Below, piece by piece: positions 1 through 60,725 of a DNA stretch of 60,725 nucleotides (position 1 is the stretch's first letter; every line of letters starts with the position of its first letter). The translations under genes and the position numbers were made by a program. This DNA is from a bacterium (lineage in GTDB: Bacteria > UBA6262 > WVXT01). The notes under the pieces were generated by a model that saw nothing but the letters and a program-made list of their open reading frames with translations, did no database searches and had not been told where the DNA came from. The stretch covers positions 2,404 through 63,128 of the forward strand of contig WVXT01000082.1 in NCBI GenBank assembly GCA_011773355.1. Direction: 5' to 3'.

Positions 1-79
1 GGGCCGGAGAGGCAAATTTCTTGCCTGTAGCGCTTATCCCAAATGCAAAAGCACTAAGTCAATTCCGAAAAAAGAATAG
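1..79 (+). CDS. topA: DNA topoisomerase I, C-terminal end (partial)
   Basis: Only the last 25 codons are present, read from base 2 to the TAG at 77-79. The peptide contains GRRGKFLACSAYPKCKS, the typical second half of a TopA C-terminal zinc ribbon (a Cys pair spaced C-x5-C after a G-x-F-L core). In the family this ribbon binds single-stranded DNA behind the relaxation domain. topA followed by a xerC-type recombinase is a widespread bacterial gene order, which supports the call. The catalytic part lies outside the window, so nothing can be said of its integrity. Confidence 0.85.
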   Translation, partial: GRRGKFLACSAYPKCKSTKSIPKKE

Positions 80-104
80 ACGGGACTGAGAGAGTGTGCC
101 CGCT

Positions 105-1031
105 ATGGCAATGGAACTCTATCTGGACAAATTTATTACGCACTTAAGAGTGGAAAGGAATTTTTCCCCGCATACCCTGGTGAGTTATCAAGGAGATCTG
201 AAAAATTTCCTCAATTTCTTGAAAAGAGACAGGATAGATAGTTTCCCCGGGGTTGATCGTTTGCAGGTGAGAAAGTTTCTTGCTCAGCTTGCAAATAGAA
301 ATCTTAAAAAGAGCACCATTGCCAGGAAACTTTCCAGCATCCGCTCATTCTTCGGTTTTTTGACACGGGAAAAGATCATAGCGCAAAATCCGACTATTCA
401 TATTCCTACGCCAAAACGAATGAAGAAAGTACCTTCTTTTCTGGATTTGCATGAAGTGAAGCTGCTGTTGCTATTGCCTAACAGGAGAACTCTTCTGGGC
501 CTGAGGGACAGGGCAATTCTGGAAGTATTATATGGTGCGGGCCTGAGAGTGAGTGAGTTGGTAAACCTGAATGTAAGCGATGTTGATATGTTGGGTGGGG
601 TGATTAAGGTAAAAGGTAAAGGGGCAAAAGAAAGGATAGTGCCCATCGGAGAGAAGGGACTTGACTCTATCGGGAGCTATTTGAGGATGCGGCAATTACC
701 AGGGAAATCCGCTTTTTCCCGGGTTAAGAATTTCCAGAATTTGTCTTATAGCAAGGAACCATTGTTTTTGAATTTTCAGGGCTCGCGGTTAAATACGCAA
801 AGCATAAACCGGCTTGTTCACAAATACATCGGGCTTGCCAGTATCAAGAAGGGAGTGACTCCGCATACTCTAAGACATACATTTGCCACACATCTATTAG
901 ATGCTGGCTGTGATTTAAGAGCGGTACAGGAGATGTTGGGACACGTCAGCCTATCTACTACTCAAATATATACCCACGTAACCACGGAGAGATTAAAGAG
1001 AATTTATAAGAAGTATCATCCTCGCGCGTGA
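105..1031 (+). CDS. xerC: Tyrosine recombinase XerC
   Basis: A 308-residue site-specific recombinase of the length usual for XerC/XerD, which resolves chromosome dimers at dif with FtsK. Residues 1-90 form the SAM-like DNA-binding core domain; the catalytic half carries Arg in GLRVSEL, Lys in KGKGAKERIVPIG, HTLRH and LGHVSLSTTQIYTHV with the nucleophilic Tyr. The frame is open from a GTG at 96, but ATG 105 (or ATG 111) gives the normal N-terminus; no strong Shine-Dalgarno decides. It lies 25 bases after topA. A second family member is at 31918 (xerD) and ftsK is at 25387, so the dimer-resolution set is in one window. XerC versus XerD is assigned mainly from the topA neighbourhood. Confidence 0.9.
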   Translation: MAMELYLDKFITHLRVERNFSPHTLVSYQGDLKNFLNFLKRDRIDSFPGVDRLQVRKFLAQLANRNLKKSTIARKLSSIRSFFGFLTREKIIAQNPTIHIPTPKRMKKVPSFLDLHEVKLLLLLPNRRTLLGLRDRAILEVLYGAGLRVSELVNLNVSDVDMLGGVIKVKGKGAKERIVPIGEKGLDSIGSYLRMRQLPGKSAFSRVKNFQNLSYSKEPLFLNFQGSRLNTQSINRLVHKYIGLASIKKGVTPHTLRHTFATHLLDAGCDLRAVQEMLGHVSLSTTQIYTHVTTERLKRIYKKYHPRA

Positions 1032-1118
1032 ATAATTTTGAAAAGTTCTTTTTAGCGAAATGGGTGCTGGCTAATGAAAAACGACGGTTCTTGAGGTTTT
1101 GACCGGGGAGAAGGAACC

Positions 1119-2132
1119 TTGAGGGAGAACGTAAAAATTCTCATGGAAGAGACGGGCTGTGATGAAGGCCAGGCGGAGCTGGCTCTTCATTCTACGGGAA
1201 ATAACTTAGAAAAAGCCATAAAATCGATAAATTTACTTCTCAGATATATTGTGGTACTTAAAGGGAAATTTATATGCGACCAGACCAATGTTTATGGTCA
1301 GTTCATAGTAATCAGCCATCTCCAGCAAAAGAGAGTAGTTCGTTTGGGTGCAATAGTCACCTACGACCCTGCAATTTACCAGGGAACCCTCGATTGTAAA
1401 TGGCGCGACTTCGAAAAGAGGCTCTATGCGGATCGTCTCAGCGAGGGTTGTGCGCATGAGTTAATTCAGAAGCTGGAGCAGAATTTGAACTGGCAGATAG
1501 CCAGCGATTACAGAAAGTCTTTCTTCCAGAATCTGAAAGATAGAAATTACGAAGAGACTATAGGTATCCTTGAATCAATCATCAGTAAATCTTTGGAGGA
1601 CTCCAGGCTAAAAGTAGAAATGGATGTCGAGGAGCTTAATTTGAGTCAATTTAAGTTTCCTCAAGAGCCACCCATTCTTGCAGAGGGAAGGGTTAATCCC
1701 TCCTTGAACGAGGCCGGGGAATCGGCTGGTAGAAAAGAGAGCACAATCGTTTTAAACACAGAGTTGGTTACCGACGGTTCTTCTTCGTCAGTAGAGATTG
1801 AGAAACTAAGAAAAAACGACTTGATTTTGGTGAAGATTCTGGATTCGCGGGATATTGCTCAGTATCTTTCCCGTCTTTTGGGGGGATGCAAGGGCGAGGA
1901 GGTAGTTCCTCTATCTGCAATAGTGGAAGAAGTAAGGGACCAGGGAAAGCAATGGGTGGTAAGGACAAGGTTCAGCCCGGGCATATCAGGTGTGGCTCTC
2001 GTGGAAAAGAGAGCAACAGTCAGAAGGCTAAAGTCTGAGAAGTTCACAATAGAGAAAAAGAAATTCTATCTGGGGATTTTGGGACTGGCCTTAATTCTGG
2101 GAATAATCTTGTATATTCTGATACGTCGGTAA
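1119..2132 (+). CDS. UBA-like domain protein with C-terminal membrane anchor, unknown function
   Basis: I do not recognise this 337-residue protein as a whole. Residues 1-40 look like a UBA/TS-N type three-helix domain ([15 protein letters not shown] then [10 protein letters not shown]), the fold that opens EF-Ts. The middle (about 40-180) is a soluble region of mixed strand and helix with no motif I can name; about 185-230 is a Ser/Glu-rich linker; a second folded region follows (about 230-310); and one hydrophobic helix with basic tail ends the chain (about 316-334, then IRR). No signal peptide is seen, so a tail-anchored inner-membrane protein facing the cytoplasm is the likely topology. 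Start is TTG at 1119 with GGGGAGAAGGA just upstream. It sits between xerC and rpsB (10 bases before rpsB), the place held by hslV/hslU/codY in some bacteria, so it is probably co-transcribed with the translation genes. Confidence 0.75.
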
Positions 2133-2142
2133 AGGAGGTAGA

Positions 2143-2976
2143 ATGGCGATTGCAACTATGAAACAGTTATTGGAAGCAGGAGTCCACTTTGGACATCAGA
2201 CCAAAAGGTGGAATCCTAAAATGGCTCAGTATATCTTCGGTGCTCGTAACAACATCCACATTATCGACTTGCAAAAGACTTTGGCGAAGATAAAAGAAGC
2301 TTATAAGTTCGTTCGCAACATCGTAGCCAACAATCAGACGGTGCTGTTTGTGGGAACCAAACGTCAGGCCATGGAGATCATAAAAGAAGAAGCAGAAAGG
2401 TGCGGGATGTTTTACGTCAATCAACGGTGGTGGGGAGGAATGTTGACCAATTTTTCCACCATTCGCCAGAGCGTGGAGCGACTGAAGAAACTGGAGCAAC
2501 TGCAGCAAGAATCAGAGTCTACTACTCTCACCAAGAAGGAATTGGTCAGGATAGAGAAGGAAAAATTGAAGCTGGTAAGAGGGCTGTCGGGGATTAGAGA
2601 TATGGAGGACCTGCCGGGAACGATCTTTGTTATCGATCCTCCTCAGGAGGCAATTGCCGTCTCCGAAGCAATTAAACTGGAAATTCCAGTTGTTGCCTTG
2701 GTGGACACGAATTGTGACCCTGAGGGTATAACTTATGTAATTCCCGGAAACGATGATGCTATCAGGTCAATTAAGTTAATTACTCACATAATCGCGGAAG
2801 CGGTGATTGAGGGTAAAGAGTTAAGAGAAAAAGAGGAGGTTATTGAAGAAGCAAAAGAAGAACTTCCTAAAGAAGAAGTAGCAGAAGAAGCCGGGGAAGA
2901 AAAAGATATAGATTTAGAAAAGGAAGGAGAAATGGATGCAGATAAGCAAGGACTTGATTCGGGAACTTCGGAATAA
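2143..2976 (+). CDS. rpsB: 30S ribosomal protein S2
   Basis: A 277-residue S2, part of the small-subunit head/platform. The N-terminus [19 protein letters not shown] and the [18 protein letters not shown] and [11 protein letters not shown] segments are family signatures. After about residue 225 it has a Glu/Lys-rich acidic tail of roughly 50 residues, a variable feature of S2 in many phyla. A strong AAAGGAGGT site precedes the ATG. The 3' end overlaps tsf by 41 bases out of frame, so part of the acidic tail is constrained by the tsf start; rpsB and tsf are normally separated by an intergenic region. Confidence 0.98.
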
Positions 2977-3532
2977 GACGGGTGCGGGGGTAATGGATTG
3001 TAAACAGGCGTTATCAGAGGCTGGTGGAGATATTCAAAAGGCTCAGGATATTTTGAGAGCGAAAGGTAGTATCGTAGCCATCAAACGTTCCGCCAGAGAC
3101 ACAAAAGAAGGGTTGGTCTCTTCCTATGTTCATAGTGGAAGTAAATTGGGTGTTTTGTTGGAGATGAATTGCGAGACCGATTTCGTTGCCAAAACTAGTG
3201 AGTTTTCCCAACTGGCAAAAGAATTAGCAATGCAAATAGCAGCCATGGACCCTCTGTGGATTAAACCTGAAGACGTACCCAAAGAAGTTATTGAAAAGGA
3301 AAAGGAAATATATAAGAAACAAGCACAAGAATCAGGGAAGCCGGAAAAGGTCATAGACAAGATTGCTCAAGGTAGACTGGAAAAATATTTTACTCAAGTC
3401 TGTCTTCTAGAACAACCGTATATAAAAGATCCTAAACTCAAGGTCAAAGACCTTATAACAGAAACGGTCACCAAACTGGGAGAAAATATTAGAGTGGGGC
3501 GGTTTACTCGTTTTAAGGTAGGAGAGGAATAG
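2936..3532 (+). CDS. tsf: Elongation factor Ts (short form)
   Basis: A 198-residue EF-Ts, the nucleotide exchange factor that reloads EF-Tu with GTP. Residues 1-45 are the TS-N (UBA-like) domain, then the core with TDFVA at 81-85, the segment that displaces Mg-GDP in EF-Tu. The length matches the short Thermus-type form, lacking the duplicated core of the E. coli protein (about 283 residues). Start ATG 2936 lies inside rpsB with AGGAAGGAGA at 2921-2930, 5 bases upstream; the in-frame rpsB ATG at 2932 is a different frame. The overlap implies translational coupling of S2 and EF-Ts. Confidence 0.97.
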
Positions 3533-3538
3533 AAAGTA

Positions 3539-3566
3539 GGAGTTCCCGAATTCATCGCGGGACTCC
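3539..3566 (+). other. Hairpin between tsf and pyrH
   Basis: GGAGT-T-CCCG pairs with CGGG-ACTCC around a 9-base loop: a 9-pair stem with one bulged T. No U-tract of terminator quality follows (AGAAATTTTG), so it is more likely an mRNA processing or stability structure between the tsf stop (3532) and the pyrH Shine-Dalgarno (AAAGGAGGGAGGG, 3605-3617) than a terminator. Confidence 0.45.
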
Positions 3567-3618
3567 AGAAATTTTGAAGACCCCGGTAAATTAGGGAAAA
3601 GATAAAGGAGGGAGGGAA

Positions 3619-4332
3619 ATGCCAAAAGTCAAATATAAGCGGGTCATTTTGAAAATGAGCGGGGAAGTCCTAATGGGCACACACAAATATGGAATAGATC
3701 CCCAAGCGATTAAATTCTTTGCTGGCGAAATAGGAAAGGCTTATTCTCTGGGTGTGCAACTTGCCGTGGTAGTGGGTGGGGGGAATATATGGAGAGGGAT
3801 TTCCCCTTTTGCCCAGGAGATTGACAGAGTTACGGCCGACTACATGGGAATGTTGGCAACAATAATTAATGGGTTGGCTTTTCAGGATTCGTTGGAAGAG
3901 CTGGGAATTCCTACCAGAGTGCAAACGGCGATAGAGATAGCCAAACTTGCGGAGCCTTTTATTCGCCGTAGAGCAATTCGCCACTTGGAAAAGAAAAGGA
4001 TAGTTATTTTTGCTGGAGGAACAGGGAACCCTTATTTCACGACTGACACAGCTTCGGCGTTACGAGCAGTAGAAATTGGTGCTGAAATAATTTTGAAAGC
4101 GACTAAGGTTGATGGCGTTTATGACAAAGATCCCCTAAGGTATAAGAAAGCCAAGAAATTCAGCAGCCTCACCTTTATGGAGGCAATAAATCGTCGATTG
4201 AAGGTTGTGGATGCAACGGCGCTTTCCCTTTGCTGGGAAAACAAAATACCCCTTATGGTATTCAATATAAATAAAGCTGGGCAGATTAAAAAAGCGGTCT
4301 GTGGAGAAAAAATAGGTACGATAATCAAATAA
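3619..4332 (+). CDS. pyrH: Uridylate kinase
   Basis: A 237-residue bacterial UMP kinase of the amino-acid-kinase fold, making UDP from UMP for nucleotide-sugar and RNA synthesis; bacterial enzymes are homohexamers controlled by GTP and UTP. Seen: the opening KRVILKMSGE (K and G contact phosphates), VVVGGGNIWRG, DYMGMLATIINGLAFQD, and GGTGNPYFTTDTASALRA, all PyrH signatures. The length is normal. It has a strong Shine-Dalgarno and lies in the classic order rpsB-tsf-pyrH-frr, which links UMP kinase to translation genes across bacteria. Confidence 0.98.
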   Translation: MPKVKYKRVILKMSGEVLMGTHKYGIDPQAIKFFAGEIGKAYSLGVQLAVVVGGGNIWRGISPFAQEIDRVTADYMGMLATIINGLAFQDSLEELGIPTRVQTAIEIAKLAEPFIRRRAIRHLEKKRIVIFAGGTGNPYFTTDTASALRAVEIGAEIILKATKVDGVYDKDPLRYKKAKKFSSLTFMEAINRRLKVVDATALSLCWENKIPLMVFNINKAGQIKKAVCGEKIGTIIK

Positions 4333-4348
4333 GGAGAGAATATCGCCT

Positions 4349-4906
4349 ATGGCAAAGAAGATTTATGATAAAGTTAAACTGCAAATGGAAAAAGCAATCG
4401 AGAATTTGAAGCACGAATTCACCATTATTCGTACTGGTCGCGCTTCCACTGCTCTGTTAGAAGGTATTCGAGTTGCCTATTATGGAGCGCAAGTCCCCAT
4501 CACTCAGGTTGCCAATGTTGTTATCCCCGAGGTAAGATTAATCGAGATAAAACCCTGGGATAAAAGTGTTCTTCCAGAGATAGAAAAGGCAATCAGAAAG
4601 TCTGATTTGGGATTGAGCCCGCTCAACGACGGGAAAATTGTTCGCCTAAAAATACCGGCGTTAACTGAAGAACGCCGCAGGGAACTTGTAAAGAGGATCG
4701 GAAAGATTGCTGAGGACCACAGGGTGGAACTGCGGAACATTAGAAGACAAGCCAAAGAAGATTTGAAGGAATTGGAAACAAAAAAAGTGATTTCAGAAGA
4801 CGAGAGGTTTAAGGCTACAGAAAAAATTGGTCAGCTAACGAACGAATATATTGGGAAAATTGATGAATCTCTGGTGCATAAAGAGAAAGAGATAATGGAA
4901 GTATAA
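4349..4906 (+). CDS. frr: Ribosome recycling factor
   Basis: A 185-residue RRF that, with EF-G, splits post-termination ribosomes. The long helical arm is recognisable from FTIIRTGRAST near residue 30 (the conserved R-T-G-R), the small beta domain from VAYYGAQVPITQVANV, and the C-terminal helices from ALTEERRRELVKR and VELRNIRRQA. The length is typical. It is 16 bases after pyrH, with a purine-rich site (AAGGAGAG) in the gap. Confidence 0.98.
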   Translation: MAKKIYDKVKLQMEKAIENLKHEFTIIRTGRASTALLEGIRVAYYGAQVPITQVANVVIPEVRLIEIKPWDKSVLPEIEKAIRKSDLGLSPLNDGKIVRLKIPALTEERRRELVKRIGKIAEDHRVELRNIRRQAKEDLKELETKKVISEDERFKATEKIGQLTNEYIGKIDESLVHKEKEIMEV

Positions 4907-4968
4907 TAAATAAATTTCAAATTTCATATTTCATATGATAGAAATAGTGTGGCAAGTGGGAGAAGGGG

Positions 4969-5715
4969 TTGGCTGAATATAAGGAACTTCTTAAGCTAAT
5001 TGACAGAACAAGACTTCCTCAACATATAGCAATAATCATGGACGGTAACGGTCGTTGGGCAAAGAAACATAACCGTAGACGAATTGAGGGTCACCTGGAA
5101 GGTGCAAAGGCAATAAGAAGAGTCGTGAGATTCTGTGGAGAAATAGGAATTAAGATACTTACACTTTTTGCTTTTTCCACGGAGAACTGGAACAGACCCA
5201 AAAGAGAAATTCAGGCTTTGATGAATCTGCTGTACAAATTCTTAAAGGAGGAAACAAATAATCTCCGAAAGAATAACATTAAGCTCGTCGTCTCCGGGCA
5301 GGTAGAGAGGTTACCCTCTAAGGTGCGTGCTGAGTTATCTAGCTCGATAGATGGGACCAAGGAAAATAGTGGACTAATTCTGAATTTAGCTCTGAGTTAT
5401 GGTGGCCGGGAAGAGATAGTTCGTGCCTGTCGGGAGATTGCTAAACAGGTTTGTAATAGAAGAGAAAAATTCAAAGATATAAATGAACAATTTTTTAACG
5501 AGTATCTTTATACCAGCGGTCTACCCGACCCCGACCTGTTGATTCGTACCAGTGGTGAATTCAGGATAAGTAACTTTCTTCTGTGGCAAATTGCTTATTC
5601 CGAAATTTACGTTACCCCGGTTCTCTGGCCAGATTTCAATCGGCGGGATTTACTTTTGGCACTTATAGATTATCAAAGGAGGGAGCGTCGTTTTGGTAGG
5701 GTGAAAAGCGGATAA
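4969..5715 (+). CDS. uppS: Isoprenyl transferase (undecaprenyl diphosphate synthase)
   Basis: A 248-residue cis-prenyltransferase that extends farnesyl diphosphate with isopentenyl diphosphate to the C55 carrier lipid used for peptidoglycan and O-antigen. IIMDGNGRWAKK (Asp25 binds Mg) and LTLFAFSTENWNRP are present near the N-terminus, and RTSGEFRISNFLLWQ with EIYVTPVLWPDF near the C-terminus. The start is TTG 4969 with GGGAGAAG close upstream; no ATG fits. The next gene, cdsA, is 8 bases downstream; frr-uppS-cdsA-dxr-rseP is a common bacterial order. Confidence 0.96.
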   Translation: MAEYKELLKLIDRTRLPQHIAIIMDGNGRWAKKHNRRRIEGHLEGAKAIRRVVRFCGEIGIKILTLFAFSTENWNRPKREIQALMNLLYKFLKEETNNLRKNNIKLVVSGQVERLPSKVRAELSSSIDGTKENSGLILNLALSYGGREEIVRACREIAKQVCNRREKFKDINEQFFNEYLYTSGLPDPDLLIRTSGEFRISNFLLWQIAYSEIYVTPVLWPDFNRRDLLLALIDYQRRERRFGRVKSG

Positions 5716-5723
5716 GGGAGATA

Positions 5724-6563
5724 ATGGAACGAATAAAGACACCATTAATTATTATACCCATATTGCTGTTGATAATACATTGGGGAATTATCCCCTTTTT
5801 TCTTTTAGTCCTGGCCGGAGTTATTTTAGCTCTTTTTGAATTTTATCATTTGATGGAGAGGAGAAATTACCATCCCCAGAAGTTCTTAGGAGTGCTGGGA
5901 GGTTTTTTCCTTTGTCTCAGCTTTTTTCTCTTTCGTGGAAAGTTATCTGGCGGGCTGGGCGGGTTCGTTGTTACTATATTTTTGTTTTTGGTCTTAATTG
6001 ACGTAATTTTGAAGAAAGAAATCAAATTCGGTGTCTCTTCTGTTTCAGTAACTTTCCTGGGAATATTTTATATCTCTTGGCTGTTGAGCCATTTGATTCT
6101 CCTTCGTGACCTTCGCCCGCATGGAGAAGGACTGATATACCTTCTATTTATAACTACCTGGTGTGTGGATACTGGCGCATTTTGGGCAGGAACAAGGTTT
6201 GGACGACATAAGTTGAGCCGTCTCATCAGTCCCAATAAGTCTTGGGAAGGAGCCATCGCTGGCTTGCTTACAGGGATTGGTGTAGTCTTTGGTATGCGAG
6301 CGCTATTGGGAGCACAATTTTTCGCCCGCCTCAATTTAGACCTCAATTTTATTACCCCTATGGAATGTCTGGTCATCGGGCTTCTTTTGGGAATTGGTGG
6401 ACAGGTGGGAGACCTGGCTGAATCGCTGATCAAGAGAAATGCCGGGGTGAAGGATTCGGGTAATCTCTTTCCTGGTGGACACGGAGGAATGTTAGACAAA
6501 GCAGATAGTCTGATGTTCAACGGACCCCTACTGTATTACTATGTCCAGTTATTCTTGCGCTGA
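5724..6563 (+). CDS. cdsA: Phosphatidate cytidylyltransferase
   Basis: A 279-residue polytopic membrane enzyme (seven or eight hydrophobic segments) that makes CDP-diacylglycerol, the branch point for phospholipids; PgsA (29145) uses its product. The C-terminal signature is present: SLIKRNAGVKDSGNLF and PGGHGGMLDKADSL. The usual D-R-x-D of the CDS signature reads D-K-A-D here, a conservative change. Central PNKSWEGAIAG is also typical. The ATG has AAGGGAG upstream. Confidence 0.94.
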   Translation: MERIKTPLIIIPILLLIIHWGIIPFFLLVLAGVILALFEFYHLMERRNYHPQKFLGVLGGFFLCLSFFLFRGKLSGGLGGFVVTIFLFLVLIDVILKKEIKFGVSSVSVTFLGIFYISWLLSHLILLRDLRPHGEGLIYLLFITTWCVDTGAFWAGTRFGRHKLSRLISPNKSWEGAIAGLLTGIGVVFGMRALLGAQFFARLNLDLNFITPMECLVIGLLLGIGGQVGDLAESLIKRNAGVKDSGNLFPGGHGGMLDKADSLMFNGPLLYYYVQLFLR

Positions 6564-6575
6564 GGTGAAGATAAC

Positions 6576-7736
6576 TTGAAAAAGATTGCTGTTCTGGGCT
6601 CGACTGGTTCTATAGGGGTTAATACGTTAAATGTGATAAGGAAACTGGGCAAAGGTTATAAAATCATAGGAATCTCTGCCCAGAAGAATGTCGACTTATT
6701 AATAAAACAGATAATTGAATTTAGACCAACAATTGTAGCCCTGGGCAATGAAGCAGCAGCCCGGGAATTGAAAAAAAGACTCCATCGTTTTCGTCCACTT
6801 CCCAGGATCTACGAGGGGACTTCTGGATTAATTGAGCTTGCCCAAAATCCTGCTTCCAATTTTGTCGTTTCTGCTCTGGTGGGCGCAGCCGGGCTTTTAC
6901 CTACGTTAGCAGCAATTGAAGCGGGTAAGGATATCGCCTTGGCCAATAAAGAAATATTGGTGATGGCAGGCGGATTGATTACTACGGCTGCTAAGAAGAT
7001 GGGAACTAAGATTTTACCCCTGGACAGTGAGCATAGTGCCATATTTCAGTGTTTGAGGGCGGAAAAGGTAGATAACGTTAGACGTCTAATATTGACCGCT
7101 TCAGGAGGTCCTTTTTACAAATATAAGAAAAGTCAACTGGAAAAGGTAACTGTGGAAGAGACCCTTCATCACCCGACGTGGCAAATGGGTAAAAAGATCA
7201 CAGTTGACTCAGCAACCCTGATGAACAAGGGTTTAGAAGCGATTGAAGCTACTCACCTCTTCGGTATTGACATCAGCCGCATTGACATTTTGATTCATCC
7301 ACAAGCGACTGTCCATTCATTAGTGGAACTTGTCGACGGCTCGATTTTAGCTCAATTGGCAATTGCTGACATGCGCATTCCCATTCAATTTGCTCTTACC
7401 TATCCTGAACGCTATGTGAGTAAATTGCAAGGATTAAAATTAGAAAAAATAGCACGTCTTAGTTTTCATAAGCCAAATTTAAATAATTTTCCCTGTCTTG
7501 ATTTGGCTCTCAGAGCTGGCAAGATAGGAGGAACGATGCCCGTTGTTTTGAGCGCAGCTGACGAAATAGCCGTAGGGGCTTTTTTGGAGAAAAAAATAAG
7601 ATTTATTGACATTCCCAAAATTATCGAATCAGTAATGGCAGAACATAAGGTGAATAAGAGACCAAGCTTGAAAAAGATTTTAGAAATAAACCAGTGGACA
7701 AGAAATAGGACAAGGGAGAAGATAGAATGTTCTTGA
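6576..7736 (+). CDS. dxr: 1-deoxy-D-xylulose 5-phosphate reductoisomerase
   Basis: A 386-residue enzyme of the non-mevalonate (MEP) isoprenoid route, turning DXP into MEP with NADPH and a divalent metal. Seen: the Rossmann loop GSTGSIGVNTL at residues 8-18, NKEILVMAGG, the metal site DSEHSAIFQ, and the HPTWQMGKKITVDSATLMNK segment of the catalytic loop. The start is TTG 6576 with GAGGTGAAG upstream. ispG at 8789 is a later step of the same route, and uppS uses the product, so this block supplies carrier lipid. It overlaps rseP by 10 bases. Confidence 0.97.
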   Translation: MKKIAVLGSTGSIGVNTLNVIRKLGKGYKIIGISAQKNVDLLIKQIIEFRPTIVALGNEAAARELKKRLHRFRPLPRIYEGTSGLIELAQNPASNFVVSALVGAAGLLPTLAAIEAGKDIALANKEILVMAGGLITTAAKKMGTKILPLDSEHSAIFQCLRAEKVDNVRRLILTASGGPFYKYKKSQLEKVTVEETLHHPTWQMGKKITVDSATLMNKGLEAIEATHLFGIDISRIDILIHPQATVHSLVELVDGSILAQLAIADMRIPIQFALTYPERYVSKLQGLKLEKIARLSFHKPNLNNFPCLDLALRAGKIGGTMPVVLSAADEIAVGAFLEKKIRFIDIPKIIESVMAEHKVNKRPSLKKILEINQWTRNRTREKIECS

Positions 7737-8764
7737 CCATATTTTCCATTGTAATCACTTTTGGTCTGGTAATCTTTTTTCACGAGTTAGGGCACCTTAT
7801 TGCTGCCAAGAGAATGGGAGTGAGAGTGGAGAAGTTCTCTTTAGGATTTGGTCCCGAATGGTTAGGGTTTACCAAAGCCGGGACGCGATACGTAGTCTCT
7901 TTGATTCCTGTAGGTGGTTACGTTAAAATGGCTGGAGAGCATCCTGGAGAGAAGAGAAAGGGAACACCCGATGAATTTCTTTCTCAGAAATGGTGGCGCA
8001 GAATACTTATCGTTGCCTCAGGACCGGCAATGAATTTTATTTTGGCAATCGTTATTTTCTCCGTGATGGCATTTTTTGTGGGGATTATGATTCCTCATTA
8101 CGAATCGACAGAAATTGGTAGCGTGATGCCAGAGATGCCGGCGGAGAAAGCGGGTGTGTTGGAAAAGGATAAGATTATCTCCATAGAGGGAAAGGAAGTC
8201 AATAACTGGAATGAAATGGCAGAAATAATCCATTCTAAGCCCGGCGAAGAGATAAGCATAAGAATATTACGAGGAGAGGAGGAAATACTTCTCAAAATCG
8301 TACCTCGATATGATGAGGTAAGAGGAGTGGGACTAATAGGAATCGGCCCGGCCTGGCATACAAGAAAGTATAATTTCATATCTTCTCTTTTTGCAGGATT
8401 TCAACAGGTAGCGTTCCTGATAGTTCTTACGCTTAAATATATATGGCTTATGCTTCTGGGAGCAGTGAAGCCTGCTGTTACTGGTCCGGTAGGAATTGCC
8501 CAGATGGTGGCTCAAGTGGCGAGGACAGGGGTTTATCAATTATTCTCATTGATTGCATTAATCAGCGCCGAGATTGGTCTGTTTAATCTTTTTCCTATCC
8601 CCCTTCTGGACGGCGGTCATGCTACGTTCTATCTTGTTGAAGGAATTACCGGCAAGCCCGTGGATGAAAAGAAGATGAGAATTGCCCAGGCCATTGGAGC
8701 AGCGATAATCGTTTTTCTTTTGGTTCTGGTTACTTATCAGGATATATTAAGGCTGGGAAAGTAA
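7727..8764 (+). CDS. rseP: RIP metalloprotease RseP (site-2 protease)
   Basis: A 345-residue intramembrane zinc protease. HELGH is at residues 19-23 in the first membrane helix, a single PDZ domain covers about 115-190, and FPIPLLDGGH in a late helix gives the third zinc ligand. Members cut anti-sigma factors or remnant signal peptides in the inner membrane. E. coli RseP has two PDZ domains and about 450 residues; this is the shorter one-PDZ form. It overlaps the dxr end. A second, unrelated-subfamily M50 protein lies at 51856. Confidence 0.95.
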   Translation: MFLTIFSIVITFGLVIFFHELGHLIAAKRMGVRVEKFSLGFGPEWLGFTKAGTRYVVSLIPVGGYVKMAGEHPGEKRKGTPDEFLSQKWWRRILIVASGPAMNFILAIVIFSVMAFFVGIMIPHYESTEIGSVMPEMPAEKAGVLEKDKIISIEGKEVNNWNEMAEIIHSKPGEEISIRILRGEEEILLKIVPRYDEVRGVGLIGIGPAWHTRKYNFISSLFAGFQQVAFLIVLTLKYIWLMLLGAVKPAVTGPVGIAQMVAQVARTGVYQLFSLIALISAEIGLFNLFPIPLLDGGHATFYLVEGITGKPVDEKKMRIAQAIGAAIIVFLLVLVTYQDILRLGK

Positions 8765-8788
8765 AAAAAGGGACAGGTACTTTTTTCT

Positions 8789-9937
8789 ATGACGACAAGG
8801 AGAAAGACACGCAAGATAAGAGTAGGAAATCTTTTTATTGGCGGCAATTCTCCCATTTCCGTGCAATCTATGACCAAGACGGATACCCGTGACGTCAGGG
8901 CTACTGTCAACCAGATTAAGAGACTGGAGAGAGTGGGATGCGAAATAGTCCGCGTGGCTGTTCCCGATATGGAAGCAGCTAACGCTTTAGGGAAGATAAA
9001 AAAGAGAATCAATATTCCTTTAGTTGCCGACATACACTTCGATTACCGCCTGGCGTTGGAGGCTATTGCTCAAGGGGTAGATAAGATAAGGATAAATCCA
9101 GGAAACATCGGAAGCAGGGAAAGAGTGGAGGCCATAGCGAAGGCCGCAGGAAGGGCAAAAATCCCCATAAGGGTAGGAGTCAATGCCGGTTCCTTGAAAC
9201 TCCCCTCGCCCACAAAAAAGGTGAGAACTAACCCTGGCCACAGCGACACTTCTCATAGCCAAAGAATGAGCAAGGCTAAGAATATGGTTGCTTCAGCACT
9301 TCAATATGTAAAGATTCTGGAGAAACAAAAATTCCATCAGATTGTTATTTCCCTTAAAGCCTCAGATGTTCCCACCACTATACAGGCGTACAGGTTGATA
9401 GCTAAGAAAACAGATTATCCTCTCCATTTAGGAATTACTGAAGCGGGAAGTGAATTCTCAGGTGCCATAAAGTCGGCTTTAGGTATGGGGGTGCTCCTAT
9501 CGGAGGGCATTGGCGATACGATAAGAGTATCGCTCACCGCCTCCCCCGAGGAAGAGGTGAGGGTCGGTTACGAAATTTTGAAAGCACTGAATCTGAGAAG
9601 TTTTGGCCCGGAGGTCATCTCCTGTCCTACTTGCAGTCGCTGTGAGACTGACCTGATTAAAATTACCAACAGAGTAGAGAAAAAATTGGAATCTCTTTTT
9701 CGACAAAAAAGCGTTATTGCCGGGATTCAACCATACAGATTTTACCCACTTAAAATAGCCATAATGGGTTGCGTGGTCAATGGTCCGGGAGAGGCTAGGG
9801 AAGCAGATGTGGGAATAGCTGGTGGTAAAGGCGTGGGACTTCTTTTCAGGCGAGGTAAAATAATTAAGAAGGTTAAAGAAAAAGAAATGATAAATGTTCT
9901 CGTGGAGGAGATTGAAAAAGAAATAAGAAGGAGATAG
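8789..9937 (+). CDS. ispG: 4-hydroxy-3-methylbut-2-enyl diphosphate synthase
   Basis: A 382-residue iron-sulfur enzyme of the MEP route, converting MEcPP to HMBPP. N-terminal TIM barrel: [20 protein letters not shown] and [11 protein letters not shown]-terminal cluster domain: CPTC at residues 279-282 and [10 protein letters not shown] with Cys328 plus the Glu ligand. The length is close to that of the E. coli enzyme (372), so it is the short bacterial form without the large plant-type insert. It has no strong Shine-Dalgarno (GGGACAGG lies 10 bases or more upstream). Confidence 0.96.
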
Positions 9938-9944
9938 TGCCGTT

Positions 9945-10649
9945 ATGGCTAGGAATAGAATGGGAGGAAGTTACCGCGTTAGCCTCAAGGAAATGCCTGA
10001 GGAAAAGAAGCCTCGCGAGAAATTAATAAGACATGGTCCTGACGTTTTAAGGATTCCGGAATTGGTCTCCATTATCCTGAATACAGGATACCGCGACGAA
10101 AATGTTCTGGAGTTATCGCACAGAGTAATTAAAGAATACGGCTCCAAGGCAATTGCTGGTGAAAAGAATGTGGGAAGAATGATGGAAACCCTGGGAATTC
10201 CCCTAGTTAAGGCTTGCCAGATAGTTGCTTGCTTTGAGCTGGGAAGGAGATTCTTTCAAGAGGAGCCGGGAAAGATGCCCACTATTAGAGGACCCGAAGA
10301 TGTGTACATCTATTTGGAGGATATGAGAAAGTTAAAGAAGGAACAGTTTCGAGGATTATATTTGAATGCGAGAAATAAGGTGATCCACGATGAAGTAATC
10401 TCTATAGGGACGCTGACGGCCAATCTGGTTCATCCCCGAGAAGTGTTTCAACCAGCAATAGAGTACCTTGCCTGCGGGGTAATTGTTGCCCATAATCATC
10501 CCTCGGGTGACCCCGAGCCGTCTCAGGACGATTTGGAAATTACCAGAAAGCTCATCGCCGTGGGAAAGACAATGGATATAGAACTTTTAGACCACATCAT
10601 AATAGGTAAGAATAATTATATAAGTTTTAAAGAGAAAAAAATGGTATGA
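9945..10649 (+). CDS. radC: RadC-family JAB/MPN protein
   Basis: A 234-residue UPF0758/RadC protein. An N-terminal helix-hairpin-helix-like region (about 30-80: LRIPELVSIILNTGYRD) precedes a JAB/MPN metalloprotease-like domain with AHNHPSGDPEPSQDD, giving His183, His185 and the Ser/Asp of the JAMM motif. Members were named for a repair phenotype that was later withdrawn; the biochemical role remains unsettled. It starts 8 bases after ispG, so it shares the transcript. ATG 9945 is taken; ATG 9961 is out of frame. Confidence 0.9.
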   Translation: MARNRMGGSYRVSLKEMPEEKKPREKLIRHGPDVLRIPELVSIILNTGYRDENVLELSHRVIKEYGSKAIAGEKNVGRMMETLGIPLVKACQIVACFELGRRFFQEEPGKMPTIRGPEDVYIYLEDMRKLKKEQFRGLYLNARNKVIHDEVISIGTLTANLVHPREVFQPAIEYLACGVIVAHNHPSGDPEPSQDDLEITRKLIAVGKTMDIELLDHIIIGKNNYISFKEKKMV

Positions 10650-10712
10650 CATAATCGAATTGTAAGCACTAATTTCCCGGTTGAAAATCGGGATGCATAG
10701 TCCGGAGGAATG

Positions 10713-12431
10713 ATGCTTCTTTCAAAATATCTTTTACCCACATTGAAGGAGATTCCCAGGGAGGTGGAGATACCTTCCCATCAGCTTATGATTCGTTCAG
10801 GAATTATGAGGCAATTAGCCAGTGGTATTTATGAATGGTTGCCTCTAGGTTTGAGGGTTGTGCACAAGGTGGAGGACATCGTTAGAGAGGAGATGAACTT
10901 AATCGGTGGTCAGGAGGTCTCTCTTCCAGCAATGCAACCGAGAGAACTGTGGGAAGAGAGTGGACGCTGGGACTTCTATGGGAAAGAGTTGATAAGGCTA
11001 AAAGACAGAAATAAAAGAGATTTCTGCCTTGGCCCTACTCATGAAGAAGTGATAACTGACCTGGTGCGTGGGGAAGTCAGGTCTTACAAAGAATTGCCTC
11101 TCCTGCTTTATCAATTCCAGACCAAGTTCCGAGATGAAATCAGACCCAGGTTTGGAGTAATCAGGGCCAGGGAATTCTACATGAAGGATGCCTATAGTTT
11201 TGACGCTACTGATAAGAATGCAGAAACGAGTTATAACAATGTATTTGGGGCCTATTGCAAAATTTTTCAGAGATGTGGTCTTAAGTTTCGCTCTGTGGAA
11301 GCACAGACGGGCGCTATTGGCGGAACTTTTTCTCATGAGTTCATGGTTATTGCTGAGGCTGGAGAGGAGATTATGGTCTCCTGTAAATGCGGTTATGCTG
11401 CGAACCTGGAAAAGGCAGAATGTCTTCCTCCACCTAAGACAGAGAGAAAGAGAAGCGGGCTAAAGAAATTAGAAGAAGTTGAAACGAAAGATATGAAGAC
11501 AGTTGGAGAAGTAGGAAAATTTCTGAAAGAGAAGCCGGATAAATTTATAAAGACATTGGTTTATAAAATTGATAGTGAATGCGTAATAGTGATGATAAGG
11601 GGAGACCATGAGGTTAACGAGAGCAAGGTAAAAAGTTATCTTGGGGTAAATGAAATTTTTCTTGCAGATGAGAAAACAATTGAGGAAGTTACCGGTGCTC
11701 CTCTAGGCTTTGCCGGTCCGGTGGGATTGAAAGTAAAGTGCAAGCTACTTGCTGACTATTCCGTGGAAGGGATTGTTAATGGCATTACGGGAGCAAATAA
11801 GAAAGATTACCATTTGAGAAACGTCAACATGAGCAGAGATTTTGAGGTGGATAAAGTTCTGGACTTGAGGAAAGTGAAGGAGGGCGATGCCTGTCCAAAG
11901 TGTGGGAAAAGGTTGGAATTTTCCCGGGGTATTGAGGTGGGACATACGTTCAAACTGGGAACCAAATATTCTGAAGCATTGCGGGCGACTTTTCTTGATA
12001 AACAGGGGAAAGAGAAATATTTTGTGATGGGTTGTTATGGTATAGGAGTTTCCCGAATTGTAGCTGCCGCTATCGAGCAGAGCCATGATCAGCATGGCAT
12101 TATCTGGCCGCTACCGATAGCGCCTTTCCAGGTTCTAATTCTGCCGGTAAACTACGAACACGAAAAGACGAGAGCCATTTCTGATAGAATTTATGAACAA
12201 CTGGAAAGTGCCGGCCAGGAAGTGTTGATGGATGACCGGGATGAGCGAGCGGGAGTAAAATTCAAAGATGCTGACCTGATAGGAATTCCCATCAGGGTAA
12301 CTGTGGGAGAAAAGACACTGGCCAAAAATATGGTGGAACTAAAACTTAGAGGAGAAAAGGAGGTAAGAGAAATTCAGCCCGACCAGGTTCAGAAACTAAT
12401 CACAGAGCTAATGAAAGAAAAAGAGGACTAA
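10713..12431 (+). CDS. proS: Prolyl-tRNA synthetase, bacterial type
   Basis: A 572-residue class II aminoacyl-tRNA synthetase of the ProS type 1 (bacterial) architecture: catalytic core with motif 2 (FRDEIRPRFGVIRAREF), a YbaK-like editing insert at about 235-390 that clears Ala-tRNAPro, motif 3 (GCYGIGVSRIV), and a C-terminal anticodon-binding domain. Two ATGs are adjacent (10710, 10713); the Shine-Dalgarno GGAGGA at 10704-10709 touches the first and is 3 bases from the second, so 10713 is slightly better. A promoter and terminator-like hairpin follow at 12451-12516, ending this transcription block. Confidence 0.96.
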   Translation: MLLSKYLLPTLKEIPREVEIPSHQLMIRSGIMRQLASGIYEWLPLGLRVVHKVEDIVREEMNLIGGQEVSLPAMQPRELWEESGRWDFYGKELIRLKDRNKRDFCLGPTHEEVITDLVRGEVRSYKELPLLLYQFQTKFRDEIRPRFGVIRAREFYMKDAYSFDATDKNAETSYNNVFGAYCKIFQRCGLKFRSVEAQTGAIGGTFSHEFMVIAEAGEEIMVSCKCGYAANLEKAECLPPPKTERKRSGLKKLEEVETKDMKTVGEVGKFLKEKPDKFIKTLVYKIDSECVIVMIRGDHEVNESKVKSYLGVNEIFLADEKTIEEVTGAPLGFAGPVGLKVKCKLLADYSVEGIVNGITGANKKDYHLRNVNMSRDFEVDKVLDLRKVKEGDACPKCGKRLEFSRGIEVGHTFKLGTKYSEALRATFLDKQGKEKYFVMGCYGIGVSRIVAAAIEQSHDQHGIIWPLPIAPFQVLILPVNYEHEKTRAISDRIYEQLESAGQEVLMDDRDERAGVKFKDADLIGIPIRVTVGEKTLAKNMVELKLRGEKEVREIQPDQVQKLITELMKEKED

Positions 12432-12450
12432 ACCCTTTTTAATTTTTTGC

Positions 12451-12479
12451 TTGCATTATTTTCTTAAACTTGCTATATT
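12451..12479 (+). promoter_or_regulatory. Sigma-70-type promoter of the nusA-infB operon
   Basis: TTGCAT (12451-12456), a 17-base spacer, then TATATT (12474-12479), a good match to the housekeeping consensus. The predicted start of transcription is near 12486, immediately ahead of the hairpin at 12487. The nusA start codon is at 12558, giving a leader of about 70 bases. The call rests on sequence alone. Confidence 0.65.
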
Positions 12480-12486
12480 AAATAAG

Positions 12487-12516
12487 AGTGGCTCTAAAAG
12501 GCCACTTTTTGTTTTT
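12487..12516 (+). terminator. Intrinsic terminator hairpin between proS and nusA
   Basis: AGTGGCT pairs with GGCCACT (six Watson-Crick pairs plus one T-G) around CTAAAA, followed by TTTTTGTTTTT. This is a good rho-independent terminator for the proS end. It lies just downstream of the promoter at 12451-12479, so every nusA-operon transcript from that promoter would also begin with it, which suggests attenuation (see findings). Confidence 0.7.
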
Positions 12517-12557
12517 ATTGGTATCAAATTGTGTGCACTAGTTGGAGGAAAGTAATA

Positions 12558-13814
12558 ATGGAAGGAGAGTTAATAGGGGTTTTTGAACAAATAGAAAGAG
12601 AGAAAGGCATTCCCAAAAAGGAACTTCTAGAAATGATTGAGTCGGCTTTGACTTCGGCCTTTCGCAAACATTCTGGGAAAAAGCAGAAATTTGAAGCCCA
12701 TGTAGATCCAGAATCCGGGGTGATTACTGCCTATGTAAGGAAAAAGGTGGTAAGTAAAGTGGAGAACCCTTATATTCAAATAACGAAAAAAGAAGCATTG
12801 AAACTCGACCCTGCAGTTAAGGTGGGTGATGAGATAAAGATTAAAGTAGAAACCAAGGAGTTCGGGAGAATTGCTGCGCAAACCGCAAAACAGGTAATTG
12901 TCCAGCGCATCCGAGAAACCGAAAGGGAGAATCTATTCAAGGAGTTCAAGGAGAAGGAAGGCACTGCTATGAATGCTGTGGTTCAGAGGTTTGCTCGGAA
13001 GAACATCATTGTTGATTTGGGAAAAGTAGAAGCCACTCTGCCGGAGTGGGAGCAAATACGTGACCATAAGTACGAGCTTTTTGAAAGGTTCAAAGTCTAC
13101 ATTTTGAAGGTGGAGCAATCACCACGAGGCCCGAAGATTACCGTTTCTCGAACACATCCCGGTTTAGTAAAGAGACTTTATGAATTGGAGGTACCGGAAG
13201 TAAATGATCACACGGTGGAGATAAAACAGATAGTCAGAGAGCCCGGATACCGCTGCAAAGTGGCTGTACTTTCCAATAATGAAAAGGTCGACCCTGTGGG
13301 TGCCTGTGTAGGAGTGAAGGGTTCGAGAGTTCAGGCGATTATTAATGAATTGAATGGAGAAAGGATGGATTTGATTGCTTATAGTTCCGAGCCTGCTACC
13401 TATGTTGCCAGTTCTCTCAGCCCGGCCAAGGTGTTAAATGTGTCTATGGAAAAAGAGAAAAAGAATGCTTTGGTAGTTGTGGCTGATGATCAACTTTCAT
13501 TGGCCATCGGGAAAGCGGGTCAAAACGTGCGGTTGGCTGCACGGCTCACAGGCTGGCATATTGATATTAAGAGCGAATCGCAGATGAAAAAGGCAAAAGA
13601 AGTAGTAGTAAGCGATCTTACTAAACTTTCAGGAGTGGGTAAGGTTACTGCCAAGCTTCTATCGGACAATGGATTTACCACTATGGAAAAGATAGCCTCA
13701 TCTTCCGTTTCCGAGCTAACTAAGATTTCTGGAATCGGGCCAAAATTTGCAGAAAAAATTTACAGTGCTGCCAAGAAAGAAGGCAAGGCAAATGAAGGTA
13801 AAAGAACTGGCTAA
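12558..13814 (+). CDS. nusA: Transcription termination/antitermination factor NusA
   Basis: A 418-residue NusA: N-terminal RNA-polymerase-binding domain (1-125), S1 domain (about 130-200), two KH domains (about 205-345; [14 protein letters not shown] and [16 protein letters not shown]), then a C-terminal pair of helix-hairpin-helix motifs ([17 protein letters not shown] and [12 protein letters not shown]). It modulates pausing, termination and rRNA antitermination. The frame is open from GTG 12531, but ATG 12558 has GGAGGA 8 bases upstream and the normal N-terminus. The usual upstream gene rimP and downstream ylxR are absent; infB overlaps its end by 23 bases. Confidence 0.96.
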
Positions 13815-15993
13815 AGAACTGAATATTTCCTCTAAAAAATTATTGGCCAAAGCTTCTGAGTTGAAAATTAAAGTAAAAAGTCCCGGAGATTCCTTGACTT
13901 CTCAGGAGGCGAAGAAAGTTAAGAGTTCTTTTGCCAGTAATAAAAAGAAGAAGGTTCCTGTCAAGAAAAAAGTCTCTGCCAAGAAAGTAACCACTAAAGC
14001 AGTAAAAAAGAAAACAGTTAAGGTTAAAAAGAAGAAAGCACCTATTACCCGACGAAGGAAGGTCATTAAACCGGTTGTGGCCAAAGAAAAACCTTCCGCT
14101 ATTCCTGCAGTTGAGAGAAAAAGGGCCGTGGAGGAGAAAGTCCCCCAGAAGACAACACCGGTAGTGGAAGAGGTGAAAAAAGAGGAAAAGGTAGTTCCTG
14201 AAGTAGGGAAAAAAATAGAAAAAGAAAAAGTCGCCGTACCTCCGGCCAAAGTTGTTAAGATAGACGAAACGACCACAGTGAGCGAGCTGGCCAGTAAAAT
14301 GGAAGTAAAAGTGAGTGAACTCATCAAGAAGTTAATGTCTCAGGGTATCCTGGCCACAATCAACCAAAGACTGGATATAGATACTGCTACCATTGCCGCA
14401 GGAGAATTCGGTTTTGGAATAGAAGTAGTTCCCTTATATGGGGAAGAACTTCTTGAAGAGAAAAAGGAAGATGAATCTTTACTAAAGCCGCGTCCACCGA
14501 TAGTGACCATAATGGGACATGTAGACCATGGTAAGACATCGTTATTGGACGCGATTCGAGAATCCAAGATCATTTCCAAAGAGTCAGGTGGAATTACGCA
14601 ACATATAGGGGCGTACCATGTCAGCGTAGATAAAGGAGATATTGTATTCCTGGACACTCCCGGCCACGAAGCCTTTACAGCAATGCGAGCTCGCGGGGCT
14701 CAGGTTACTGATATAATCGTCTTAGTTGTGGCTGCCGACGAGGGAGCCAGGCCTCAGACTATAGAAGCTATAGACCATGCCCGTGCGGCAGGGGTACCAA
14801 TTTTAGTGGCGGTGAATAAAATAGACTTACCCAATGCCAACGTGGAAAAGGTAAAACAGGAACTGAGCCAATATAACCTTGTCTCTGAAGACTGGGGAGG
14901 CAAGACTATTTTTGTGGAGGTTTCTGCCAAGGAAAAAATTGGTCTGGATAATCTTTTAGAGATGATACTTTTGGAAGCGGAAATGTTGGAATTAAAAGCG
15001 AATCCCGATAAGAAAGCCCGGGGAACGGTTATTGAGGCGAGATTAGACAAGCAGCGGGGCCCGGTGGCCACTGTTTTGGTACAATCTGGCAGGTTAGAAG
15101 TCAGTGACCCTTTTGTTTCCGGTTTTTCGGCGGGTAAAGTGAGAGCAATGATTGACGATCGAGGGAGGAAAGTTAGAAGCATCAGTCCTTCTATGCCTGC
15201 AGAGGTGTTAGGTTTTTCCAGTCTGCCACAGGCGGGGGATAGATTTTATGCCCTGGAAAGTGATAGAGCAGCAAGAGAAATTAGTGAGATTCGACAGAGA
15301 ACCAGACGGGAAGAGATTCTTTCCCGCAGAAAGAGAGTTACCTTAGAAGACTTGCATGAGCAAATTGCATTGGGAAAGCTTAAGGAGCTTAAAATAATTG
15401 TTAAGGCCGATGTGCAAGGTTCCGTGGAAGCGCTCTGCGATTCTTTGCAAAAGTTGAGTACTCATGAAATAACTCTAAACGTAGTGCACAGGGGAGTAGG
15501 TGGAATCACTGAAAGTGATGTGATGTTAGGTGCTGCTTCCAATGCAATTATTATTGGCTTTAATGTTCGTCCAGCACCGAGCGCTGAGGAATTAGCTGAA
15601 AAAGAGGGAGTGGATATCCATACTTATAGGGTTATTTATGAAGCAGTGGAAGAGACGAAGAAAGCGATGGAGGGACTTCTGGAGCCAGAGTACAAAGAGG
15701 TTCCGTTGGGCAGAGCTGAAGTAAAACGCACATTCAGGATTCCCAGGGTAGGTATGATAGCAGGATGTTCTGTGGCTAAGGGAAAGATCTCCCGGCAGAG
15801 TAAAGTGCGGCTGTTGCGTGATAACGTCATAATTTATGAAGGCAAAATATCTTCTCTGAAAAGATTTAAGGACGACGTGAGAGAAGTCGACGCTGGCTTC
15901 GAATGCGGGGTGGGGCTGGAAAATTTTAGTGACATAAAAGAAAACGACATTCTGGAAGCCTTCACTTTGGAGAAAATTGCGCGCAAATTATAG
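13792..15993 (+). CDS. infB: Translation initiation factor IF-2
   Basis: A 733-residue IF-2, the GTPase that places fMet-tRNA in the ribosomal P site. An IF2-N winged module (residues 1-35), a Lys/Val-rich linker full of KKK blocks (about 45-165), and a second IF2-N module (about 165-215) come first. The G domain has GHVDHGKT at 242-249, DTPGHEAF and NKID; domains II-IV follow. ATG 13792 lies inside nusA in another frame (23-base overlap), with AAGGCAAGGC upstream; an earlier in-frame start at 13747 would add 15 non-conserved residues. Confidence 0.97.
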
Positions 15994-16037
15994 CAAGTGG
16001 ATTTAATTCGTCGATCAGGGATATATTGGATAGGTAA

Positions 16038-16328
16038 ATGGTCTCTAGCTTAGGACGGATTACTCTATATCTTCTGGAAAAGCCGAATTCTCTCAAAGAG
16101 AAGAGAAGAGTAGTTAAGAGCCTTAAGGATAGGGTAAGGGCCAGGTTCAACGTTTCTATCTGTGAAGCGGATGACCAAGATTTGTGGCACCGTGCTACTT
16201 TGGGAATTGCGTTAGTTTGTTCGGACAGGAAACAGGCACAAACAATGAGCGATAAAATAATCAAGTTTATTCGGGAAGCGAAGAAAGTAGAAATTATCGA
16301 TCATGATTTTATAATAGAGAACCACTAA
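16038..16328 (+). CDS. DUF503 (YlxP-like) small protein
   Basis: A 96-residue DUF503 protein; YlxP is its Bacillus neighbour-of-infB homologue. Seen: the ferredoxin-like beta-alpha-beta start SSLGRITLYLLEKPNSLKEK, then KDRVRARFNVSICE, DLWHRATLGIALV and a C-terminal strand ending IIENH. The family sits between infB and rbfA in many bacteria and is thought to act in ribosome assembly or rRNA binding, but its function is not firmly known. The start is ATG 16038; upstream TTGGATAGG is weak. Confidence 0.88.
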   Translation: MVSSLGRITLYLLEKPNSLKEKRRVVKSLKDRVRARFNVSICEADDQDLWHRATLGIALVCSDRKQAQTMSDKIIKFIREAKKVEIIDHDFIIENH

Positions 16329-16375
16329 ATCCCCTTTACTCCTCGTGTTGTCGCTCTTCCTTAACGGTAAAAAAA

Positions 16376-16768
16376 ATGCCTCTTAAAAGACCAAAACGAA
16401 TCGCCCACTTAATCCAAAAAGAGATTAATGCAATCCTTCAAAAGCAGATAAAAAGTCCTCAAATGGGTTTTGTTACAATAACTGAAGTTAAAGTTACCGA
16501 TGACTTACAGCATGCTAAAGTCTATTTTACAGTTTATGGCTCACAGCAGGAAAGAATAAAGACAGAAAGACTACTAAAAAAAATGACACCTTTTGTACGT
16601 TACCATATTGGTCAAAGAATCAGGTTAAGATATACGCCGGAAATCGTTTTCTATTATGACCAGACGATTGAAAAGGCTGCCCGAATCGATGAGTTGATTA
16701 ACAAAATCCACCAAGAGAAAAATGATGCAAAGAAAACTCAGGGGAGAAAAAAAGAAGATAATCAATAA
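16376..16768 (+). CDS. rbfA: Ribosome-binding factor A
   Basis: A 130-residue RbfA, a KH-type (type II) single-domain protein that binds the small subunit near helix 1 of 16S rRNA in late maturation. It has the family start RPKRIAHLIQKEINAIL, then FVTITEVKVTDDLQHAKVYFTV and the C-terminal RYTPEIVFYYDQTIEKAARI. The usual Shine-Dalgarno is missing: an A-run directly precedes ATG 16376. It overlaps nrnA by 47 bases. Confidence 0.94.
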   Translation: MPLKRPKRIAHLIQKEINAILQKQIKSPQMGFVTITEVKVTDDLQHAKVYFTVYGSQQERIKTERLLKKMTPFVRYHIGQRIRLRYTPEIVFYYDQTIEKAARIDELINKIHQEKNDAKKTQGRKKEDNQ

Positions 16769-17753
16769 GATTCTAAAAATAATCCGGGAAAACCGTACAT
16801 TTTTTATCACTTCTCACATGAGGCCAGATGGGGACTCGATAGGTGCACAGTTAGCTCTTGGCTCTTTCCTGAAACGATTGGGTAAAGAGGTGTACATTGC
16901 AAATCGAGACCATGTCCCTGCGGTTTACAGATTTTTGTCGCATAGCAGCGATATTCATGTTGTAGAAAAAGTAGAGAGAAATTTTGACGTAGCTTTTATC
17001 TTAGATTGTAGTGATTTACAGCGGATAGGAGATATAATAGACCTCAAAAATAGGGTAAAAATTGTAATTAATATGGACCATCATCTGGACTGCGAACTTT
17101 TCGGAGATTACAATTATGTTGAACCCCAGGCATCATCTGTTGCTGAAGAACTTTACGATTTATTTAAACAGTCTGGTCTGGAAATGATTGAGGAGGAAGT
17201 ACTTGCTCTCTATGTAGGCATTCTAACCGATACAGGCAGATTTCAGGAAGCTAACACTACGCCCCGTTGTCATGAAATTGTGGCTGAACTCATAAAGAAG
17301 GGAATATCACCACAGGTCGTTAGCCAAAAGGTCTATGAGTCGAGAACTGGCCCGGCATTGAGATTATTATCATTAACTTTAAGGACATTGGAAGTAACCG
17401 CTGGTGGAAAAATTGCTCACCTTTTGATTACGCAGGATATGTATAAAGAAACCGGTGGTAGGGAAGATGAGACTGAGGGATTTGTTAACTTCGCCCGAGA
17501 TGTGGCAGGGGTAGAAGCGGGAATACTTTTCAGGGAAACTGAAATTGGCGACCAGTTTAGAGTTAGTTTTCGTTCCAAGGGAAAAATAGACGTGAGCAAG
17601 ATTGCCAGGTTATTTGGCGGAGGCGGTCACAGGAACGCTGCCGGGTGTACAGTCAAAGGGAACGTGGGAGAAGTTAAACAGAAAATCCTAAATGCTGTTT
17701 CCCGGGAGGTAGCTAATACTGGAACAACTGAAGGACGGGATTCTCAATGTTGA
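16722..17753 (+). CDS. nrnA: DHH/DHHA1 phosphoesterase, NrnA-like
   Basis: A 343-residue DHH-family phosphoesterase of the NrnA type, which degrades short RNA (nanoRNA) and in Bacillus also pAp. Seen: SHMRPDGDSIGAQLAL (metal ligands), AFILDCSD, DHH near residue 119, GILTDTGRFQ, and the DHHA1 signature FGGGGHRNAAGC. The rbfA-nrnA-truB-ribF order is common in Firmicutes and other phyla. The start is ATG 16722 or 16725, inside rbfA, after AGAGAAA. Its end overlaps the truB start. Confidence 0.92.
   Translation: MMQRKLRGEKKKIINKILKIIRENRTFFITSHMRPDGDSIGAQLALGSFLKRLGKEVYIANRDHVPAVYRFLSHSSDIHVVEKVERNFDVAFILDCSDLQRIGDIIDLKNRVKIVINMDHHLDCELFGDYNYVEPQASSVAEELYDLFKQSGLEMIEEEVLALYVGILTDTGRFQEANTTPRCHEIVAELIKKGISPQVVSQKVYESRTGPALRLLSLTLRTLEVTAGGKIAHLLITQDMYKETGGREDETEGFVNFARDVAGVEAGILFRETEIGDQFRVSFRSKGKIDVSKIARLFGGGGHRNAAGCTVKGNVGEVKQKILNAVSREVANTGTTEGRDSQC
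17704..17709 (+). promoter_or_regulatory. Shine-Dalgarno of truB before a non-standard start
   Basis: GGGAGG inside nrnA, followed by an in-frame TAG (17710-17712) for the truB frame. The codons after the stop are CTA, ATA (17716, spacing 6), CTG (17719, spacing 9), GAA, CAA, CTG. No ATG, GTG or TTG occurs until 17767. The site therefore points to ATA or CTG as initiator. Confidence 0.5.
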
Positions 17754-18636
17754 TAAGCCAAAGGGCTTGACTTCTTTTGCTGTAGTTCAGGAAGTGAAAG
17801 CGTTTCTTTCTGCGAAAAAAGCAGGCCATGCGGGAACACTCGATCCCCAGGCAAAAGGAGTTCTTCTAATTCTTTTGGGCGAGGCAACCAAAATTTCCAC
17901 ATACTTGATGAGGTTGGAGAAAGAATACGAAGCGACGATGGTTTTAGGAATCAGCACTTCTACACAGGACGGACAGGGCGAAATTTTGAAAAAGATTGAA
18001 CCAAAAGTAGTATTAAGAGAGTTGAACGAGGTTTTTGATAAATTTTTAGGAGCGCAAAAACAGATTCCTCCTATGGTCTCGGCCAAAAGATATCGGGGGA
18101 GGAGGTTGTACCAGCTTTTTCGTGAGGGAAGTGTAGTTGAACGAACTCCTCAGAAAGTGGAGATTAGAAAATTAGAACTTTTGTCTTACGACATGCCTGA
18201 AGTCAAGTTTCGCACGATTTGCTCTTCCGGCACTTACGTGCGCACTTTATGTCATGATATGGGAGAGGCTTTAGGTTGTGGAGCCCATATGTCACGTCTG
18301 GTGCGGTTGCGGGTAGGTAACTTCCGATTAAGCGATGCTATTTCTTGGGAAAGGAAACAGTTGTTTCACCAGAAAATCCAGTCTATCTCTGAAGCTTTAT
18401 CCGACTTGCCCAACGTTATAGTCACCCGAGGTATGGGTCAGGGGATTAGAATGGGTAGACAGATAAAGGACTCAGAAGTGATAAATGTTTCTCTTTCTTC
18501 TTCAGAAATTGCTGATAACCATGAGACATTCAAAATATCTGATGAAGATGGAAATCTGATAGCTCTGGCTAAAGGAAAGGCTACATTCGGGGAAAGAGAA
18601 TTTGAACTATTGAGAGTATTTAATCCGGGAATATGA
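17719..18636 (+). CDS. truB: tRNA pseudouridine-55 synthase, probable CTG or ATA start
   Basis: Makes pseudouridine 55 in the tRNA T-loop. The conserved first motif GILNVDKPKGLTSF (17737-17778) and GHAGTLDP with the catalytic Asp (about residue 42) are in one open frame, then SGTYVRTLCHDMGEALGCGA, and a C-terminal PUA-like region (about 235-300). The frame opens after TAG at 17710-17712, and before the first motif it holds only ATA 17716 and CTG 17719/17728 as possible initiators. TTG 17767 would delete the K-P-x-G motif. A GGGAGG site is well placed for ATA 17716 or CTG 17719, so I place the start at 17719 (305 residues). A base-call error hiding an ATG is the main alternative. Confidence 0.85.
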   Translation: MEQLKDGILNVDKPKGLTSFAVVQEVKAFLSAKKAGHAGTLDPQAKGVLLILLGEATKISTYLMRLEKEYEATMVLGISTSTQDGQGEILKKIEPKVVLRELNEVFDKFLGAQKQIPPMVSAKRYRGRRLYQLFREGSVVERTPQKVEIRKLELLSYDMPEVKFRTICSSGTYVRTLCHDMGEALGCGAHMSRLVRLRVGNFRLSDAISWERKQLFHQKIQSISEALSDLPNVIVTRGMGQGIRMGRQIKDSEVINVSLSSSEIADNHETFKISDEDGNLIALAKGKATFGEREFELLRVFNPGI

Positions 18637-18658
18637 GGAAAGAAGATCGTATAAGAAA

Positions 18659-19663
18659 ATGGAAGTCATAAAAGGACTATCCAAATTAAGGAGGAAGTTT
18701 AAAAATAGTGTCGTCGCCCTGGGAACATTTGACGGAGTCCATTGCGGCCATCAACAAGTTATCAGGGCTACCAAGGATCTGGCCAGAAAATATGGGAAGA
18801 CATCGATTGTGGTGACTTTCCAACCGCTGCCTCGGGCGATAATAAGAGATCGGAGAGCGAAGGTCAAACTAATCACAACACTGAAACAGAAAGAAGAGAT
18901 AATTAGAAATCTGGGCATCGAGGCGATGCTGGTTATACACTTTAATCGCAGACTTGCTGAGGTGGAGCCAGAAGAGTTCATTAGAAAAGTCATTTATCAA
19001 AAGATAGGTGCAGGAAGAGTGGTGGTGGGTCCTGGCTTTCGTTTTGGAAAAGACCGCCTGGGAAGTGTGGCGTTACTCAAACGGCTAGGGAATAAGTATG
19101 GTTTTAAAGTGAATACTGTTGGTGAACTTAGAATAGGTAGTATGAAAGTGAGTTCCAGTAAAATTCGCCAATTGCTCTGGCAGGGCAAAATAGAGACGGC
19201 AAACCGTCTGTTGGGAAGATATTATGCCATTAGCGGGACAGTGAAGAAAGGGAGCGGCAGAGGTAAGGAGTTATCTTTTCCCACGGCAAATTTGGATATT
19301 TCTCGAGATGTCATCTTGCCTCAGGGAGTATATGCAGTTCAGGTTAGAGTCGAAGGAAAAAAGTGCATGGGAGTGGCTAATATTGGCACCCGCCCTACAT
19401 TCTCTATGGAACCTCAATATTCTTCTCGAAAAGTAGATAGAAAACATGTTCGCCCCGTAGTGGAAGTCTATATTTTCAATTTTAAACGAAGCCTCTATCG
19501 GCGAAAGTTGGAAGTCTTCTTTATAAAAAGAATAAGGAAAGAAATGAGATTCCCCACTGCTGAGAAGTTGATAAACCGAATAAAGAAAGATGTCCAATTT
19601 ACAAGAAAACTATTGCCAGTTTCTGGAAGTTTGACAAAAGCGGATAAGAATGGTATAATTTAA
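18659..19663 (+). CDS. ribF: Bifunctional riboflavin kinase / FAD synthetase
   Basis: A 334-residue RibF making FMN from riboflavin and then FAD. The N-terminal nucleotidyltransferase (FAD synthetase) half has VALGTFDGVHCGHQQVI (H-x-G-H type) and VVVGPGFRFGKDRLG; SSSKIRQLLWQGKIETAN links to the flavokinase half with GRGKELSFPTANL and GVYAVQVRV, GVANIGTRPTF. It is the normal neighbour of truB. The C-terminal 25 residues extend past the usual end. Confidence 0.95.
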   Translation: MEVIKGLSKLRRKFKNSVVALGTFDGVHCGHQQVIRATKDLARKYGKTSIVVTFQPLPRAIIRDRRAKVKLITTLKQKEEIIRNLGIEAMLVIHFNRRLAEVEPEEFIRKVIYQKIGAGRVVVGPGFRFGKDRLGSVALLKRLGNKYGFKVNTVGELRIGSMKVSSSKIRQLLWQGKIETANRLLGRYYAISGTVKKGSGRGKELSFPTANLDISRDVILPQGVYAVQVRVEGKKCMGVANIGTRPTFSMEPQYSSRKVDRKHVRPVVEVYIFNFKRSLYRRKLEVFFIKRIRKEMRFPTAEKLINRIKKDVQFTRKLLPVSGSLTKADKNGII

Positions 19664-19667
19664 AGAA

Positions 19668-20987
19668 ATGGATGAACACAAGAAAAAAAACATCGTGATC
19701 ATCGGTGGAGGAAGAAGAGGAATAGCAATTATTGAAACTTTGCACGAAGACGAACAGTTGCGAATTGTGGGTATTGCTGATCGCAATCAAAATCCCAGTA
19801 GAATAGAATTAGCTAAGAAGCTGGGGATTCCTACGGCGACAGATTTTCGCGATTTGCTTAAAAATCAAAAAGTAGATGCTATCCTGAATCTTAGCGATGA
19901 TCCGGAAATAAATAAGCAACTCCAGAAGATAGGCGAATCTTCAAATATCGAAATTATGAAAGGTCCTGTAACAAGCCTTCTCTGGGACCGCCTCAGAGAA
20001 AAAAAGGCCTTAGCTGAATTTGAACGGCTCAGTAAAAGGACAGATCCTTCTGTAGGATTGGAAGAGTTATACATTTTAATTATGAATTCCTGTATTAAAG
20101 GGACCAAGGCGGACGCAGGGTCCCTTTTTGTTTTTGATGAGAAGAGCAAACAATTGGCGCTAAAAACAGCCTGGGGCTTGAATGAGAAGATAATTGAACT
20201 AATTAAGAAAAAAGGAAAAGAGAAACTTCAATTGTGGAGGGAGCAAAAATTACCTCAACCTATAATTAGCAAAGCAGAAGGCGAGTCCCTCCCGGGAAAC
20301 CTTAAGGGAATGCCTGAGATAGAAACAGGAATCTGTATCCCGTTGATTGGGAGAGAAGAGAAGTTGATTGGGCTCATAACCCTGCATAGTAAGAAAAAGA
20401 ATCGCCAATTTTTAGACGAAGAAAAGAGATTATTTACTACTTTTGCCGATTATTCATCTCAGGCTATTGAAAATACTATGCTGTATAAGTCTACACAACA
20501 GCTCTCCATAACTGATGGTTTGACAGGCTTATTCAACCATAGGCACTTTCATGAACAACTGGAATTGGAAGTAAACCGTGCCCAGAGGTATGACCTGAAT
20601 CTCTCATTAATTATGATTGATCTCGACCATTTTAAGAAATTCAACGATAGTTATGGACATTTGGAAGGGGATACCTTGCTGAGGAAAATAGCGCAGATTC
20701 TGAAGAGTTCTTTGAGAGAGACAGACTTTGTAGCCAGATACGGTGGCGAGGAATTTGCAGTGATTCTTCCAGAAACTAACAAAGCAGGAGCGTCTTTTGC
20801 AGCAGAAAGGGTAAGAAAAACAATAAACGAGCAGACTTTTGGAGAAGTTGGGGCGAAAATGACTATAAGTCTGGGAGTGGCATCATATCCTGATGATGCC
20901 TGTTTGAGGACTGATTTAATCAAGAAGGCAGATGAGGCTCTTTATCGAGCTAAGAAAGAGGGCCGCAACCGTACCTGTCTATTTTGA
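19668..20987 (+). CDS. Rossmann-GAF-GGDEF protein, putative diguanylate cyclase
   Basis: 439 residues in three parts. Residues 1-120 form a Rossmann-like nucleotide-binding domain (NIVIIGGGRRGIAIIE, then GIADRN and later ILNLSDD). About 130-285 looks like a GAF sensor. The rest is a GGDEF domain with DGLTGLFNHRHFHE, IDLDHFKKFNDSYGH and the active site GGEEF at 359-363. RETD at 350-353 lies five residues before it, the spacing of the RxxD inhibitory site. All catalytic features are intact, so it should make c-di-GMP and be feedback inhibited. No membrane segment is seen. It starts 5 bases after ribF and sits before rpsO, an odd place for a second-messenger enzyme. Confidence 0.88.
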   Translation: MDEHKKKNIVIIGGGRRGIAIIETLHEDEQLRIVGIADRNQNPSRIELAKKLGIPTATDFRDLLKNQKVDAILNLSDDPEINKQLQKIGESSNIEIMKGPVTSLLWDRLREKKALAEFERLSKRTDPSVGLEELYILIMNSCIKGTKADAGSLFVFDEKSKQLALKTAWGLNEKIIELIKKKGKEKLQLWREQKLPQPIISKAEGESLPGNLKGMPEIETGICIPLIGREEKLIGLITLHSKKKNRQFLDEEKRLFTTFADYSSQAIENTMLYKSTQQLSITDGLTGLFNHRHFHEQLELEVNRAQRYDLNLSLIMIDLDHFKKFNDSYGHLEGDTLLRKIAQILKSSLRETDFVARYGGEEFAVILPETNKAGASFAAERVRKTINEQTFGEVGAKMTISLGVASYPDDACLRTDLIKKADEALYRAKKEGRNRTCLF

Positions 20988-21028
20988 TTCTTGAAAGAGA
21001 ATTAATGGTTAATAGGGTCTCGATGAAA

Positions 21029-21208
21029 TCCCGATGAAATCGGGACGAATAAGGAGGAACGGGTTAGCGACGTTCCGATGGGTGAATCGGAACGGGTCAC
21101 CGACTGAAGCGAAGCGAAAGGGTCGCCGTCGCGACGAATAAGGAGCGACAAGTCTGGCGACGGGTTCGAGATGGTGAGAACCCCGGCCGGATTGAGCGAA
21201 GCGAAAGG
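21029..21208 (+). repeat. Mosaic palindromic repeat, copy 1 (rpsO leader)
   Basis: The 229-base gap before rpsO is a chain of small hairpins: TCCCGAT-gaa-ATCGGGA (21029-21045), CGTTCCGAT-gggtga-ATCGGAACG (21071-21094), GTCGCC/GGCGAC (21122-21161), and GGGTT with AACCC around CGAGATGGTGAG (21162-21183). Between them lie ACTGAAGCGAAGCGAAAG (21103-21120) and a second GAGCGAAGCGAAAGG (21194-21208). The same modules recur at 51658-51815. The last module runs directly into AAAGGAGGGGAAA, the rpsO Shine-Dalgarno. Confidence 0.75.
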
Positions 21209-21216
21209 AGGGGAAA

Positions 21217-21486
21217 GTGACTCTAGCAAATAGCAAAAAGAAAGATGTCGTAAAGAAATTTCGCATTCACGAAAAAGATACTGGCTCTGCAGCAGTTCAG
21301 ATTGCCTTAATGACCGAGAGAATTAATGCTCTGACAGACCACTTCAAAACTCATAACAAGGACCACCATTCTCGGCAGGGTCTTTTAAAGCTTGTGGGCA
21401 AAAGAAGAAAACTATTGAATTACTTGAAGGTTCATGATTTGAAGAAATACAGAGAAATTATTGATAAATTGAATTTGAGAAAATAA
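21217..21486 (+). CDS. rpsO: 30S ribosomal protein S15
   Basis: An 89-residue S15 that binds the 16S rRNA central domain early in assembly. Seen: [38 protein letters not shown] and [16 protein letters not shown]. The start is GTG 21217 with AAAGGAGGGG 6 bases upstream; this site comes from the end of the palindromic repeat. In many bacteria S15 represses its own mRNA by binding a leader structure; here the leader is repeat-derived, so that control may be lost or altered. It is followed by pnp in the usual order. Confidence 0.97.
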
Positions 21487-21509
21487 GTTCCCTCAAGAAA
21501 GGACTTACT

Positions 21510-23702
21510 ATGGCTGGAAAAGTAGAGGCAGAAATTGCAAAGCGATTATTAATCATTGAGACAGGAAACCTGGCAAAGCAGGCTGCTGGTTCGGCATTAG
21601 TCAGGTATGGAGAAACTGTTATTTTAGCCACTGTTACGGTAGCGCCTGAGCCAAAAGAAGGAGAAAGCTTTTTTCCCCTCACGGTGGATTACAGAGAAAG
21701 GACTTATGCTGCTGGTAAGATTCCTGGAGGATTCTTCAAGAGAGAAGGAAGACCGCGCGAGAACGAAGTGGTAACTTCTCGACTAATAGACAGACCTTTG
21801 AGACCCCTTTTTGACAAAAACTTTCTAAATGAAATTCAAGTAATGATTACCGTTTTATCTTCCGACCAGGAAAACGATGCCGATGTTCCCTCAATAATTG
21901 GCGCTAGTTGCGCGGTAAGTCTTTCTGCCGTACCTTTTGCTGGCCCTATTGGTGCAGTAAGGGTGGGAAGGATCGGGGAGAAGTTCATCATTAATCCCAC
22001 GTTCGCTCAACTGGAGGAAAGTAGTCTCGATCTAGTCGTTGCCGGCAACAGAAACACAGTAACCATGTTGGAAGGAGGGGGAAGGGAAGTACCAGAAGAA
22101 GTCTTGCAAGAAGCGATCAAACTGGCTCATAAAGTTATAATAGAAGTGGTAGACTTGGAAGAGAAGTTAATAAAACAATTTGCAAAGCCCAAAATGGAAC
22201 TGCCTGGAAAAGAGGAACCGCCCAAAAATGAGGAACTCGAGAAGGAGTTCTATCGCCGTCTCCCGTATGCGGAGAGGAAAGCAATTACTGTAAATTTAGA
22301 ACTGTCAGTTCGGGTTATTGAGTTCTGCCAGGGAAAGGTAGAAGAGGCACTGAGAATCAGCGACAAACTTGAAAGAGAGAAAAGAATTAATGAAATCGCC
22401 TCCGGGGTTATTGATAAATTTTCCCAAGATTATCCTGAACAGGAGAAAACTATCACAGACACCATTGGCCAGGTTGAGCGTAATTATTTAAGGCGATTAG
22501 CCTTGGAAGAGAATAAACGAATAGATGGACGGAAAATAGACGAAGTTCGCCCAATAAGTTGCGCAGTAGGCGTTCTGCCACGAACCCATGGCTCTGGTTT
22601 ATTCACCCGTGGACAGACGCAAGCTTTGGTTACCACTACGCTGGGCACGTCCCAGGATATGCAAGTTATGGACGAATTGGAAAGAGAATATAAGAAGAGA
22701 TTTATGTTGCACTACAATTTTCCGCCTTTCAGCACGGGAGAGGTGAGGCCCGCGCGGGGTCCCGGCCGACGGGAAATTGGACATGGAGTACTGGCTGAGA
22801 CGGCATTATCCCCAGTATTACCTCGTGAGGAAGAGTTCCCTTATACGATAAGAATCGTCTCCGATATTTTAGAATCTAATGGTTCTTCTTCTATGGCTTC
22901 TGTTTGTGGTGGCACACTATCTCTAATGGATGCGGGGGTACCCATTACTGCGCCAGTGGCTGGAGTAGCAATGGGTTTGGTTAAAGAAGGAGAGCGAGCT
23001 GTCCTGTTAACTGATATAATTGGCATGGAGGATTTTTTGGGCGATATGGATTTTAAAGTTGCCGGTTCTAGAAAAGGTATCACGGCTATCCAGTTAGATG
23101 TTAAGACTGATCAGATTACACCAGAGATTATGGCTAAAGCTTTGGAACAATCCAGGAAAGCTCGTTTGTTTATTCTGGAGAAGATGCAGGAAAAAATAGA
23201 AGCTCCTCGTAAAGAAATCTCATCATTAGCACCTAAGATTTTGATAGTAGAGATCAATCCCGACAAAATCAGAGAAGTAATCGGTCCAGGAGGTAAAATC
23301 GTCAACAAAATTCAAAATGAGACAGGAGCCAAATTGGATATAGGACATGACGGTGTGATCGTTATTACTGCAGATACTCGAGAAGCTGCCAATGCGGCTA
23401 AGGAAATGGTGGAATACCTTACTGCTGACGTTGAAGTGGGGAAAATATATAAAGGTAAAGTAACGCGCATCAAGGACTTCGGCGCGTTCGTTGAAGTTTT
23501 GCCGGGAAAGGAAGGACTGGTGCATATTTCTCAGTTAGCTGACAGGCGTATCAACAAGGTAAGTGACGTTGTAAAAGAAGGGCAAGAAATTTTAGTAAAA
23601 TGCATGGAAATTGACCACGAGGGTAGGATCAATCTCAGCCGTAAGGCTGTACTAAAAGAGAAGCAATTTCCTGGAAGGAAACGAGAGAAGGATATTAAAT
23701 GA
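21510..23702 (+). CDS. pnp: Polyribonucleotide nucleotidyltransferase (PNPase)
   Basis: A 730-residue phosphorolytic 3'-5' exoribonuclease. Two RNase PH domains with a helical linker (PH1 about 1-215; PH2 about 310-540, with GTLSLMDAGVPI and IIGMEDFLGDMDFKVAG), KH domain (IREVIGPGGKIVNKI, about 590) and S1 domain (GKVTRIKDFGAFVEVLPG, about 650) are in normal order and the length is usual. It starts 23 bases after rpsO and shares ATGA with accB. PNPase usually controls its own mRNA after RNase III cutting of the rpsO-pnp spacer; no large hairpin is seen in the 23-base spacer. Confidence 0.98.
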   Translation: MAGKVEAEIAKRLLIIETGNLAKQAAGSALVRYGETVILATVTVAPEPKEGESFFPLTVDYRERTYAAGKIPGGFFKREGRPRENEVVTSRLIDRPLRPLFDKNFLNEIQVMITVLSSDQENDADVPSIIGASCAVSLSAVPFAGPIGAVRVGRIGEKFIINPTFAQLEESSLDLVVAGNRNTVTMLEGGGREVPEEVLQEAIKLAHKVIIEVVDLEEKLIKQFAKPKMELPGKEEPPKNEELEKEFYRRLPYAERKAITVNLELSVRVIEFCQGKVEEALRISDKLEREKRINEIASGVIDKFSQDYPEQEKTITDTIGQVERNYLRRLALEENKRIDGRKIDEVRPISCAVGVLPRTHGSGLFTRGQTQALVTTTLGTSQDMQVMDELEREYKKRFMLHYNFPPFSTGEVRPARGPGRREIGHGVLAETALSPVLPREEEFPYTIRIVSDILESNGSSSMASVCGGTLSLMDAGVPITAPVAGVAMGLVKEGERAVLLTDIIGMEDFLGDMDFKVAGSRKGITAIQLDVKTDQITPEIMAKALEQSRKARLFILEKMQEKIEAPRKEISSLAPKILIVEINPDKIREVIGPGGKIVNKIQNETGAKLDIGHDGVIVITADTREAANAAKEMVEYLTADVEVGKIYKGKVTRIKDFGAFVEVLPGKEGLVHISQLADRRINKVSDVVKEGQEILVKCMEIDHEGRINLSRKAVLKEKQFPGRKREKDIK

Positions 23703-24187
23703 ATAAAATCAAAGTGAAGAAAAAAAGGGATGGCTCCAGTGATCTTTCTCAGCTTTTCCGAATTTATAATTTTATGGTTCACCAGGATCTCAGTGAACTG
23801 AATTGGGAAGAGAAGGAATTTAAAATCATAATAAAACGCGAATTTGGTTCCGGTGTTTCCTTCAGACGCTATGGAAAAGAGTCCAGAAGTGAGGTATTAA
23901 GAAAAGAGGCTTCGGCGCCTGGCGAGGAGATTAAACAGGATACAATTATCATAAAATCGCCAATTGTAGGTGTCTTTTATTCTTCCCCATCTCCGGGGGC
24001 CCCGCCTTTCGTCGAAGAAGGCGATATAGTTTCCACAGGTGAGACGGTGTGCATCGTTGAGGCGATGAAGCTGATGAATGAAATTCAGACAGAGACAAAG
24101 TGCAAAATACTCAAAGTATTAGTTTCCAATAGTCAAAGCGTTCAAGTTAATGAGCCATTGTTTCTTGTATTGCCTATAATGGAGTAA
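23699..24187 (+). CDS. accB: Biotin carboxyl carrier protein of acetyl-CoA carboxylase
   Basis: 162 residues. The N-terminal third resembles the BCCP lead helix region (FRIYNFMVHQDLSELNWEE), a charged linker follows, and the biotinyl domain starts at IKSPIVGVFYSSPSPGAPPF with the biotinylation motif EAMKLMNEI, Lys124 being the attachment site. It carries carboxyl groups for malonyl-CoA formation in fatty-acid synthesis. ATG overlaps the pnp stop (ATGA). The usual partner accC does not follow; the next gene is a small winged-helix protein. Confidence 0.93.
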   Translation: MNKIKVKKKRDGSSDLSQLFRIYNFMVHQDLSELNWEEKEFKIIIKREFGSGVSFRRYGKESRSEVLRKEASAPGEEIKQDTIIIKSPIVGVFYSSPSPGAPPFVEEGDIVSTGETVCIVEAMKLMNEIQTETKCKILKVLVSNSQSVQVNEPLFLVLPIME

Positions 24188-24193
24188 ACTCAG

Positions 24194-24391
24194 ATGAGTG
24201 AACAGGTCGGGCTCCTTGCGGGAAAAATCTGGAATTTTTTGAACGCCAAAGGTGAAGTTCCGGTTCTGGTGTTAAAAACCAAACTGGGAGTACCTAACAG
24301 CTTACTCTATTTAGCATTGGGATGGCTAATGCGAGAGGAGAAGATATATATAAAAAAGGAAAGGAAAGATTACCGTGTAGGACTACACTGA
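24194..24391 (+). CDS. Small winged-helix protein (DUF2582-like)
   Basis: 65 residues, read 6 bases after accB. AGKIWNFLNAKGEVPVLVLK, a turn, SLLYLALGWLMREEKIYI and a short C-terminal strand match the small winged helix-turn-helix family annotated as DUF2582. It is likely DNA- or protein-binding; the target is unknown. Its place behind accB, where accC usually sits, may hint at a link to fatty-acid synthesis, which is only inference. Confidence 0.75.
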   Translation: MSEQVGLLAGKIWNFLNAKGEVPVLVLKTKLGVPNSLLYLALGWLMREEKIYIKKERKDYRVGLH

Positions 24392-24484
24392 CGTTCACTA
24401 TTCTCCTCTATGCGCTTCCCCTCAATTGCCTCGTCTTTTTCTATGGCAAAAATATAATATCTATTCCCACCTGGAAGGATCAAA

Positions 24485-25282
24485 ATGAGTCTGGCGAGGG
24501 CCGTTATCCTCGGGTTAGTTCAGGGTCTAACGGAATTTTTGCCTATTTCCAGTAGTGCCCATCTAGTATATTTCCAGAAGTATCTCGGTATAGACAAACC
24601 GCAACTTTCCTTTACTGTATTCTTACACTTCGCCACGCTATTAGCAATCATTGTCTTCTTCAGAAAAGATTTATGGGAAATATTTAAAGGTTTTCTGAAT
24701 GCAAAGAGACCAAAAACCAATCCTTCCCCACGAATTCTTTTTCTTCTGGTCATCGGTTCATTGCCCATAGCTATCTTGGGAATCCTTCTTAAAGATAAAA
24801 TAGAACTTATTTTTTCTAATATTGAAGTAGTCAGTTTATTTCTTATCTTAACCGGAATACTTCTCTACTTGGGTGACCGGATAAGAAATGTTCACAAAGA
24901 TGTCCTGGGAACGGGAATAGTTGATGCATTGATAATCGGTATGGCTCAGGCTGCAGCAATTTTGCCCGGTATCTCCCGTTCAGGCGCCACTATTATTTTT
25001 GCTTTATTTTGTGGTCTACAACGGAAGTGGGCGGTAAAATACTCCTTTTTCCTTGCTGTGCCGGCAATTTTGGGAGCTACTCTCATTAAACTCCCCAATG
25101 TTTTATCTACGCTTAACTTCTCCACACTGACCTTTTATATAGTGGGAGCCGTTGCAGCTTTTCTTTCCGGATATTGGGCACTCACAGTAGTGCTGAGGTT
25201 TGTACAAAAAAGCAGACTTCGCTATTTTGCCTACTATTGCGTGACGTTAGGACTTGTTGTTTTATTTTTTCACATTTGGTAG
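24485..25282 (+). CDS. uppP: Undecaprenyl-diphosphate phosphatase (BacA type)
   Basis: A 265-residue polytopic membrane protein that dephosphorylates undecaprenyl diphosphate to recycle the C55 carrier; it complements UppS at 4969. Signature VQGLTEFLPISSSAHL near the N-terminus holds the catalytic Glu/Ser cluster, and LPGISRSGATI is the second conserved loop. About eight hydrophobic segments are visible. ATG 24485 follows AAGGATCAAA. The 93-base gap before it shows nothing clear. Confidence 0.95.
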   Translation: MSLARAVILGLVQGLTEFLPISSSAHLVYFQKYLGIDKPQLSFTVFLHFATLLAIIVFFRKDLWEIFKGFLNAKRPKTNPSPRILFLLVIGSLPIAILGILLKDKIELIFSNIEVVSLFLILTGILLYLGDRIRNVHKDVLGTGIVDALIIGMAQAAAILPGISRSGATIIFALFCGLQRKWAVKYSFFLAVPAILGATLIKLPNVLSTLNFSTLTFYIVGAVAAFLSGYWALTVVLRFVQKSRLRYFAYYCVTLGLVVLFFHIW

Positions 25283-25331
25283 CCACAAACTCTTAATATG
25301 CGAGAAAATTTTGGATACCTTTAGAAAAATC

Positions 25332-25360
25332 TTGACTTTATGCACAAAAAGAAGTAAACT
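25332..25360 (+). promoter_or_regulatory. Sigma-70-type promoter upstream of ftsK
   Basis: TTGACT (25332-25337), 17-base spacer, TAAACT (25355-25360). The predicted start is near 25367 and the ftsK GTG is at 25387, so the leader is only about 20 bases and holds AAAGAGG as ribosome site. Confidence 0.65.
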
Positions 25361-25386
25361 TTCTTCGAGGATAAAGAGGTTATGAA

Positions 25387-27447
25387 GTGAAGATAACGAG
25401 CAAGACAAAGGAAGAAAGAAACGAAATCGCTGGCATCGTACTACTTACGCTTTCCTTGCTTATATTGCTCAGTCTGGTTTCCTATCAGATAGGGCATTAT
25501 GTTATGGGTGCTTTGGGAAGATATTTGGCTTTTTCCCTGATAACCGCCTTCGGATGGGGAGCATATTTCCTTCCCTTTTCTATCGGATACTGGGGGTGGA
25601 AAACATTTCAAAAGGGGAAGAAAATAAAAGGTATGTGGGTTAAAGTTTCTGGCCTGGGGTTTTTGGTATTGGCCTTTTGTAGTTTTTTGAACCTCCTGGG
25701 CAGGCAGACGAGGCTGGGCGGAACAGTGGGTGATTTCGTTTCTGACTCCCTCCTGGTTCCTGCTTTTGGAGATACAGGTACTTATCTTATCATATTGACT
25801 GTGTTTATCATTTCTATACAATTAGTGACCGAAACATCTATTATTCAATTCCTGCAAGCCTTGAAAAAGGCGGTTCAGGTAGTTCGGCCTACAACTCCGA
25901 TAAGAAAGCGCTTGACTACCATGGAAGAGGTAAAGCCCGATTCCTACAGGAAAGTCTCTCCCCAGGAGAAAGTTGAGTCTGTTTCTCCAGTTTCTCCTCT
26001 AGGTGCACTCACTTTCGAACTTCCTCCCATAGATCTCCTCAACGACCCACCGCGGACAGATCTCAGCGAAAGGGAGGAAGAATTAAAAAATAACGCCGAG
26101 GTTCTGGAAAAGACCCTCAAGAATTTCGGCATCTCGGCTAAGGTATCACAGATTCATCCAGGACCTGTAATTACGCGTTACGAACTGGAACTGGCTCCAG
26201 GAATAAAGGTGAGCAGCGTGAAGAATTTGTCTAACGATCTAGCTTTGACGTTACGGACACAAAGCATAAGGATATTGGCTCCTGTTCCGGGAAAGGCTGC
26301 CATCGGCATAGAAATCCCCAATCAAAGTATGGCATTGGTATATATAAAAGAACTTCTGCAATCTCCCGAATTTAAGAAAGCTGCCTCCCTCCTTTCGCTT
26401 GCTTTAGGTAAGACGGTAGCGGGAAAGACATACATTGCTGATTTGAACCAGATGCCCCACCTCCTGATTGCAGGGGCTACAGGTTCGGGTAAAACGGTAT
26501 CGATTAACACGATAATCCTGTCCATTCTATACAAAGCCACTTCTGAGGAAGTCAAATTTCTCTTAATCGACCCCAAAATGGTAGAATTACCGATTTATAA
26601 TGGGATTCCCCACTTGAAAAGTCCCGTGGTTACGAACGTAAAACACGCTGTGGCAGCGTTAAAATGGATTGTAGGCGAAATGGAAAATCGTTATCGAAGT
26701 TTCGCTGCTACCGGGACTCGTGATATATTCGAATATAACCAAAAGTTTAAAGAAGAAGGGGAGAAAATTCCTTTTATAGTCATTATTATTGACGAACTCG
26801 CTGACCTAATGGCTACAGCTCCCAATCAAGTCGAGCAAGTGATAATCCGCTTAGCCCAGATGTCCAGAGCAGTGGGAATCCATCTTGTGCTGGCCACACA
26901 ACGGCCCTCGGTAAATGTAATCACGGGCATTATTAAGGCAAATCTTCCGGCGCGCCTGGCCTTCGAGGTGATTTCTAAGGTAGATTCCCGGACAATTCTG
27001 GATATGAACGGAGCAGAAAACCTCCTGGGACGCGGGGATATGCTCTTTCTTGCTCCGGGAGAGGCAAAACCGATACGCCTGCAAGGAGCATTTGTAAGTG
27101 CAGAAGAGATAAACAGGATTGTAAACTTTATTAAACAACAGGGAGAAATGACATATACTGAAGACCTATTCCAGTTGACAAAGATCACGGGAGAGAAAGA
27201 GGAAGAGGACCAGGAAATTAGAAAATTATTTAAACAGGCTCTGAGATTGACCCTGGAAAGAAGACAGGCGTCCAGTTCCCTATTCAAGGGAGCATTACAT
27301 ATTAGCGACGGAAAAGCAACAAACCTTATAAGCTTAATGGAGACCAAAGGACTTATCGGTCCTCAGCAGGGTTCTAAACCACGCCAGATATTTTTAGATA
27401 AAATTGAAGACTACTGGCGAAAGATAGAAAAGGATGAAGATAACTAA
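25387..27447 (+). CDS. ftsK: DNA translocase FtsK/SpoIIIE
   Basis: A 686-residue septal DNA pump that aligns dif sites and activates XerCD. N-terminal membrane part with four hydrophobic segments (about 15-165), a short linker (165-225), the alpha/beta motor with Walker A GATGSGKT at 363-370 and Walker B VIIIDELADLM, and a C-terminal gamma winged helix (about 620-680; ISDGKATNLISLMETKGLIG) that reads KOPS-type signals. It is shorter than E. coli FtsK because the linker is short, as in many phyla. The start is GTG 25387; ATG 25382 is out of frame. Confidence 0.97.
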   Translation: MKITSKTKEERNEIAGIVLLTLSLLILLSLVSYQIGHYVMGALGRYLAFSLITAFGWGAYFLPFSIGYWGWKTFQKGKKIKGMWVKVSGLGFLVLAFCSFLNLLGRQTRLGGTVGDFVSDSLLVPAFGDTGTYLIILTVFIISIQLVTETSIIQFLQALKKAVQVVRPTTPIRKRLTTMEEVKPDSYRKVSPQEKVESVSPVSPLGALTFELPPIDLLNDPPRTDLSEREEELKNNAEVLEKTLKNFGISAKVSQIHPGPVITRYELELAPGIKVSSVKNLSNDLALTLRTQSIRILAPVPGKAAIGIEIPNQSMALVYIKELLQSPEFKKAASLLSLALGKTVAGKTYIADLNQMPHLLIAGATGSGKTVSINTIILSILYKATSEEVKFLLIDPKMVELPIYNGIPHLKSPVVTNVKHAVAALKWIVGEMENRYRSFAATGTRDIFEYNQKFKEEGEKIPFIVIIIDELADLMATAPNQVEQVIIRLAQMSRAVGIHLVLATQRPSVNVITGIIKANLPARLAFEVISKVDSRTILDMNGAENLLGRGDMLFLAPGEAKPIRLQGAFVSAEEINRIVNFIKQQGEMTYTEDLFQLTKITGEKEEEDQEIRKLFKQALRLTLERRQASSSLFKGALHISDGKATNLISLMETKGLIGPQQGSKPRQIFLDKIEDYWRKIEKDEDN

Positions 27448-28087
27448 AATAGGTCTGGTTTTTCTCTCTTTGACTTTTCTGATTTCTATACAAGGCTTTT
27501 CACAGAGCGAGACAATTTCCCATATTCTGAAAAAACTGGAGACTGAAAGAAGAAAGATAGAAACAGGGAGTTTCGACTTCCAGCAAAAAATACTGATAAA
27601 AGCTACTCTGGAAGAAAAACTGATTACAGGTTCAATAAAATTTAGAGTGCCCGATAAACTATACGCTGAGTACATTCAACCTTATTCACAAATCATTGTA
27701 TGCAATGGCAAGAAGGTCTGGTTCTATTTACCTGATTACAATCAGGTTTCCATCCAGTCCGTTGGCAGATTGGAAGAGTTAATGGGAGTGAATTTAGGTC
27801 TTTTCTTTTGGGCAGCTAAGATTGGAGAGCTAGAGGACTATACAAAAGAGGTCGTAGAAGAAAGAAATGAAGGCTATAAAATTAAGTTGGTTCCAGAAGT
27901 TGGAAATGGAGTGGAGATAGTTCTTGTAGTTTCCAAAGAGCATTGGGTACCAGTGGAGACAGAGGTTAGCAATAGTTATACGGTGGTTTCTACTCGTCTG
28001 GAAAATATTGTAAAGAATGCTGAAGTAAATGATGAAATTTTTGAGTTTGAAATACCTTTAGAAGCGCAAGTATTCGAATCCCCTTAG
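27434..28087 (+). CDS. lolA: LolA-like outer-membrane lipoprotein carrier
   Basis: 217 residues with a signal peptide (MKITKIGLVFLSLTFLISIQ, cut near GFS-Q) and a LolA-type fold: early helix, then strands with DFQQKILIKATLEEKLITGS, GSIKFRVPDKLYAEYI and NGKKVWFYLPDYNQV. LolA chaperones lipoproteins through the periplasm to the outer membrane, so the cell should be diderm. It overlaps the ftsK end by 14 bases; ftsK-lolA is also a neighbour pair in Proteobacteria. It could be a related outer-membrane sorting protein, since LolA paralogues exist. Confidence 0.85.
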   Translation: MKITKIGLVFLSLTFLISIQGFSQSETISHILKKLETERRKIETGSFDFQQKILIKATLEEKLITGSIKFRVPDKLYAEYIQPYSQIIVCNGKKVWFYLPDYNQVSIQSVGRLEELMGVNLGLFFWAAKIGELEDYTKEVVEERNEGYKIKLVPEVGNGVEIVLVVSKEHWVPVETEVSNSYTVVSTRLENIVKNAEVNDEIFEFEIPLEAQVFESP

Positions 28088-28101
28088 GCAAGGTTTTGTG
28101 A

Positions 28102-28277
28102 GAAAGATAGTTTGTTCATCGCTTGAGGAATTTTTTAACGCCAAAAAACTTCGGACTCTCGAGGCGCGCAAATCAAAACTTCTCGCTTCGCTCGTCGAAC
28201 ATTGATTTGCTTGAAAGAGAAAAAGTCGTCCTTGTTTTTTAGCTGAAATTCCAATAGCTCTTCACAAACTATCTTTC
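28102..28277. repeat. MITE-like 176-bp imperfect palindrome
   Basis: Perfect 14-base terminal inverted repeats GAAAGATAGTTTGT (28102-28115) and ACAAACTATCTTTC (28264-28277) enclose further matched arms: CCAAAAAACTTCGGAC against GTCGTCCTTGTTTTTTAG (imperfect) and a perfect inner pair GCAAATCA (28168-28175) / TGATTTGC (28203-28210). The whole unit could fold into one long hairpin. It carries no gene. It fills the gap between lolA and rodZ, separating two otherwise closely packed genes. Confidence 0.7.
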
Positions 28278-28326
28278 AATGGCAACTGGAGAGTGTAAGT
28301 TTGCTCTAAAAATGGTAGGGACGGAA

Positions 28327-29148
28327 ATGCCAGAAAATATTGGTAAAATACTCCAGGAAGCTCGGCGGTGTAAAGAGATTAGTTTACAGCAGGTTTCGCA
28401 GGAGACTAAAATAAGCAGGGAGTACCTGGAAGCATTGGAGAAAGAAGAATACGATGTCTTTCCAGCAAAGGTTTACGTAGTTTCATTTATCAGAAGTTAT
28501 GCCCGCTACCTGGGGCTGGACGCGGAAGCGATTGTCCATGCTTATAAGAAAGAGCATTCGGGACGAAAAGACAGAATGGACCTCAATCCTGAATTTCCTA
28601 TTGTCGTTAGTCGGTGTGGAGAAGGGGAATCGCTACCCGGGAAAGGGTTTGCTGGATTTATATTTACCAGGAAGAGTCTCATTCCATTTGTCCTGGCTGT
28701 AGTAGTGATTGTAGCGGCTGGCCTTTTGGCCATTTTTTGGCTGCGTTTGGCTATGCGGCAATTATCCCCACAGGTGAAAGCAGGAACGGGTCTCGCCACT
28801 GACATTGCACAAGATATTTCAATGGTAGCGGAAATAAATGATAAGACCTGGCTACGAGTAGTCGGGGACGGGGCGGTCTCTTTTGAAGGAACACTGTTTC
28901 CTGGCGAAAATAGAAAATGGGTTGCAAAAAATGGAATGATTGTTCGCGTCGGAAACGTAGGCGGTATCAGGCTATACGTGAATGGAGAAGAGGTGGATAC
29001 TGTTTCTGGAAGTATAGGGGATGTTAATGAGTTTGTTTTCACTAGATTAGAGGGAAAGGACTTGATTAAGATAGAACAGAGACGGCCTGCGCCAGAGGAA
29101 AAAATAGAAGCAGTAGAAGACGAATTGCAAAGAGAAGACAATAAATGA
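28327..29148 (+). CDS. rodZ: RodZ-like cytoskeletal/transcription-like membrane protein
   Basis: 273 residues: N-terminal HTH_25 domain (IGKILQEARRCKEISLQQV and SREYLEALEKEEYDVFPA), a single membrane helix (about 120-140, FVLAVVVIVAAGLLAIFWL) and a periplasmic DUF4115-type beta domain (TWLRVVGDGAVSFEGTL to VYVNG-like strands). In the family the HTH binds MreB and shapes elongation. The frame is open from ATG 28279, directly after the palindromic repeat, but ATG 28327 has AGGGA five bases upstream and gives the standard N-terminus. It shares ATGA with pgsA. Confidence 0.9.
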   Translation: MPENIGKILQEARRCKEISLQQVSQETKISREYLEALEKEEYDVFPAKVYVVSFIRSYARYLGLDAEAIVHAYKKEHSGRKDRMDLNPEFPIVVSRCGEGESLPGKGFAGFIFTRKSLIPFVLAVVVIVAAGLLAIFWLRLAMRQLSPQVKAGTGLATDIAQDISMVAEINDKTWLRVVGDGAVSFEGTLFPGENRKWVAKNGMIVRVGNVGGIRLYVNGEEVDTVSGSIGDVNEFVFTRLEGKDLIKIEQRRPAPEEKIEAVEDELQREDNK

Positions 29149-29777
29149 CTTTAGCCAACAAACTTACTATGGGAAGAATAATTGTCATTCCCTTTTTCAT
29201 ACTTTTTATGTTTGTAGGTAATATTTATACCCGGGTAGCCGCTCTTATAATTTTTATTCTGGCGGCGCTTACCGATTTGTATGATGGAATTATTGCCCGC
29301 CATCGAGAGGAAGTAACTAATTTTGGAAAGTTCATAGATCCTCTCGCTGACAAATTGATAGTTTCTGCTGCTTTCATTTCTTTCGTTCAGTTAAGGGAGC
29401 TGTCAATCCCTGCCTGGATGGTTATCCTGGTAATCAGTCGCGAATTCATAATAACCGGATTAAGAAGTGTGGCGGCATCCAGGGGGACCATAATTCCGGC
29501 TTCCCTTTCTGGAAAATTCAAGACAACCTCACAAATGGTAGTCATTATTACTATTTTGATAATTCTTATTGTCAATGCTTTGTTGAGGAATTATTGGCAG
29601 ACCAGCGCATTGGAGTTACAGACTTTCCTGGGTTGGAAAAGAGTTCTTGGCTATATTTTAGATAGCGCACCTTATTGGCTGATGCTTGTGGTTACCATTT
29701 TGACCGTGATTTCAGGATTCAATTACATTTTCAAAAATAAACATATACTTTTTGAGGAAATAAGTAGTAAAATATGA
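29145..29777 (+). CDS. pgsA: CDP-diacylglycerol-glycerol-3-phosphate phosphatidyltransferase
   Basis: A 210-residue CDP-alcohol phosphatidyltransferase with four to six membrane helices. The motif D44-x2-D47-G-x2-A-R...G-x3-D-x3-D is complete (TDLYDGIIARH, then FGKFIDPLADK). It makes phosphatidylglycerophosphate from the CdsA product; PgpA next door removes the phosphate to give phosphatidylglycerol. ATG overlaps the rodZ stop (ATGA); rodZ-pgsA-pgpA(cinA)-recA order is common in bacteria. Confidence 0.94.
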   Translation: MTLANKLTMGRIIVIPFFILFMFVGNIYTRVAALIIFILAALTDLYDGIIARHREEVTNFGKFIDPLADKLIVSAAFISFVQLRELSIPAWMVILVISREFIITGLRSVAASRGTIIPASLSGKFKTTSQMVVIITILIILIVNALLRNYWQTSALELQTFLGWKRVLGYILDSAPYWLMLVVTILTVISGFNYIFKNKHILFEEISSKI

Positions 29778-29793
29778 AGATAGAGAGGAAAAA

Positions 29794-30234
29794 ATGGAGT
29801 GGCTTATTAGATTCTTGGCTACGGGTTTTTTTGTTGGATATTCGCCAGTTGCTCCAGGAACAATGGGAACACTGGTAGCATTTCTGCTCTATGCCCTTCT
29901 CCCTACAACCGTTCCCTTCTACTGGATGCTCATTTTATGTTTAATTATTGGCGGGACGATAATTTCTCACTGGGCAGAAAATATCCTAGGAGAAATCGAT
30001 TCTCCTAAAATAGTTATTGATGAGATGTGTGGATACTTCATCGCTATGGCTTTTTTGCCCAAAACGCTTGGCTTGATGATCGTAGGGTTTGTTATTTACC
30101 GGCTTCTGGATGTAATCAAGATCTATCCCATAAAGAAGTTGGAAATGCTTGCCGGAGGGCTGGGGATAATGCTTGATGATATTTATGCCGGGGTAGTGAC
30201 TAATATTATTTTACACATAATTCACACACTATAG
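29794..30234 (+). CDS. pgpA: Phosphatidylglycerophosphatase A
   Basis: A 146-residue PgpA with three or four membrane segments. GYSPVAPGTMGTLVAFLLY near the start, PKIVIDEMCGYFIAM in the middle and LDVIKIYPIKKLE with GGLGIMLDDIYAG at the end are family signatures. It dephosphorylates PGP made by the adjacent PgsA, 17 bases upstream. GAGAGGAAAAA gives a good ribosome site. Confidence 0.94.
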   Translation: MEWLIRFLATGFFVGYSPVAPGTMGTLVAFLLYALLPTTVPFYWMLILCLIIGGTIISHWAENILGEIDSPKIVIDEMCGYFIAMAFLPKTLGLMIVGFVIYRLLDVIKIYPIKKLEMLAGGLGIMLDDIYAGVVTNIILHIIHTL

Positions 30235-30292
30235 AAAAAAGGAAAACGGGAGGAGGAAATTGTACCGACGCATTTTCTAGAAGGAGGAAAAA

Positions 30293-31300
30293 ATGGGAAA
30301 AAATGAGAAAGTAAAAGCGTTAGAAGTGGCAGTATCTCAGATTGAAAAACAGTTCGGGAAAGGAACGATAATGAGACTGGGTGCTGAGGCTTATAAGGGA
30401 GAAGTGGAAGTGATTCCCACTGGCGCCCTATCATTAGACGTAGCTTTAGGAGTGGGTGGAGTTCCTAAAGGAAGAGTGGTGGAAATCTTCGGTCCGGAAG
30501 GGGGAGGTAAGACTACTCTCTCCCTCCAGATAATCGCCAATGCTCAAAAATTGGGAGGAACAGCTGCTTTCGTAGATGCCGAGCACGCCATGGACCCGGC
30601 TTATGCCAATAAGTTGGGAGTGGACATCGAGAACCTCCTGATTTCCCAGCCCGATAATGGCGAGCAGGCTCTGGAGATTACCGAGACTCTGGTTCGTAGT
30701 GGAGCTGTTGATGTAATTGTAATCGACAGTGTGGCTGCTCTGGTGCCCAGGGCAGAAATCGAGGGTCAAATGGGCGACGCACAGGTCGGCTTACAGGCCA
30801 GGTTGATGTCTCAGGCTCTCAGGAAACTTACGGCTGCTATATCTAAATCTAAGACCTGTGTAATTTTTATCAATCAGATAAGAGAGAAGATAGGCGTGAT
30901 GTTTGGCAATCCAGAGACGACTCCAGGAGGGAGAGCATTGAAGTTTTATTCCTCTGTTAGATTGGACATTCGTCGCATAGGCGCTATTAAGGCGGGAGAT
31001 ATCGATGTAGGTAATCGCATAAGAGTTAAAGTATCCAAAAATAAGGTGGCTCCACCATTCCGCAAGGCGGAGTTTGATATGATGTATGATCAGGGCATCT
31101 CCAGGGAGGGTTCCCTATTGGATGTTGCTCTGGAAAATAACCTGATTGAGAAGAGTGGAACCTGGTTTTCTTACAAAGGAAACAGAATCGGGCAAGGAAG
31201 AGAAAATAGTAAGACTTACCTGAAAGAGAACCCGGGGGTCGCCGAGGAAATTGATAAGATTCTAAGAGAAAAGCTACTTAGCCCCAAAGAAGAAGCTTAA
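30293..31300 (+). CDS. recA: Recombinase RecA
   Basis: A 335-residue RecA: strand exchange and co-protease. N-terminal helix domain, Walker A GPEGGGKT at residues 67-74 (the usual form is GPESSGKT), VDAEHAMDP, Walker [13 protein letters not shown], loop L1/L2 region with GEQALEI, the MAW-type [20 protein letters not shown], and the C-terminal domain. The acidic tail is nearly absent. A strong AGAAGGAGGAAAAA site precedes the ATG. I see no LexA box of the E. coli or Bacillus type in the 58 bases upstream. Confidence 0.98.
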
Positions 31301-31306
31301 TAAAAT

Positions 31307-31921
31307 ATGGTAAAGATATTCACAGTTGGTCCCATGGAGGCCAATTGTTATATTGTTTATGATCCTGATAAAAGAGAAGGACTGATTATTGACCCCGGTG
31401 CAGAAGGGTCGCGGTTAATTAAGTTTATTAGACAAAAGAATATCTCCATTAACTATATCGTCAATACTCACGGACATCCAGACCACGTAGGTGCCAACCG
31501 CAAAATCAAAGAGTACACTAATGCCCCAATTTTGATTCATCCATACGACGCTCCCTTGCTTGCGAAAAGCAACAGTATTCTTCCTCTCATTTTTCCCATG
31601 GAATCCTCCTCGCCTGCGGCAGATACTTTCATTAAAGATGGGGATGTAATTGAATGCGGAGAAATGAAATTGAAGGTTCTCCATACTCCCGGACATACGC
31701 CGGGAGGAATCTCTCTTTTGCTGGATGATTCCATTTTTACTGGCGATACGCTTTTCTCAGGTTCCATTGGTCGCTTCGACTTGCCCGGAGGTTCCGAGGA
31801 AGTACTTTTGAATTCGATAAAAAAGATTTTATCCCTGGGAGAAAATTTGATTATTTATCCTGGCCACGGCCCGTCGACTACCGTTAGCCAGGAACTTCAC
31901 AGCAACCCCTTTATAACATGA
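31307..31921 (+). CDS. Metallo-beta-lactamase fold hydrolase, glyoxalase II-like
   Basis: A 204-residue MBL-fold protein. Zinc motif HGHPDH at residues 55-60, then HTPGHTPGG and SIFTGDTLFSGSIGRFDLPGG, and late PGHG. These match the YcbL/glyoxalase II-like group, which hydrolyses thioesters such as S-lactoylglutathione; the small size favours YcbL-like enzymes without the C-terminal helical domain. The true substrate is unknown. It follows recA by 6 bases and shares ATGA with xerD. Confidence 0.88.
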   Translation: MVKIFTVGPMEANCYIVYDPDKREGLIIDPGAEGSRLIKFIRQKNISINYIVNTHGHPDHVGANRKIKEYTNAPILIHPYDAPLLAKSNSILPLIFPMESSSPAADTFIKDGDVIECGEMKLKVLHTPGHTPGGISLLLDDSIFTGDTLFSGSIGRFDLPGGSEEVLLNSIKKILSLGENLIIYPGHGPSTTVSQELHSNPFIT

Positions 31922-32820
31922 AAAATTCCAGGCTTCTCGACGAATTTATCAACTATATAGAAGTGGAAAAAGGTCTGTCGAAAAATACAAAGTTAGGTTA
32001 CCAGGGAGATCTGTCGCAGTACATTAAATATTTGGAAGAGAATGGCAAAATTGCCACTGCCGTTAACCATAGCGACGTTATGGAATTTTTACTGATTAAG
32101 AGGAAGTATGTATCGCCTTCCTCGTTAGCCAGGGTAATAACTTCAATAAAAATGTTCCATCGCTTCCTGGTATCAGATAACTATTGCGAAACGGATCCCA
32201 CCGAAAATTTAGATTCCCCGCACCTCGGGCTGAAACTACCCAAAGTTTTGACTTTTGCCGAAGTAGAAGCATTGCTAAATGCTCCTCCTTCTAATACCCC
32301 TGGAGGAATCAGAGACAGGGCAATGATGGAACTCCTTTATGCTACGGGAATGAGGGTGTCAGAAATTATTAATCTCAAAATGGAAGACGTTAATCTCAAA
32401 TTGGGCTATTTACGGTGTATTGGCAAGAGGGGAAAAGAACGCATTGTTCCCATCGGTTCTGAGGCAATTAGGTTCATTAATATCTATTTGAAAAAGGTGA
32501 GGTCTGCCCATAAAGCACTCTCCAGGACGTCCACGCGGCAACCGAAGAGTCTCTTCTTAAATCCCTCAGGAAAAAAACTTTCTCGTGTGGGATTCTGGAA
32601 GATAATTAAGAGATACGCTACACTTTCTGGAATAACTAAAGATATAACGCCCCATACCTTAAGGCATTCCTTTGCCACTCATCTCTTGGAGCGGGGTGCT
32701 GATCTGCGTGCAATTCAGGAGATGTTGGGACATGAAAATATCTCCTCCACCCAGATATATACCCACCTGACCCGCGAGCGTCTCAAAGACCTACACAAAA
32801 AATTCCATCCTCGCGGTTAA
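31918..32820 (+). CDS. xerD: Tyrosine recombinase XerD
   Basis: A 300-residue Xer recombinase. Core domain 1-95; Arg146 in GMRVSEI, Lys in GKRGKERIVPIG, HTLRHSFATHLL with His246 and Arg249, LGHENISSTQIYTHL with the nucleophilic Tyr near residue 281. It closely resembles xerC at 105 and both have all five catalytic residues, so a XerC/XerD heterotetramer at dif is likely; XerD is assigned because its length (300) and ERGADLRAIQEMLGHENIS sequence fit XerD, and by exclusion. The end lies 28 bases before a palindromic repeat. Confidence 0.9.
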   Translation: MKNSRLLDEFINYIEVEKGLSKNTKLGYQGDLSQYIKYLEENGKIATAVNHSDVMEFLLIKRKYVSPSSLARVITSIKMFHRFLVSDNYCETDPTENLDSPHLGLKLPKVLTFAEVEALLNAPPSNTPGGIRDRAMMELLYATGMRVSEIINLKMEDVNLKLGYLRCIGKRGKERIVPIGSEAIRFINIYLKKVRSAHKALSRTSTRQPKSLFLNPSGKKLSRVGFWKIIKRYATLSGITKDITPHTLRHSFATHLLERGADLRAIQEMLGHENISSTQIYTHLTRERLKDLHKKFHPRG

Positions 32821-32847
32821 ATAAACACTCCTCTCAAAAACTTGCCA

Positions 32848-32894
32848 GTAGTGTAGCCCTTTGTGGGCGTCCCGATAAATCAGGCCCTTACACT
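32848..32894. repeat. GTAGTG-type palindromic repeat, copy 1
   Basis: GTAGTGTAGCCC on the left and GGCCCTTACACTGC on the right form terminal inverted repeats, with CCCTTTGTGGGC and CCCGATAAATCAGG inside. It is the same family as the copies at 37879-37927 (inverted) and 44746-44809. It lies between xerD and the moxR promoter and ends 24 bases before the -35 box. Confidence 0.75.
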
Positions 32895-32917
32895 GCTTAT
32901 ATAACGCAAAATTCGAC

Positions 32918-32946
32918 TTGAAAACAGGGTAGAAATGGGGTATAAT
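32918..32946 (+). promoter_or_regulatory. Strong sigma-70-type promoter of the moxR operon
   Basis: TTGAAA (32918-32923), 17-base spacer, TATAAT (32941-32946): an almost perfect housekeeping promoter, the best in the window. The predicted start is near 32953; the moxR ATG is at 32976 after AGAGGAGGAAT. It marks 32976-43701 as one operon. Confidence 0.8.
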
Positions 32947-32975
32947 AATAAAAAGCTTTATAGAGGAGGAATTCT

Positions 32976-33980
32976 ATGGTTAATCGTGAAGAAAAAGAAG
33001 ATTTGAAATTAGTGGAGAAGCTAGCCCAGGGGCGAAAATCGATTCTGGAACAGCTCCATAAGATAATTGTGGGGCAGGACGAAGTTATTGAACAGCTCCT
33101 GATTGCTCTTTTTGCCCGGGGTCATTGTCTAATTGTGGGCGTGCCTGGTCTGGCCAAAACAATGTTAATCTCTACGATTGCCGAGATTCTCGATTTGAAA
33201 TTCCAGAGAATTCAGTTTACCCCGGATCTTATGCCTTCTGACATCACGGGAACGGATGTGATTGAAGAGAATATTTCCACAGGAAAAAGAGGTTTTCGCT
33301 TCATCAAAGGACCCGTCTTTGCCAACATAATCCTGGCTGACGAGATTAATCGTACTCCTCCCAAAACTCAGTCTGCGCTTCTGCAAGCGATGCAAGAGTA
33401 TAAGGTTACTGCCAGTGGAAATACTTACCCTTTAGAACTTCCCTTCTTCGTGTTAGCTACCCAGAATCCTATTGAGCAGGAGGGGACATATCCTTTGCCC
33501 GAAGCACAGCTCGACCGCTTCTTTTTTGAGGTAAATATTGACTACCCTAAGTATGAAGAAGAAAAAGAAATCGTCAATAAAACCACCTCCAGTTTCCAGG
33601 CGAAATTGATAAAAGCTCTCAATGCTAAAGAGATAATACATTTACAGGAGATTGTGCGCAAGGTCCCCGCTTCCGAGTACGTGGTTAATTACGCAGTAAA
33701 TCTGGTGACAGCTACCCGACCATCTTCATCCAAAGCCCCGGAATTCATCAAAAGGTGGGTCAGCTGGGGAGGAAGTCCCCGGGGTTCACAAAACTTGATC
33801 TTGGGGGGAAAGGCCAGGGCAATCCTTAATGGTCGCTTCAATGTCTCGGTAGAAGACATCAAGGCATTAGCTCACCCCGTCCTGCGACACCGTATCATAC
33901 TCAATTTTAATGCCGAGGCTGAAGGCGTGCGTACCGATAAGGTAATAGACAGACTGCTAAAGGAAATTCCCGAAGCTTGA
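32976..33980 (+). CDS. MoxR-family AAA+ ATPase
   Basis: 334 residues, AAA_3/MoxR family. Walker A GVPGLAKT at 55-62 (MoxR-type, K at 61), ILADEINRTPPKTQSALLQA as Walker B with the sensor, FVLATQNPIEQEGTYPLPEAQLD with sensor 1 (shown in two parts), and the C-terminal lid with LRHRIILNF. These ATPases act with von Willebrand A (VWA) proteins as chaperones that insert cofactors or remodel complexes. First gene of the operon with DUF58 and VWA genes, as is typical. Confidence 0.95.
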   Translation: MVNREEKEDLKLVEKLAQGRKSILEQLHKIIVGQDEVIEQLLIALFARGHCLIVGVPGLAKTMLISTIAEILDLKFQRIQFTPDLMPSDITGTDVIEENISTGKRGFRFIKGPVFANIILADEINRTPPKTQSALLQAMQEYKVTASGNTYPLELPFFVLATQNPIEQEGTYPLPEAQLDRFFFEVNIDYPKYEEEKEIVNKTTSSFQAKLIKALNAKEIIHLQEIVRKVPASEYVVNYAVNLVTATRPSSSKAPEFIKRWVSWGGSPRGSQNLILGGKARAILNGRFNVSVEDIKALAHPVLRHRIILNFNAEAEGVRTDKVIDRLLKEIPEA

Positions 33981-34002
33981 TTTTACCAGGTCGGGATAGG
34001 AG

Positions 34003-34905
34003 TTGAAAGTGGAAGAGCCGAGGAGAAGTTATATTGACCCGCTGATTGTGGCTAAACTTTCATCCATGCTTCTCAGAGCGAGATTTGTGGTTGAGGGATT
34101 TATTGCCGGACTGCACCAGAGTCCTTACAGAGGTTTCAGTCTCGATTTTGCACAGCACAGGGAATACTCGCCAGGGGATGAAACCAGACATGTGGATTGG
34201 AAGGTCTACGGAAGGAAAGACAAATACTTTGTGAAACAATATCAGGAAGAGACAAACCTGAAAGGATATATTCTCCTTGATAGAAGCGCCTCTATGGGAT
34301 ATATGAGCAAGGGGATAACTAAGCTTCAGTATGGCTCCTATTTAGCAGCCTCGTTAGCTTACCTGATGCTCAGACAGCAGGACTCGGTGGGACTGGCCAC
34401 TTTTGACGAGAATATTAAGAAATATATTCCTCCTCGACAGAGCAGAGGGCACCTTTCGCTAATATTGGACGAGCTGGAAAAACTGGTCTCATCTTCACAA
34501 ACAGGAATAAACCGCTCTCTTCAAGAGCTGGGGCAATATACCAAACGCAGGGGATTGATTATTCTCATCTCTGACCTCCTGGATGAACAGGAAAAAGTTC
34601 TGAATGCTCTGAAGTACTTCCGGTTTAAGAAACACGAAGTGATCGTCTTTCACCTTCTCGATCCTGCCGAGCTGGAACTTCCCTTTACTAATGTACTCTG
34701 GCTGGAGGATATGGAGAATGGAAAGAGAGTTCTTACTCATCCGGAGATTATCCGGAAAAGGTATAAGAATATATTAAGGAAATTTGTGGAGACATACAAG
34801 TTAAGTTGTCTGAGAAGCGATATAGATTATTGTCTTATTAACACAAAAACTCCTCTCGATTTTGCCCTGGGTGCATACCTTGCCAGAAGAAAGATGTTAA
34901 GGTGA
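34003..34905 (+). CDS. DUF58 protein with VWA-like domain
   Basis: A 300-residue DUF58 protein, the standard MoxR partner. Seen: GLHQSPYRGFSLDFAQHREY and GDETRHVDWKVYGR (DUF58 core), then a VWA-like fold with the metal-site motif DRSAS at 93-97 and a late LIILISDLLD strand. No membrane segment is seen, so it is probably cytoplasmic and bound to MoxR and to the membrane proteins encoded next. Start is TTG 34003 (GGGATAGGAG upstream) or GTG 34009. Confidence 0.92.
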   Translation: MKVEEPRRSYIDPLIVAKLSSMLLRARFVVEGFIAGLHQSPYRGFSLDFAQHREYSPGDETRHVDWKVYGRKDKYFVKQYQEETNLKGYILLDRSASMGYMSKGITKLQYGSYLAASLAYLMLRQQDSVGLATFDENIKKYIPPRQSRGHLSLILDELEKLVSSSQTGINRSLQELGQYTKRRGLIILISDLLDEQEKVLNALKYFRFKKHEVIVFHLLDPAELELPFTNVLWLEDMENGKRVLTHPEIIRKRYKNILRKFVETYKLSCLRSDIDYCLINTKTPLDFALGAYLARRKMLR

Positions 34906-34908
34906 TAA

Positions 34909-37098
34909 ATGAATATAACATTTTTAAACCCGTCGTTCCTGTGGGGATTGCCAGTAGTTTCCATCCCCATACTTATCCATCTCCTCTCCCGAAGAAGGCC
35001 GATAACTTCCCCATTTTCTTCTGTTAGGTTTATTAAATTAGCCTCCACAACGGTAGTAAGAAAGTTTAAATTAAAGCAACTAATTTTACTTATATTGAGG
35101 TCTCTTATTCTTCTCCTATTAACTCTTCTTTTTGCCAGGCCTGTGGTGAGGAGAATGCCTTTGTTTGCCCAGGTAGAAGGGGTCTCACGGTCCAGTGTAA
35201 TTCTTATCGACAATTCTTATTCTATGGGATATATGAAAGAAGGAGAATCCCGTTTTGCTCTGGCCAAGAAAGTAGCCAGACGCATTCTTAAAATGGCTAA
35301 AAGAGGCGACCGAGCAGCAATCTTTTTGATTTCTGATGAAGTGAAACCTTTAGTCTCTTATCTCAGTGACGACAGGCAGATTCTTCGGCAGAGGTTGGAC
35401 GAAAGCAGTTTGAGTTTCCGTCCTACGCATCTCCTGCCGGGGGTCTCTCAGGCATATAAAATTCTCCAGGAATCCTCATCACCAAATAGAGAGATTATCC
35501 TGATTACAGATTTGGCAATTAACGGGTGGCCGGGGATCGATGGAAAGAGCATAAAAGAATTCGACCCGGACGTGAAGTTTATTATTATCGATTTAAATAG
35601 TGGGTTACTTTCCAACGTCGCCGTATCAGGAGCCGATTGTCGCCGACTGACTTTGGGAGAAACTTCCCAAATATCAGCTAAAATAAGAAATTATTCTAAA
35701 GAAGACATTTCCCGTCTGTTTGTTTCGGTTTTTCTTAAGCCCCAGGGCAGCTTTCAGATTGGTAGAGAAAGTGGAGAGAAAATAGGCCAGGGCTTTATGG
35801 AGTTAAAAGCAGGAAGAGAGACCACTAAAGATTTCTTCTACGATTTTCCTGAAGAGGGGACTTATCTGGGGAAGGTAGAGGTTCAGGAAGATAGTCTGCC
35901 CTGTGACGACAGATTCTACTTTAAAACAGAAGCATCAGAGAAAATTAGAGTGCTGCTGATTGATGGGGATCCGGGAATTTCTTCTTTTTCCAGTGAGACG
36001 TTCTACCTGACGCTCGGCCTTTCGCCGACCACGTCGGAAGTTTCCAATATACAGTCACCGTTGTCTGTTAAGGTGGTAACGCTGGATGAGTTTCCCCGCG
36101 AGAAATTAGATGATTTCTCCGTAATCTTCCTGGCTAATGTGGGAAAGGTTACCAGCTCCTTAACAGCCGGACTGATGAGTTTTGTGCGGGAAGGAGGGGG
36201 AGTCGTCTTCTCCCTGGGCGATAATGTTAATGCTCATGAATATAATCTCGCTTTGGGCAATCTCCTGCCAGCTCAGTTGATGGAAGTTAAAGAGAAATCT
36301 AAAGGAGAAAAAAAATTTAACACGATTAATTTTCAAGACTTTACTCACCCTATCCTAAAGGTTTTTGCCCAAGGAAAAGAGGGAGATTTAACCCGAGCAA
36401 GCTTTTACCAGTACTTTCCCACTCAGGTTAAACCTTGGGCAAAGGTAGTTCTCGGCCTTGAAGGCGATATGCCTCTACTTGTCGAAGGCGAACTGTCTTA
36501 TCCCGGGGCAGGCAGGGTGTTTCTGTTCACTTCTACTTTGGATAGGGATTGGAATAACTTGCCTGCCAAACCAGTCTTTTTACCTCTAATTCAACAGATG
36601 GTTAGTTATCTGGCTCTGTCTACTTTAAGGGAAGGCTCTGGGAGAAGTTTTCTTGTTGGCCAGGATATAAGCTACGAACTGGGTCCGGGGAAATTACCTC
36701 CATCTGTAGAAATAATAGACCCTCGGGGAAAAAAGTTTTCAATGATTCCCGTCCAGAATAGAGATTTCTCTGGCGTAGAATTTGGGCCTGTGGAGATGCC
36801 TGGTATCTATCAACTCTCGTATATAAGGGATAGAAAATGGAATAACAGATATCTGGCTGTTAACCTCAATATAGAAAGTGATGAGTCTAATCTGGACAAA
36901 ATGGCAACTAAGGAAATAAGAAAACTTTTTCCCGCTGCGCCTATTAAGATAATCGATGACTTGACTAATTTGGAAAAGGAGATTTTACAACTTCTTTACG
37001 GAAAGGAAATATCCAAAAATTTAACTTTTCTTTTAGTAGGATTCTTATTTTTGGAGGTTTTTTTGGCGAATCCACGCGAAAAAAAAGGTAATTTGTAA
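34909..37098 (+). CDS. BatA-like VWA membrane protein
   Basis: 729 residues. An N-terminal BatA-type hydrophobic pair (NPSFLWGLPVVSIPILIHLL and LKQLILLILRSLILLLLTLL), then a VWA domain with the metal-site motif DNSYS at 101-105, a long beta-rich periplasmic part (about 230-690, including a Rossmann-like stretch with LLIDGDPG), and a C-terminal membrane helix (LTFLLVGFLFLEVFL). It resembles the aerotolerance (Bat) proteins of Bacteroidetes and PVC-type bacteria. It starts 3 bases after the DUF58 stop and overlaps the next gene by one base. Confidence 0.85.
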   Translation: MNITFLNPSFLWGLPVVSIPILIHLLSRRRPITSPFSSVRFIKLASTTVVRKFKLKQLILLILRSLILLLLTLLFARPVVRRMPLFAQVEGVSRSSVILIDNSYSMGYMKEGESRFALAKKVARRILKMAKRGDRAAIFLISDEVKPLVSYLSDDRQILRQRLDESSLSFRPTHLLPGVSQAYKILQESSSPNREIILITDLAINGWPGIDGKSIKEFDPDVKFIIIDLNSGLLSNVAVSGADCRRLTLGETSQISAKIRNYSKEDISRLFVSVFLKPQGSFQIGRESGEKIGQGFMELKAGRETTKDFFYDFPEEGTYLGKVEVQEDSLPCDDRFYFKTEASEKIRVLLIDGDPGISSFSSETFYLTLGLSPTTSEVSNIQSPLSVKVVTLDEFPREKLDDFSVIFLANVGKVTSSLTAGLMSFVREGGGVVFSLGDNVNAHEYNLALGNLLPAQLMEVKEKSKGEKKFNTINFQDFTHPILKVFAQGKEGDLTRASFYQYFPTQVKPWAKVVLGLEGDMPLLVEGELSYPGAGRVFLFTSTLDRDWNNLPAKPVFLPLIQQMVSYLALSTLREGSGRSFLVGQDISYELGPGKLPPSVEIIDPRGKKFSMIPVQNRDFSGVEFGPVEMPGIYQLSYIRDRKWNNRYLAVNLNIESDESNLDKMATKEIRKLFPAAPIKIIDDLTNLEKEILQLLYGKEISKNLTFLLVGFLFLEVFLANPREKKGNL

Positions 37099-37868
37099 TG
37101 GTAAACAAAAAGCCGGGCTCGTTACTGGTTATAGGTATGGTTATTTGTAATCTGATTGCCAGTCCTCTTGTGGCTCAACAGAGGGACAGGTTTGTGTTCA
37201 GCCAATTGCGCTATAAAGGAGGAGATTGGGATCCCTACCCTACGGCATATAAGGAAATTCTACATTACCTGACGACAACTACCAGCGTGAAGGTTCAAAT
37301 AGCAAAAAGAGATTTATCATTGAATGATCCAGAACTTTTTTTCTCTCCTTTTCTGTATTTGGCCGGCAAGGAGGAATTTGCTCCCTTCACTGCACAAGAA
37401 ATAGAGAATCTTAGACGTTACTTATCCTGTGGAGGCCTACTGTTCATAGACGATGCTTCGGAAGAGACAAATCTCGGATTCAACAGGGCAGTGCACAGGG
37501 AAATGGAAAAGCTCTTTCCTGATGGGAAGCTAAAAAGGATTCCTCCAGACCATGCCGTTTTTCGTTCCTTCTATCTATCGCCTAGTGTGGTTGGCCGAAG
37601 GGTAGGCAATCCTTATCTGGAAGGCATCGATATCGATGGCCAAACAGTGGTAATCTACTCCCGGAATGACCTGGGAGGAGCTTGGGTCAGAGATAGATTA
37701 GGGAACTGGCTTTACGAATGTGTTCCCGGTGGAGAATTGCAGAGATTGGAAGCAATAAAACTGTTCTTAAACATTGTTATCTATTCTTTAACTGGCACAT
37801 ATAAAAGGGATGCCATTCATCAACCATATATTCAACAGAAGCTAAAAACTCGTAAGACAGCTCCCTAA
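37098..37868 (+). CDS. DUF4159 secreted protein
   Basis: 256 residues with a signal peptide (LLVIGMVICNLIASPLVAQQ, cut after VAQ). The rest matches DUF4159: FVFSQLRYKGGDWDPYPTAY, LYLAGKEEFAPFTAQEIENL, GGLLFIDDAS, HAVFRSFY and NDLGGAW, a Rossmann/GATase-like fold without clear catalytic residues. It is regularly found beside MoxR-VWA clusters. Its role is unknown. The C-terminal tail is basic (QQKLKTRKTAP). A palindromic repeat follows before the next gene. Confidence 0.85.
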   Translation: MVNKKPGSLLVIGMVICNLIASPLVAQQRDRFVFSQLRYKGGDWDPYPTAYKEILHYLTTTTSVKVQIAKRDLSLNDPELFFSPFLYLAGKEEFAPFTAQEIENLRRYLSCGGLLFIDDASEETNLGFNRAVHREMEKLFPDGKLKRIPPDHAVFRSFYLSPSVVGRRVGNPYLEGIDIDGQTVVIYSRNDLGGAWVRDRLGNWLYECVPGGELQRLEAIKLFLNIVIYSLTGTYKRDAIHQPYIQQKLKTRKTAP

Positions 37869-37878
37869 AGAAATCTTT

Positions 37879-37927
37879 GTAGTGTGGGGCCCCGATTTAT
37901 CGGGACACCCATAAAGGACTGCACTAC
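37879..37927. repeat. GTAGTG-type palindromic repeat, copy 2 (inverted)
   Basis: GTAGTG at 37879-37884 and CACTAC at 37922-37927 close a 49-bp unit with CCCCGATTTATCGGG in the middle. Read on the minus strand it begins GTAGTGCAGTCCTTTATGGG and aligns base for base with the copy at 32848. It sits inside the operon, between the DUF4159 and VWA genes. Confidence 0.75.
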
Positions 37928-37956
37928 CATTATGTTTTGTTGAGAGGAAACTAACT

Positions 37957-40173
37957 GTGGGTACTTTCCATTTTTCTTTAGACCCTAATAGACTGTGGCT
38001 GATAATAGTTGCCATCCTTGCCTTAGTAGTTCTGTTATACTGGAATTTCAAATGGATAGGGAAAAGAAAAGGTCTATTTTTTATCTTGAGACTGTCAATT
38101 TATCTCCTCCTGGTGTTTCTCCTGCTTGAGCCAGTAAAAACTATAGAGGAGGAGCCAGCCGAAGAAGCAAATGTTGCTTTTTTGATAGATACCTCAAGCA
38201 GCATGGAAGTGAAGGATCCCGTTTCCCGGTTCTCTCTGGTCAAAGAATTTCTGAAAGGTCCTCTGGTAGAAGGATTAAGAAAGAGATATAATCTTCTCTT
38301 TTTTACTTTTGCCTCCCTTTGCCAACGGGCTACAACAGAGGAAATCCTGCAGTCGATTCCTCAAGGGAAATCGACAGATATTGGCCAGGCTCTGAGCGGT
38401 TTAGAAGAAGAACTTCGTGGCCAAAGATTGGCGGGAATTTTCCTATTTACAGACGGGGCTCATAACGCGGGAATAGATCCCCTTCTGGTAACTGAAAAGA
38501 TTGATGCCCCCATTTTTTCCGTAGGTGTGGGGGACCCTCAAAAATTCAAGGACCTGCAAATTTCCCAAGTTCAAGTTAGCGATTTTGTTTTCAAGAATAT
38601 TCCCACAGAAATAGGGGTGAAGATAAGAAGCTACGGATTTGAAAATAAGGAGATATCGGTTATTTTGAAGAGAGAGACGGAAATACTGCAGACCAAGAAA
38701 GTTCGCATGCCAGAAGAGGGAAATGAGGTCTCTTTGAGTTTACGCTTCACTCCCCGCTGGATAGGTTCTTCCCACTATACGGTTTCCATTCCCTCTTATA
38801 GTGGTGAAATCTCCTTTGCCAATAATAGAAAAGATTTCAGCCTCCAGGTCCTGCGGGATAAAATTAGAATTCTCTACATCTGTGGGCAACCAAGCTGGGA
38901 ATATAAATTTTTAAGGACTGCTTTGAACAGCGACCCCAGCATAGAACTTGTCTCTTTCATAATTTTACGTAATCCGGAAAATATTTCCATTGTGCCGGAA
39001 AATCAGCTATCCTTGATTCCCTTTCCTACAACAGAAATATTTACTAAACAGATATTTAACTTCGATTTACTCATATTTGAAAATTTTACCTATACCCGCT
39101 TCGGGATCCCCAAAATTTATCTGGAGAACATTCGAAAATTTGTCATGGAAACAGGGGGAGGCTTTCTGATGATAGGTGGAGATAATTCCTTTGCCCGGGG
39201 AAGATATAAGGGAACGCCAGTGGGAGAGATATTGCCGGTGGAAATGGAGGATATAGGTGGAAACATTATAGATGGCAAGTTTAGAATGTTGGCCAGAGAA
39301 ACCACGCATCCAATTTTGAAGCTATCCGACAACCCGGGAGAGAATAGCCAGATATGGGCAGGGATGCCGGAGTTAGATGGCTGCAATCGTCTGTTAAGGC
39401 CGAAGCCTGATGCCATTGTTTTGGGAGTCCACCCTTTAATAAAAAATAAGTATGGAAATCTGGTAATACTTGCTATCTGGGAAAAAGGCAAAGGAAGAGT
39501 AATGAGTGTGGCTTCTAACAGTACCTGGCGGTGGCGTTTTCAGGCGCGGGCACGAGGCGGCACAGGTGCCCACTATGAACGGTTCTGGCATCAGGCTGTC
39601 CACTGGCTGGTGAAATCTCCCCAGCTAAAACTCGTCCATTTAGATACAGATAAGAAAACCTACGCAAAAGGAGAAGAGATTATTTTATCGGTTATGGTGT
39701 TTGATCGATACTATAGGCCCAGCGAACATGGACGGGTCTATTTAGAATTGGTGGACCCTTCAGGAAAGAAGATCGATTTAGGGAGCGCTTTAGCAAAAGA
39801 TAAGCGGGGGGAATACGGAACTAATTATTTAGCCGAGCAAGAAGGAAAGTATACATTTACTGCTACAGCCTGGGAAGGTTCAAAAGTTCTGGGCAGGGAC
39901 ACTATTTCCTGTAAAGTAGCCATTCCTTCTCTGGAGTGGGAAAATGCTCAACTGAACGAGCCACTTTTGATAGAACTGGCGGATCTAACAGAAGGAAAAT
40001 ATTTTCATATCAGCAATATTAGATCAGAAGAAATCATTTTACCAGAAGTAAGTAAGACTGCACCCGTAGTGAAAAGAGTAGCGGCTGTGTGGAACAATCC
40101 TTCTATTTTTCTTATTTTCTGTATATTGCTAGGTATAGAATGGTATATTCGCCGCAGAAGCGGTATGATGTAA
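37957..40173 (+). CDS. VWA and glutamine-amidotransferase-like membrane protein
   Basis: 738 residues. Two N-terminal membrane helices (LWLIIVAILALVVLLYW and FFILRLSIYLLLVFLLLEP), a VWA domain with metal-site motif DTSSS at 78-82, a central class-I-amidotransferase-like fold (ILYICGQPSWEYKFL, then TGGGFLMIGGDNSFARG) with no visible Cys nucleophile, a beta-sandwich, and a final membrane helix (FLIFCILLGIEWYI). This layout is known from membrane proteins of MoxR clusters. The start is GTG 37957 with GAGAGGAAA upstream. Confidence 0.85.
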   Translation: MGTFHFSLDPNRLWLIIVAILALVVLLYWNFKWIGKRKGLFFILRLSIYLLLVFLLLEPVKTIEEEPAEEANVAFLIDTSSSMEVKDPVSRFSLVKEFLKGPLVEGLRKRYNLLFFTFASLCQRATTEEILQSIPQGKSTDIGQALSGLEEELRGQRLAGIFLFTDGAHNAGIDPLLVTEKIDAPIFSVGVGDPQKFKDLQISQVQVSDFVFKNIPTEIGVKIRSYGFENKEISVILKRETEILQTKKVRMPEEGNEVSLSLRFTPRWIGSSHYTVSIPSYSGEISFANNRKDFSLQVLRDKIRILYICGQPSWEYKFLRTALNSDPSIELVSFIILRNPENISIVPENQLSLIPFPTTEIFTKQIFNFDLLIFENFTYTRFGIPKIYLENIRKFVMETGGGFLMIGGDNSFARGRYKGTPVGEILPVEMEDIGGNIIDGKFRMLARETTHPILKLSDNPGENSQIWAGMPELDGCNRLLRPKPDAIVLGVHPLIKNKYGNLVILAIWEKGKGRVMSVASNSTWRWRFQARARGGTGAHYERFWHQAVHWLVKSPQLKLVHLDTDKKTYAKGEEIILSVMVFDRYYRPSEHGRVYLELVDPSGKKIDLGSALAKDKRGEYGTNYLAEQEGKYTFTATAWEGSKVLGRDTISCKVAIPSLEWENAQLNEPLLIELADLTEGKYFHISNIRSEEIILPEVSKTAPVVKRVAAVWNNPSIFLIFCILLGIEWYIRRRSGMM

Positions 40174-40182
40174 GAGGAAAAG

Positions 40183-43100
40183 ATGGTCGACGCCTATTTC
40201 CAATTGATTAGAATAATTAGTAAAGTCAGAAGGTGGATAAGAATCAAAACTTTGATTGAAGGGATTCTTTTGTCTTTTTCCATTCTTATGGGATTGGTAA
40301 TAGTTCTTGGCATTTTAGACTATTCGATTTCTCTTAATTCCAAAATACGCCTCTATTTTCTTATAGGTCTTATTATTTCTATTATTATTCTCTTAGTGAA
40401 ATTTATTATGGTTCCTTTACTTTCCTCTTTAAGCGAAAACAAAATTGCGCTCAAAATTCAGAAAAGGTACCCCGTGTTAAGAGACGATTTGATAAATTCC
40501 ATACAACTCTTTCCCATAGCAAGCTCAGCAGGTGAAGTCTACGTATCTAAAGCTTTGATCGGCGAACTTATTACAAGGACTTCCCAAAAGGTGAGAATAG
40601 TTAACACTTTTAAGGTAGAAGACATGAAGCGTCTCAAGAAATTTTTCTTTATAAGTCTTTCAGTTTTTCTTATTTTCTCGTTTCTTCTCTTCTTCCCACC
40701 GCGTATTCTCCCCTTTTCGCTTCCCCGACTATTGCGGCCCTTGGATTATGAACAGGTGAATCGAATGCTCAGGATTACTCCGGGGAATGTAGAAGTGCTA
40801 TATGGCGAAAGTCAGGAGATTGCAGCGGAGATTTTCCAGAGAGGGGGGACTCCGTACTTAATATATAAGATTTCGGGAGGGAACTGGCAAAGAGCGAAAA
40901 TGGTTAGAGAAGCATACTCACCAAGAGAAGTCCGCAAGTTCTCCTATAAATTCTCGCAGGTTACTCACCCGATAGATTATTTTATTAAATGGAAAGATTT
41001 GCGTACACAGGCTTATTCAATCAGCGTAGTTGTTCTTCCGGAAGTAGGAGACATTTCTCTCAAATACATCTATCCTTCTTATACCAGATTGCCTGAGTTA
41101 AAGGTGGAGAAGACCAGTGGAGACCTTGAGGCCCTGCTGGGAACTCAAGTGCAAATGACTTTGAAAGCCAATAAGCCCATAAGAAAAGGATTTCTTCTGA
41201 CCGATGATGGGAAGAGACTGCCTCTCAAAATTGAGAGAGATTTGTACCTTAAGGAAGGTTTGGTTCTCACTGGCGAAAGGGTCTATTGGGTAGAGGTAGA
41301 AGATAATCAGGGCTATACGAATCCTCGTCCAATTAAGCACTACATAAGGACACTTCTCGACAGTCCCCCTCAGATAAAGATTATTGCCCCTGGTTCCGAC
41401 TTGACAGTCTCAGAGAAGAGCAAAGTTGAACTTGCTTATGAGGCGAGCGATGACTTTGGCCTAACCCAGATAGACCTTGTATACCAGAAATTGAGAGGGG
41501 AAAGTTATCAGTCGATGCAGCCGGAGAGAAAAAGGATTGAAAGATTTGAACCTGCGGTGGGTCAGAAACTCCGCGACTACCAGTGGGAGCTGGAAAATCT
41601 GCAGTTACGTCCTGGCGAGCTGATCAGTTATTACCTGGAAGCCTGGGATAACGATGCCATATCTGGGCCGAAAAGTAGCCTCTCCCAGACTTATTATCTG
41701 GAAGTATTCAGTTACCTCAAGGAACACGAAGAGATTGAACAGATGGAGCACCATTTCAGGGAGGAGATATTACGTATTCTGGGAGACCAGATTCTAGCCA
41801 AGGGTAGAGTAGAAGATTGGGAGGAAATACAAGGTGTGGAAGAGTTGAAAAGCATCCAGGCCGACCAGGGAAAAATCGAGAAGTCCACCGAAGACTTGCT
41901 TAAGTATTTACAGAAGCTCCTTCCTCGCATGGAAGCCGATCCTTTGGGCAATTCTCAAGTATATGCAGAATATGAAAACATGGAAGGGAACCTACAGTAT
42001 CTGAAAGATGAAAAAATGGCAGAAGTTTTATCTAAAATTTCTGAAGCAATGAAAGCAACAAGCGCCGACAGGAAAGAGCATATGGAAAAGGTGAAGAACG
42101 GTCAAGAAGAGATCATTTCCGAACTGGAAAAGATGTCTCTTTTGGCTGAGAACCTTCTCCAGGACGAGAAAATGCGCGACGTGCTGGGCACGGCCCAGGA
42201 GTTATTAGATAATCAGTCAGACCTTACTCAGAAGTTAGAAGAAATGGGAAAAGAAATAGATAAACAGAAATTGGAGGAACTTAAGAAGAGTCTGGCGGAA
42301 ATCACAAAACTTATGGCCAAGCTGGCAAAAAGTCTCTCGCAGCTTCCAGAAACTTTGCCGGAAGAATTCATCAATCAGGATGCGGTCAAGAGTCTCCAGC
42401 TGGGAGAGATGGCCGGCGATATAGAAAAGATGGCCGACCAGATTCTTAAGGGAGACCTGGAAGCTGCGTTGAACATAGCGAAGAACTTACTTAAAACGCT
42501 TTCCTCGACAATGGCCGTGTTGCAAGCTGCTGCCAATCAGGTGCCATCTTTTGGCAAGTCATCCCAACTATCGCAACAGGTAAATTTATATTCTCAGGAA
42601 TTAGAAAAACTAATTGCCGAAGAGAAAAAATTGATTGAACGCACTAATCAACTGGATAAGAAACGGTTGGAAGCTTTGTTTAAGAAGCAAGAGGCCTTGT
42701 TAAAGAAATTAGCTAAGTTACAAGAGGGAGTAATAAGAGAAGCGAAAGAATTACAAGAAAACTTGAAAGACAAATTGAAGTACATAAAAGTATATCCTGC
42801 TCTCTATCAGAACCTGTCCATAGTGTTGAGGAGAATGGAGGAAGTTCTCAGCGAGCTGTCCCAGGAGACTCCTCGCCGGGCAAGAGAGTTATTAAAAGAA
42901 ACTATCGGACGCCTGAATGGTATGTCGGGGATTATAGATAATTTCATCCTTCAGGTGGAAAAGGAAAAACAGAAAATTTCAATTGAATTATCTAAATTGT
43001 CCGAGGAAAAAGAAGAAGAGGAAGAGTTAACCCCACAACAGAAGAGCCTTCTATCCATGAGGGAAAATTGGGAAGCGAAAGAGAGAGATATTTCTGAAAC

Positions 43101-43701
43101 TGGAGAGAAGACTACCGCTCTCCGAGAGAAAGAAGAAGAGATAGCAAAATTACTAGAGTTTGAACAAGAAGTAATGGAAGTGTTCGAAGAAAAAGATCTC
43201 CAGGAACTTGAAAATCTGGCCAAAAAACAGAAAGAACTGGAAAGCCGCACGGGAGGACTGAGGCAGAAGTTAGAGGAACTTTCCGGCAAAACTTCCGCCA
43301 TTGGCCCACAAATTATCTCTAATATGGAGAAAGCTTCTTCGGCAATGGATAAAGCTTCTGGAGAATTGGAGAAGAAAAAGACCGAGCCTGCCCTGGAAAA
43401 GGAGAGAGAAGCTCTCTATTATCTGGCTCAGGGTAAAGAAGGCCTTGCTTCTGCTTCTAAAAAATTGATGGAAATAGCAAAAAGAGCCGGAAAGCCCTTT
43501 GTGGGTTTCCTTCAGCCAAGAGGAGGGACGCTTCCTGGAGGGAGGATGGGATTCAGAGAAGGCTATGTAAAAATTCCCGAAGCTCACGAGTACCAACCGC
43601 CCGAGGAATTTCGCCAGGAACTTCTGGAAGCCCTTAAAGAAAAATATCCAGAAATATATGAACAGCTGATCAAACAGTACTATCGGCGCCTCACAGAATA
43701 A
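40183..43701 (+). CDS. Large membrane and coiled-coil protein (DUF4175-like)
   Basis: 1172 residues, the longest gene here. Three hydrophobic segments lie near the N-terminus (about 22-46, 56-80, 150-175), then an extracytoplasmic region with Ig-like strands (about 200-510), then a long charged coiled-coil (about 510-1050) rich in E, K, Q and L, and a Gly-rich tail (FLQPRGGTLPGGRMGF). I match it to DUF4175-like proteins by layout. A scaffold or anchor for the preceding VWA proteins is inferred. It ends the operon 77 bases before a G-rich hairpin and guaA-like gene. Confidence 0.75.
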   Translation: MVDAYFQLIRIISKVRRWIRIKTLIEGILLSFSILMGLVIVLGILDYSISLNSKIRLYFLIGLIISIIILLVKFIMVPLLSSLSENKIALKIQKRYPVLRDDLINSIQLFPIASSAGEVYVSKALIGELITRTSQKVRIVNTFKVEDMKRLKKFFFISLSVFLIFSFLLFFPPRILPFSLPRLLRPLDYEQVNRMLRITPGNVEVLYGESQEIAAEIFQRGGTPYLIYKISGGNWQRAKMVREAYSPREVRKFSYKFSQVTHPIDYFIKWKDLRTQAYSISVVVLPEVGDISLKYIYPSYTRLPELKVEKTSGDLEALLGTQVQMTLKANKPIRKGFLLTDDGKRLPLKIERDLYLKEGLVLTGERVYWVEVEDNQGYTNPRPIKHYIRTLLDSPPQIKIIAPGSDLTVSEKSKVELAYEASDDFGLTQIDLVYQKLRGESYQSMQPERKRIERFEPAVGQKLRDYQWELENLQLRPGELISYYLEAWDNDAISGPKSSLSQTYYLEVFSYLKEHEEIEQMEHHFREEILRILGDQILAKGRVEDWEEIQGVEELKSIQADQGKIEKSTEDLLKYLQKLLPRMEADPLGNSQVYAEYENMEGNLQYLKDEKMAEVLSKISEAMKATSADRKEHMEKVKNGQEEIISELEKMSLLAENLLQDEKMRDVLGTAQELLDNQSDLTQKLEEMGKEIDKQKLEELKKSLAEITKLMAKLAKSLSQLPETLPEEFINQDAVKSLQLGEMAGDIEKMADQILKGDLEAALNIAKNLLKTLSSTMAVLQAAANQVPSFGKSSQLSQQVNLYSQELEKLIAEEKKLIERTNQLDKKRLEALFKKQEALLKKLAKLQEGVIREAKELQENLKDKLKYIKVYPALYQNLSIVLRRMEEVLSELSQETPRRARELLKETIGRLNGMSGIIDNFILQVEKEKQKISIELSKLSEEKEEEEELTPQQKSLLSMRENWEAKERDISETGEKTTALREKEEEIAKLLEFEQEVMEVFEEKDLQELENLAKKQKELESRTGGLRQKLEELSGKTSAIGPQIISNMEKASSAMDKASGELEKKKTEPALEKEREALYYLAQGKEGLASASKKLMEIAKRAGKPFVGFLQPRGGTLPGGRMGFREGYVKIPEAHEYQPPEEFRQELLEALKEKYPEIYEQLIKQYYRRLTE

Positions 43702-43725
43702 TTAGAATGAACCATCCTCGCACGT

Positions 43726-43749
43726 ACCCTCTCCCCTGGGGGAGAGGGT
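43726..43749. repeat. CCCTCTCCCC palindrome upstream of the GMP synthetase gene
   Basis: ACCCTCTCCCC and GGGGAGAGGGT form an 11-base perfect inverted repeat around TG, followed by TAGGGTGAGGGGG and then AAAGGAGG, the ribosome site of the next gene. Related CCCTCTCCC palindromes are common dispersed repeats in many bacteria. With such short spacing it could also act as a weak terminator for the operon before it, but no U-tract follows. Confidence 0.6.
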
Positions 43750-43778
43750 TAGGGTGAGGGGGAAAGGAGGATGTTTAA

Positions 43779-44714
43779 ATGGCGTGGGAAGCGAAGAAAT
43801 TTATCGAAGAGAAAATCTCACAGATAAAGAAAATTGTGGGAGACAAGAATGCTGTAGTAGCTACCTCGGGGGGAGTGGATAGCGTGGCCTGTGCATTTCT
43901 AGGACACGAAGCGCTGGGAGAAAAACTAATTGTTATTTTTATTGATGACGGGCTGATGAGGGAAGGTGAACCCAGGAAAGTCTCCCAAGAGTTTGGAAAT
44001 TTAGGTGTAAAAGTTAAGATAGTTGACGCCAGAGACGAATTCTTCAAAGCGCTTAAAGGAATCGAGGATCCCGAAGAGAAAAGGAAAAAATTTAGAGATA
44101 CTTTTTATAAGACACTGGGAAAGGCAATAAAAGAGAATAGAGCTTCATACCTCATTCAGGGCACGATAGCGGCGGACGTCTCAGAAACTGAAAGAGGTAT
44201 TAAGACTCAGCATAACGTTCTGGAACAAATAGGAATCGACCCCGGAGATTATGGATTTCAAGTTATCGAGCCTCTGAGAGAAATCTATAAACCTGAGGTA
44301 AGAGATGTGGCCAGAGAGCTGGGACTGCCAGAAGAAATTTACCAGAGAATGCCATTCCCCGGACCTGGTTTGGCCACGAGAGTCATAGGAGAAGTTAATC
44401 CTCAGAGGGTAGAGATGGTGAGGAAAGCAAACAGAATCGTCGAAGAAGAAATAAAAGAGTTAAAACCTTTTCAAGCATTTGCAGTTCTCATGAATGATAG
44501 AGCTACAGGAATGGTTGGGGGAAAAAGGGTCTTCGGAAACATAATGGTGGTCAGAAGCGTTGAGTCTAAAAATGCAATGACTGCTTCTGTGAGTAAAATT
44601 CCCTGGGAAATTCTGGAAAAGATTCAACAGAGAATTACTGAGGAGATACCTTCGGTTACCAAGGTCCTGTTTGACATTACTCCCAAGCCTCCTAGCACAA
44701 TAGAGTATGTTTGA
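43779..44714 (+). CDS. guaA: GMP synthetase subunit (ATP pyrophosphatase type, no amidotransferase)
   Basis: 311 residues. SGGVDS at 30-35 is the PP-loop, then DDGLMREGEP, GTIAADVSETERGIKTQHNV, MPFPGPGLATRVIGEV and the C-terminal dimerisation signature FDITPKPPSTIEYV. All synthetase motifs are intact but the N-terminal glutamine amidotransferase of bacterial GuaA (about 200 residues) is absent. This is the architecture of the archaeal synthetase subunit (GuaAb), which works with a separate amidotransferase; none is in the window. It amidates XMP to GMP, with ammonia or a partner. ATG 43779 has AAAGGAGG 9 bases upstream, so it is not a truncated fragment. Confidence 0.92.
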   Translation: MAWEAKKFIEEKISQIKKIVGDKNAVVATSGGVDSVACAFLGHEALGEKLIVIFIDDGLMREGEPRKVSQEFGNLGVKVKIVDARDEFFKALKGIEDPEEKRKKFRDTFYKTLGKAIKENRASYLIQGTIAADVSETERGIKTQHNVLEQIGIDPGDYGFQVIEPLREIYKPEVRDVARELGLPEEIYQRMPFPGPGLATRVIGEVNPQRVEMVRKANRIVEEEIKELKPFQAFAVLMNDRATGMVGGKRVFGNIMVVRSVESKNAMTASVSKIPWEILEKIQQRITEEIPSVTKVLFDITPKPPSTIEYV

Positions 44715-44745
44715 GGAGTAAGCACGCTGCACTTGTAACAAGTAA

Positions 44746-44809
44746 TTGTAGTGTAGCCCTTTACGGGCGCCCCGATTTATCGGGGCGGGGACGAGCCCTT
44801 ACACTACAA
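44746..44809. repeat. GTAGTG-type palindromic repeat, copy 3
   Basis: TTGTAGTGTA (44746-44755) and TACACTACAA (44800-44809) are perfect 10-base terminal inverted repeats. Between them are CCCTTTACGGGC and GCCCCGATTTATCGGGGC. It is 15 bases longer than the other two copies because of an internal GGGGACGAG stretch. It fills the gap before the TPR protease gene, ending 10 bases before its ATG. Confidence 0.8.
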
Positions 44810-44819
44810 ATTTTGAATT

Positions 44820-46469
44820 ATGGGAATCAAAATTAATCTTTTAAAATTACTGATTTCTATTTTCTTATTAACTTCTGCCGCTCTGGTCTATGGCGGGGAT
44901 GTAATCGTTGATGGTGAACAATACTTAAATCGATGGAATATAGATAAAGCCATGCAGTTTGCTCAGAGGGCAGTGCTGGAGAAACCACAGAAAGCCGACT
45001 CCTTCAGGTTACTGGGGTTGGCCCATTTTTATCAGGGAAATTATGAGAAAGCAATAGAGTATCTGCAAACTGCATCCCTGATGGAACCAGGGAATGCACA
45101 GCGAAAGAGACTTCTCTACTTTGTTGAAGGTACCAAAGAAATCACAGAAGAATTTAGTGACTATTCAAGTGAACATTTCGCACTTCACCTGGCCGATAAA
45201 GATAATCTTCTTGTTGAGTACGCCCTGGAGGCTCTGGAAAAAGCCTATCAAGAAATACAAAAGGAGCTGAACTATTTTCCAGAAGAGAAAATTCTGGTAG
45301 AAGTATATCCTACAACCGAGGGATTCACTCATGCTTCCAGTCTTTCCCCCCGGCAGATTGAAGTCTCCGGGGCAATCGGAATCTGTAAATTTAACCGAAT
45401 TATGATTATTTCTCCTCGCTGCCTGGTATATGGCTATCGTTGGCTGGATGCTTTGGCTCACGAATTTATCCATTATGTTCTTGCCAAATTGACAGGGCTC
45501 AATATGCCTTTGTGGTTAAATGAAGGCCTGGCTAAGTATCATGAGACAAGGTGGAGAGTTCAGCAACCGAATTATCTGATTCCCGTTTACAAAAATGCGC
45601 TTTCCGTTGCAGCAAGGGAAAGAAAATGGGTCGATTTCTGGAAGATGAAAAGAGGCATGCCCAGTCTGGAAAGCCGGGAGGAAGTAATCCTCGCCTTTGC
45701 CCAAGTGTCTCTGGCAGTAGATTATTTACTGCGGCATCAGGGAAGGAATAAGTTAACCCATTTTCTCCACGAACTTGGCAAAACTGCCGGAAAAGGAAAA
45801 GAAGAGAGTTTTGAGCAAATGGAGAAGCGATGGGACGCACTTTTCCGTAGATTCTTCGGCATGGACCAAAAAAAGTTTCAAGGCATTTTGAAAGATTTTC
45901 TGCAGGAGATGGATCTGGAACAGACGCCGGGAGTAGCATTAGATAGCTTTAAACTAAAAGAGGAAGGAAAGGAAGTAGATGAACTGGAAGAGTATATAGG
46001 AGTGGGAGCCCGCGGGCACGTGCGGCTGGGAGATATGTATCGTCAGAGGAGAAGGCATAACGTTGCTCTTATTCAATATGAGAAAGGTTTGAGGAAAGAA
46101 CCGAACAATCACGTGATTCTCAATAAAATAGGCAAAACCTGCAGTGAGCTAGGGAGATTTGGAGAAGCGGAGGAATCATTTAAGAAATCCTTGCAGGTCA
46201 ACCCTAACTACGGGCCAACTTATACGAACCTGGCCACTCTGTACTTTATTCAGGAGAAGTTGATACCCGCGCTGGAAAATTACCAGGAGTCTAATCACAT
46301 TAATCCGTTCAATCCTCTTATCCATAAGTATATGGGCCTTATCCACTACAGGCTGGGAGAGGAAGCAAAAGCGAAGAGAGAATGGACGATTGCCCGCAGG
46401 CTTCTTGCGGGCGATATAGAGGTGGAGTCCTGGCTGTTGGAGATAGAAAGAAAGAAATCTCGACCTTAA
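44820..46469 (+). CDS. Secreted zinc metalloprotease-like protein with TPR repeats
   Basis: 549 residues. Signal peptide (LLKLLISIFLLTSAALVYGG), a first TPR pair (about 35-95), a gluzincin-like domain with HEFIH at 214-218 and a downstream Glu (NEGLAKYHE, Glu235) as third ligand, then a second TPR block (about 395-535) ending the protein. It should sit in the periplasm or outer envelope. The HExxH...E pattern is that of the M1-like/peptidase MA clan; activity is likely but the substrate is unknown. No ribosome site is clear because the repeat reaches to the start. Confidence 0.82.
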   Translation: MGIKINLLKLLISIFLLTSAALVYGGDVIVDGEQYLNRWNIDKAMQFAQRAVLEKPQKADSFRLLGLAHFYQGNYEKAIEYLQTASLMEPGNAQRKRLLYFVEGTKEITEEFSDYSSEHFALHLADKDNLLVEYALEALEKAYQEIQKELNYFPEEKILVEVYPTTEGFTHASSLSPRQIEVSGAIGICKFNRIMIISPRCLVYGYRWLDALAHEFIHYVLAKLTGLNMPLWLNEGLAKYHETRWRVQQPNYLIPVYKNALSVAARERKWVDFWKMKRGMPSLESREEVILAFAQVSLAVDYLLRHQGRNKLTHFLHELGKTAGKGKEESFEQMEKRWDALFRRFFGMDQKKFQGILKDFLQEMDLEQTPGVALDSFKLKEEGKEVDELEEYIGVGARGHVRLGDMYRQRRRHNVALIQYEKGLRKEPNNHVILNKIGKTCSELGRFGEAEESFKKSLQVNPNYGPTYTNLATLYFIQEKLIPALENYQESNHINPFNPLIHKYMGLIHYRLGEEAKAKREWTIARRLLAGDIEVESWLLEIERKKSRP

Positions 46470-46479
46470 GGAAGAGAAA

Positions 46480-47640
46480 ATGTGGGAATTCTACTTGCCC
46501 ACAAGAATAATTTTTGGCAGAGAAAGTTTAAATAGACTGGGTATAGAAATTAAGTCTCTGGGAGAACCTGTTCTTCTTGTGACTGGTAAGAAGGCTATCC
46601 GCGACAGTGGCATTCTGGATAGGGTTAATCGAATCTTAAACAAGGAGAAAATCGCTTGCGTGGTTTACGACCGGGTATCTCCAGAACCTGATACTGAAGT
46701 AGTAGACAGGGGCGTAACCTTCGCTCGTCAGAATAGATGCAAGGTTGTAGTAGGAATCGGTGGTGGAAGCGCTATTGACGTGGCTAAAGCAATTGCCGGG
46801 CTGGGGCTCGAGGAGAATTTTGCCTCTGTGGCGGAATATCTTGAAGGGGAAGGTACCAAAAGGCTGAGTTCATACGGTCTTCCTTTTATTGCCATTCCCA
46901 CTACGGCTGGAACAGGAGCAGAAGTCGCCAGGAATGCTGTGATTATTAATAAGCCGACGAGAAGTAAAAGGAGTTTTCGCAGCAATTATCTATTTGCCAG
47001 GATAGCCATTATCGATCCCACTTTGACCATAAACCTTCCTCAAAAGATAACTGCCTCGAGCGGGGTGGATACTTTGACCCATCTCGTCGAGGGATATGTC
47101 TCTCGCAAAGCGAATATTATGACGGATGTCCTGGCGATTAGAGGCATTAGTTTGGTGGGAGAGGCACTAATTTCTGTATACAATAAAGGTTCTGACTTGG
47201 AGGCAAGGGAGAAGATGTGTCTGGCCAGTCTTATGGGAGGCGTCGTACTCACAAATTCTGGTCTGGGTATTGCTCATGGAGTATCCCCATTCCTGGGAGC
47301 ATTGCACGGAATTCCTCATGGTGTGGCAAACGGCATACTTCTTCCGCGGGCAATAGAATTTAATTTGTCCTCAAGAATTCAGAAATTCAAATCTGTCGCC
47401 TTAGCCCTGGGAGAGAAAATAGAGGGTCTGCCAGAAGAAGAAGCTGCATATAAGGCTCTTTCTGCAGTAGAGAGGATAGTTAAGGAATTAGCAATTCCTC
47501 GGAATTTAGGAGAATTCGGAGTAAAGTCAGAAGACTTGCCCGAGCTTGCTAAGAAATCGCTCACTTCCAACTCTACCAGAGGAAATCCTCGCCAAGTAAC
47601 CTATGAGGACCTCTTAGAAGCGTTAAGAAAGATACTATAA
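46480..47640 (+). CDS. Iron-containing alcohol dehydrogenase
   Basis: 386 residues, type III (iron) alcohol dehydrogenase family. NAD-binding half: VGIGGGSAIDVAKAIAGL and PTTAGTGAEVARNAVI. Metal half: GVDTLTHLVEGYVS and GIAHGVSPFLGALHGIPHG, supplying the Asp/His ligands. Family members reduce aldehydes or oxidise alcohols such as butanol or propanediol; the substrate cannot be told from sequence. It follows the TPR protease by 10 bases. Confidence 0.9.
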   Translation: MWEFYLPTRIIFGRESLNRLGIEIKSLGEPVLLVTGKKAIRDSGILDRVNRILNKEKIACVVYDRVSPEPDTEVVDRGVTFARQNRCKVVVGIGGGSAIDVAKAIAGLGLEENFASVAEYLEGEGTKRLSSYGLPFIAIPTTAGTGAEVARNAVIINKPTRSKRSFRSNYLFARIAIIDPTLTINLPQKITASSGVDTLTHLVEGYVSRKANIMTDVLAIRGISLVGEALISVYNKGSDLEAREKMCLASLMGGVVLTNSGLGIAHGVSPFLGALHGIPHGVANGILLPRAIEFNLSSRIQKFKSVALALGEKIEGLPEEEAAYKALSAVERIVKELAIPRNLGEFGVKSEDLPELAKKSLTSNSTRGNPRQVTYEDLLEALRKIL

Positions 47641-47670
47641 GAGACCTGGCAATTACTCCCATTAAGCGGA

Positions 47671-47721
47671 GAGCACACGTTGGACAGGACTCCGAATCCC
47701 GATGGACGTGTGGTACTGCTC
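47671..47721 (+). other. Hairpin upstream of the cupin gene
   Basis: CACACGT (47674-47680) pairs perfectly with ACGTGTG (47706-47712), and GAG (47671-47673) with CTC (47719-47721) after a bulge. The loop contains TCCGAATCCCGA. It may be an RNA structure or operator. No U-tract follows. Confidence 0.35.
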
Positions 47722-47737
47722 GGGAGCTGATTCACAT

Positions 47738-47743
47738 GGAGGG
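47738..47743 (+). promoter_or_regulatory. Shine-Dalgarno deciding the cupin start
   Basis: GGAGGG lies between two in-frame ATGs (47736 and 47748) and is four bases before the second, which makes 47748 the start. Confidence 0.7.
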
Positions 47744-47747
47744 AAAT

Positions 47748-48083
47748 ATGGAGAGAGTTAATGAAAAAGAGAAAGAGTTCCGCTTCGGCGATGCGGGTCC
47801 CAAGTATCTCTTCAGAGGACCCAGGATAGAATGGGGAATTTTAGTTCTGAAACCCGGAGGGTCGTTGGGAGCCCACTTCCATAAAGAAGTCGAAGAGACG
47901 TTCTATTTCCTGGAGGGAAAAGGTAAATTAATTATCGACGGCACTGAATATCCGGGAGGAGCAGGAGAAGCTTTCCGGCTGGAACCAGGAGAAAAACACG
48001 ATATCCTGAATGACTCCCAATCTCCCATTCGTGCCGTGTTTATCAAGTGCCCTTATAAGCCTGAGGACAAAATTAAGATTTGA
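47748..48083 (+). CDS. Single-domain cupin protein
   Basis: 111 residues, one cupin barrel. Motif 1 GAHFHKEVEETFYFLEGKG supplies His, His and Glu ligands; motif 2 PGEKHDILND supplies the third His. Its role may be a sugar or small-molecule enzyme or a sensor; it cannot be decided. Neighbours are an iron alcohol dehydrogenase and a ferredoxin-like DUF362 protein. Confidence 0.85.
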   Translation: MERVNEKEKEFRFGDAGPKYLFRGPRIEWGILVLKPGGSLGAHFHKEVEETFYFLEGKGKLIIDGTEYPGGAGEAFRLEPGEKHDILNDSQSPIRAVFIKCPYKPEDKIKI

Positions 48084-48108
48084 AATAGAAGAGAAAGGGA
48101 GATAAAAG

Positions 48109-49248
48109 ATGGCTCAGCGGGTAGCACTGGCGAGATGCGAAAGTTATCGTCTTCCAGTTTTAGAGGATTGTTTAAGGAGATTGTTAGGCTTACTTGGTGG
48201 GATTAGCCAGTTTGTCAAAAATGGAGACAGAGTTCTAATCAAGATAAACCTTCTATCAGGTAAGCCTCCGGAAAAAGCAGTAACCACTCATCCCAGTCTA
48301 GTGGAAGCCGTGGTTAATTTGGTAAAGGAAGCAGGAGGAATTCCAACAATTGGAGACAGCCCCGGGGAGAGGGCAACTATTACGGGATTAGACAGAGCAT
48401 ATCGAACTGCGGGATTCGAGGAAGTCAGCCGTAAGACAGGCGTTCCTCTTGTATCTTTTGAAGATGATGTTATGGAAGTAAACACTAGCCGAGGGCGTCT
48501 ATATAAAAAGTTTACCGTGACCAAACGAATAAAAGATTTTGACGTAATCATTTCCATTCCCAAATTGAAAACCCACCCTTTAACCTACATTACCGCAGGT
48601 GTTAAGAATAACTTCGGTTTCATTCCCGGACTGAGAAAGACTGAATTCCATTTGAAATTACCTGATGGAGAGTTGTTTTCGGAGATGCTTATTGACCTTT
48701 TAAGTACTATAAAGATTGACTTAGTAATCCTGGATGCGATTGTGGCCATGGAGGGAAACGGCCCGGTTGGTGGCGTCCCGCGTAATGTGGGAGCAATTCT
48801 TGCCAGCAAAAATGTTATAGCTTTAGATTTCGTGGCCTGCCAACTTATCGGATATAAAAATCCATTGGCTATTCCTACTAATAGAATAGCTATAGAAAGA
48901 AAAATATTCCTCCCCGGAAATATAGAAATCTCAGGAGAGAAAATTGAAGATTTGCAGGTGGAAGATTTCAAACGGATTCCCCAGGATGTTTCCCAGAAAA
49001 TTCCTCAATTTTTAATAAAGGGGCTAAAAGGTTTATTATCGCCAAAACCGAAAATAATTGACCAGCTTTGTAATCGTTGCTTCCATTGCCTGGAAAGCTG
49101 CCCTGTTAAATGTGTGGACAAGACCAAAAACGGTAAACTTTCAATACGTTATTCAGATTGTATCAGATGCTTCTGTTGTCTAGAACTGTGCCCTCAGGGA
49201 GCCATAGTAATAAAGACGTCTTGGTGGATGAAGTTATTTACTGCATAA
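48109..49248 (+). CDS. DUF362 protein with C-terminal two-cluster ferredoxin domain
   Basis: 379 residues. Residues 1-310 match DUF362 (GDRVLIKINLLSGKPPEKAV, VDTSP-like GDSPGERA, LKTHPLTYITAGVKNNFG, LDFVACQLIGY). Residues about 318-370 are a double [4Fe-4S] ferredoxin: CNRCFHCLESCPVKCVDK and CIRCFCCLELCPQGAI, each CxxCxxCxxxCP, so eight Cys bind two clusters. It is cytoplasmic by sequence. It probably carries electrons for an unknown reaction. A strong AAGGGAG precedes the start. Confidence 0.88.
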   Translation: MAQRVALARCESYRLPVLEDCLRRLLGLLGGISQFVKNGDRVLIKINLLSGKPPEKAVTTHPSLVEAVVNLVKEAGGIPTIGDSPGERATITGLDRAYRTAGFEEVSRKTGVPLVSFEDDVMEVNTSRGRLYKKFTVTKRIKDFDVIISIPKLKTHPLTYITAGVKNNFGFIPGLRKTEFHLKLPDGELFSEMLIDLLSTIKIDLVILDAIVAMEGNGPVGGVPRNVGAILASKNVIALDFVACQLIGYKNPLAIPTNRIAIERKIFLPGNIEISGEKIEDLQVEDFKRIPQDVSQKIPQFLIKGLKGLLSPKPKIIDQLCNRCFHCLESCPVKCVDKTKNGKLSIRYSDCIRCFCCLELCPQGAIVIKTSWWMKLFTA

Positions 49249-49259
49249 GAAGATTCGTT

Positions 49260-49288
49260 TTGACTTTTGGGCTAAAATTAGGTTAAAT
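49260..49288 (+). promoter_or_regulatory. Possible sigma-70 promoter before the DHH-nucleotidyltransferase gene
   Basis: TTGACT (49260-49265), 17-base spacer, TTAAAT (49283-49288, four of six bases). A perfect hairpin CTTCCC-AAA-GGGAAG (49301-49315) lies in the predicted leader. The gene starts at 49387, giving a leader of about 90 bases. Confidence 0.45.
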
Positions 49289-49386
49289 TAAATTAGAATC
49301 CTTCCCAAAGGGAAGAGGCAGTTATCCTCCCGATGAAATTTGGGGGACTTGCAGATTTTTTGATGAAGGGAAGGGAGTGCAGTTAA

Positions 49387-51618
49387 ATGGATTTGATGGT
49401 GACTCATATTGGTGCAGATTTTGATGCTTTGGCTTCTCTTGTAGCAGCAAGAAAAATATATCCTAAGGCTCAAGTTGTCTTGCCCGGCTCTCCTGATAAG
49501 GATGTGAGAGAATATTTATATAAAAATCCACATCTTATAGACCTGAGGAGAGAAAAAGAGGTTGATTTTGAAAAGGTCAAAAGACTCATAGTTGTAGATA
49601 CGCGCCTTGCTAAAAGGATTGGAGAAGCAAAGAAAGCCCTTAATAATCGAAAACTAATCCTTCATTTCTACGATCACCATCCCCGCACTAAGGACGATCT
49701 CGCTGGAACAGTGGATATAGGGGGACGCTATGGAGCTACTACCACTATTCTGGTAGAACTCATAAAGAAGAGGAGAATCAGGATTTCTCCGGAAGAGGCG
49801 ACCCTTCTTGCTCTGGGAATTTATGAGGATACGGGGTCTTTCACATTCCCTTCCACTACCGCGGCAGATTTAAAAGCTGCCTCTTTTCTGGTAGCTAAAG
49901 GAGCAAATCTGAACATGATTTCTGACTTTATGCGCAGGGAATTGACTAAAACCCAGGTTAAATTATTAAATAAACTTCTTCGATTGGAAAAGAGAATTAA
50001 GATTAATGGAATAGAAATTGCCATTATTAAATTGAAGTCTTCAGACTATGTCACTGATCTGGCGGCAACTGTTCATAGATTGCGCGATATCGAAAACCTG
50101 GAGAGTATTTTCGTGCTATTAGGGACGAAAGAAAGAATACGCATAGTTGCCCGTAGTAGAATCAAGGCTGTAAATGTAGGTAAAATTACACAGGCTTTTG
50201 GAGGAGGTGGCCATGCCACTGCAGCCTCGGCCACGATAAGAGGAATGGAGCTTCGAGACGTAGAGAAAAAATTGATAGAAGTCCTGAATAACAAAGTTAC
50301 CCCCGAAATCGCACCTGAGGAGAGCCTCATGTTTAGAAAGAACGTAGGACCACTTTTGAATAGAAACCTTCCTTCCAAAATAGCGCGTTTACTGGTGAAA
50401 GTAGGTAAAATAGCAGATGAGAAGAACTTCAGGGTCTATTTGGTTGGCGGCTTTGTTCGCGACCTTCTACTTGGTGTAGAAAACTTTGACGTAGATTTAG
50501 TGGTTAAGGGGGATGGCATATCCTTTGCTCGCTATCTGGCGGGGAGGCTGGGAGGAAAGATTACTTCCCATAAGAGGTTTGGCACCGCTGTAGCTACTTT
50601 GCCTGGAGGAATTAAGATAGACGTTGCCACTGCAAGAAAGGAATTTTACGCATCTCCCGCTGCCCTGCCTACTGTAGAGAAGGGTTCTCTGAGAGAAGAT
50701 TTGTATCGTAGAGACTTTACCATTAATACTATGGCCGTGAGATTAAATTCTAAGCGTTATGGAGAATTGGTCGATTTCTTCGGTGGATGGAAAGATTTGA
50801 AAGAGAGAAAGGTTAGGGTTTTGCATAACCGAAGCTTTATTGAAGACCCTACGCGTATGTTTCGAGCAATTCGGTTCCAGGGGAGATATGGTTTCTCCAT
50901 GGACAGAAACACTGAGCGACTGCTGAGGGATGCGCTGAAATTGAAAATTTTTAGGCGGTTAAGTAAACAGAGAATGAAGGAAGAAATCATCACCATCCTT
51001 AGTGAACCCGAACCCAAGAACGCAATTTTGAGATTGTATCAACTGGGGATTCTTAAGTCCATACATCCCAAAATCAGATTGAGCCAGGAGATAAGAAAAG
51101 ATTTGCAAATGGTCAGAGGCATCTTTTCCAGGTTTGGTCCGCTCCTTAAGAGAGAGGGTGGGAAAGGTTGGATAATCCATTTTCTAATATTGGTGCAAAG
51201 GTTAAGTCTCTTAGAAGTGAAAAATCTGTGCAAGAATCTTAGATTCTCCAGGGAGCAGAGTAGGAAAATAGTCAAGGGAAGTGAGAGTTTATCGAAAGTT
51301 ATAAGAAAACTCAAAAGATCAGAATTGAAGCCGAGCTTCCTCTATCGAACATTGAAAGGATTACCAGTGGAAGTGCTTCTATTTATTGTTTTAAAAGGAA
51401 GAAGGAGACTGGTGGAAAAGCGAGTATATCAATATCTGACCAGAATGCGCAAGGTCAGGATTCGTACTACTGGTGATAAACTTAAGAAGATGGGATATAA
51501 ACAAGGTCCCCTATTTAAGAAGATATTACAGGAATTGCTGTGGGCCAGACTTGATGGAATTGTGAAAAGCCAATCTTCTGAGAGGAAGTTTGTAATTGAC
51601 AATTTTCCTAAAGATTGA
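49387..51618 (+). CDS. DHH phosphoesterase fused to CCA/poly(A)-type nucleotidyltransferase
   Basis: 743 residues. N-terminal DHH/DHHA1 part (1-300): THIGADFDALAS, DHH at 96-98, GIYEDTGSFTFP and FGGGGHATAAS (about 271-281). Then a class II CCA-adding/poly(A) polymerase head: VGGFVRDLLLG (Gly354-Asp359), the metal carboxylates DVD at 368-370, RRDFTINTMAV and RMFRAIRFQGRYGF, followed by the helical tRNA-binding tail. In Aquifex-type A-adding enzymes a pair of CBS domains lies between the two parts; here only about 55 residues separate them, so CBS is absent. The nucleotidyltransferase probably acts on tRNA 3' ends; the DHH part may trim them. Confidence 0.92.
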   Translation: MDLMVTHIGADFDALASLVAARKIYPKAQVVLPGSPDKDVREYLYKNPHLIDLRREKEVDFEKVKRLIVVDTRLAKRIGEAKKALNNRKLILHFYDHHPRTKDDLAGTVDIGGRYGATTTILVELIKKRRIRISPEEATLLALGIYEDTGSFTFPSTTAADLKAASFLVAKGANLNMISDFMRRELTKTQVKLLNKLLRLEKRIKINGIEIAIIKLKSSDYVTDLAATVHRLRDIENLESIFVLLGTKERIRIVARSRIKAVNVGKITQAFGGGGHATAASATIRGMELRDVEKKLIEVLNNKVTPEIAPEESLMFRKNVGPLLNRNLPSKIARLLVKVGKIADEKNFRVYLVGGFVRDLLLGVENFDVDLVVKGDGISFARYLAGRLGGKITSHKRFGTAVATLPGGIKIDVATARKEFYASPAALPTVEKGSLREDLYRRDFTINTMAVRLNSKRYGELVDFFGGWKDLKERKVRVLHNRSFIEDPTRMFRAIRFQGRYGFSMDRNTERLLRDALKLKIFRRLSKQRMKEEIITILSEPEPKNAILRLYQLGILKSIHPKIRLSQEIRKDLQMVRGIFSRFGPLLKREGGKGWIIHFLILVQRLSLLEVKNLCKNLRFSREQSRKIVKGSESLSKVIRKLKRSELKPSFLYRTLKGLPVEVLLFIVLKGRRRLVEKRVYQYLTRMRKVRIRTTGDKLKKMGYKQGPLFKKILQELLWARLDGIVKSQSSERKFVIDNFPKD

Positions 51619-51657
51619 TAAAATAAAAAATTTAAAACGAAGAATGTATCAGCCACG

Positions 51658-51815
51658 TTCCGATTAACGAATCGGAAACTGAAGCGAAGCGAAAGTAGGG
51701 AAAGGCGCGGGCGCGAGATGGTAAACGCCCTGGAACGCCGTCCCGATGAAATCGGGACAAGTCCGCCGACGTCCCGAGAGTAAGTCGGGACAGATCACCG
51801 ACTGAAAGGAGGTGA
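51658..51815 (+). repeat. Mosaic palindromic repeat, copy 2
   Basis: Hairpins in order: TTCCGATT-aacg-AATCGGAA (51658-51677), GGGCG/CGCCC around CGAGATGGTAAA (51709-51730), GTCCCGAT-gaa-ATCGGGAC (51740-51758), GTCCCGA-gagtaag-TCGGGAC (51771-51791). ACTGAAGCGAAGCGAAAG occurs at 51678-51695 and ends identically to the copy at 21103-21120. The last module, GACTGAAAGGAGG, ends in a perfect ribosome site (AAAGGAGGTGA, 51805-51815). Confidence 0.75.
51805..51815 (+). promoter_or_regulatory. Perfect Shine-Dalgarno inside repeat, upstream of a four-codon minicistron
   Basis: AAAGGAGGTGA is the best anti-16S match in the window, but the M50 ATG is 40 bases further on. At 51826 lies GTG AGT GTA GTC TAA, in the same frame as the M50 gene, ten bases after the site. 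The stop TAA 51838-51840 is 15 bases before ATG 51856. Confidence 0.45.
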
Positions 51816-51855
51816 GACAACCCGAGTGAGTGTAGTCTAACTCACCGATTGGTGC

Positions 51856-52542
51856 ATGATTACGCTTGAGCAGATAGTGAGGAATCCTTCTCTTGTCTTG
51901 CGAATGATTCCTCTTCCTGTAGCTCTGGTTATTTTCTTTTTTGCAATTGTTATTCATGAATGTGCGCACGCATGGATGGCTTCTCGATGCGGAGACGATA
52001 CCGCAAGAAATGCCGGAAGAATAACGTTGAATCCTCTACCACATATTGACCCTATCGGGACAATAATCTTTCCTCTCCTTCTAATTCTTTCTCGTTCTTC
52101 ATTCGTTATCGGTTGGGCCAAGCCTGTTCCCATTAATCCTTACAATTTCAATAATCCGCGGACGGATCTGGTGAGAGTGGGAGCCTCCGGTCCTCTCTCT
52201 AATATAGGACTGGCGATAGGCTCTTCATTTCTGGTCTGGATATTCAGTTACTTGCCCGTGGGCGAGATAAAGAATTCCATAATGGTAATTCTCCTGTTCA
52301 GCGTTCTGATTAATCTTCTGCTTGCAGTTTTCAATCTACTTCCCATTCCCCCGCTGGATGGCTCACAAATTCTTTCGGGATTATTGCCAACTCATATGGC
52401 TATAAAATATGAGGGGATTTCTCGATACGGTTTTATTATTATCTTTTTATTACTTTTGACAGGTTTACTCTGGGCGATAATTATACCCATCGTCCAGTTC
52501 CTTTATAGTCTACTCTTTTTGTGGGTAGGAAGGGGATTTTAG
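51856..52542 (+). CDS. Site-2 protease, M50B family membrane protein
   Basis: 228 residues with about five membrane helices. HECAH at residues 34-38 is the zinc motif in the first helix; then HAWMASRCGDDTARNAGRIT and PIPPLDGSQIL with the third Asp ligand near the C-terminus. It is the small M50B form without PDZ domains, distinct from RseP at 7727. Such proteins usually cleave membrane substrates; the target is unknown. ATG 51856 has no ribosome site of its own because a CACC-GATT-GGTG hairpin (51843-51854) touches it. Confidence 0.9.
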   Translation: MITLEQIVRNPSLVLRMIPLPVALVIFFFAIVIHECAHAWMASRCGDDTARNAGRITLNPLPHIDPIGTIIFPLLLILSRSSFVIGWAKPVPINPYNFNNPRTDLVRVGASGPLSNIGLAIGSSFLVWIFSYLPVGEIKNSIMVILLFSVLINLLLAVFNLLPIPPLDGSQILSGLLPTHMAIKYEGISRYGFIIIFLLLLTGLLWAIIIPIVQFLYSLLFLWVGRGF

Positions 52543-52544
52543 AA

Positions 52545-53525
52545 ATGGCCAAAAAAAGAATTTTAAGCGGAATGCGTCCCAGCGGAAAGTTGCATGTGGG
52601 ACATCTTGTGGGAGCACTCGCCAATTGGGCAGCACTGCAGGATGAATATGAATGTTTTTACATGGTAGCAGACTGGCATGCTCTAACGACAGAATACGAA
52701 GACCCTTCAGAGATTAAAACCAATATTAAAGAGATGGTTATTGATTGGGTATCTGCAGGTCTCGAGCCTAAAAAGTGTACCATGTTTGTACAGTCCCACG
52801 TTCTGGAGCACGCGGAACTACATCTTTTACTCTCTATGTTTATTCCTTTAAGCTGGCTGGAAAGGTGTCCCACTTATAAACAGCAACAACAGGAATTGAA
52901 GGATAAGAACCTTTCCACTTACGGGTTTTTGGGTTATCCTGTTCTGCAGGCAGCAGACATTTTGGTCTACAAAGCGGACGCTGTGCCTGTGGGTGAGGAC
53001 CAATTGCCCCATCTGGAACTGTGCCGGGAGATTGCCCGGCGCTTCAACTTCTTATATAAGAACATCTTCCCCGAGCCGCAGGCTCTTCTTACCAAGGTAC
53101 CAAAACTTTTGGGAACCGACGGCCGGAAGATGAGCAAGAGTTATAATAATTGCATTTTCCTATCCGACCCTCCGCAGGTTATTCGGGAAAAAGTAGGATC
53201 TATGATTACCGACCCTAGCCGGATTAGAGCTAACGACCCCGGACATCCCGACGTGTGCACAGTATATGACTTACATAAAATCTTTAGTTCCCCAAAAATA
53301 GATTCAATAGTTGCTGATTGTAAAAGCGGGAAAATAGGCTGCGTGGCCTGTAAGAAGATTTTGGGCGAAGCTCTAATAGAGAGATTGAAAGCGATACAGG
53401 CAAAGAGGAAAGATTTGGAAGCGAATCCAAAGGAGGTCACCAGGATCCTCGAGCAGGGGCGTCTCAGTGCTCAGAAGATTACCCAGGAGACCCTTAAGGG
53501 AGTGAGAGAAGCAATTGGATTATAA
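52545..53525 (+). CDS. trpS: Tryptophanyl-tRNA synthetase
   Basis: 326 residues, class Ic synthetase. SGKLHVGHLVGAL is the HIGH-like motif near residue 14, MVADWHALTTEYEDP, and LLGTDGRKMSKSYNN is the KMSKS motif. The length and layout are normal. An in-frame GTG/ATG option earlier (52521) exists, but ATG 52545 with GGAAGGGG upstream gives the family N-terminus. It starts 2 bases after the M50 stop; the M50-trpS-scpA-scpB order is common in bacteria. Confidence 0.96.
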   Translation: MAKKRILSGMRPSGKLHVGHLVGALANWAALQDEYECFYMVADWHALTTEYEDPSEIKTNIKEMVIDWVSAGLEPKKCTMFVQSHVLEHAELHLLLSMFIPLSWLERCPTYKQQQQELKDKNLSTYGFLGYPVLQAADILVYKADAVPVGEDQLPHLELCREIARRFNFLYKNIFPEPQALLTKVPKLLGTDGRKMSKSYNNCIFLSDPPQVIREKVGSMITDPSRIRANDPGHPDVCTVYDLHKIFSSPKIDSIVADCKSGKIGCVACKKILGEALIERLKAIQAKRKDLEANPKEVTRILEQGRLSAQKITQETLKGVREAIGL

Positions 53526-53526
53526 A

Positions 53527-54249
53527 ATGGATAGTGGGACGGATTACAAAGTGAGATTGGAGGTATTTGAAGGCCCGCTCGATTTATTGTTACACCTGGT
53601 CAAAAAAAACGAGCTGGATATCTTCAACATCCCCATAGCAGAGATTACAGCCGATTATTTAAACTACATAAAACTTTTCAGGAAACTTAACCTTAATTTT
53701 GCAGGAGAGTTTCTGGTAATGGCTTCTACGCTAATCCACATAAAATCGAGAATGTTACTTCCCTCCATAGAAACAGTTGAAGAGGAAGAGCTCGAGGATC
53801 CCCGGGCAGCATTGGCAGCGAGGCTTATGGAGTATGAGAAATTTAAAGAAGCAGCCAGTATATTGAAAGAGAGAGAGGCAATTCAAAGGGACATATACGG
53901 GCGTCTCCCTTTGATTCCTCAGGATGAAGACTATACGATCGAGGCTACACTTTTTGACCTTCTGGATGCCTTCCAGAAAGTAGTGTTTCGGGTCGAAAAA
54001 GAAGTACGGGAAATAATTCAAGAAGATATCAAGGTTGAAGACCGGATCCAGGAGATCATGAACCTTTTGGAAAATAAGAGATTTATCAATTTTGAGACCA
54101 TATTCTCTGGTCAGAGGACGAAAAGGCTTCTAATAGTTACCTTTTTAGCTCTTCTGGAGCTGATCCGGTTGAAAATGGTTTTTGCTCGCCAGGCAAGACC
54201 ATTTGGAGACATAAGGATATACAAGGCAAAACGGGAATTGGTAGCGTGA
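53527..54249 (+). CDS. scpA: Segregation and condensation protein A
   Basis: 240 residues. The kleisin-like ScpA of the bacterial SMC-ScpAB condensin complex. N-terminal LEVFEGPLDLLLHLVKKNELDI and the C-terminal wHTH (FLALLELIRLKMVFARQ) bracket a long charged middle. It binds SMC heads. TTG 53515 is also open and overlaps trpS; ATG 53527 matches the family start better. No smc gene is in the window. Confidence 0.94.
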   Translation: MDSGTDYKVRLEVFEGPLDLLLHLVKKNELDIFNIPIAEITADYLNYIKLFRKLNLNFAGEFLVMASTLIHIKSRMLLPSIETVEEEELEDPRAALAARLMEYEKFKEAASILKEREAIQRDIYGRLPLIPQDEDYTIEATLFDLLDAFQKVVFRVEKEVREIIQEDIKVEDRIQEIMNLLENKRFINFETIFSGQRTKRLLIVTFLALLELIRLKMVFARQARPFGDIRIYKAKRELVA

Positions 54250-54788
54250 GGACAATGGAAAAAGAAGAATTAAAAAGCATAATAGAGTGCCTCTTATTTT
54301 TCTCTGATAAACCATTGAGCATAGAAAAACTGGCTGAAATTATGGAAAACGACAACTTTGACCAGATAAAAGAGGCTGTTGAAGATTTGCAAAAAGAATA
54401 CGAGCTAAGAAATAGCGGGCTGCAAGTTCTGAACATTGCCCAGGGATATCAGATCTGTACCCGGGGCGAATTCTCCAGCTGGGTGAGGAAACTTTATAAA
54501 GCACAGACTACTTTTCAACTCTCGCTGCCCGCTCTGGAGACGCTCTCCATTATCGCTTACAAACAGCCGGTTACGCGGGGAGAAATAGAAAAAATAAGGG
54601 GAGTTGATACTTCCTATGTATTGAGGACACTTTTAGAAAAAAAACTGATTAGGATTTCAGGAAGGAAAAAACTACCAGGTCGACCAATTCTATATGCAAC
54701 GTCTCAGGACTTCCTGCGTTATTTTGGGTTAAAAGATTTATCCGAAATCCCCAGTCTGGAGGAGATAAAACCACCGGCAAGCGGATAG
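54246..54788 (+). CDS. scpB: Segregation and condensation protein B
   Basis: 180 residues, tandem winged-helix ScpB, dimeric partner of ScpA. Two wHTH units are seen (about 5-75 and 90-165), with LPALETLSIIAYKQPVTRGE and RGVDTSYVLRTLLEKKLI as signatures. GTG 54246 overlaps the scpA stop (GTGA) and ATG 54255 is the alternative. The tail ends KPPASG. Confidence 0.95.
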   Translation: MRTMEKEELKSIIECLLFFSDKPLSIEKLAEIMENDNFDQIKEAVEDLQKEYELRNSGLQVLNIAQGYQICTRGEFSSWVRKLYKAQTTFQLSLPALETLSIIAYKQPVTRGEIEKIRGVDTSYVLRTLLEKKLIRISGRKKLPGRPILYATSQDFLRYFGLKDLSEIPSLEEIKPPASG

Positions 54789-54806
54789 AAACGGGAGGAA
54801 GAATAG

Positions 54807-55871
54807 ATGGATTTAAAAAATTTAAGGGAAAAAATTGATAAAGTAGATAACCAGATTTTGAAATTGTTGAACGAGAGAACGAGAGCAGTGCGGGAAATAG
54901 CAAAACTGAAAGCAAAGGCGAAGCAGGAATTCTACGCTCCCCACAGGGAAAAGAAGATCGTAGAAACACTCCTCAAAAAGAACAAAGGGCCGCTTCCCAA
55001 TGAAGCATTGAGGGGGATCTTCCAGGAAATATTGAATGTTTCCCGGTCTATCCAGAAGAAATTGAGGGTAGCTTATCTGGGCCCCCCGGCTACTTTCACT
55101 CATTTAGCAGCAGTCAAAAATTTCGGGAAATATGCCGATTTCACTCCTGCCAAGAGTATAGCCGACGTTTTCTCCGAGGTGGAAAAAGGTCGCTCCGATT
55201 ATGGAGTGGTGCCCATTGAGAACTCGACTGAAGGGGTGATTAATCATACTCTGGATATGTTCGTTGCTTCGGAATTGAAGATTTGTTCTGAATTGCTTCT
55301 GGAAATTTCTCATAATCTTCTTTCCCGGGCGAGCGAGCTCAGGGAAATAAAGAGAATCTATTCTCATCCCCAGGCAATTGCTCAGTCCAGAAATTGGATT
55401 GAAGACAGCCTGCCCAATGCCGAGTTGGTGGAGACATCTTCCACTGCCAAGGCAGCGGAGATGGCAGAGAAAGACCCTGAAGGTGGAGCAATAGCTTCCC
55501 GGCTTGCAGCCTCCTTGTATGATCTAAGAATAATTGCCGAAGGCATTGAGGATAACGTGCAGAATTTTACCCGCTTCCTGGTTATAGGTAAAAGCTTCCC
55601 CGGAAAGAGTGGACAGGACAAAACTTCCATTCTTTTCTCCATAAAAGATAGAGTGGGGGCGCTTCACGATATGCTTATTCCTTTCCGGAAAAATAATATC
55701 AACCTGACGAAAATAGAATCCAGACCGACAAAGCTCCGGGCCTGGGAGTATATATTCTATGTTGATTTTGCGGGGCACGTTGAACAGGAAAACGTGAAAC
55801 GGGCTTTGCAGGAACTGGAAAAAGAATGTCTGTATGTTAAGATATTGGGCTCTTATCCGAGGAGCGAGTGA
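54807..55871 (+). CDS. pheA: Chorismate mutase / prephenate dehydratase (P-protein)
   Basis: 354 residues. AroQ-type chorismate mutase (about 1-85: LREKIDKVDNQILKLLNERT), prephenate dehydratase (about 90-270: VAYLGPPATFTHLAAVK, VVPIENSTEGVINHTLDMF), and an ACT domain (about 285-350: ILFSIKDRVGALHDML and the TKIESRP motif). It makes phenylpyruvate from chorismate and the ACT domain should give feedback control by phenylalanine. AAACGGGAGGAAGA precedes ATG 54807. Confidence 0.96.
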   Translation: MDLKNLREKIDKVDNQILKLLNERTRAVREIAKLKAKAKQEFYAPHREKKIVETLLKKNKGPLPNEALRGIFQEILNVSRSIQKKLRVAYLGPPATFTHLAAVKNFGKYADFTPAKSIADVFSEVEKGRSDYGVVPIENSTEGVINHTLDMFVASELKICSELLLEISHNLLSRASELREIKRIYSHPQAIAQSRNWIEDSLPNAELVETSSTAKAAEMAEKDPEGGAIASRLAASLYDLRIIAEGIEDNVQNFTRFLVIGKSFPGKSGQDKTSILFSIKDRVGALHDMLIPFRKNNINLTKIESRPTKLRAWEYIFYVDFAGHVEQENVKRALQELEKECLYVKILGSYPRSE

Positions 55872-55888
55872 TTTTGGAGGATACCTTA

Positions 55889-56986
55889 ATGATTGAAAAA
55901 CTTGTGAGAAAAAACGTATTAGATTTCCAACCTTATCTTCCTGGCAAGCCAATCGAGGAAGTGAAGAGAGAATTGGGCCTTACCAGAGTGGATAAACTGG
56001 CTTCCAATGAGAATCCTCTGGGCCCTTCTCCTCGGGCGGTCAGTGCCATGAAAAAGTTCCTCAATCGAGTGAACCTCTATCCGGATGGAAGCGGTTTCTA
56101 TTTAAAAAAGGTCTTAGCCACAAGGCTAAAGGTGAAGCTAGAAAATATTATCCTTGGTAGCGGAACGGATGAGATAATCGAAATCATCGGGAAAACTTTT
56201 CTTAACCCCACTGACGAAATCGTGGTCTCGAAGCATGCCTTCATTCGCTACGAGATGGCCGGAGAACTGATGGGTTGTCAGATTAAAAGAGTTCCCATGA
56301 AAAATTTCACCCATGACCTGGAGGCAATGAAGAAGGCAATAAATGAAACGACAAAAATAGTATTTATAGCCAACCCTAACAATCCCACAGGAACTTATGT
56401 CACAGAAGAGGAAGTAGCAAAATTTATGAATGGTCTGCCAGAAGAGATAATGGTGGTATTTGATGAAGCTTACCGGGAATACGTAACCAGAAAAGATTAT
56501 CCCCAGACTCTACCTTACGTTAAGCGAGGGCAGACGGTAATTGTGTTACGCACTTTTTCTAAGATTTACGGTCTGGCAGGTTTGCGCATTGGTTATGGGA
56601 TAGGGAAATCGGAATTGATTGGCTTTATGGAAAGGATTAGACCTCCGTTCAATACCAATTCGCTGGCTCAAATAGCAGCTCAGGCCAGCCTTTCCGATGA
56701 GAGTCACATTAAGCGCAGCCGTGAATTAGTTGACAAGGAAAGAAAATACCTGGAAGAGAATCTGGAGAAGATGGGCGTTGAATTCGTTCCCTCGGTGGCT
56801 AACCATATTCTACTCAAGGTAGGCAATGGAAAAGATGTGTTTGACAAACTGTTGAAAAAGGGAATAATTGTGAGAGCTATGGCTGAATACGATTTACCAG
56901 AATTTGTCAGGGTAACCATAGGTCTGCCCCAGCAGAACAGGCGCTTCATTAACGCCCTAAGGGAGGTTATGGACAAATGTTCCTAA
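55889..56986 (+). CDS. hisC: Histidinol-phosphate / aromatic aminotransferase
   Basis: 365 residues, fold type I PLP enzyme. [37 protein letters not shown], and [17 protein letters not shown] with the PLP Lys. HisC-type enzymes make histidinol phosphate and often also transaminate prephenate or arylpyruvates; its place in the aromatic block (pheA, aroF, tyrA) makes an aromatic role likely. GTG 55868 overlaps pheA, but ATG 55889 has GGAGG eight bases upstream and is used here. Confidence 0.9.
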
Positions 56987-57990
56987 CACTGAAACCAGGG
57001 ACCACAAAGCAAGGGATTGAAGAGTTAGTCAAAAAGATAGAAGAGCTGGGATTTCGAGCCCATATTTCCAGGGGTGCTGAAAGAACAGTAATTGGAGTGA
57101 TTGGTGAGAATGCCATAGCTGCCCGAGAGGTGTTTGAAGGGTTCTTCACTGTGGAGTCGATTACTCCCATTTCTAAACCTTACAAGCTGGTTAGCAGGGA
57201 ATTTAAGAAAGAAGATACCGTTGTTGAAATTGGGAACGTGTCCATAGGCGGAAAAGATATAGTGGTTATGGCCGGACCCTGCTCCGTGGAGAAAGAAGAC
57301 CTCCTTCTTTCTATCGCCACTAGCGTGAAGAAAGCAGGAGCAAAAGTTCTTCGCGGAGGGGCTTTCAAACCGAGAACTTCTCCCTATTCTTTTCAGGGAT
57401 TGGGAGAGAGGGGACTTAAGTATTTAGCCAAAGCCAAAAAAGCAACGGGACTGTTGATAGTTACCGAGGCCATGAATATCGAACAGGTGGAGCTGGTCTC
57501 CCACTATGCAGATATAATTCAGATTGGAGCGCGCAATGTCCAGAATTTTGAGCTTTTAAAAGAAGCTGGTAAGAGTAAAAAGCCGATACTACTTAAGCGA
57601 GGTATAGCTACAACAATCGAAGAGTGGTTGATGTCTGCTGAATACATTGTTACCAATGGAAATTCAAACGTGATTCTTTGCGAACGGGGGATCAGAACTT
57701 TCGAAAGCGCCACCAGGTTTACCTTAGATTTAAACGCGATTCCGGCCATAAAATCCTGGAGCCATCTGCCGGTAATTGTAGACCCCTCGCACGGTACGGG
57801 AGTGCGCAATTTTGTGGGTTCGATGTCCAAAGCAGCCATTGCTTGCGGAGCCGATGGGCTGATTATAGAAGTACATTCCGACCCGGAACACGCTCTATCC
57901 GACGGAAGGCAGTCTCTCCTGCCAGAAAACTTTGCCAGCTTAATGCAGGAACTAAAGAAACTTGCCCGTACAATGGACAGAAACCTATAA
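56977..57990 (+). CDS. aroF: DAHP synthase (3-deoxy-7-phosphoheptulonate synthase)
   Basis: 337 residues. Residues 1-70 are a ferredoxin-like regulatory domain ([20 protein letters not shown]), then the TIM-barrel: [58 protein letters not shown] and [19 protein letters not shown]. This is the type I-beta class with fused N-terminal domain, as in Thermotoga. It condenses PEP and erythrose-4-phosphate as the first shikimate step. The ATG overlaps hisC by ten bases. Confidence 0.96.
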
Positions 57991-58029
57991 CAGAAAAAGT
58001 GACAAATCCCCCTTCTTAAGGAAAAAAAG

Positions 58030-58935
58030 ATGAAAAAGTACCTGTCTCCTTTTTTGTCCAAGGTGAGTATAATTGGCGTGGGTTTGATAGGGGGCTCTTT
58101 CGGTTTGGCTCTAAAAAAGAAGAGACTCGCCCGGCAAGTAGTAGGAATCGGTCGCCATATCCATAAGTTAAAAGAGGCGAAAAGACTGGGTGCTATCGAT
58201 ACCTACACTACGGATTTTGCAGGAGGGGTTGAAAATTCGGACATAGTTATGGTTGCCGCGCCTGTGGGCAAAATTCCTCTCATCATTAAAAGGATATTAC
58301 CTTATTTAAAAGACGGCTGCATTATAACCGATGTGGGCAGTACCAAGGAAAAGGTAGTTAAGAAAGTTCAGAAGATTATCTTGAAATCTTCTGGCAAGGA
58401 AAGAAAGCCGAAGGTCTCTTTCATCGGTGGTCACCCCATGGCGGGTTCAGAGAAGCAAGGTGTAAAAAGCGCCAGCGCCAATATTTTCTCAGGCACCACC
58501 TGCGTTCTGACTCCCACAGATAAGAGTGACGGGAAAGCGGTTAAAATAGTTGCATCCCTTTGGAAAATGGTAGGAGCGAGAGTTCTTATACTTAAACCTG
58601 AGGAACATGACTATCTCGTAGCTTACGTAAGCCACCTACCCCATGTGCTGGCGTCAACATTGGCCAGTCTTATGGGCAAAGTTCATAAGCAAGACCCTCG
58701 AGCGAGTCGAATCATTGCCGGAAGCATCTCAGATATGACCAGGATTGCTACCAGCAATCCTGAAATGTGGGCAGATATTTGTCTTTCTAATAGCAAGGCG
58801 ATTGCGGAAAGCGTCAACGTAATGACAAAACATCTGGAAAAATTCAGAAAGTCGATTGAAAAGAAAAGGAAAAGAGAACTTCAACACCTGTTTCATAACG
58901 GCAGACGGGCGAGGGAGAAACTAATCGAGTCGTAA
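58030..58935 (+). CDS. tyrA: Prephenate dehydrogenase
   Basis: 301 residues. NAD loop SIIGVGLIGGSFGLALKK near residue 13; GSTKEKVVKKVQ, IGGHPMAGSEKQGVKSA (substrate loop), HLPHVLASTLAS and the C-terminal helical dimer domain. It oxidises prephenate to 4-hydroxyphenylpyruvate for tyrosine. No C-terminal ACT domain. ATG 58030 follows AAGGAAAAAAAG. Confidence 0.95.
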   Translation: MKKYLSPFLSKVSIIGVGLIGGSFGLALKKKRLARQVVGIGRHIHKLKEAKRLGAIDTYTTDFAGGVENSDIVMVAAPVGKIPLIIKRILPYLKDGCIITDVGSTKEKVVKKVQKIILKSSGKERKPKVSFIGGHPMAGSEKQGVKSASANIFSGTTCVLTPTDKSDGKAVKIVASLWKMVGARVLILKPEEHDYLVAYVSHLPHVLASTLASLMGKVHKQDPRASRIIAGSISDMTRIATSNPEMWADICLSNSKAIAESVNVMTKHLEKFRKSIEKKRKRELQHLFHNGRRAREKLIES

Positions 58936-58937
58936 AT

Positions 58938-60224
58938 ATGAGGAATATAAAAGTAAAAAGAAAAGAATTAATTAAAGGAGAAATTTCTTTACCCGGAGAC
59001 AAATCTATTTCTCACCGCGCTATCATGATGGGTAGCATTGCCCGGGGAGAAACCAGAGTTAAGGGACTTTCAGATTGCGTTGACTGCCAAAACACATTAA
59101 ACGCTTTCCTTAAACTGGGAATAGAAATAGAAGAAGGCTATGAGGGAGAATTGACTATTCATGGGCGAGGATTGAAGGGATTGTCTTCGGTCAGAGAAGT
59201 TATAGATGTGGGCAATTCGGGAACTACGATGAGACTCCTCAGTGGAATTCTTGCCGGGCAGGATTTCTCTTGCACGATTACTGGTGATGAATCTCTCAAG
59301 AAGAGACCGATGAAAAGGATTATCCTTCCCTTGAGGGAGATGGGAGCAAAAATAAGTAGCCCTGATGACAACCATCCACCGATAACCATTGTGGGCCAGA
59401 AATTACATCCCATCGATTACCTTTCTCCTGTCGCCAGTGCCCAGGTGAAATCCTGTGTTCTTCTGGCAGGACTATACGCCCAGGGGAGGACTAGTCTTAC
59501 TGAGCCTTCGCTATCGAGAGACCATACTGAGCGCATGCTGAGATACTTAGGTGCTCCCATAGAAACCAAAGGAAGGACTATATTTATTGAAGGAGTCACG
59601 GAATTAGGAGCGAAGCCGATTACTGTTCCCGGAGATATCTCTTCAGCGGCATTCTTTATCATTGCCTGTCTTCTTTTACAGAATTCCCAAATTAGGATAA
59701 AGGGAGTGGGAGTCAATCCTACGCGCACGGGTATCTTAGATATCCTTAAGAATATGGGAGCCGAAATCGTAATTGAGAATGTCCGTGAGCTTTGCGGAGA
59801 GCCGGTAGCCGACCTTGTTGTGAACAGTAGCAGCCTGGCGGGTGTTGAAATAGGAGGCGAGCTGATACCCAGAATCATAGATGAAATACCTGTCCTGGCC
59901 GTGGCGGCAACGCAAGCTGAAGGTGTAACTGAAATCAGCGATGCTCGGGAATTGAGAGTAAAAGAGAGCGATCGCATAGGCAATGTGGTTTCCCAACTCT
60001 CCCGAATGGGAGCCTTGATTGAGGAAAAAGAGGACGGAATGGTGATTTCCGGAGGGAAGAGATTGGTAGGTACTTCGGTTAATAGCTATGGCGATCACCG
60101 TATGGCCATGGCACTAACCATTGCCGGGTTGATTGCTGACGGTGAGACTACCATAAACGACGTTGCCTGCATTAATACTTCTTTCCCTCACTTTATAGAT
60201 ATTCTTAATAAAATGGTACAATAG
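58938..60224 (+). CDS. aroA: 5-enolpyruvylshikimate-3-phosphate synthase
   Basis: 428 residues, EPSP synthase with two inside-out domains. LPGDKSISHRAIMMGSIA, VGNSGTTMRLLSGILAG, SLKKRPMKRIILPLREMGA, and LRVKESDRIGNVVSQLSRMG are present. The substrate-loop reads GNSGTTMR, where glyphosate-sensitive class I enzymes have GNAGTAMR; the S-T pair is seen in many class II enzymes. It starts 2 bases after tyrA. Confidence 0.97.
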   Translation: MRNIKVKRKELIKGEISLPGDKSISHRAIMMGSIARGETRVKGLSDCVDCQNTLNAFLKLGIEIEEGYEGELTIHGRGLKGLSSVREVIDVGNSGTTMRLLSGILAGQDFSCTITGDESLKKRPMKRIILPLREMGAKISSPDDNHPPITIVGQKLHPIDYLSPVASAQVKSCVLLAGLYAQGRTSLTEPSLSRDHTERMLRYLGAPIETKGRTIFIEGVTELGAKPITVPGDISSAAFFIIACLLLQNSQIRIKGVGVNPTRTGILDILKNMGAEIVIENVRELCGEPVADLVVNSSSLAGVEIGGELIPRIIDEIPVLAVAATQAEGVTEISDARELRVKESDRIGNVVSQLSRMGALIEEKEDGMVISGGKRLVGTSVNSYGDHRMAMALTIAGLIADGETTINDVACINTSFPHFIDILNKMVQ

Positions 60225-60239
60225 AGTGGTGGAAATCTG

Positions 60240-60725
60240 GTGAAGAGAAAAGCTGTCATTGCCATCGATGGGCCAGCAGGGGCAGGAAAGACCTCAATTG
60301 CCAAAATTGTCAGCAGGAAGTTGGGTTATAATTATATTGATACTGGCGCAATGTATAGGGCAATAAGCTGGAAAGCATTTAGAAAAAAGATAGATTTGAA
60401 AGCTAGAGAAGAATTAATTAACATGGTGAAGGATACCAGAATAGAGTTAATAAATAGGGCGGGAACGGCGAGGGTCCGTTTAGATGGAAAAGATGTCACC
60501 AATAAGATCAGGAGCAAAAGGGTAGCCGAAGGCGCTAGCGTTCTAGCCACAATCCCGGAGGTTAGGGAGGAGATGGTAAAAATTCAGAGGATACTCGGTT
60601 CTTCGGGTAGAATTGTAGTGGAGGGCAGGGATATAGGTACGGTAGTCTTTCCTGAGGCAGATTACAAATTCTACCTGGATGCGTCGATTAAAGAGAGGGC
60701 GTTAAGGAGATATAGGGAACTGAAA
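60240..60725 (+). CDS. cmk: Cytidylate kinase (partial, runs off the window)
   Basis: The first 162 codons of a CMP kinase: P-loop GPAGAGKTSIAK at residues 11-22, YIDTGAMYRAISW, VEGRDIGTVVFPEADYKFYLDA. It makes CDP from CMP. GTG 60240 is the start. aroA-cmk is a common neighbour pair (often followed by rpsA). The 3' part is outside the window. Confidence 0.95.
   Translation, partial: MKRKAVIAIDGPAGAGKTSIAKIVSRKLGYNYIDTGAMYRAISWKAFRKKIDLKAREELINMVKDTRIELINRAGTARVRLDGKDVTNKIRSKRVAEGASVLATIPEVREEMVKIQRILGSSGRIVVEGRDIGTVVFPEADYKFYLDASIKERALRRYRELK

Follow-up and report, generated by a model that had tools for sequence, protein, structure and literature searches.

Small structured repeats in bacteria

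The repeat family described here resembles, in some respects, several kinds of small mobile or interspersed sequence. IS200/IS605-derived elements insert one way, 3' of a short specific target, with hairpins near their ends and no target duplication of fixed length. BOX elements in Streptococcus pneumoniae and S. suis, as well as RUP and SPRITE in pneumococci, are modular, structured and apparently parasitic repeats, and BOX possesses terminal inverted repeats and generates target duplications upon insertion (PMC3049150). Bacterial MITEs have been reviewed as well, and one of them, YPAL, has its targets at or near dyad symmetries (PMC2229807).

How does the element upstream of rpsO compare with these? 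Like BOX, it is a genus-level modular repeat whose interchangeable units occur in variable number, fold as RNA, cluster, nest and are thought to be parasitic (PMC3049150). By description it is set apart from BOX by a Shine-Dalgarno (SD) sequence at both unit ends, by its single orientation to the gene, and by an end that is the SD of the next gene. With the YPAL and RU-2 MITEs it shares a length below 200 bp, internal inverted repeats and a composition that is not A+T-rich, YPAL also having end duplications of variable length; unlike YPAL, the target here would be a purine SD sequence (PMC2229807). Dispersed palindromes in mosaic arrays are common to it and to REP/BIME sequences (PMC2817692); BIMEs alternate in orientation, and the present arrays do not. 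By analogy with IS200/IS605-derived palindromic elements, the copies would follow AAGG and end in an AAGG of their own. A phrase search of a collection of open-access papers returned none on SD-targeted or SD-duplicating repeats. Given that modular structured repeats of the BOX, REP or MITE-like kind are already known, the novelty is the position at the SD.

From one hairpin to a repeating unit

The window is a stretch of 60,725 nucleotides from a genome of 1.33 Mb that is 84% complete; coordinates on its contig, C70, are converted to window coordinates by subtracting 2403. The two nearest PNPase loci in public genomes belong to metagenome-assembled genomes (MAGs) labelled 'Clostridia bacterium', one of them being CSMAG_1339, and CSMAG names are used in a cold-seep genome catalogue (PMC10491686).

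The feature under study is the hairpin GGGTT-CGAGATGGTGAG-AACCC at 21162-21183 (+ strand), identified from the sequence and pair counts. A related hairpin, GGGCG-CGAGATGGTAAA-CGCCC, is found at 51709-51730 (+ strand). Both lie exactly where the original prediction had put them, with an identical loop core, and two of the five stem pairs differ in a compensatory way: pair 4 changes from T-A to C-G and pair 5 from T-A to G-C. When stem-flanked loops were collected from the whole genome, the combination of stem and loop proved to be enriched and the loop 9-mer alone did not. Taken without a stem, CGAGATGGT has 4 exact copies versus 11 for a reversed control, and a mobile loop defined by this 9-mer alone was dropped. 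The pattern GAGAYGGTRA has 24 matches in the genome; 10 are flanked by stems of 4-6 bp, all of the GGGCG or GGGTT type, and the remaining 14 by stems of 0-3 bp, mostly 0. Two modules in the window are well above chance in number (GAAGCGAAGCGAAAG, 5 copies versus 0.24 expected; CCCGATGAAATCGGG, 4 versus 0.15).

What repeats is not a single hairpin; it is a unit of ∼92 nt in which hairpin 1 is followed by hairpin 2, usually with the loop CGAGNNGGTGAG, and then by a purine-rich tail ending in AAAGGAGG (also written GAAGCGAAGCGAAAGGAGG). The outer stem of hairpin 1 is GTCGCY/RGCGAC, and its inner stem surrounds GACGAATAAGGA. Type T1 has the stems GTTCC/GGAAC and GCCTG/CAGGC, type T2 has GTCGC/GCGAC and GGGTT/AACCC, and type T3 has a larger hairpin 1 plus GGGCG/CGCCC, the hairpin 2 seen at 51709-51730. 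The three types are interchangeable and concatenate in head-to-tail arrays, chimaeric types occur, and whole palindromes are swapped for CCCGATGAAATCGGG or TTCCGATGAATGAATCGGAA.

Upstream of rpsO, two such units are found, both on the + strand. Unit 1 (21037-21121; covariance-model match of 44.5 bits, C70:23440-23524) is T1-like, with both palindromes replaced, and unit 2 (21120-21211; 104.4 bits, C70:23523-23614) is of type T2. Hairpin 1 of unit 2 spans 21122-21161, with an outer stem of GTCGCC (21122-21127) and GGCGAC (21156-21161), again from sequence and pair counts, and an inner stem of GTCGC (21128-21132) and GCGAC (21145-21149) that closes the loop GACGAATAAGGA. The purine-rich tail, CGGCCGGATTGAGCGAAGCGAAAGGAGG, covers 21184-21211 and includes an AAGGAGG (21205-21211) that serves rpsO as its SD at a distance of 5 nt from the start. 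The gene itself, which encodes ribosomal protein S15, occupies 21217-21486 on the + strand, including the stop, with a GTG start, and has orthologues in the three congeners; the PNPase gene follows from 21510. The rpsO-side element extends as far as the SD and the GTG at 21217. Two things were missing from the original prediction: the SD sequences that bound the elements, and the fact that an element provides the next gene with its SD.

The second copy in the window (51655-51822, + strand) is composite, contains AAGGAGG at 51806-51812, and is absent from the orthologous leader in three congeners. The gene downstream (51856-52542) is M50 site-2 protease-like, a label taken from a HECAH motif in the translation and not from a family search.

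Short repeats also occur on their own. The palindrome CCCGATGAAATCGGG is present at 21106-21120 and 51681-51695. This palindrome and others like it occur as interchangeable cassettes across many intergenic regions of the genus, including places without units, and might constitute a minimal repeat in their own right. A further intergenic repeat, GTAGTGTAGCCCTTTGTGGGCGTCCCGATAAATCAGG, has 84% identical copies at 32848-32884 and 44748-44784; it, too, terminates with a CCCGAT palindrome of this kind, and locus L201 has a comparable stretch.

Covariation and structure

The covariation of the stems was tested on two alignments. In that of 26 units, which was not fitted to a model but whose structure derives from the same sequences, 97.8% of pair cells hold standard pairs versus 80.9% when shuffled. 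In that of 83 units collected with the covariance model, which is fitted to the model and hence biased towards its structure, 95.9% of pair cells are paired versus 74.5% shuffled, double changes appear in 13 of the 16 pairs (230 double-change cells versus 68.8), and pairing falls to 35-41% if the partners are slid by one column. Much of the covariation distinguishes types rather than many single events, and T3 shows additional compensatory changes within the type (GCGCC/GGCGC to GCTCC/GGAGC, and TCGC/GCGA to TTGC/GCAA). Selection for a hairpin with a conserved loop, as first proposed, is supported by these data. G-U cells outnumber A-C cells by 16 to 6 without the two outermost pairs, and stand at 17 to 21 with them; the former excess weakly suggests that the sense strand is the one that folds. 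A pseudoknot between the T1 loop AGTCGGTGA and the tail TCACCGACT, seen in folding, was not supported, because the loop varies (AGTTGG, AGACGG, AGATGG) and the tail has no matching changes.

A genus-specific family

The sample of the phylum comprised six genomes, four of this genus (G000-G003) and two of another family. BLAST searches with the 188-nt element returned 14-29 matches for every one of the four genomes of this genus, and 37 other genomes, among them the two of the same order, had no match. The covariance model built from the units recovered a dispersed family, with 13-43 units per congeneric genome, the number varying with the cut-off, and zero units in the two other genomes of the phylum. 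These counts come from genome searches and from individual stretches, the genomes being incomplete MAGs. The family is genus-specific, within uncultured marine bacteria, and no match was found for phage, plasmid or viral copies. The dispersed copies below 200 bp, with no ORF seen in common, are those of a small interspersed or MITE-like repeat. Terminal inverted repeats and target duplications of fixed length were not found: the hairpins are internal only, and the SD repeats are 4-8 nt long, with a right copy that is either target-derived or element-derived.

The same hairpins occur in a second setting, here termed class II, inside composites of ∼300 nt (loci L014, L141, L143, L144, L145, L147, L151, L155 and L157). 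Such a composite starts with GCATCCCGAT..ATCGGGATGCGGATTAGG and has GGTTTCCCCCAAGG-like arms; close to its end is a hairpin, after which the DNA is rich in T. Examples lie upstream of nrdR- and hisD-like genes. These copies, of the T3/GGGCG type, show no coupling to the SD, and the composite could be a distinct family of structured RNAs or a distinct mobile element. At locus L132, one copy adjoins a tRNA gene (1112-1187), and beyond it 20 nt of the tRNA 3' end recur exactly (AAATCCCGTTGGCGCTACCA; 1171-1190 and 1384-1403), a pattern like that left after integration at a tRNA gene.

Position at Shine-Dalgarno sequences

The units that end in an SD tail (class I) have a defined place. At the left end, AGG occurs within the last 7 nt upstream in 28 of 30 first units, mostly as AAAGGAGG or AAAGG. 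At the right end, AAAGGAGG is either the SD of the next gene, in sense and 5-10 nt before the start, or the junction to another unit. The tail pattern matches 54 times. A start codon lies at +5 to +10 after 32 of these matches, one of them a stray match in coding DNA, which leaves 31 true cases. Another unit comes next after 15, and neither comes after 7, two of these not being true unit ends. For about 5 tails, the next 14 nt contain no start codon. With AGG before the left ends and AAAGGAGG at the right ends, the units are flanked by SD sequences on both sides, the right one acting as SD for the gene. Element and gene run in the same sense in all 31 true cases, and the set examined holds no antisense or convergent-gene copies of class I. 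The distance from SD to start is equal in most orthologous sets and differs by at most 3 nt in the others. The genes that follow, dozens of them, are unrelated and have no common function.

A leader with these properties might act on the gene that follows it, its conserved loop binding a protein or ligand and thereby exposing or hiding the SD. The strong covariation, the conserved loop, the constant sense orientation next to the SD and the excess of G-U over A-C cells are what such a cis-regulatory RNA would display. However, predicted SD accessibility showed no consistent change, on which ground SD occlusion was rejected as a mechanism, and the downstream genes share no function. A known RNA family was rejected too, the units having no match in Rfam. 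Around class II copies, the Rfam matches were tRNAs, an L10 leader below threshold and two chance families, also below threshold.

Filled and empty sites in sister genomes

Comparison of the sister genomes revealed presence and absence of the element at rpsO and in all 13 further gene groups, each with at least one genome without it, and some of the empty sites are clean. For two of the 13 groups, those of the M50-like and the amidohydrolase-like gene, what fills the site is a composite or no more than a tail. The mobile hairpin family proposed at the outset gains support from these differences.

Four of the empty sites are near-perfect. At the L150 gene, G000 is empty (AAAAAGGAGG-ATTAAAATG) and G003 is filled (AAAAAGGAGG-[T1]-GTAAGGAGG-GGAAAAATG). 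At a Thi4-like gene, G003 is empty (CAGTCAAAAAAGGAGAAGAATATG; AAAAAAGGAGAAGAATATG) and G001 is filled (CAGTCAAAAAGG-[T2]-AAAGGAGAAGAATATG). The L130 gene is empty in G000 (ATAGAGGAGGTGGTGTGA), where G001 has a T1 unit, and the L007 gene is empty in G001 (CAAACAAGGAGATGAAACATG), with three units in G000. The right SD copy is target-derived at L084 and L112 and element-derived at the KDPG aldolase gene in G002. The gene whose product begins MKEINDLL carries units in all four genomes, in four different module combinations. Such constancy is what a cis-regulatory role would give, but orthologues without the element in every one of the 13 groups and at rpsO, differing module content among orthologues, and the lack of a shared function downstream make a general regulatory role unlikely; we regard it as quite improbable.

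At rpsO, alignment of the four leaders shows that the part common to the three congeners, TCCCGATGAAATCGGGACGAATAAGGAGG (21029-21057, + strand), is a short palindrome whose last bases are the left, SD-like AAGGAGG (21051-21057). It is followed here by 154 extra nucleotides (21058-21211, + strand), between this AAGGAGG and that at 21205-21211, which are missing in the three congeners; these have the short leader GTCCCGATGAAATCGGGACGAATAAGGAGG-GGAAARTG, without T1 or T2 hairpin units. Because the short leader resembles the first part of a unit, the difference at rpsO could be a loss in the congeners. The suggestion that the hairpins are the S15 autoregulatory leader came from their place directly upstream of rpsO. 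It was not borne out: the three congeneric rpsO leaders have no units, the same units stand upstream of dozens of other genes, and Rfam gave only chance-level matches at the rpsO leader. As a general role it is refuted, with hardly any probability left to it, and at most a secondary, local S15 role in this species remains.

A 25-nt mini-form, GTCGCTGTTCCGACGAATAAGGAGG, precedes the gene at 3950 in L191 (G003:C128); it fits a T1 unit that has lost the stretch between its internal and its terminal AAGGAGG.

Insertion or recombination?

Taken together, the feature probably consists of two units of a mosaic interspersed repeat that is genus-specific and non-autonomous, enters SD sequences one way and restores the SD. 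Its observed base is the covarying structure, the sense orientation, the SD at both ends, the presence and absence among genomes, and the mostly equal spacing of SD and start. According to this proposal, copies would enter AAGG or AAGGAGG in a single direction; the left SD would be retained, and the SD at the right end would keep the distance to the start codon, so that the gene would stay translatable. More units would then enter, or duplicate, at the same AAGG(AGG) junctions and form arrays, with stems and whole palindromes exchanged among copies. The family seems to have spread into gene leaders with translation left intact. We infer that the SD is a target for insertion and not a hotspot for recombination; the conserved hairpin would be a recognition signal, and the element mainly selfish.

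Against this reading stand the possible loss at rpsO, the variable length of the SD repeat and the mixed origin of its right copy, the mobilising enzyme that was looked for and not found, the startless tails, the class II copies that are not SD-coupled, and the incompleteness of the genomes. The variable ends, chimaeric types and palindrome swaps also suit a scheme with no transposition at all, in which units pass, by homologous recombination or by template switching, from leader to leader where AAGGAGG and short palindromes are already in common, and are lost likewise. The L191 mini-form and the short rpsO leader fit deletion between internal and terminal AAGGAGG, and that no enzyme was found agrees with this scheme. 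However, AAGGAGG is a very short homology for gains at fresh sites that are otherwise unlike, such as the L150 and Thi4-like genes, and antisense class I copies are strictly absent. Recombination of this kind is rather unlikely. Random insertion followed by selection should leave antisense or convergent copies; class I has none in the set examined. Its single direction, flanking AAGG(AGG) and polymorphism fit entry at the SD.

As for the chemistry of insertion at the SD, two routes would be compatible with the data: a transposase that acts in trans on single strands and recognises hairpins, and recombination through the short homology of SD sequences. An SD repeat of variable length with a right copy of mixed origin suits an IS200/IS605-like or short-homology route better than a fixed-stagger transposase. 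No mobilising enzyme was identified in the four congeneric genomes, incomplete MAGs that were searched for Y1_Tnp and RVT_1, nor was an autonomous IS200/IS605-type parent with these ends found in them. Y1_Tnp gave 0 matches in G000 and G001 and, in the other two, matches away from the copies; when 20 Y1_Tnp loci were searched for the repeat, a single match appeared (E=0.09). Because two of the four genomes gave no Y1 transposase, and those in the other two are unlinked to the copies, a REP/RAYT system was rejected. At L086 (∼1316-1480, + strand), immediately before a T1 unit, is a truncated frame, MTRPLRIIVPNIPFHVLDRGNNRQIVFRGKEDFAYFLKLLKKYKK, that looks like the beginning of a Y1 transposase of the REP-associated kind.

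Strict direction, a 3' end identical to the target and end homology of variable length would also be expected of a retro-element that primes reverse transcription by annealing the 3' end of its RNA, AAAGGAGG, to the target. No RVT_1 protein was found in G000-G003, which are incomplete, while three control genomes gave matches; the retro-element was rejected and is given a very low probability.

Outlook

A family with genuine directional insertion specificity for the SD, whose own 3' SD restores the spacing of the ribosome-binding site and whose restored SD is the next landing site, is a possibility to which we give a little less than an even chance. With SD-flanked sites, both filled and empty, available from four sister genomes, the question of insertion is testable. 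The family also carries a caution: a strongly covarying structure upstream of a ribosomal-protein gene need not be a regulator.

If the proposal is true, the repeat enters the most sensitive spot of a leader, even in operons, without breaking translation. This would be a neat answer to a parasite's need for harmless sites, and one that rewrites the 5' leaders of many genes at once.
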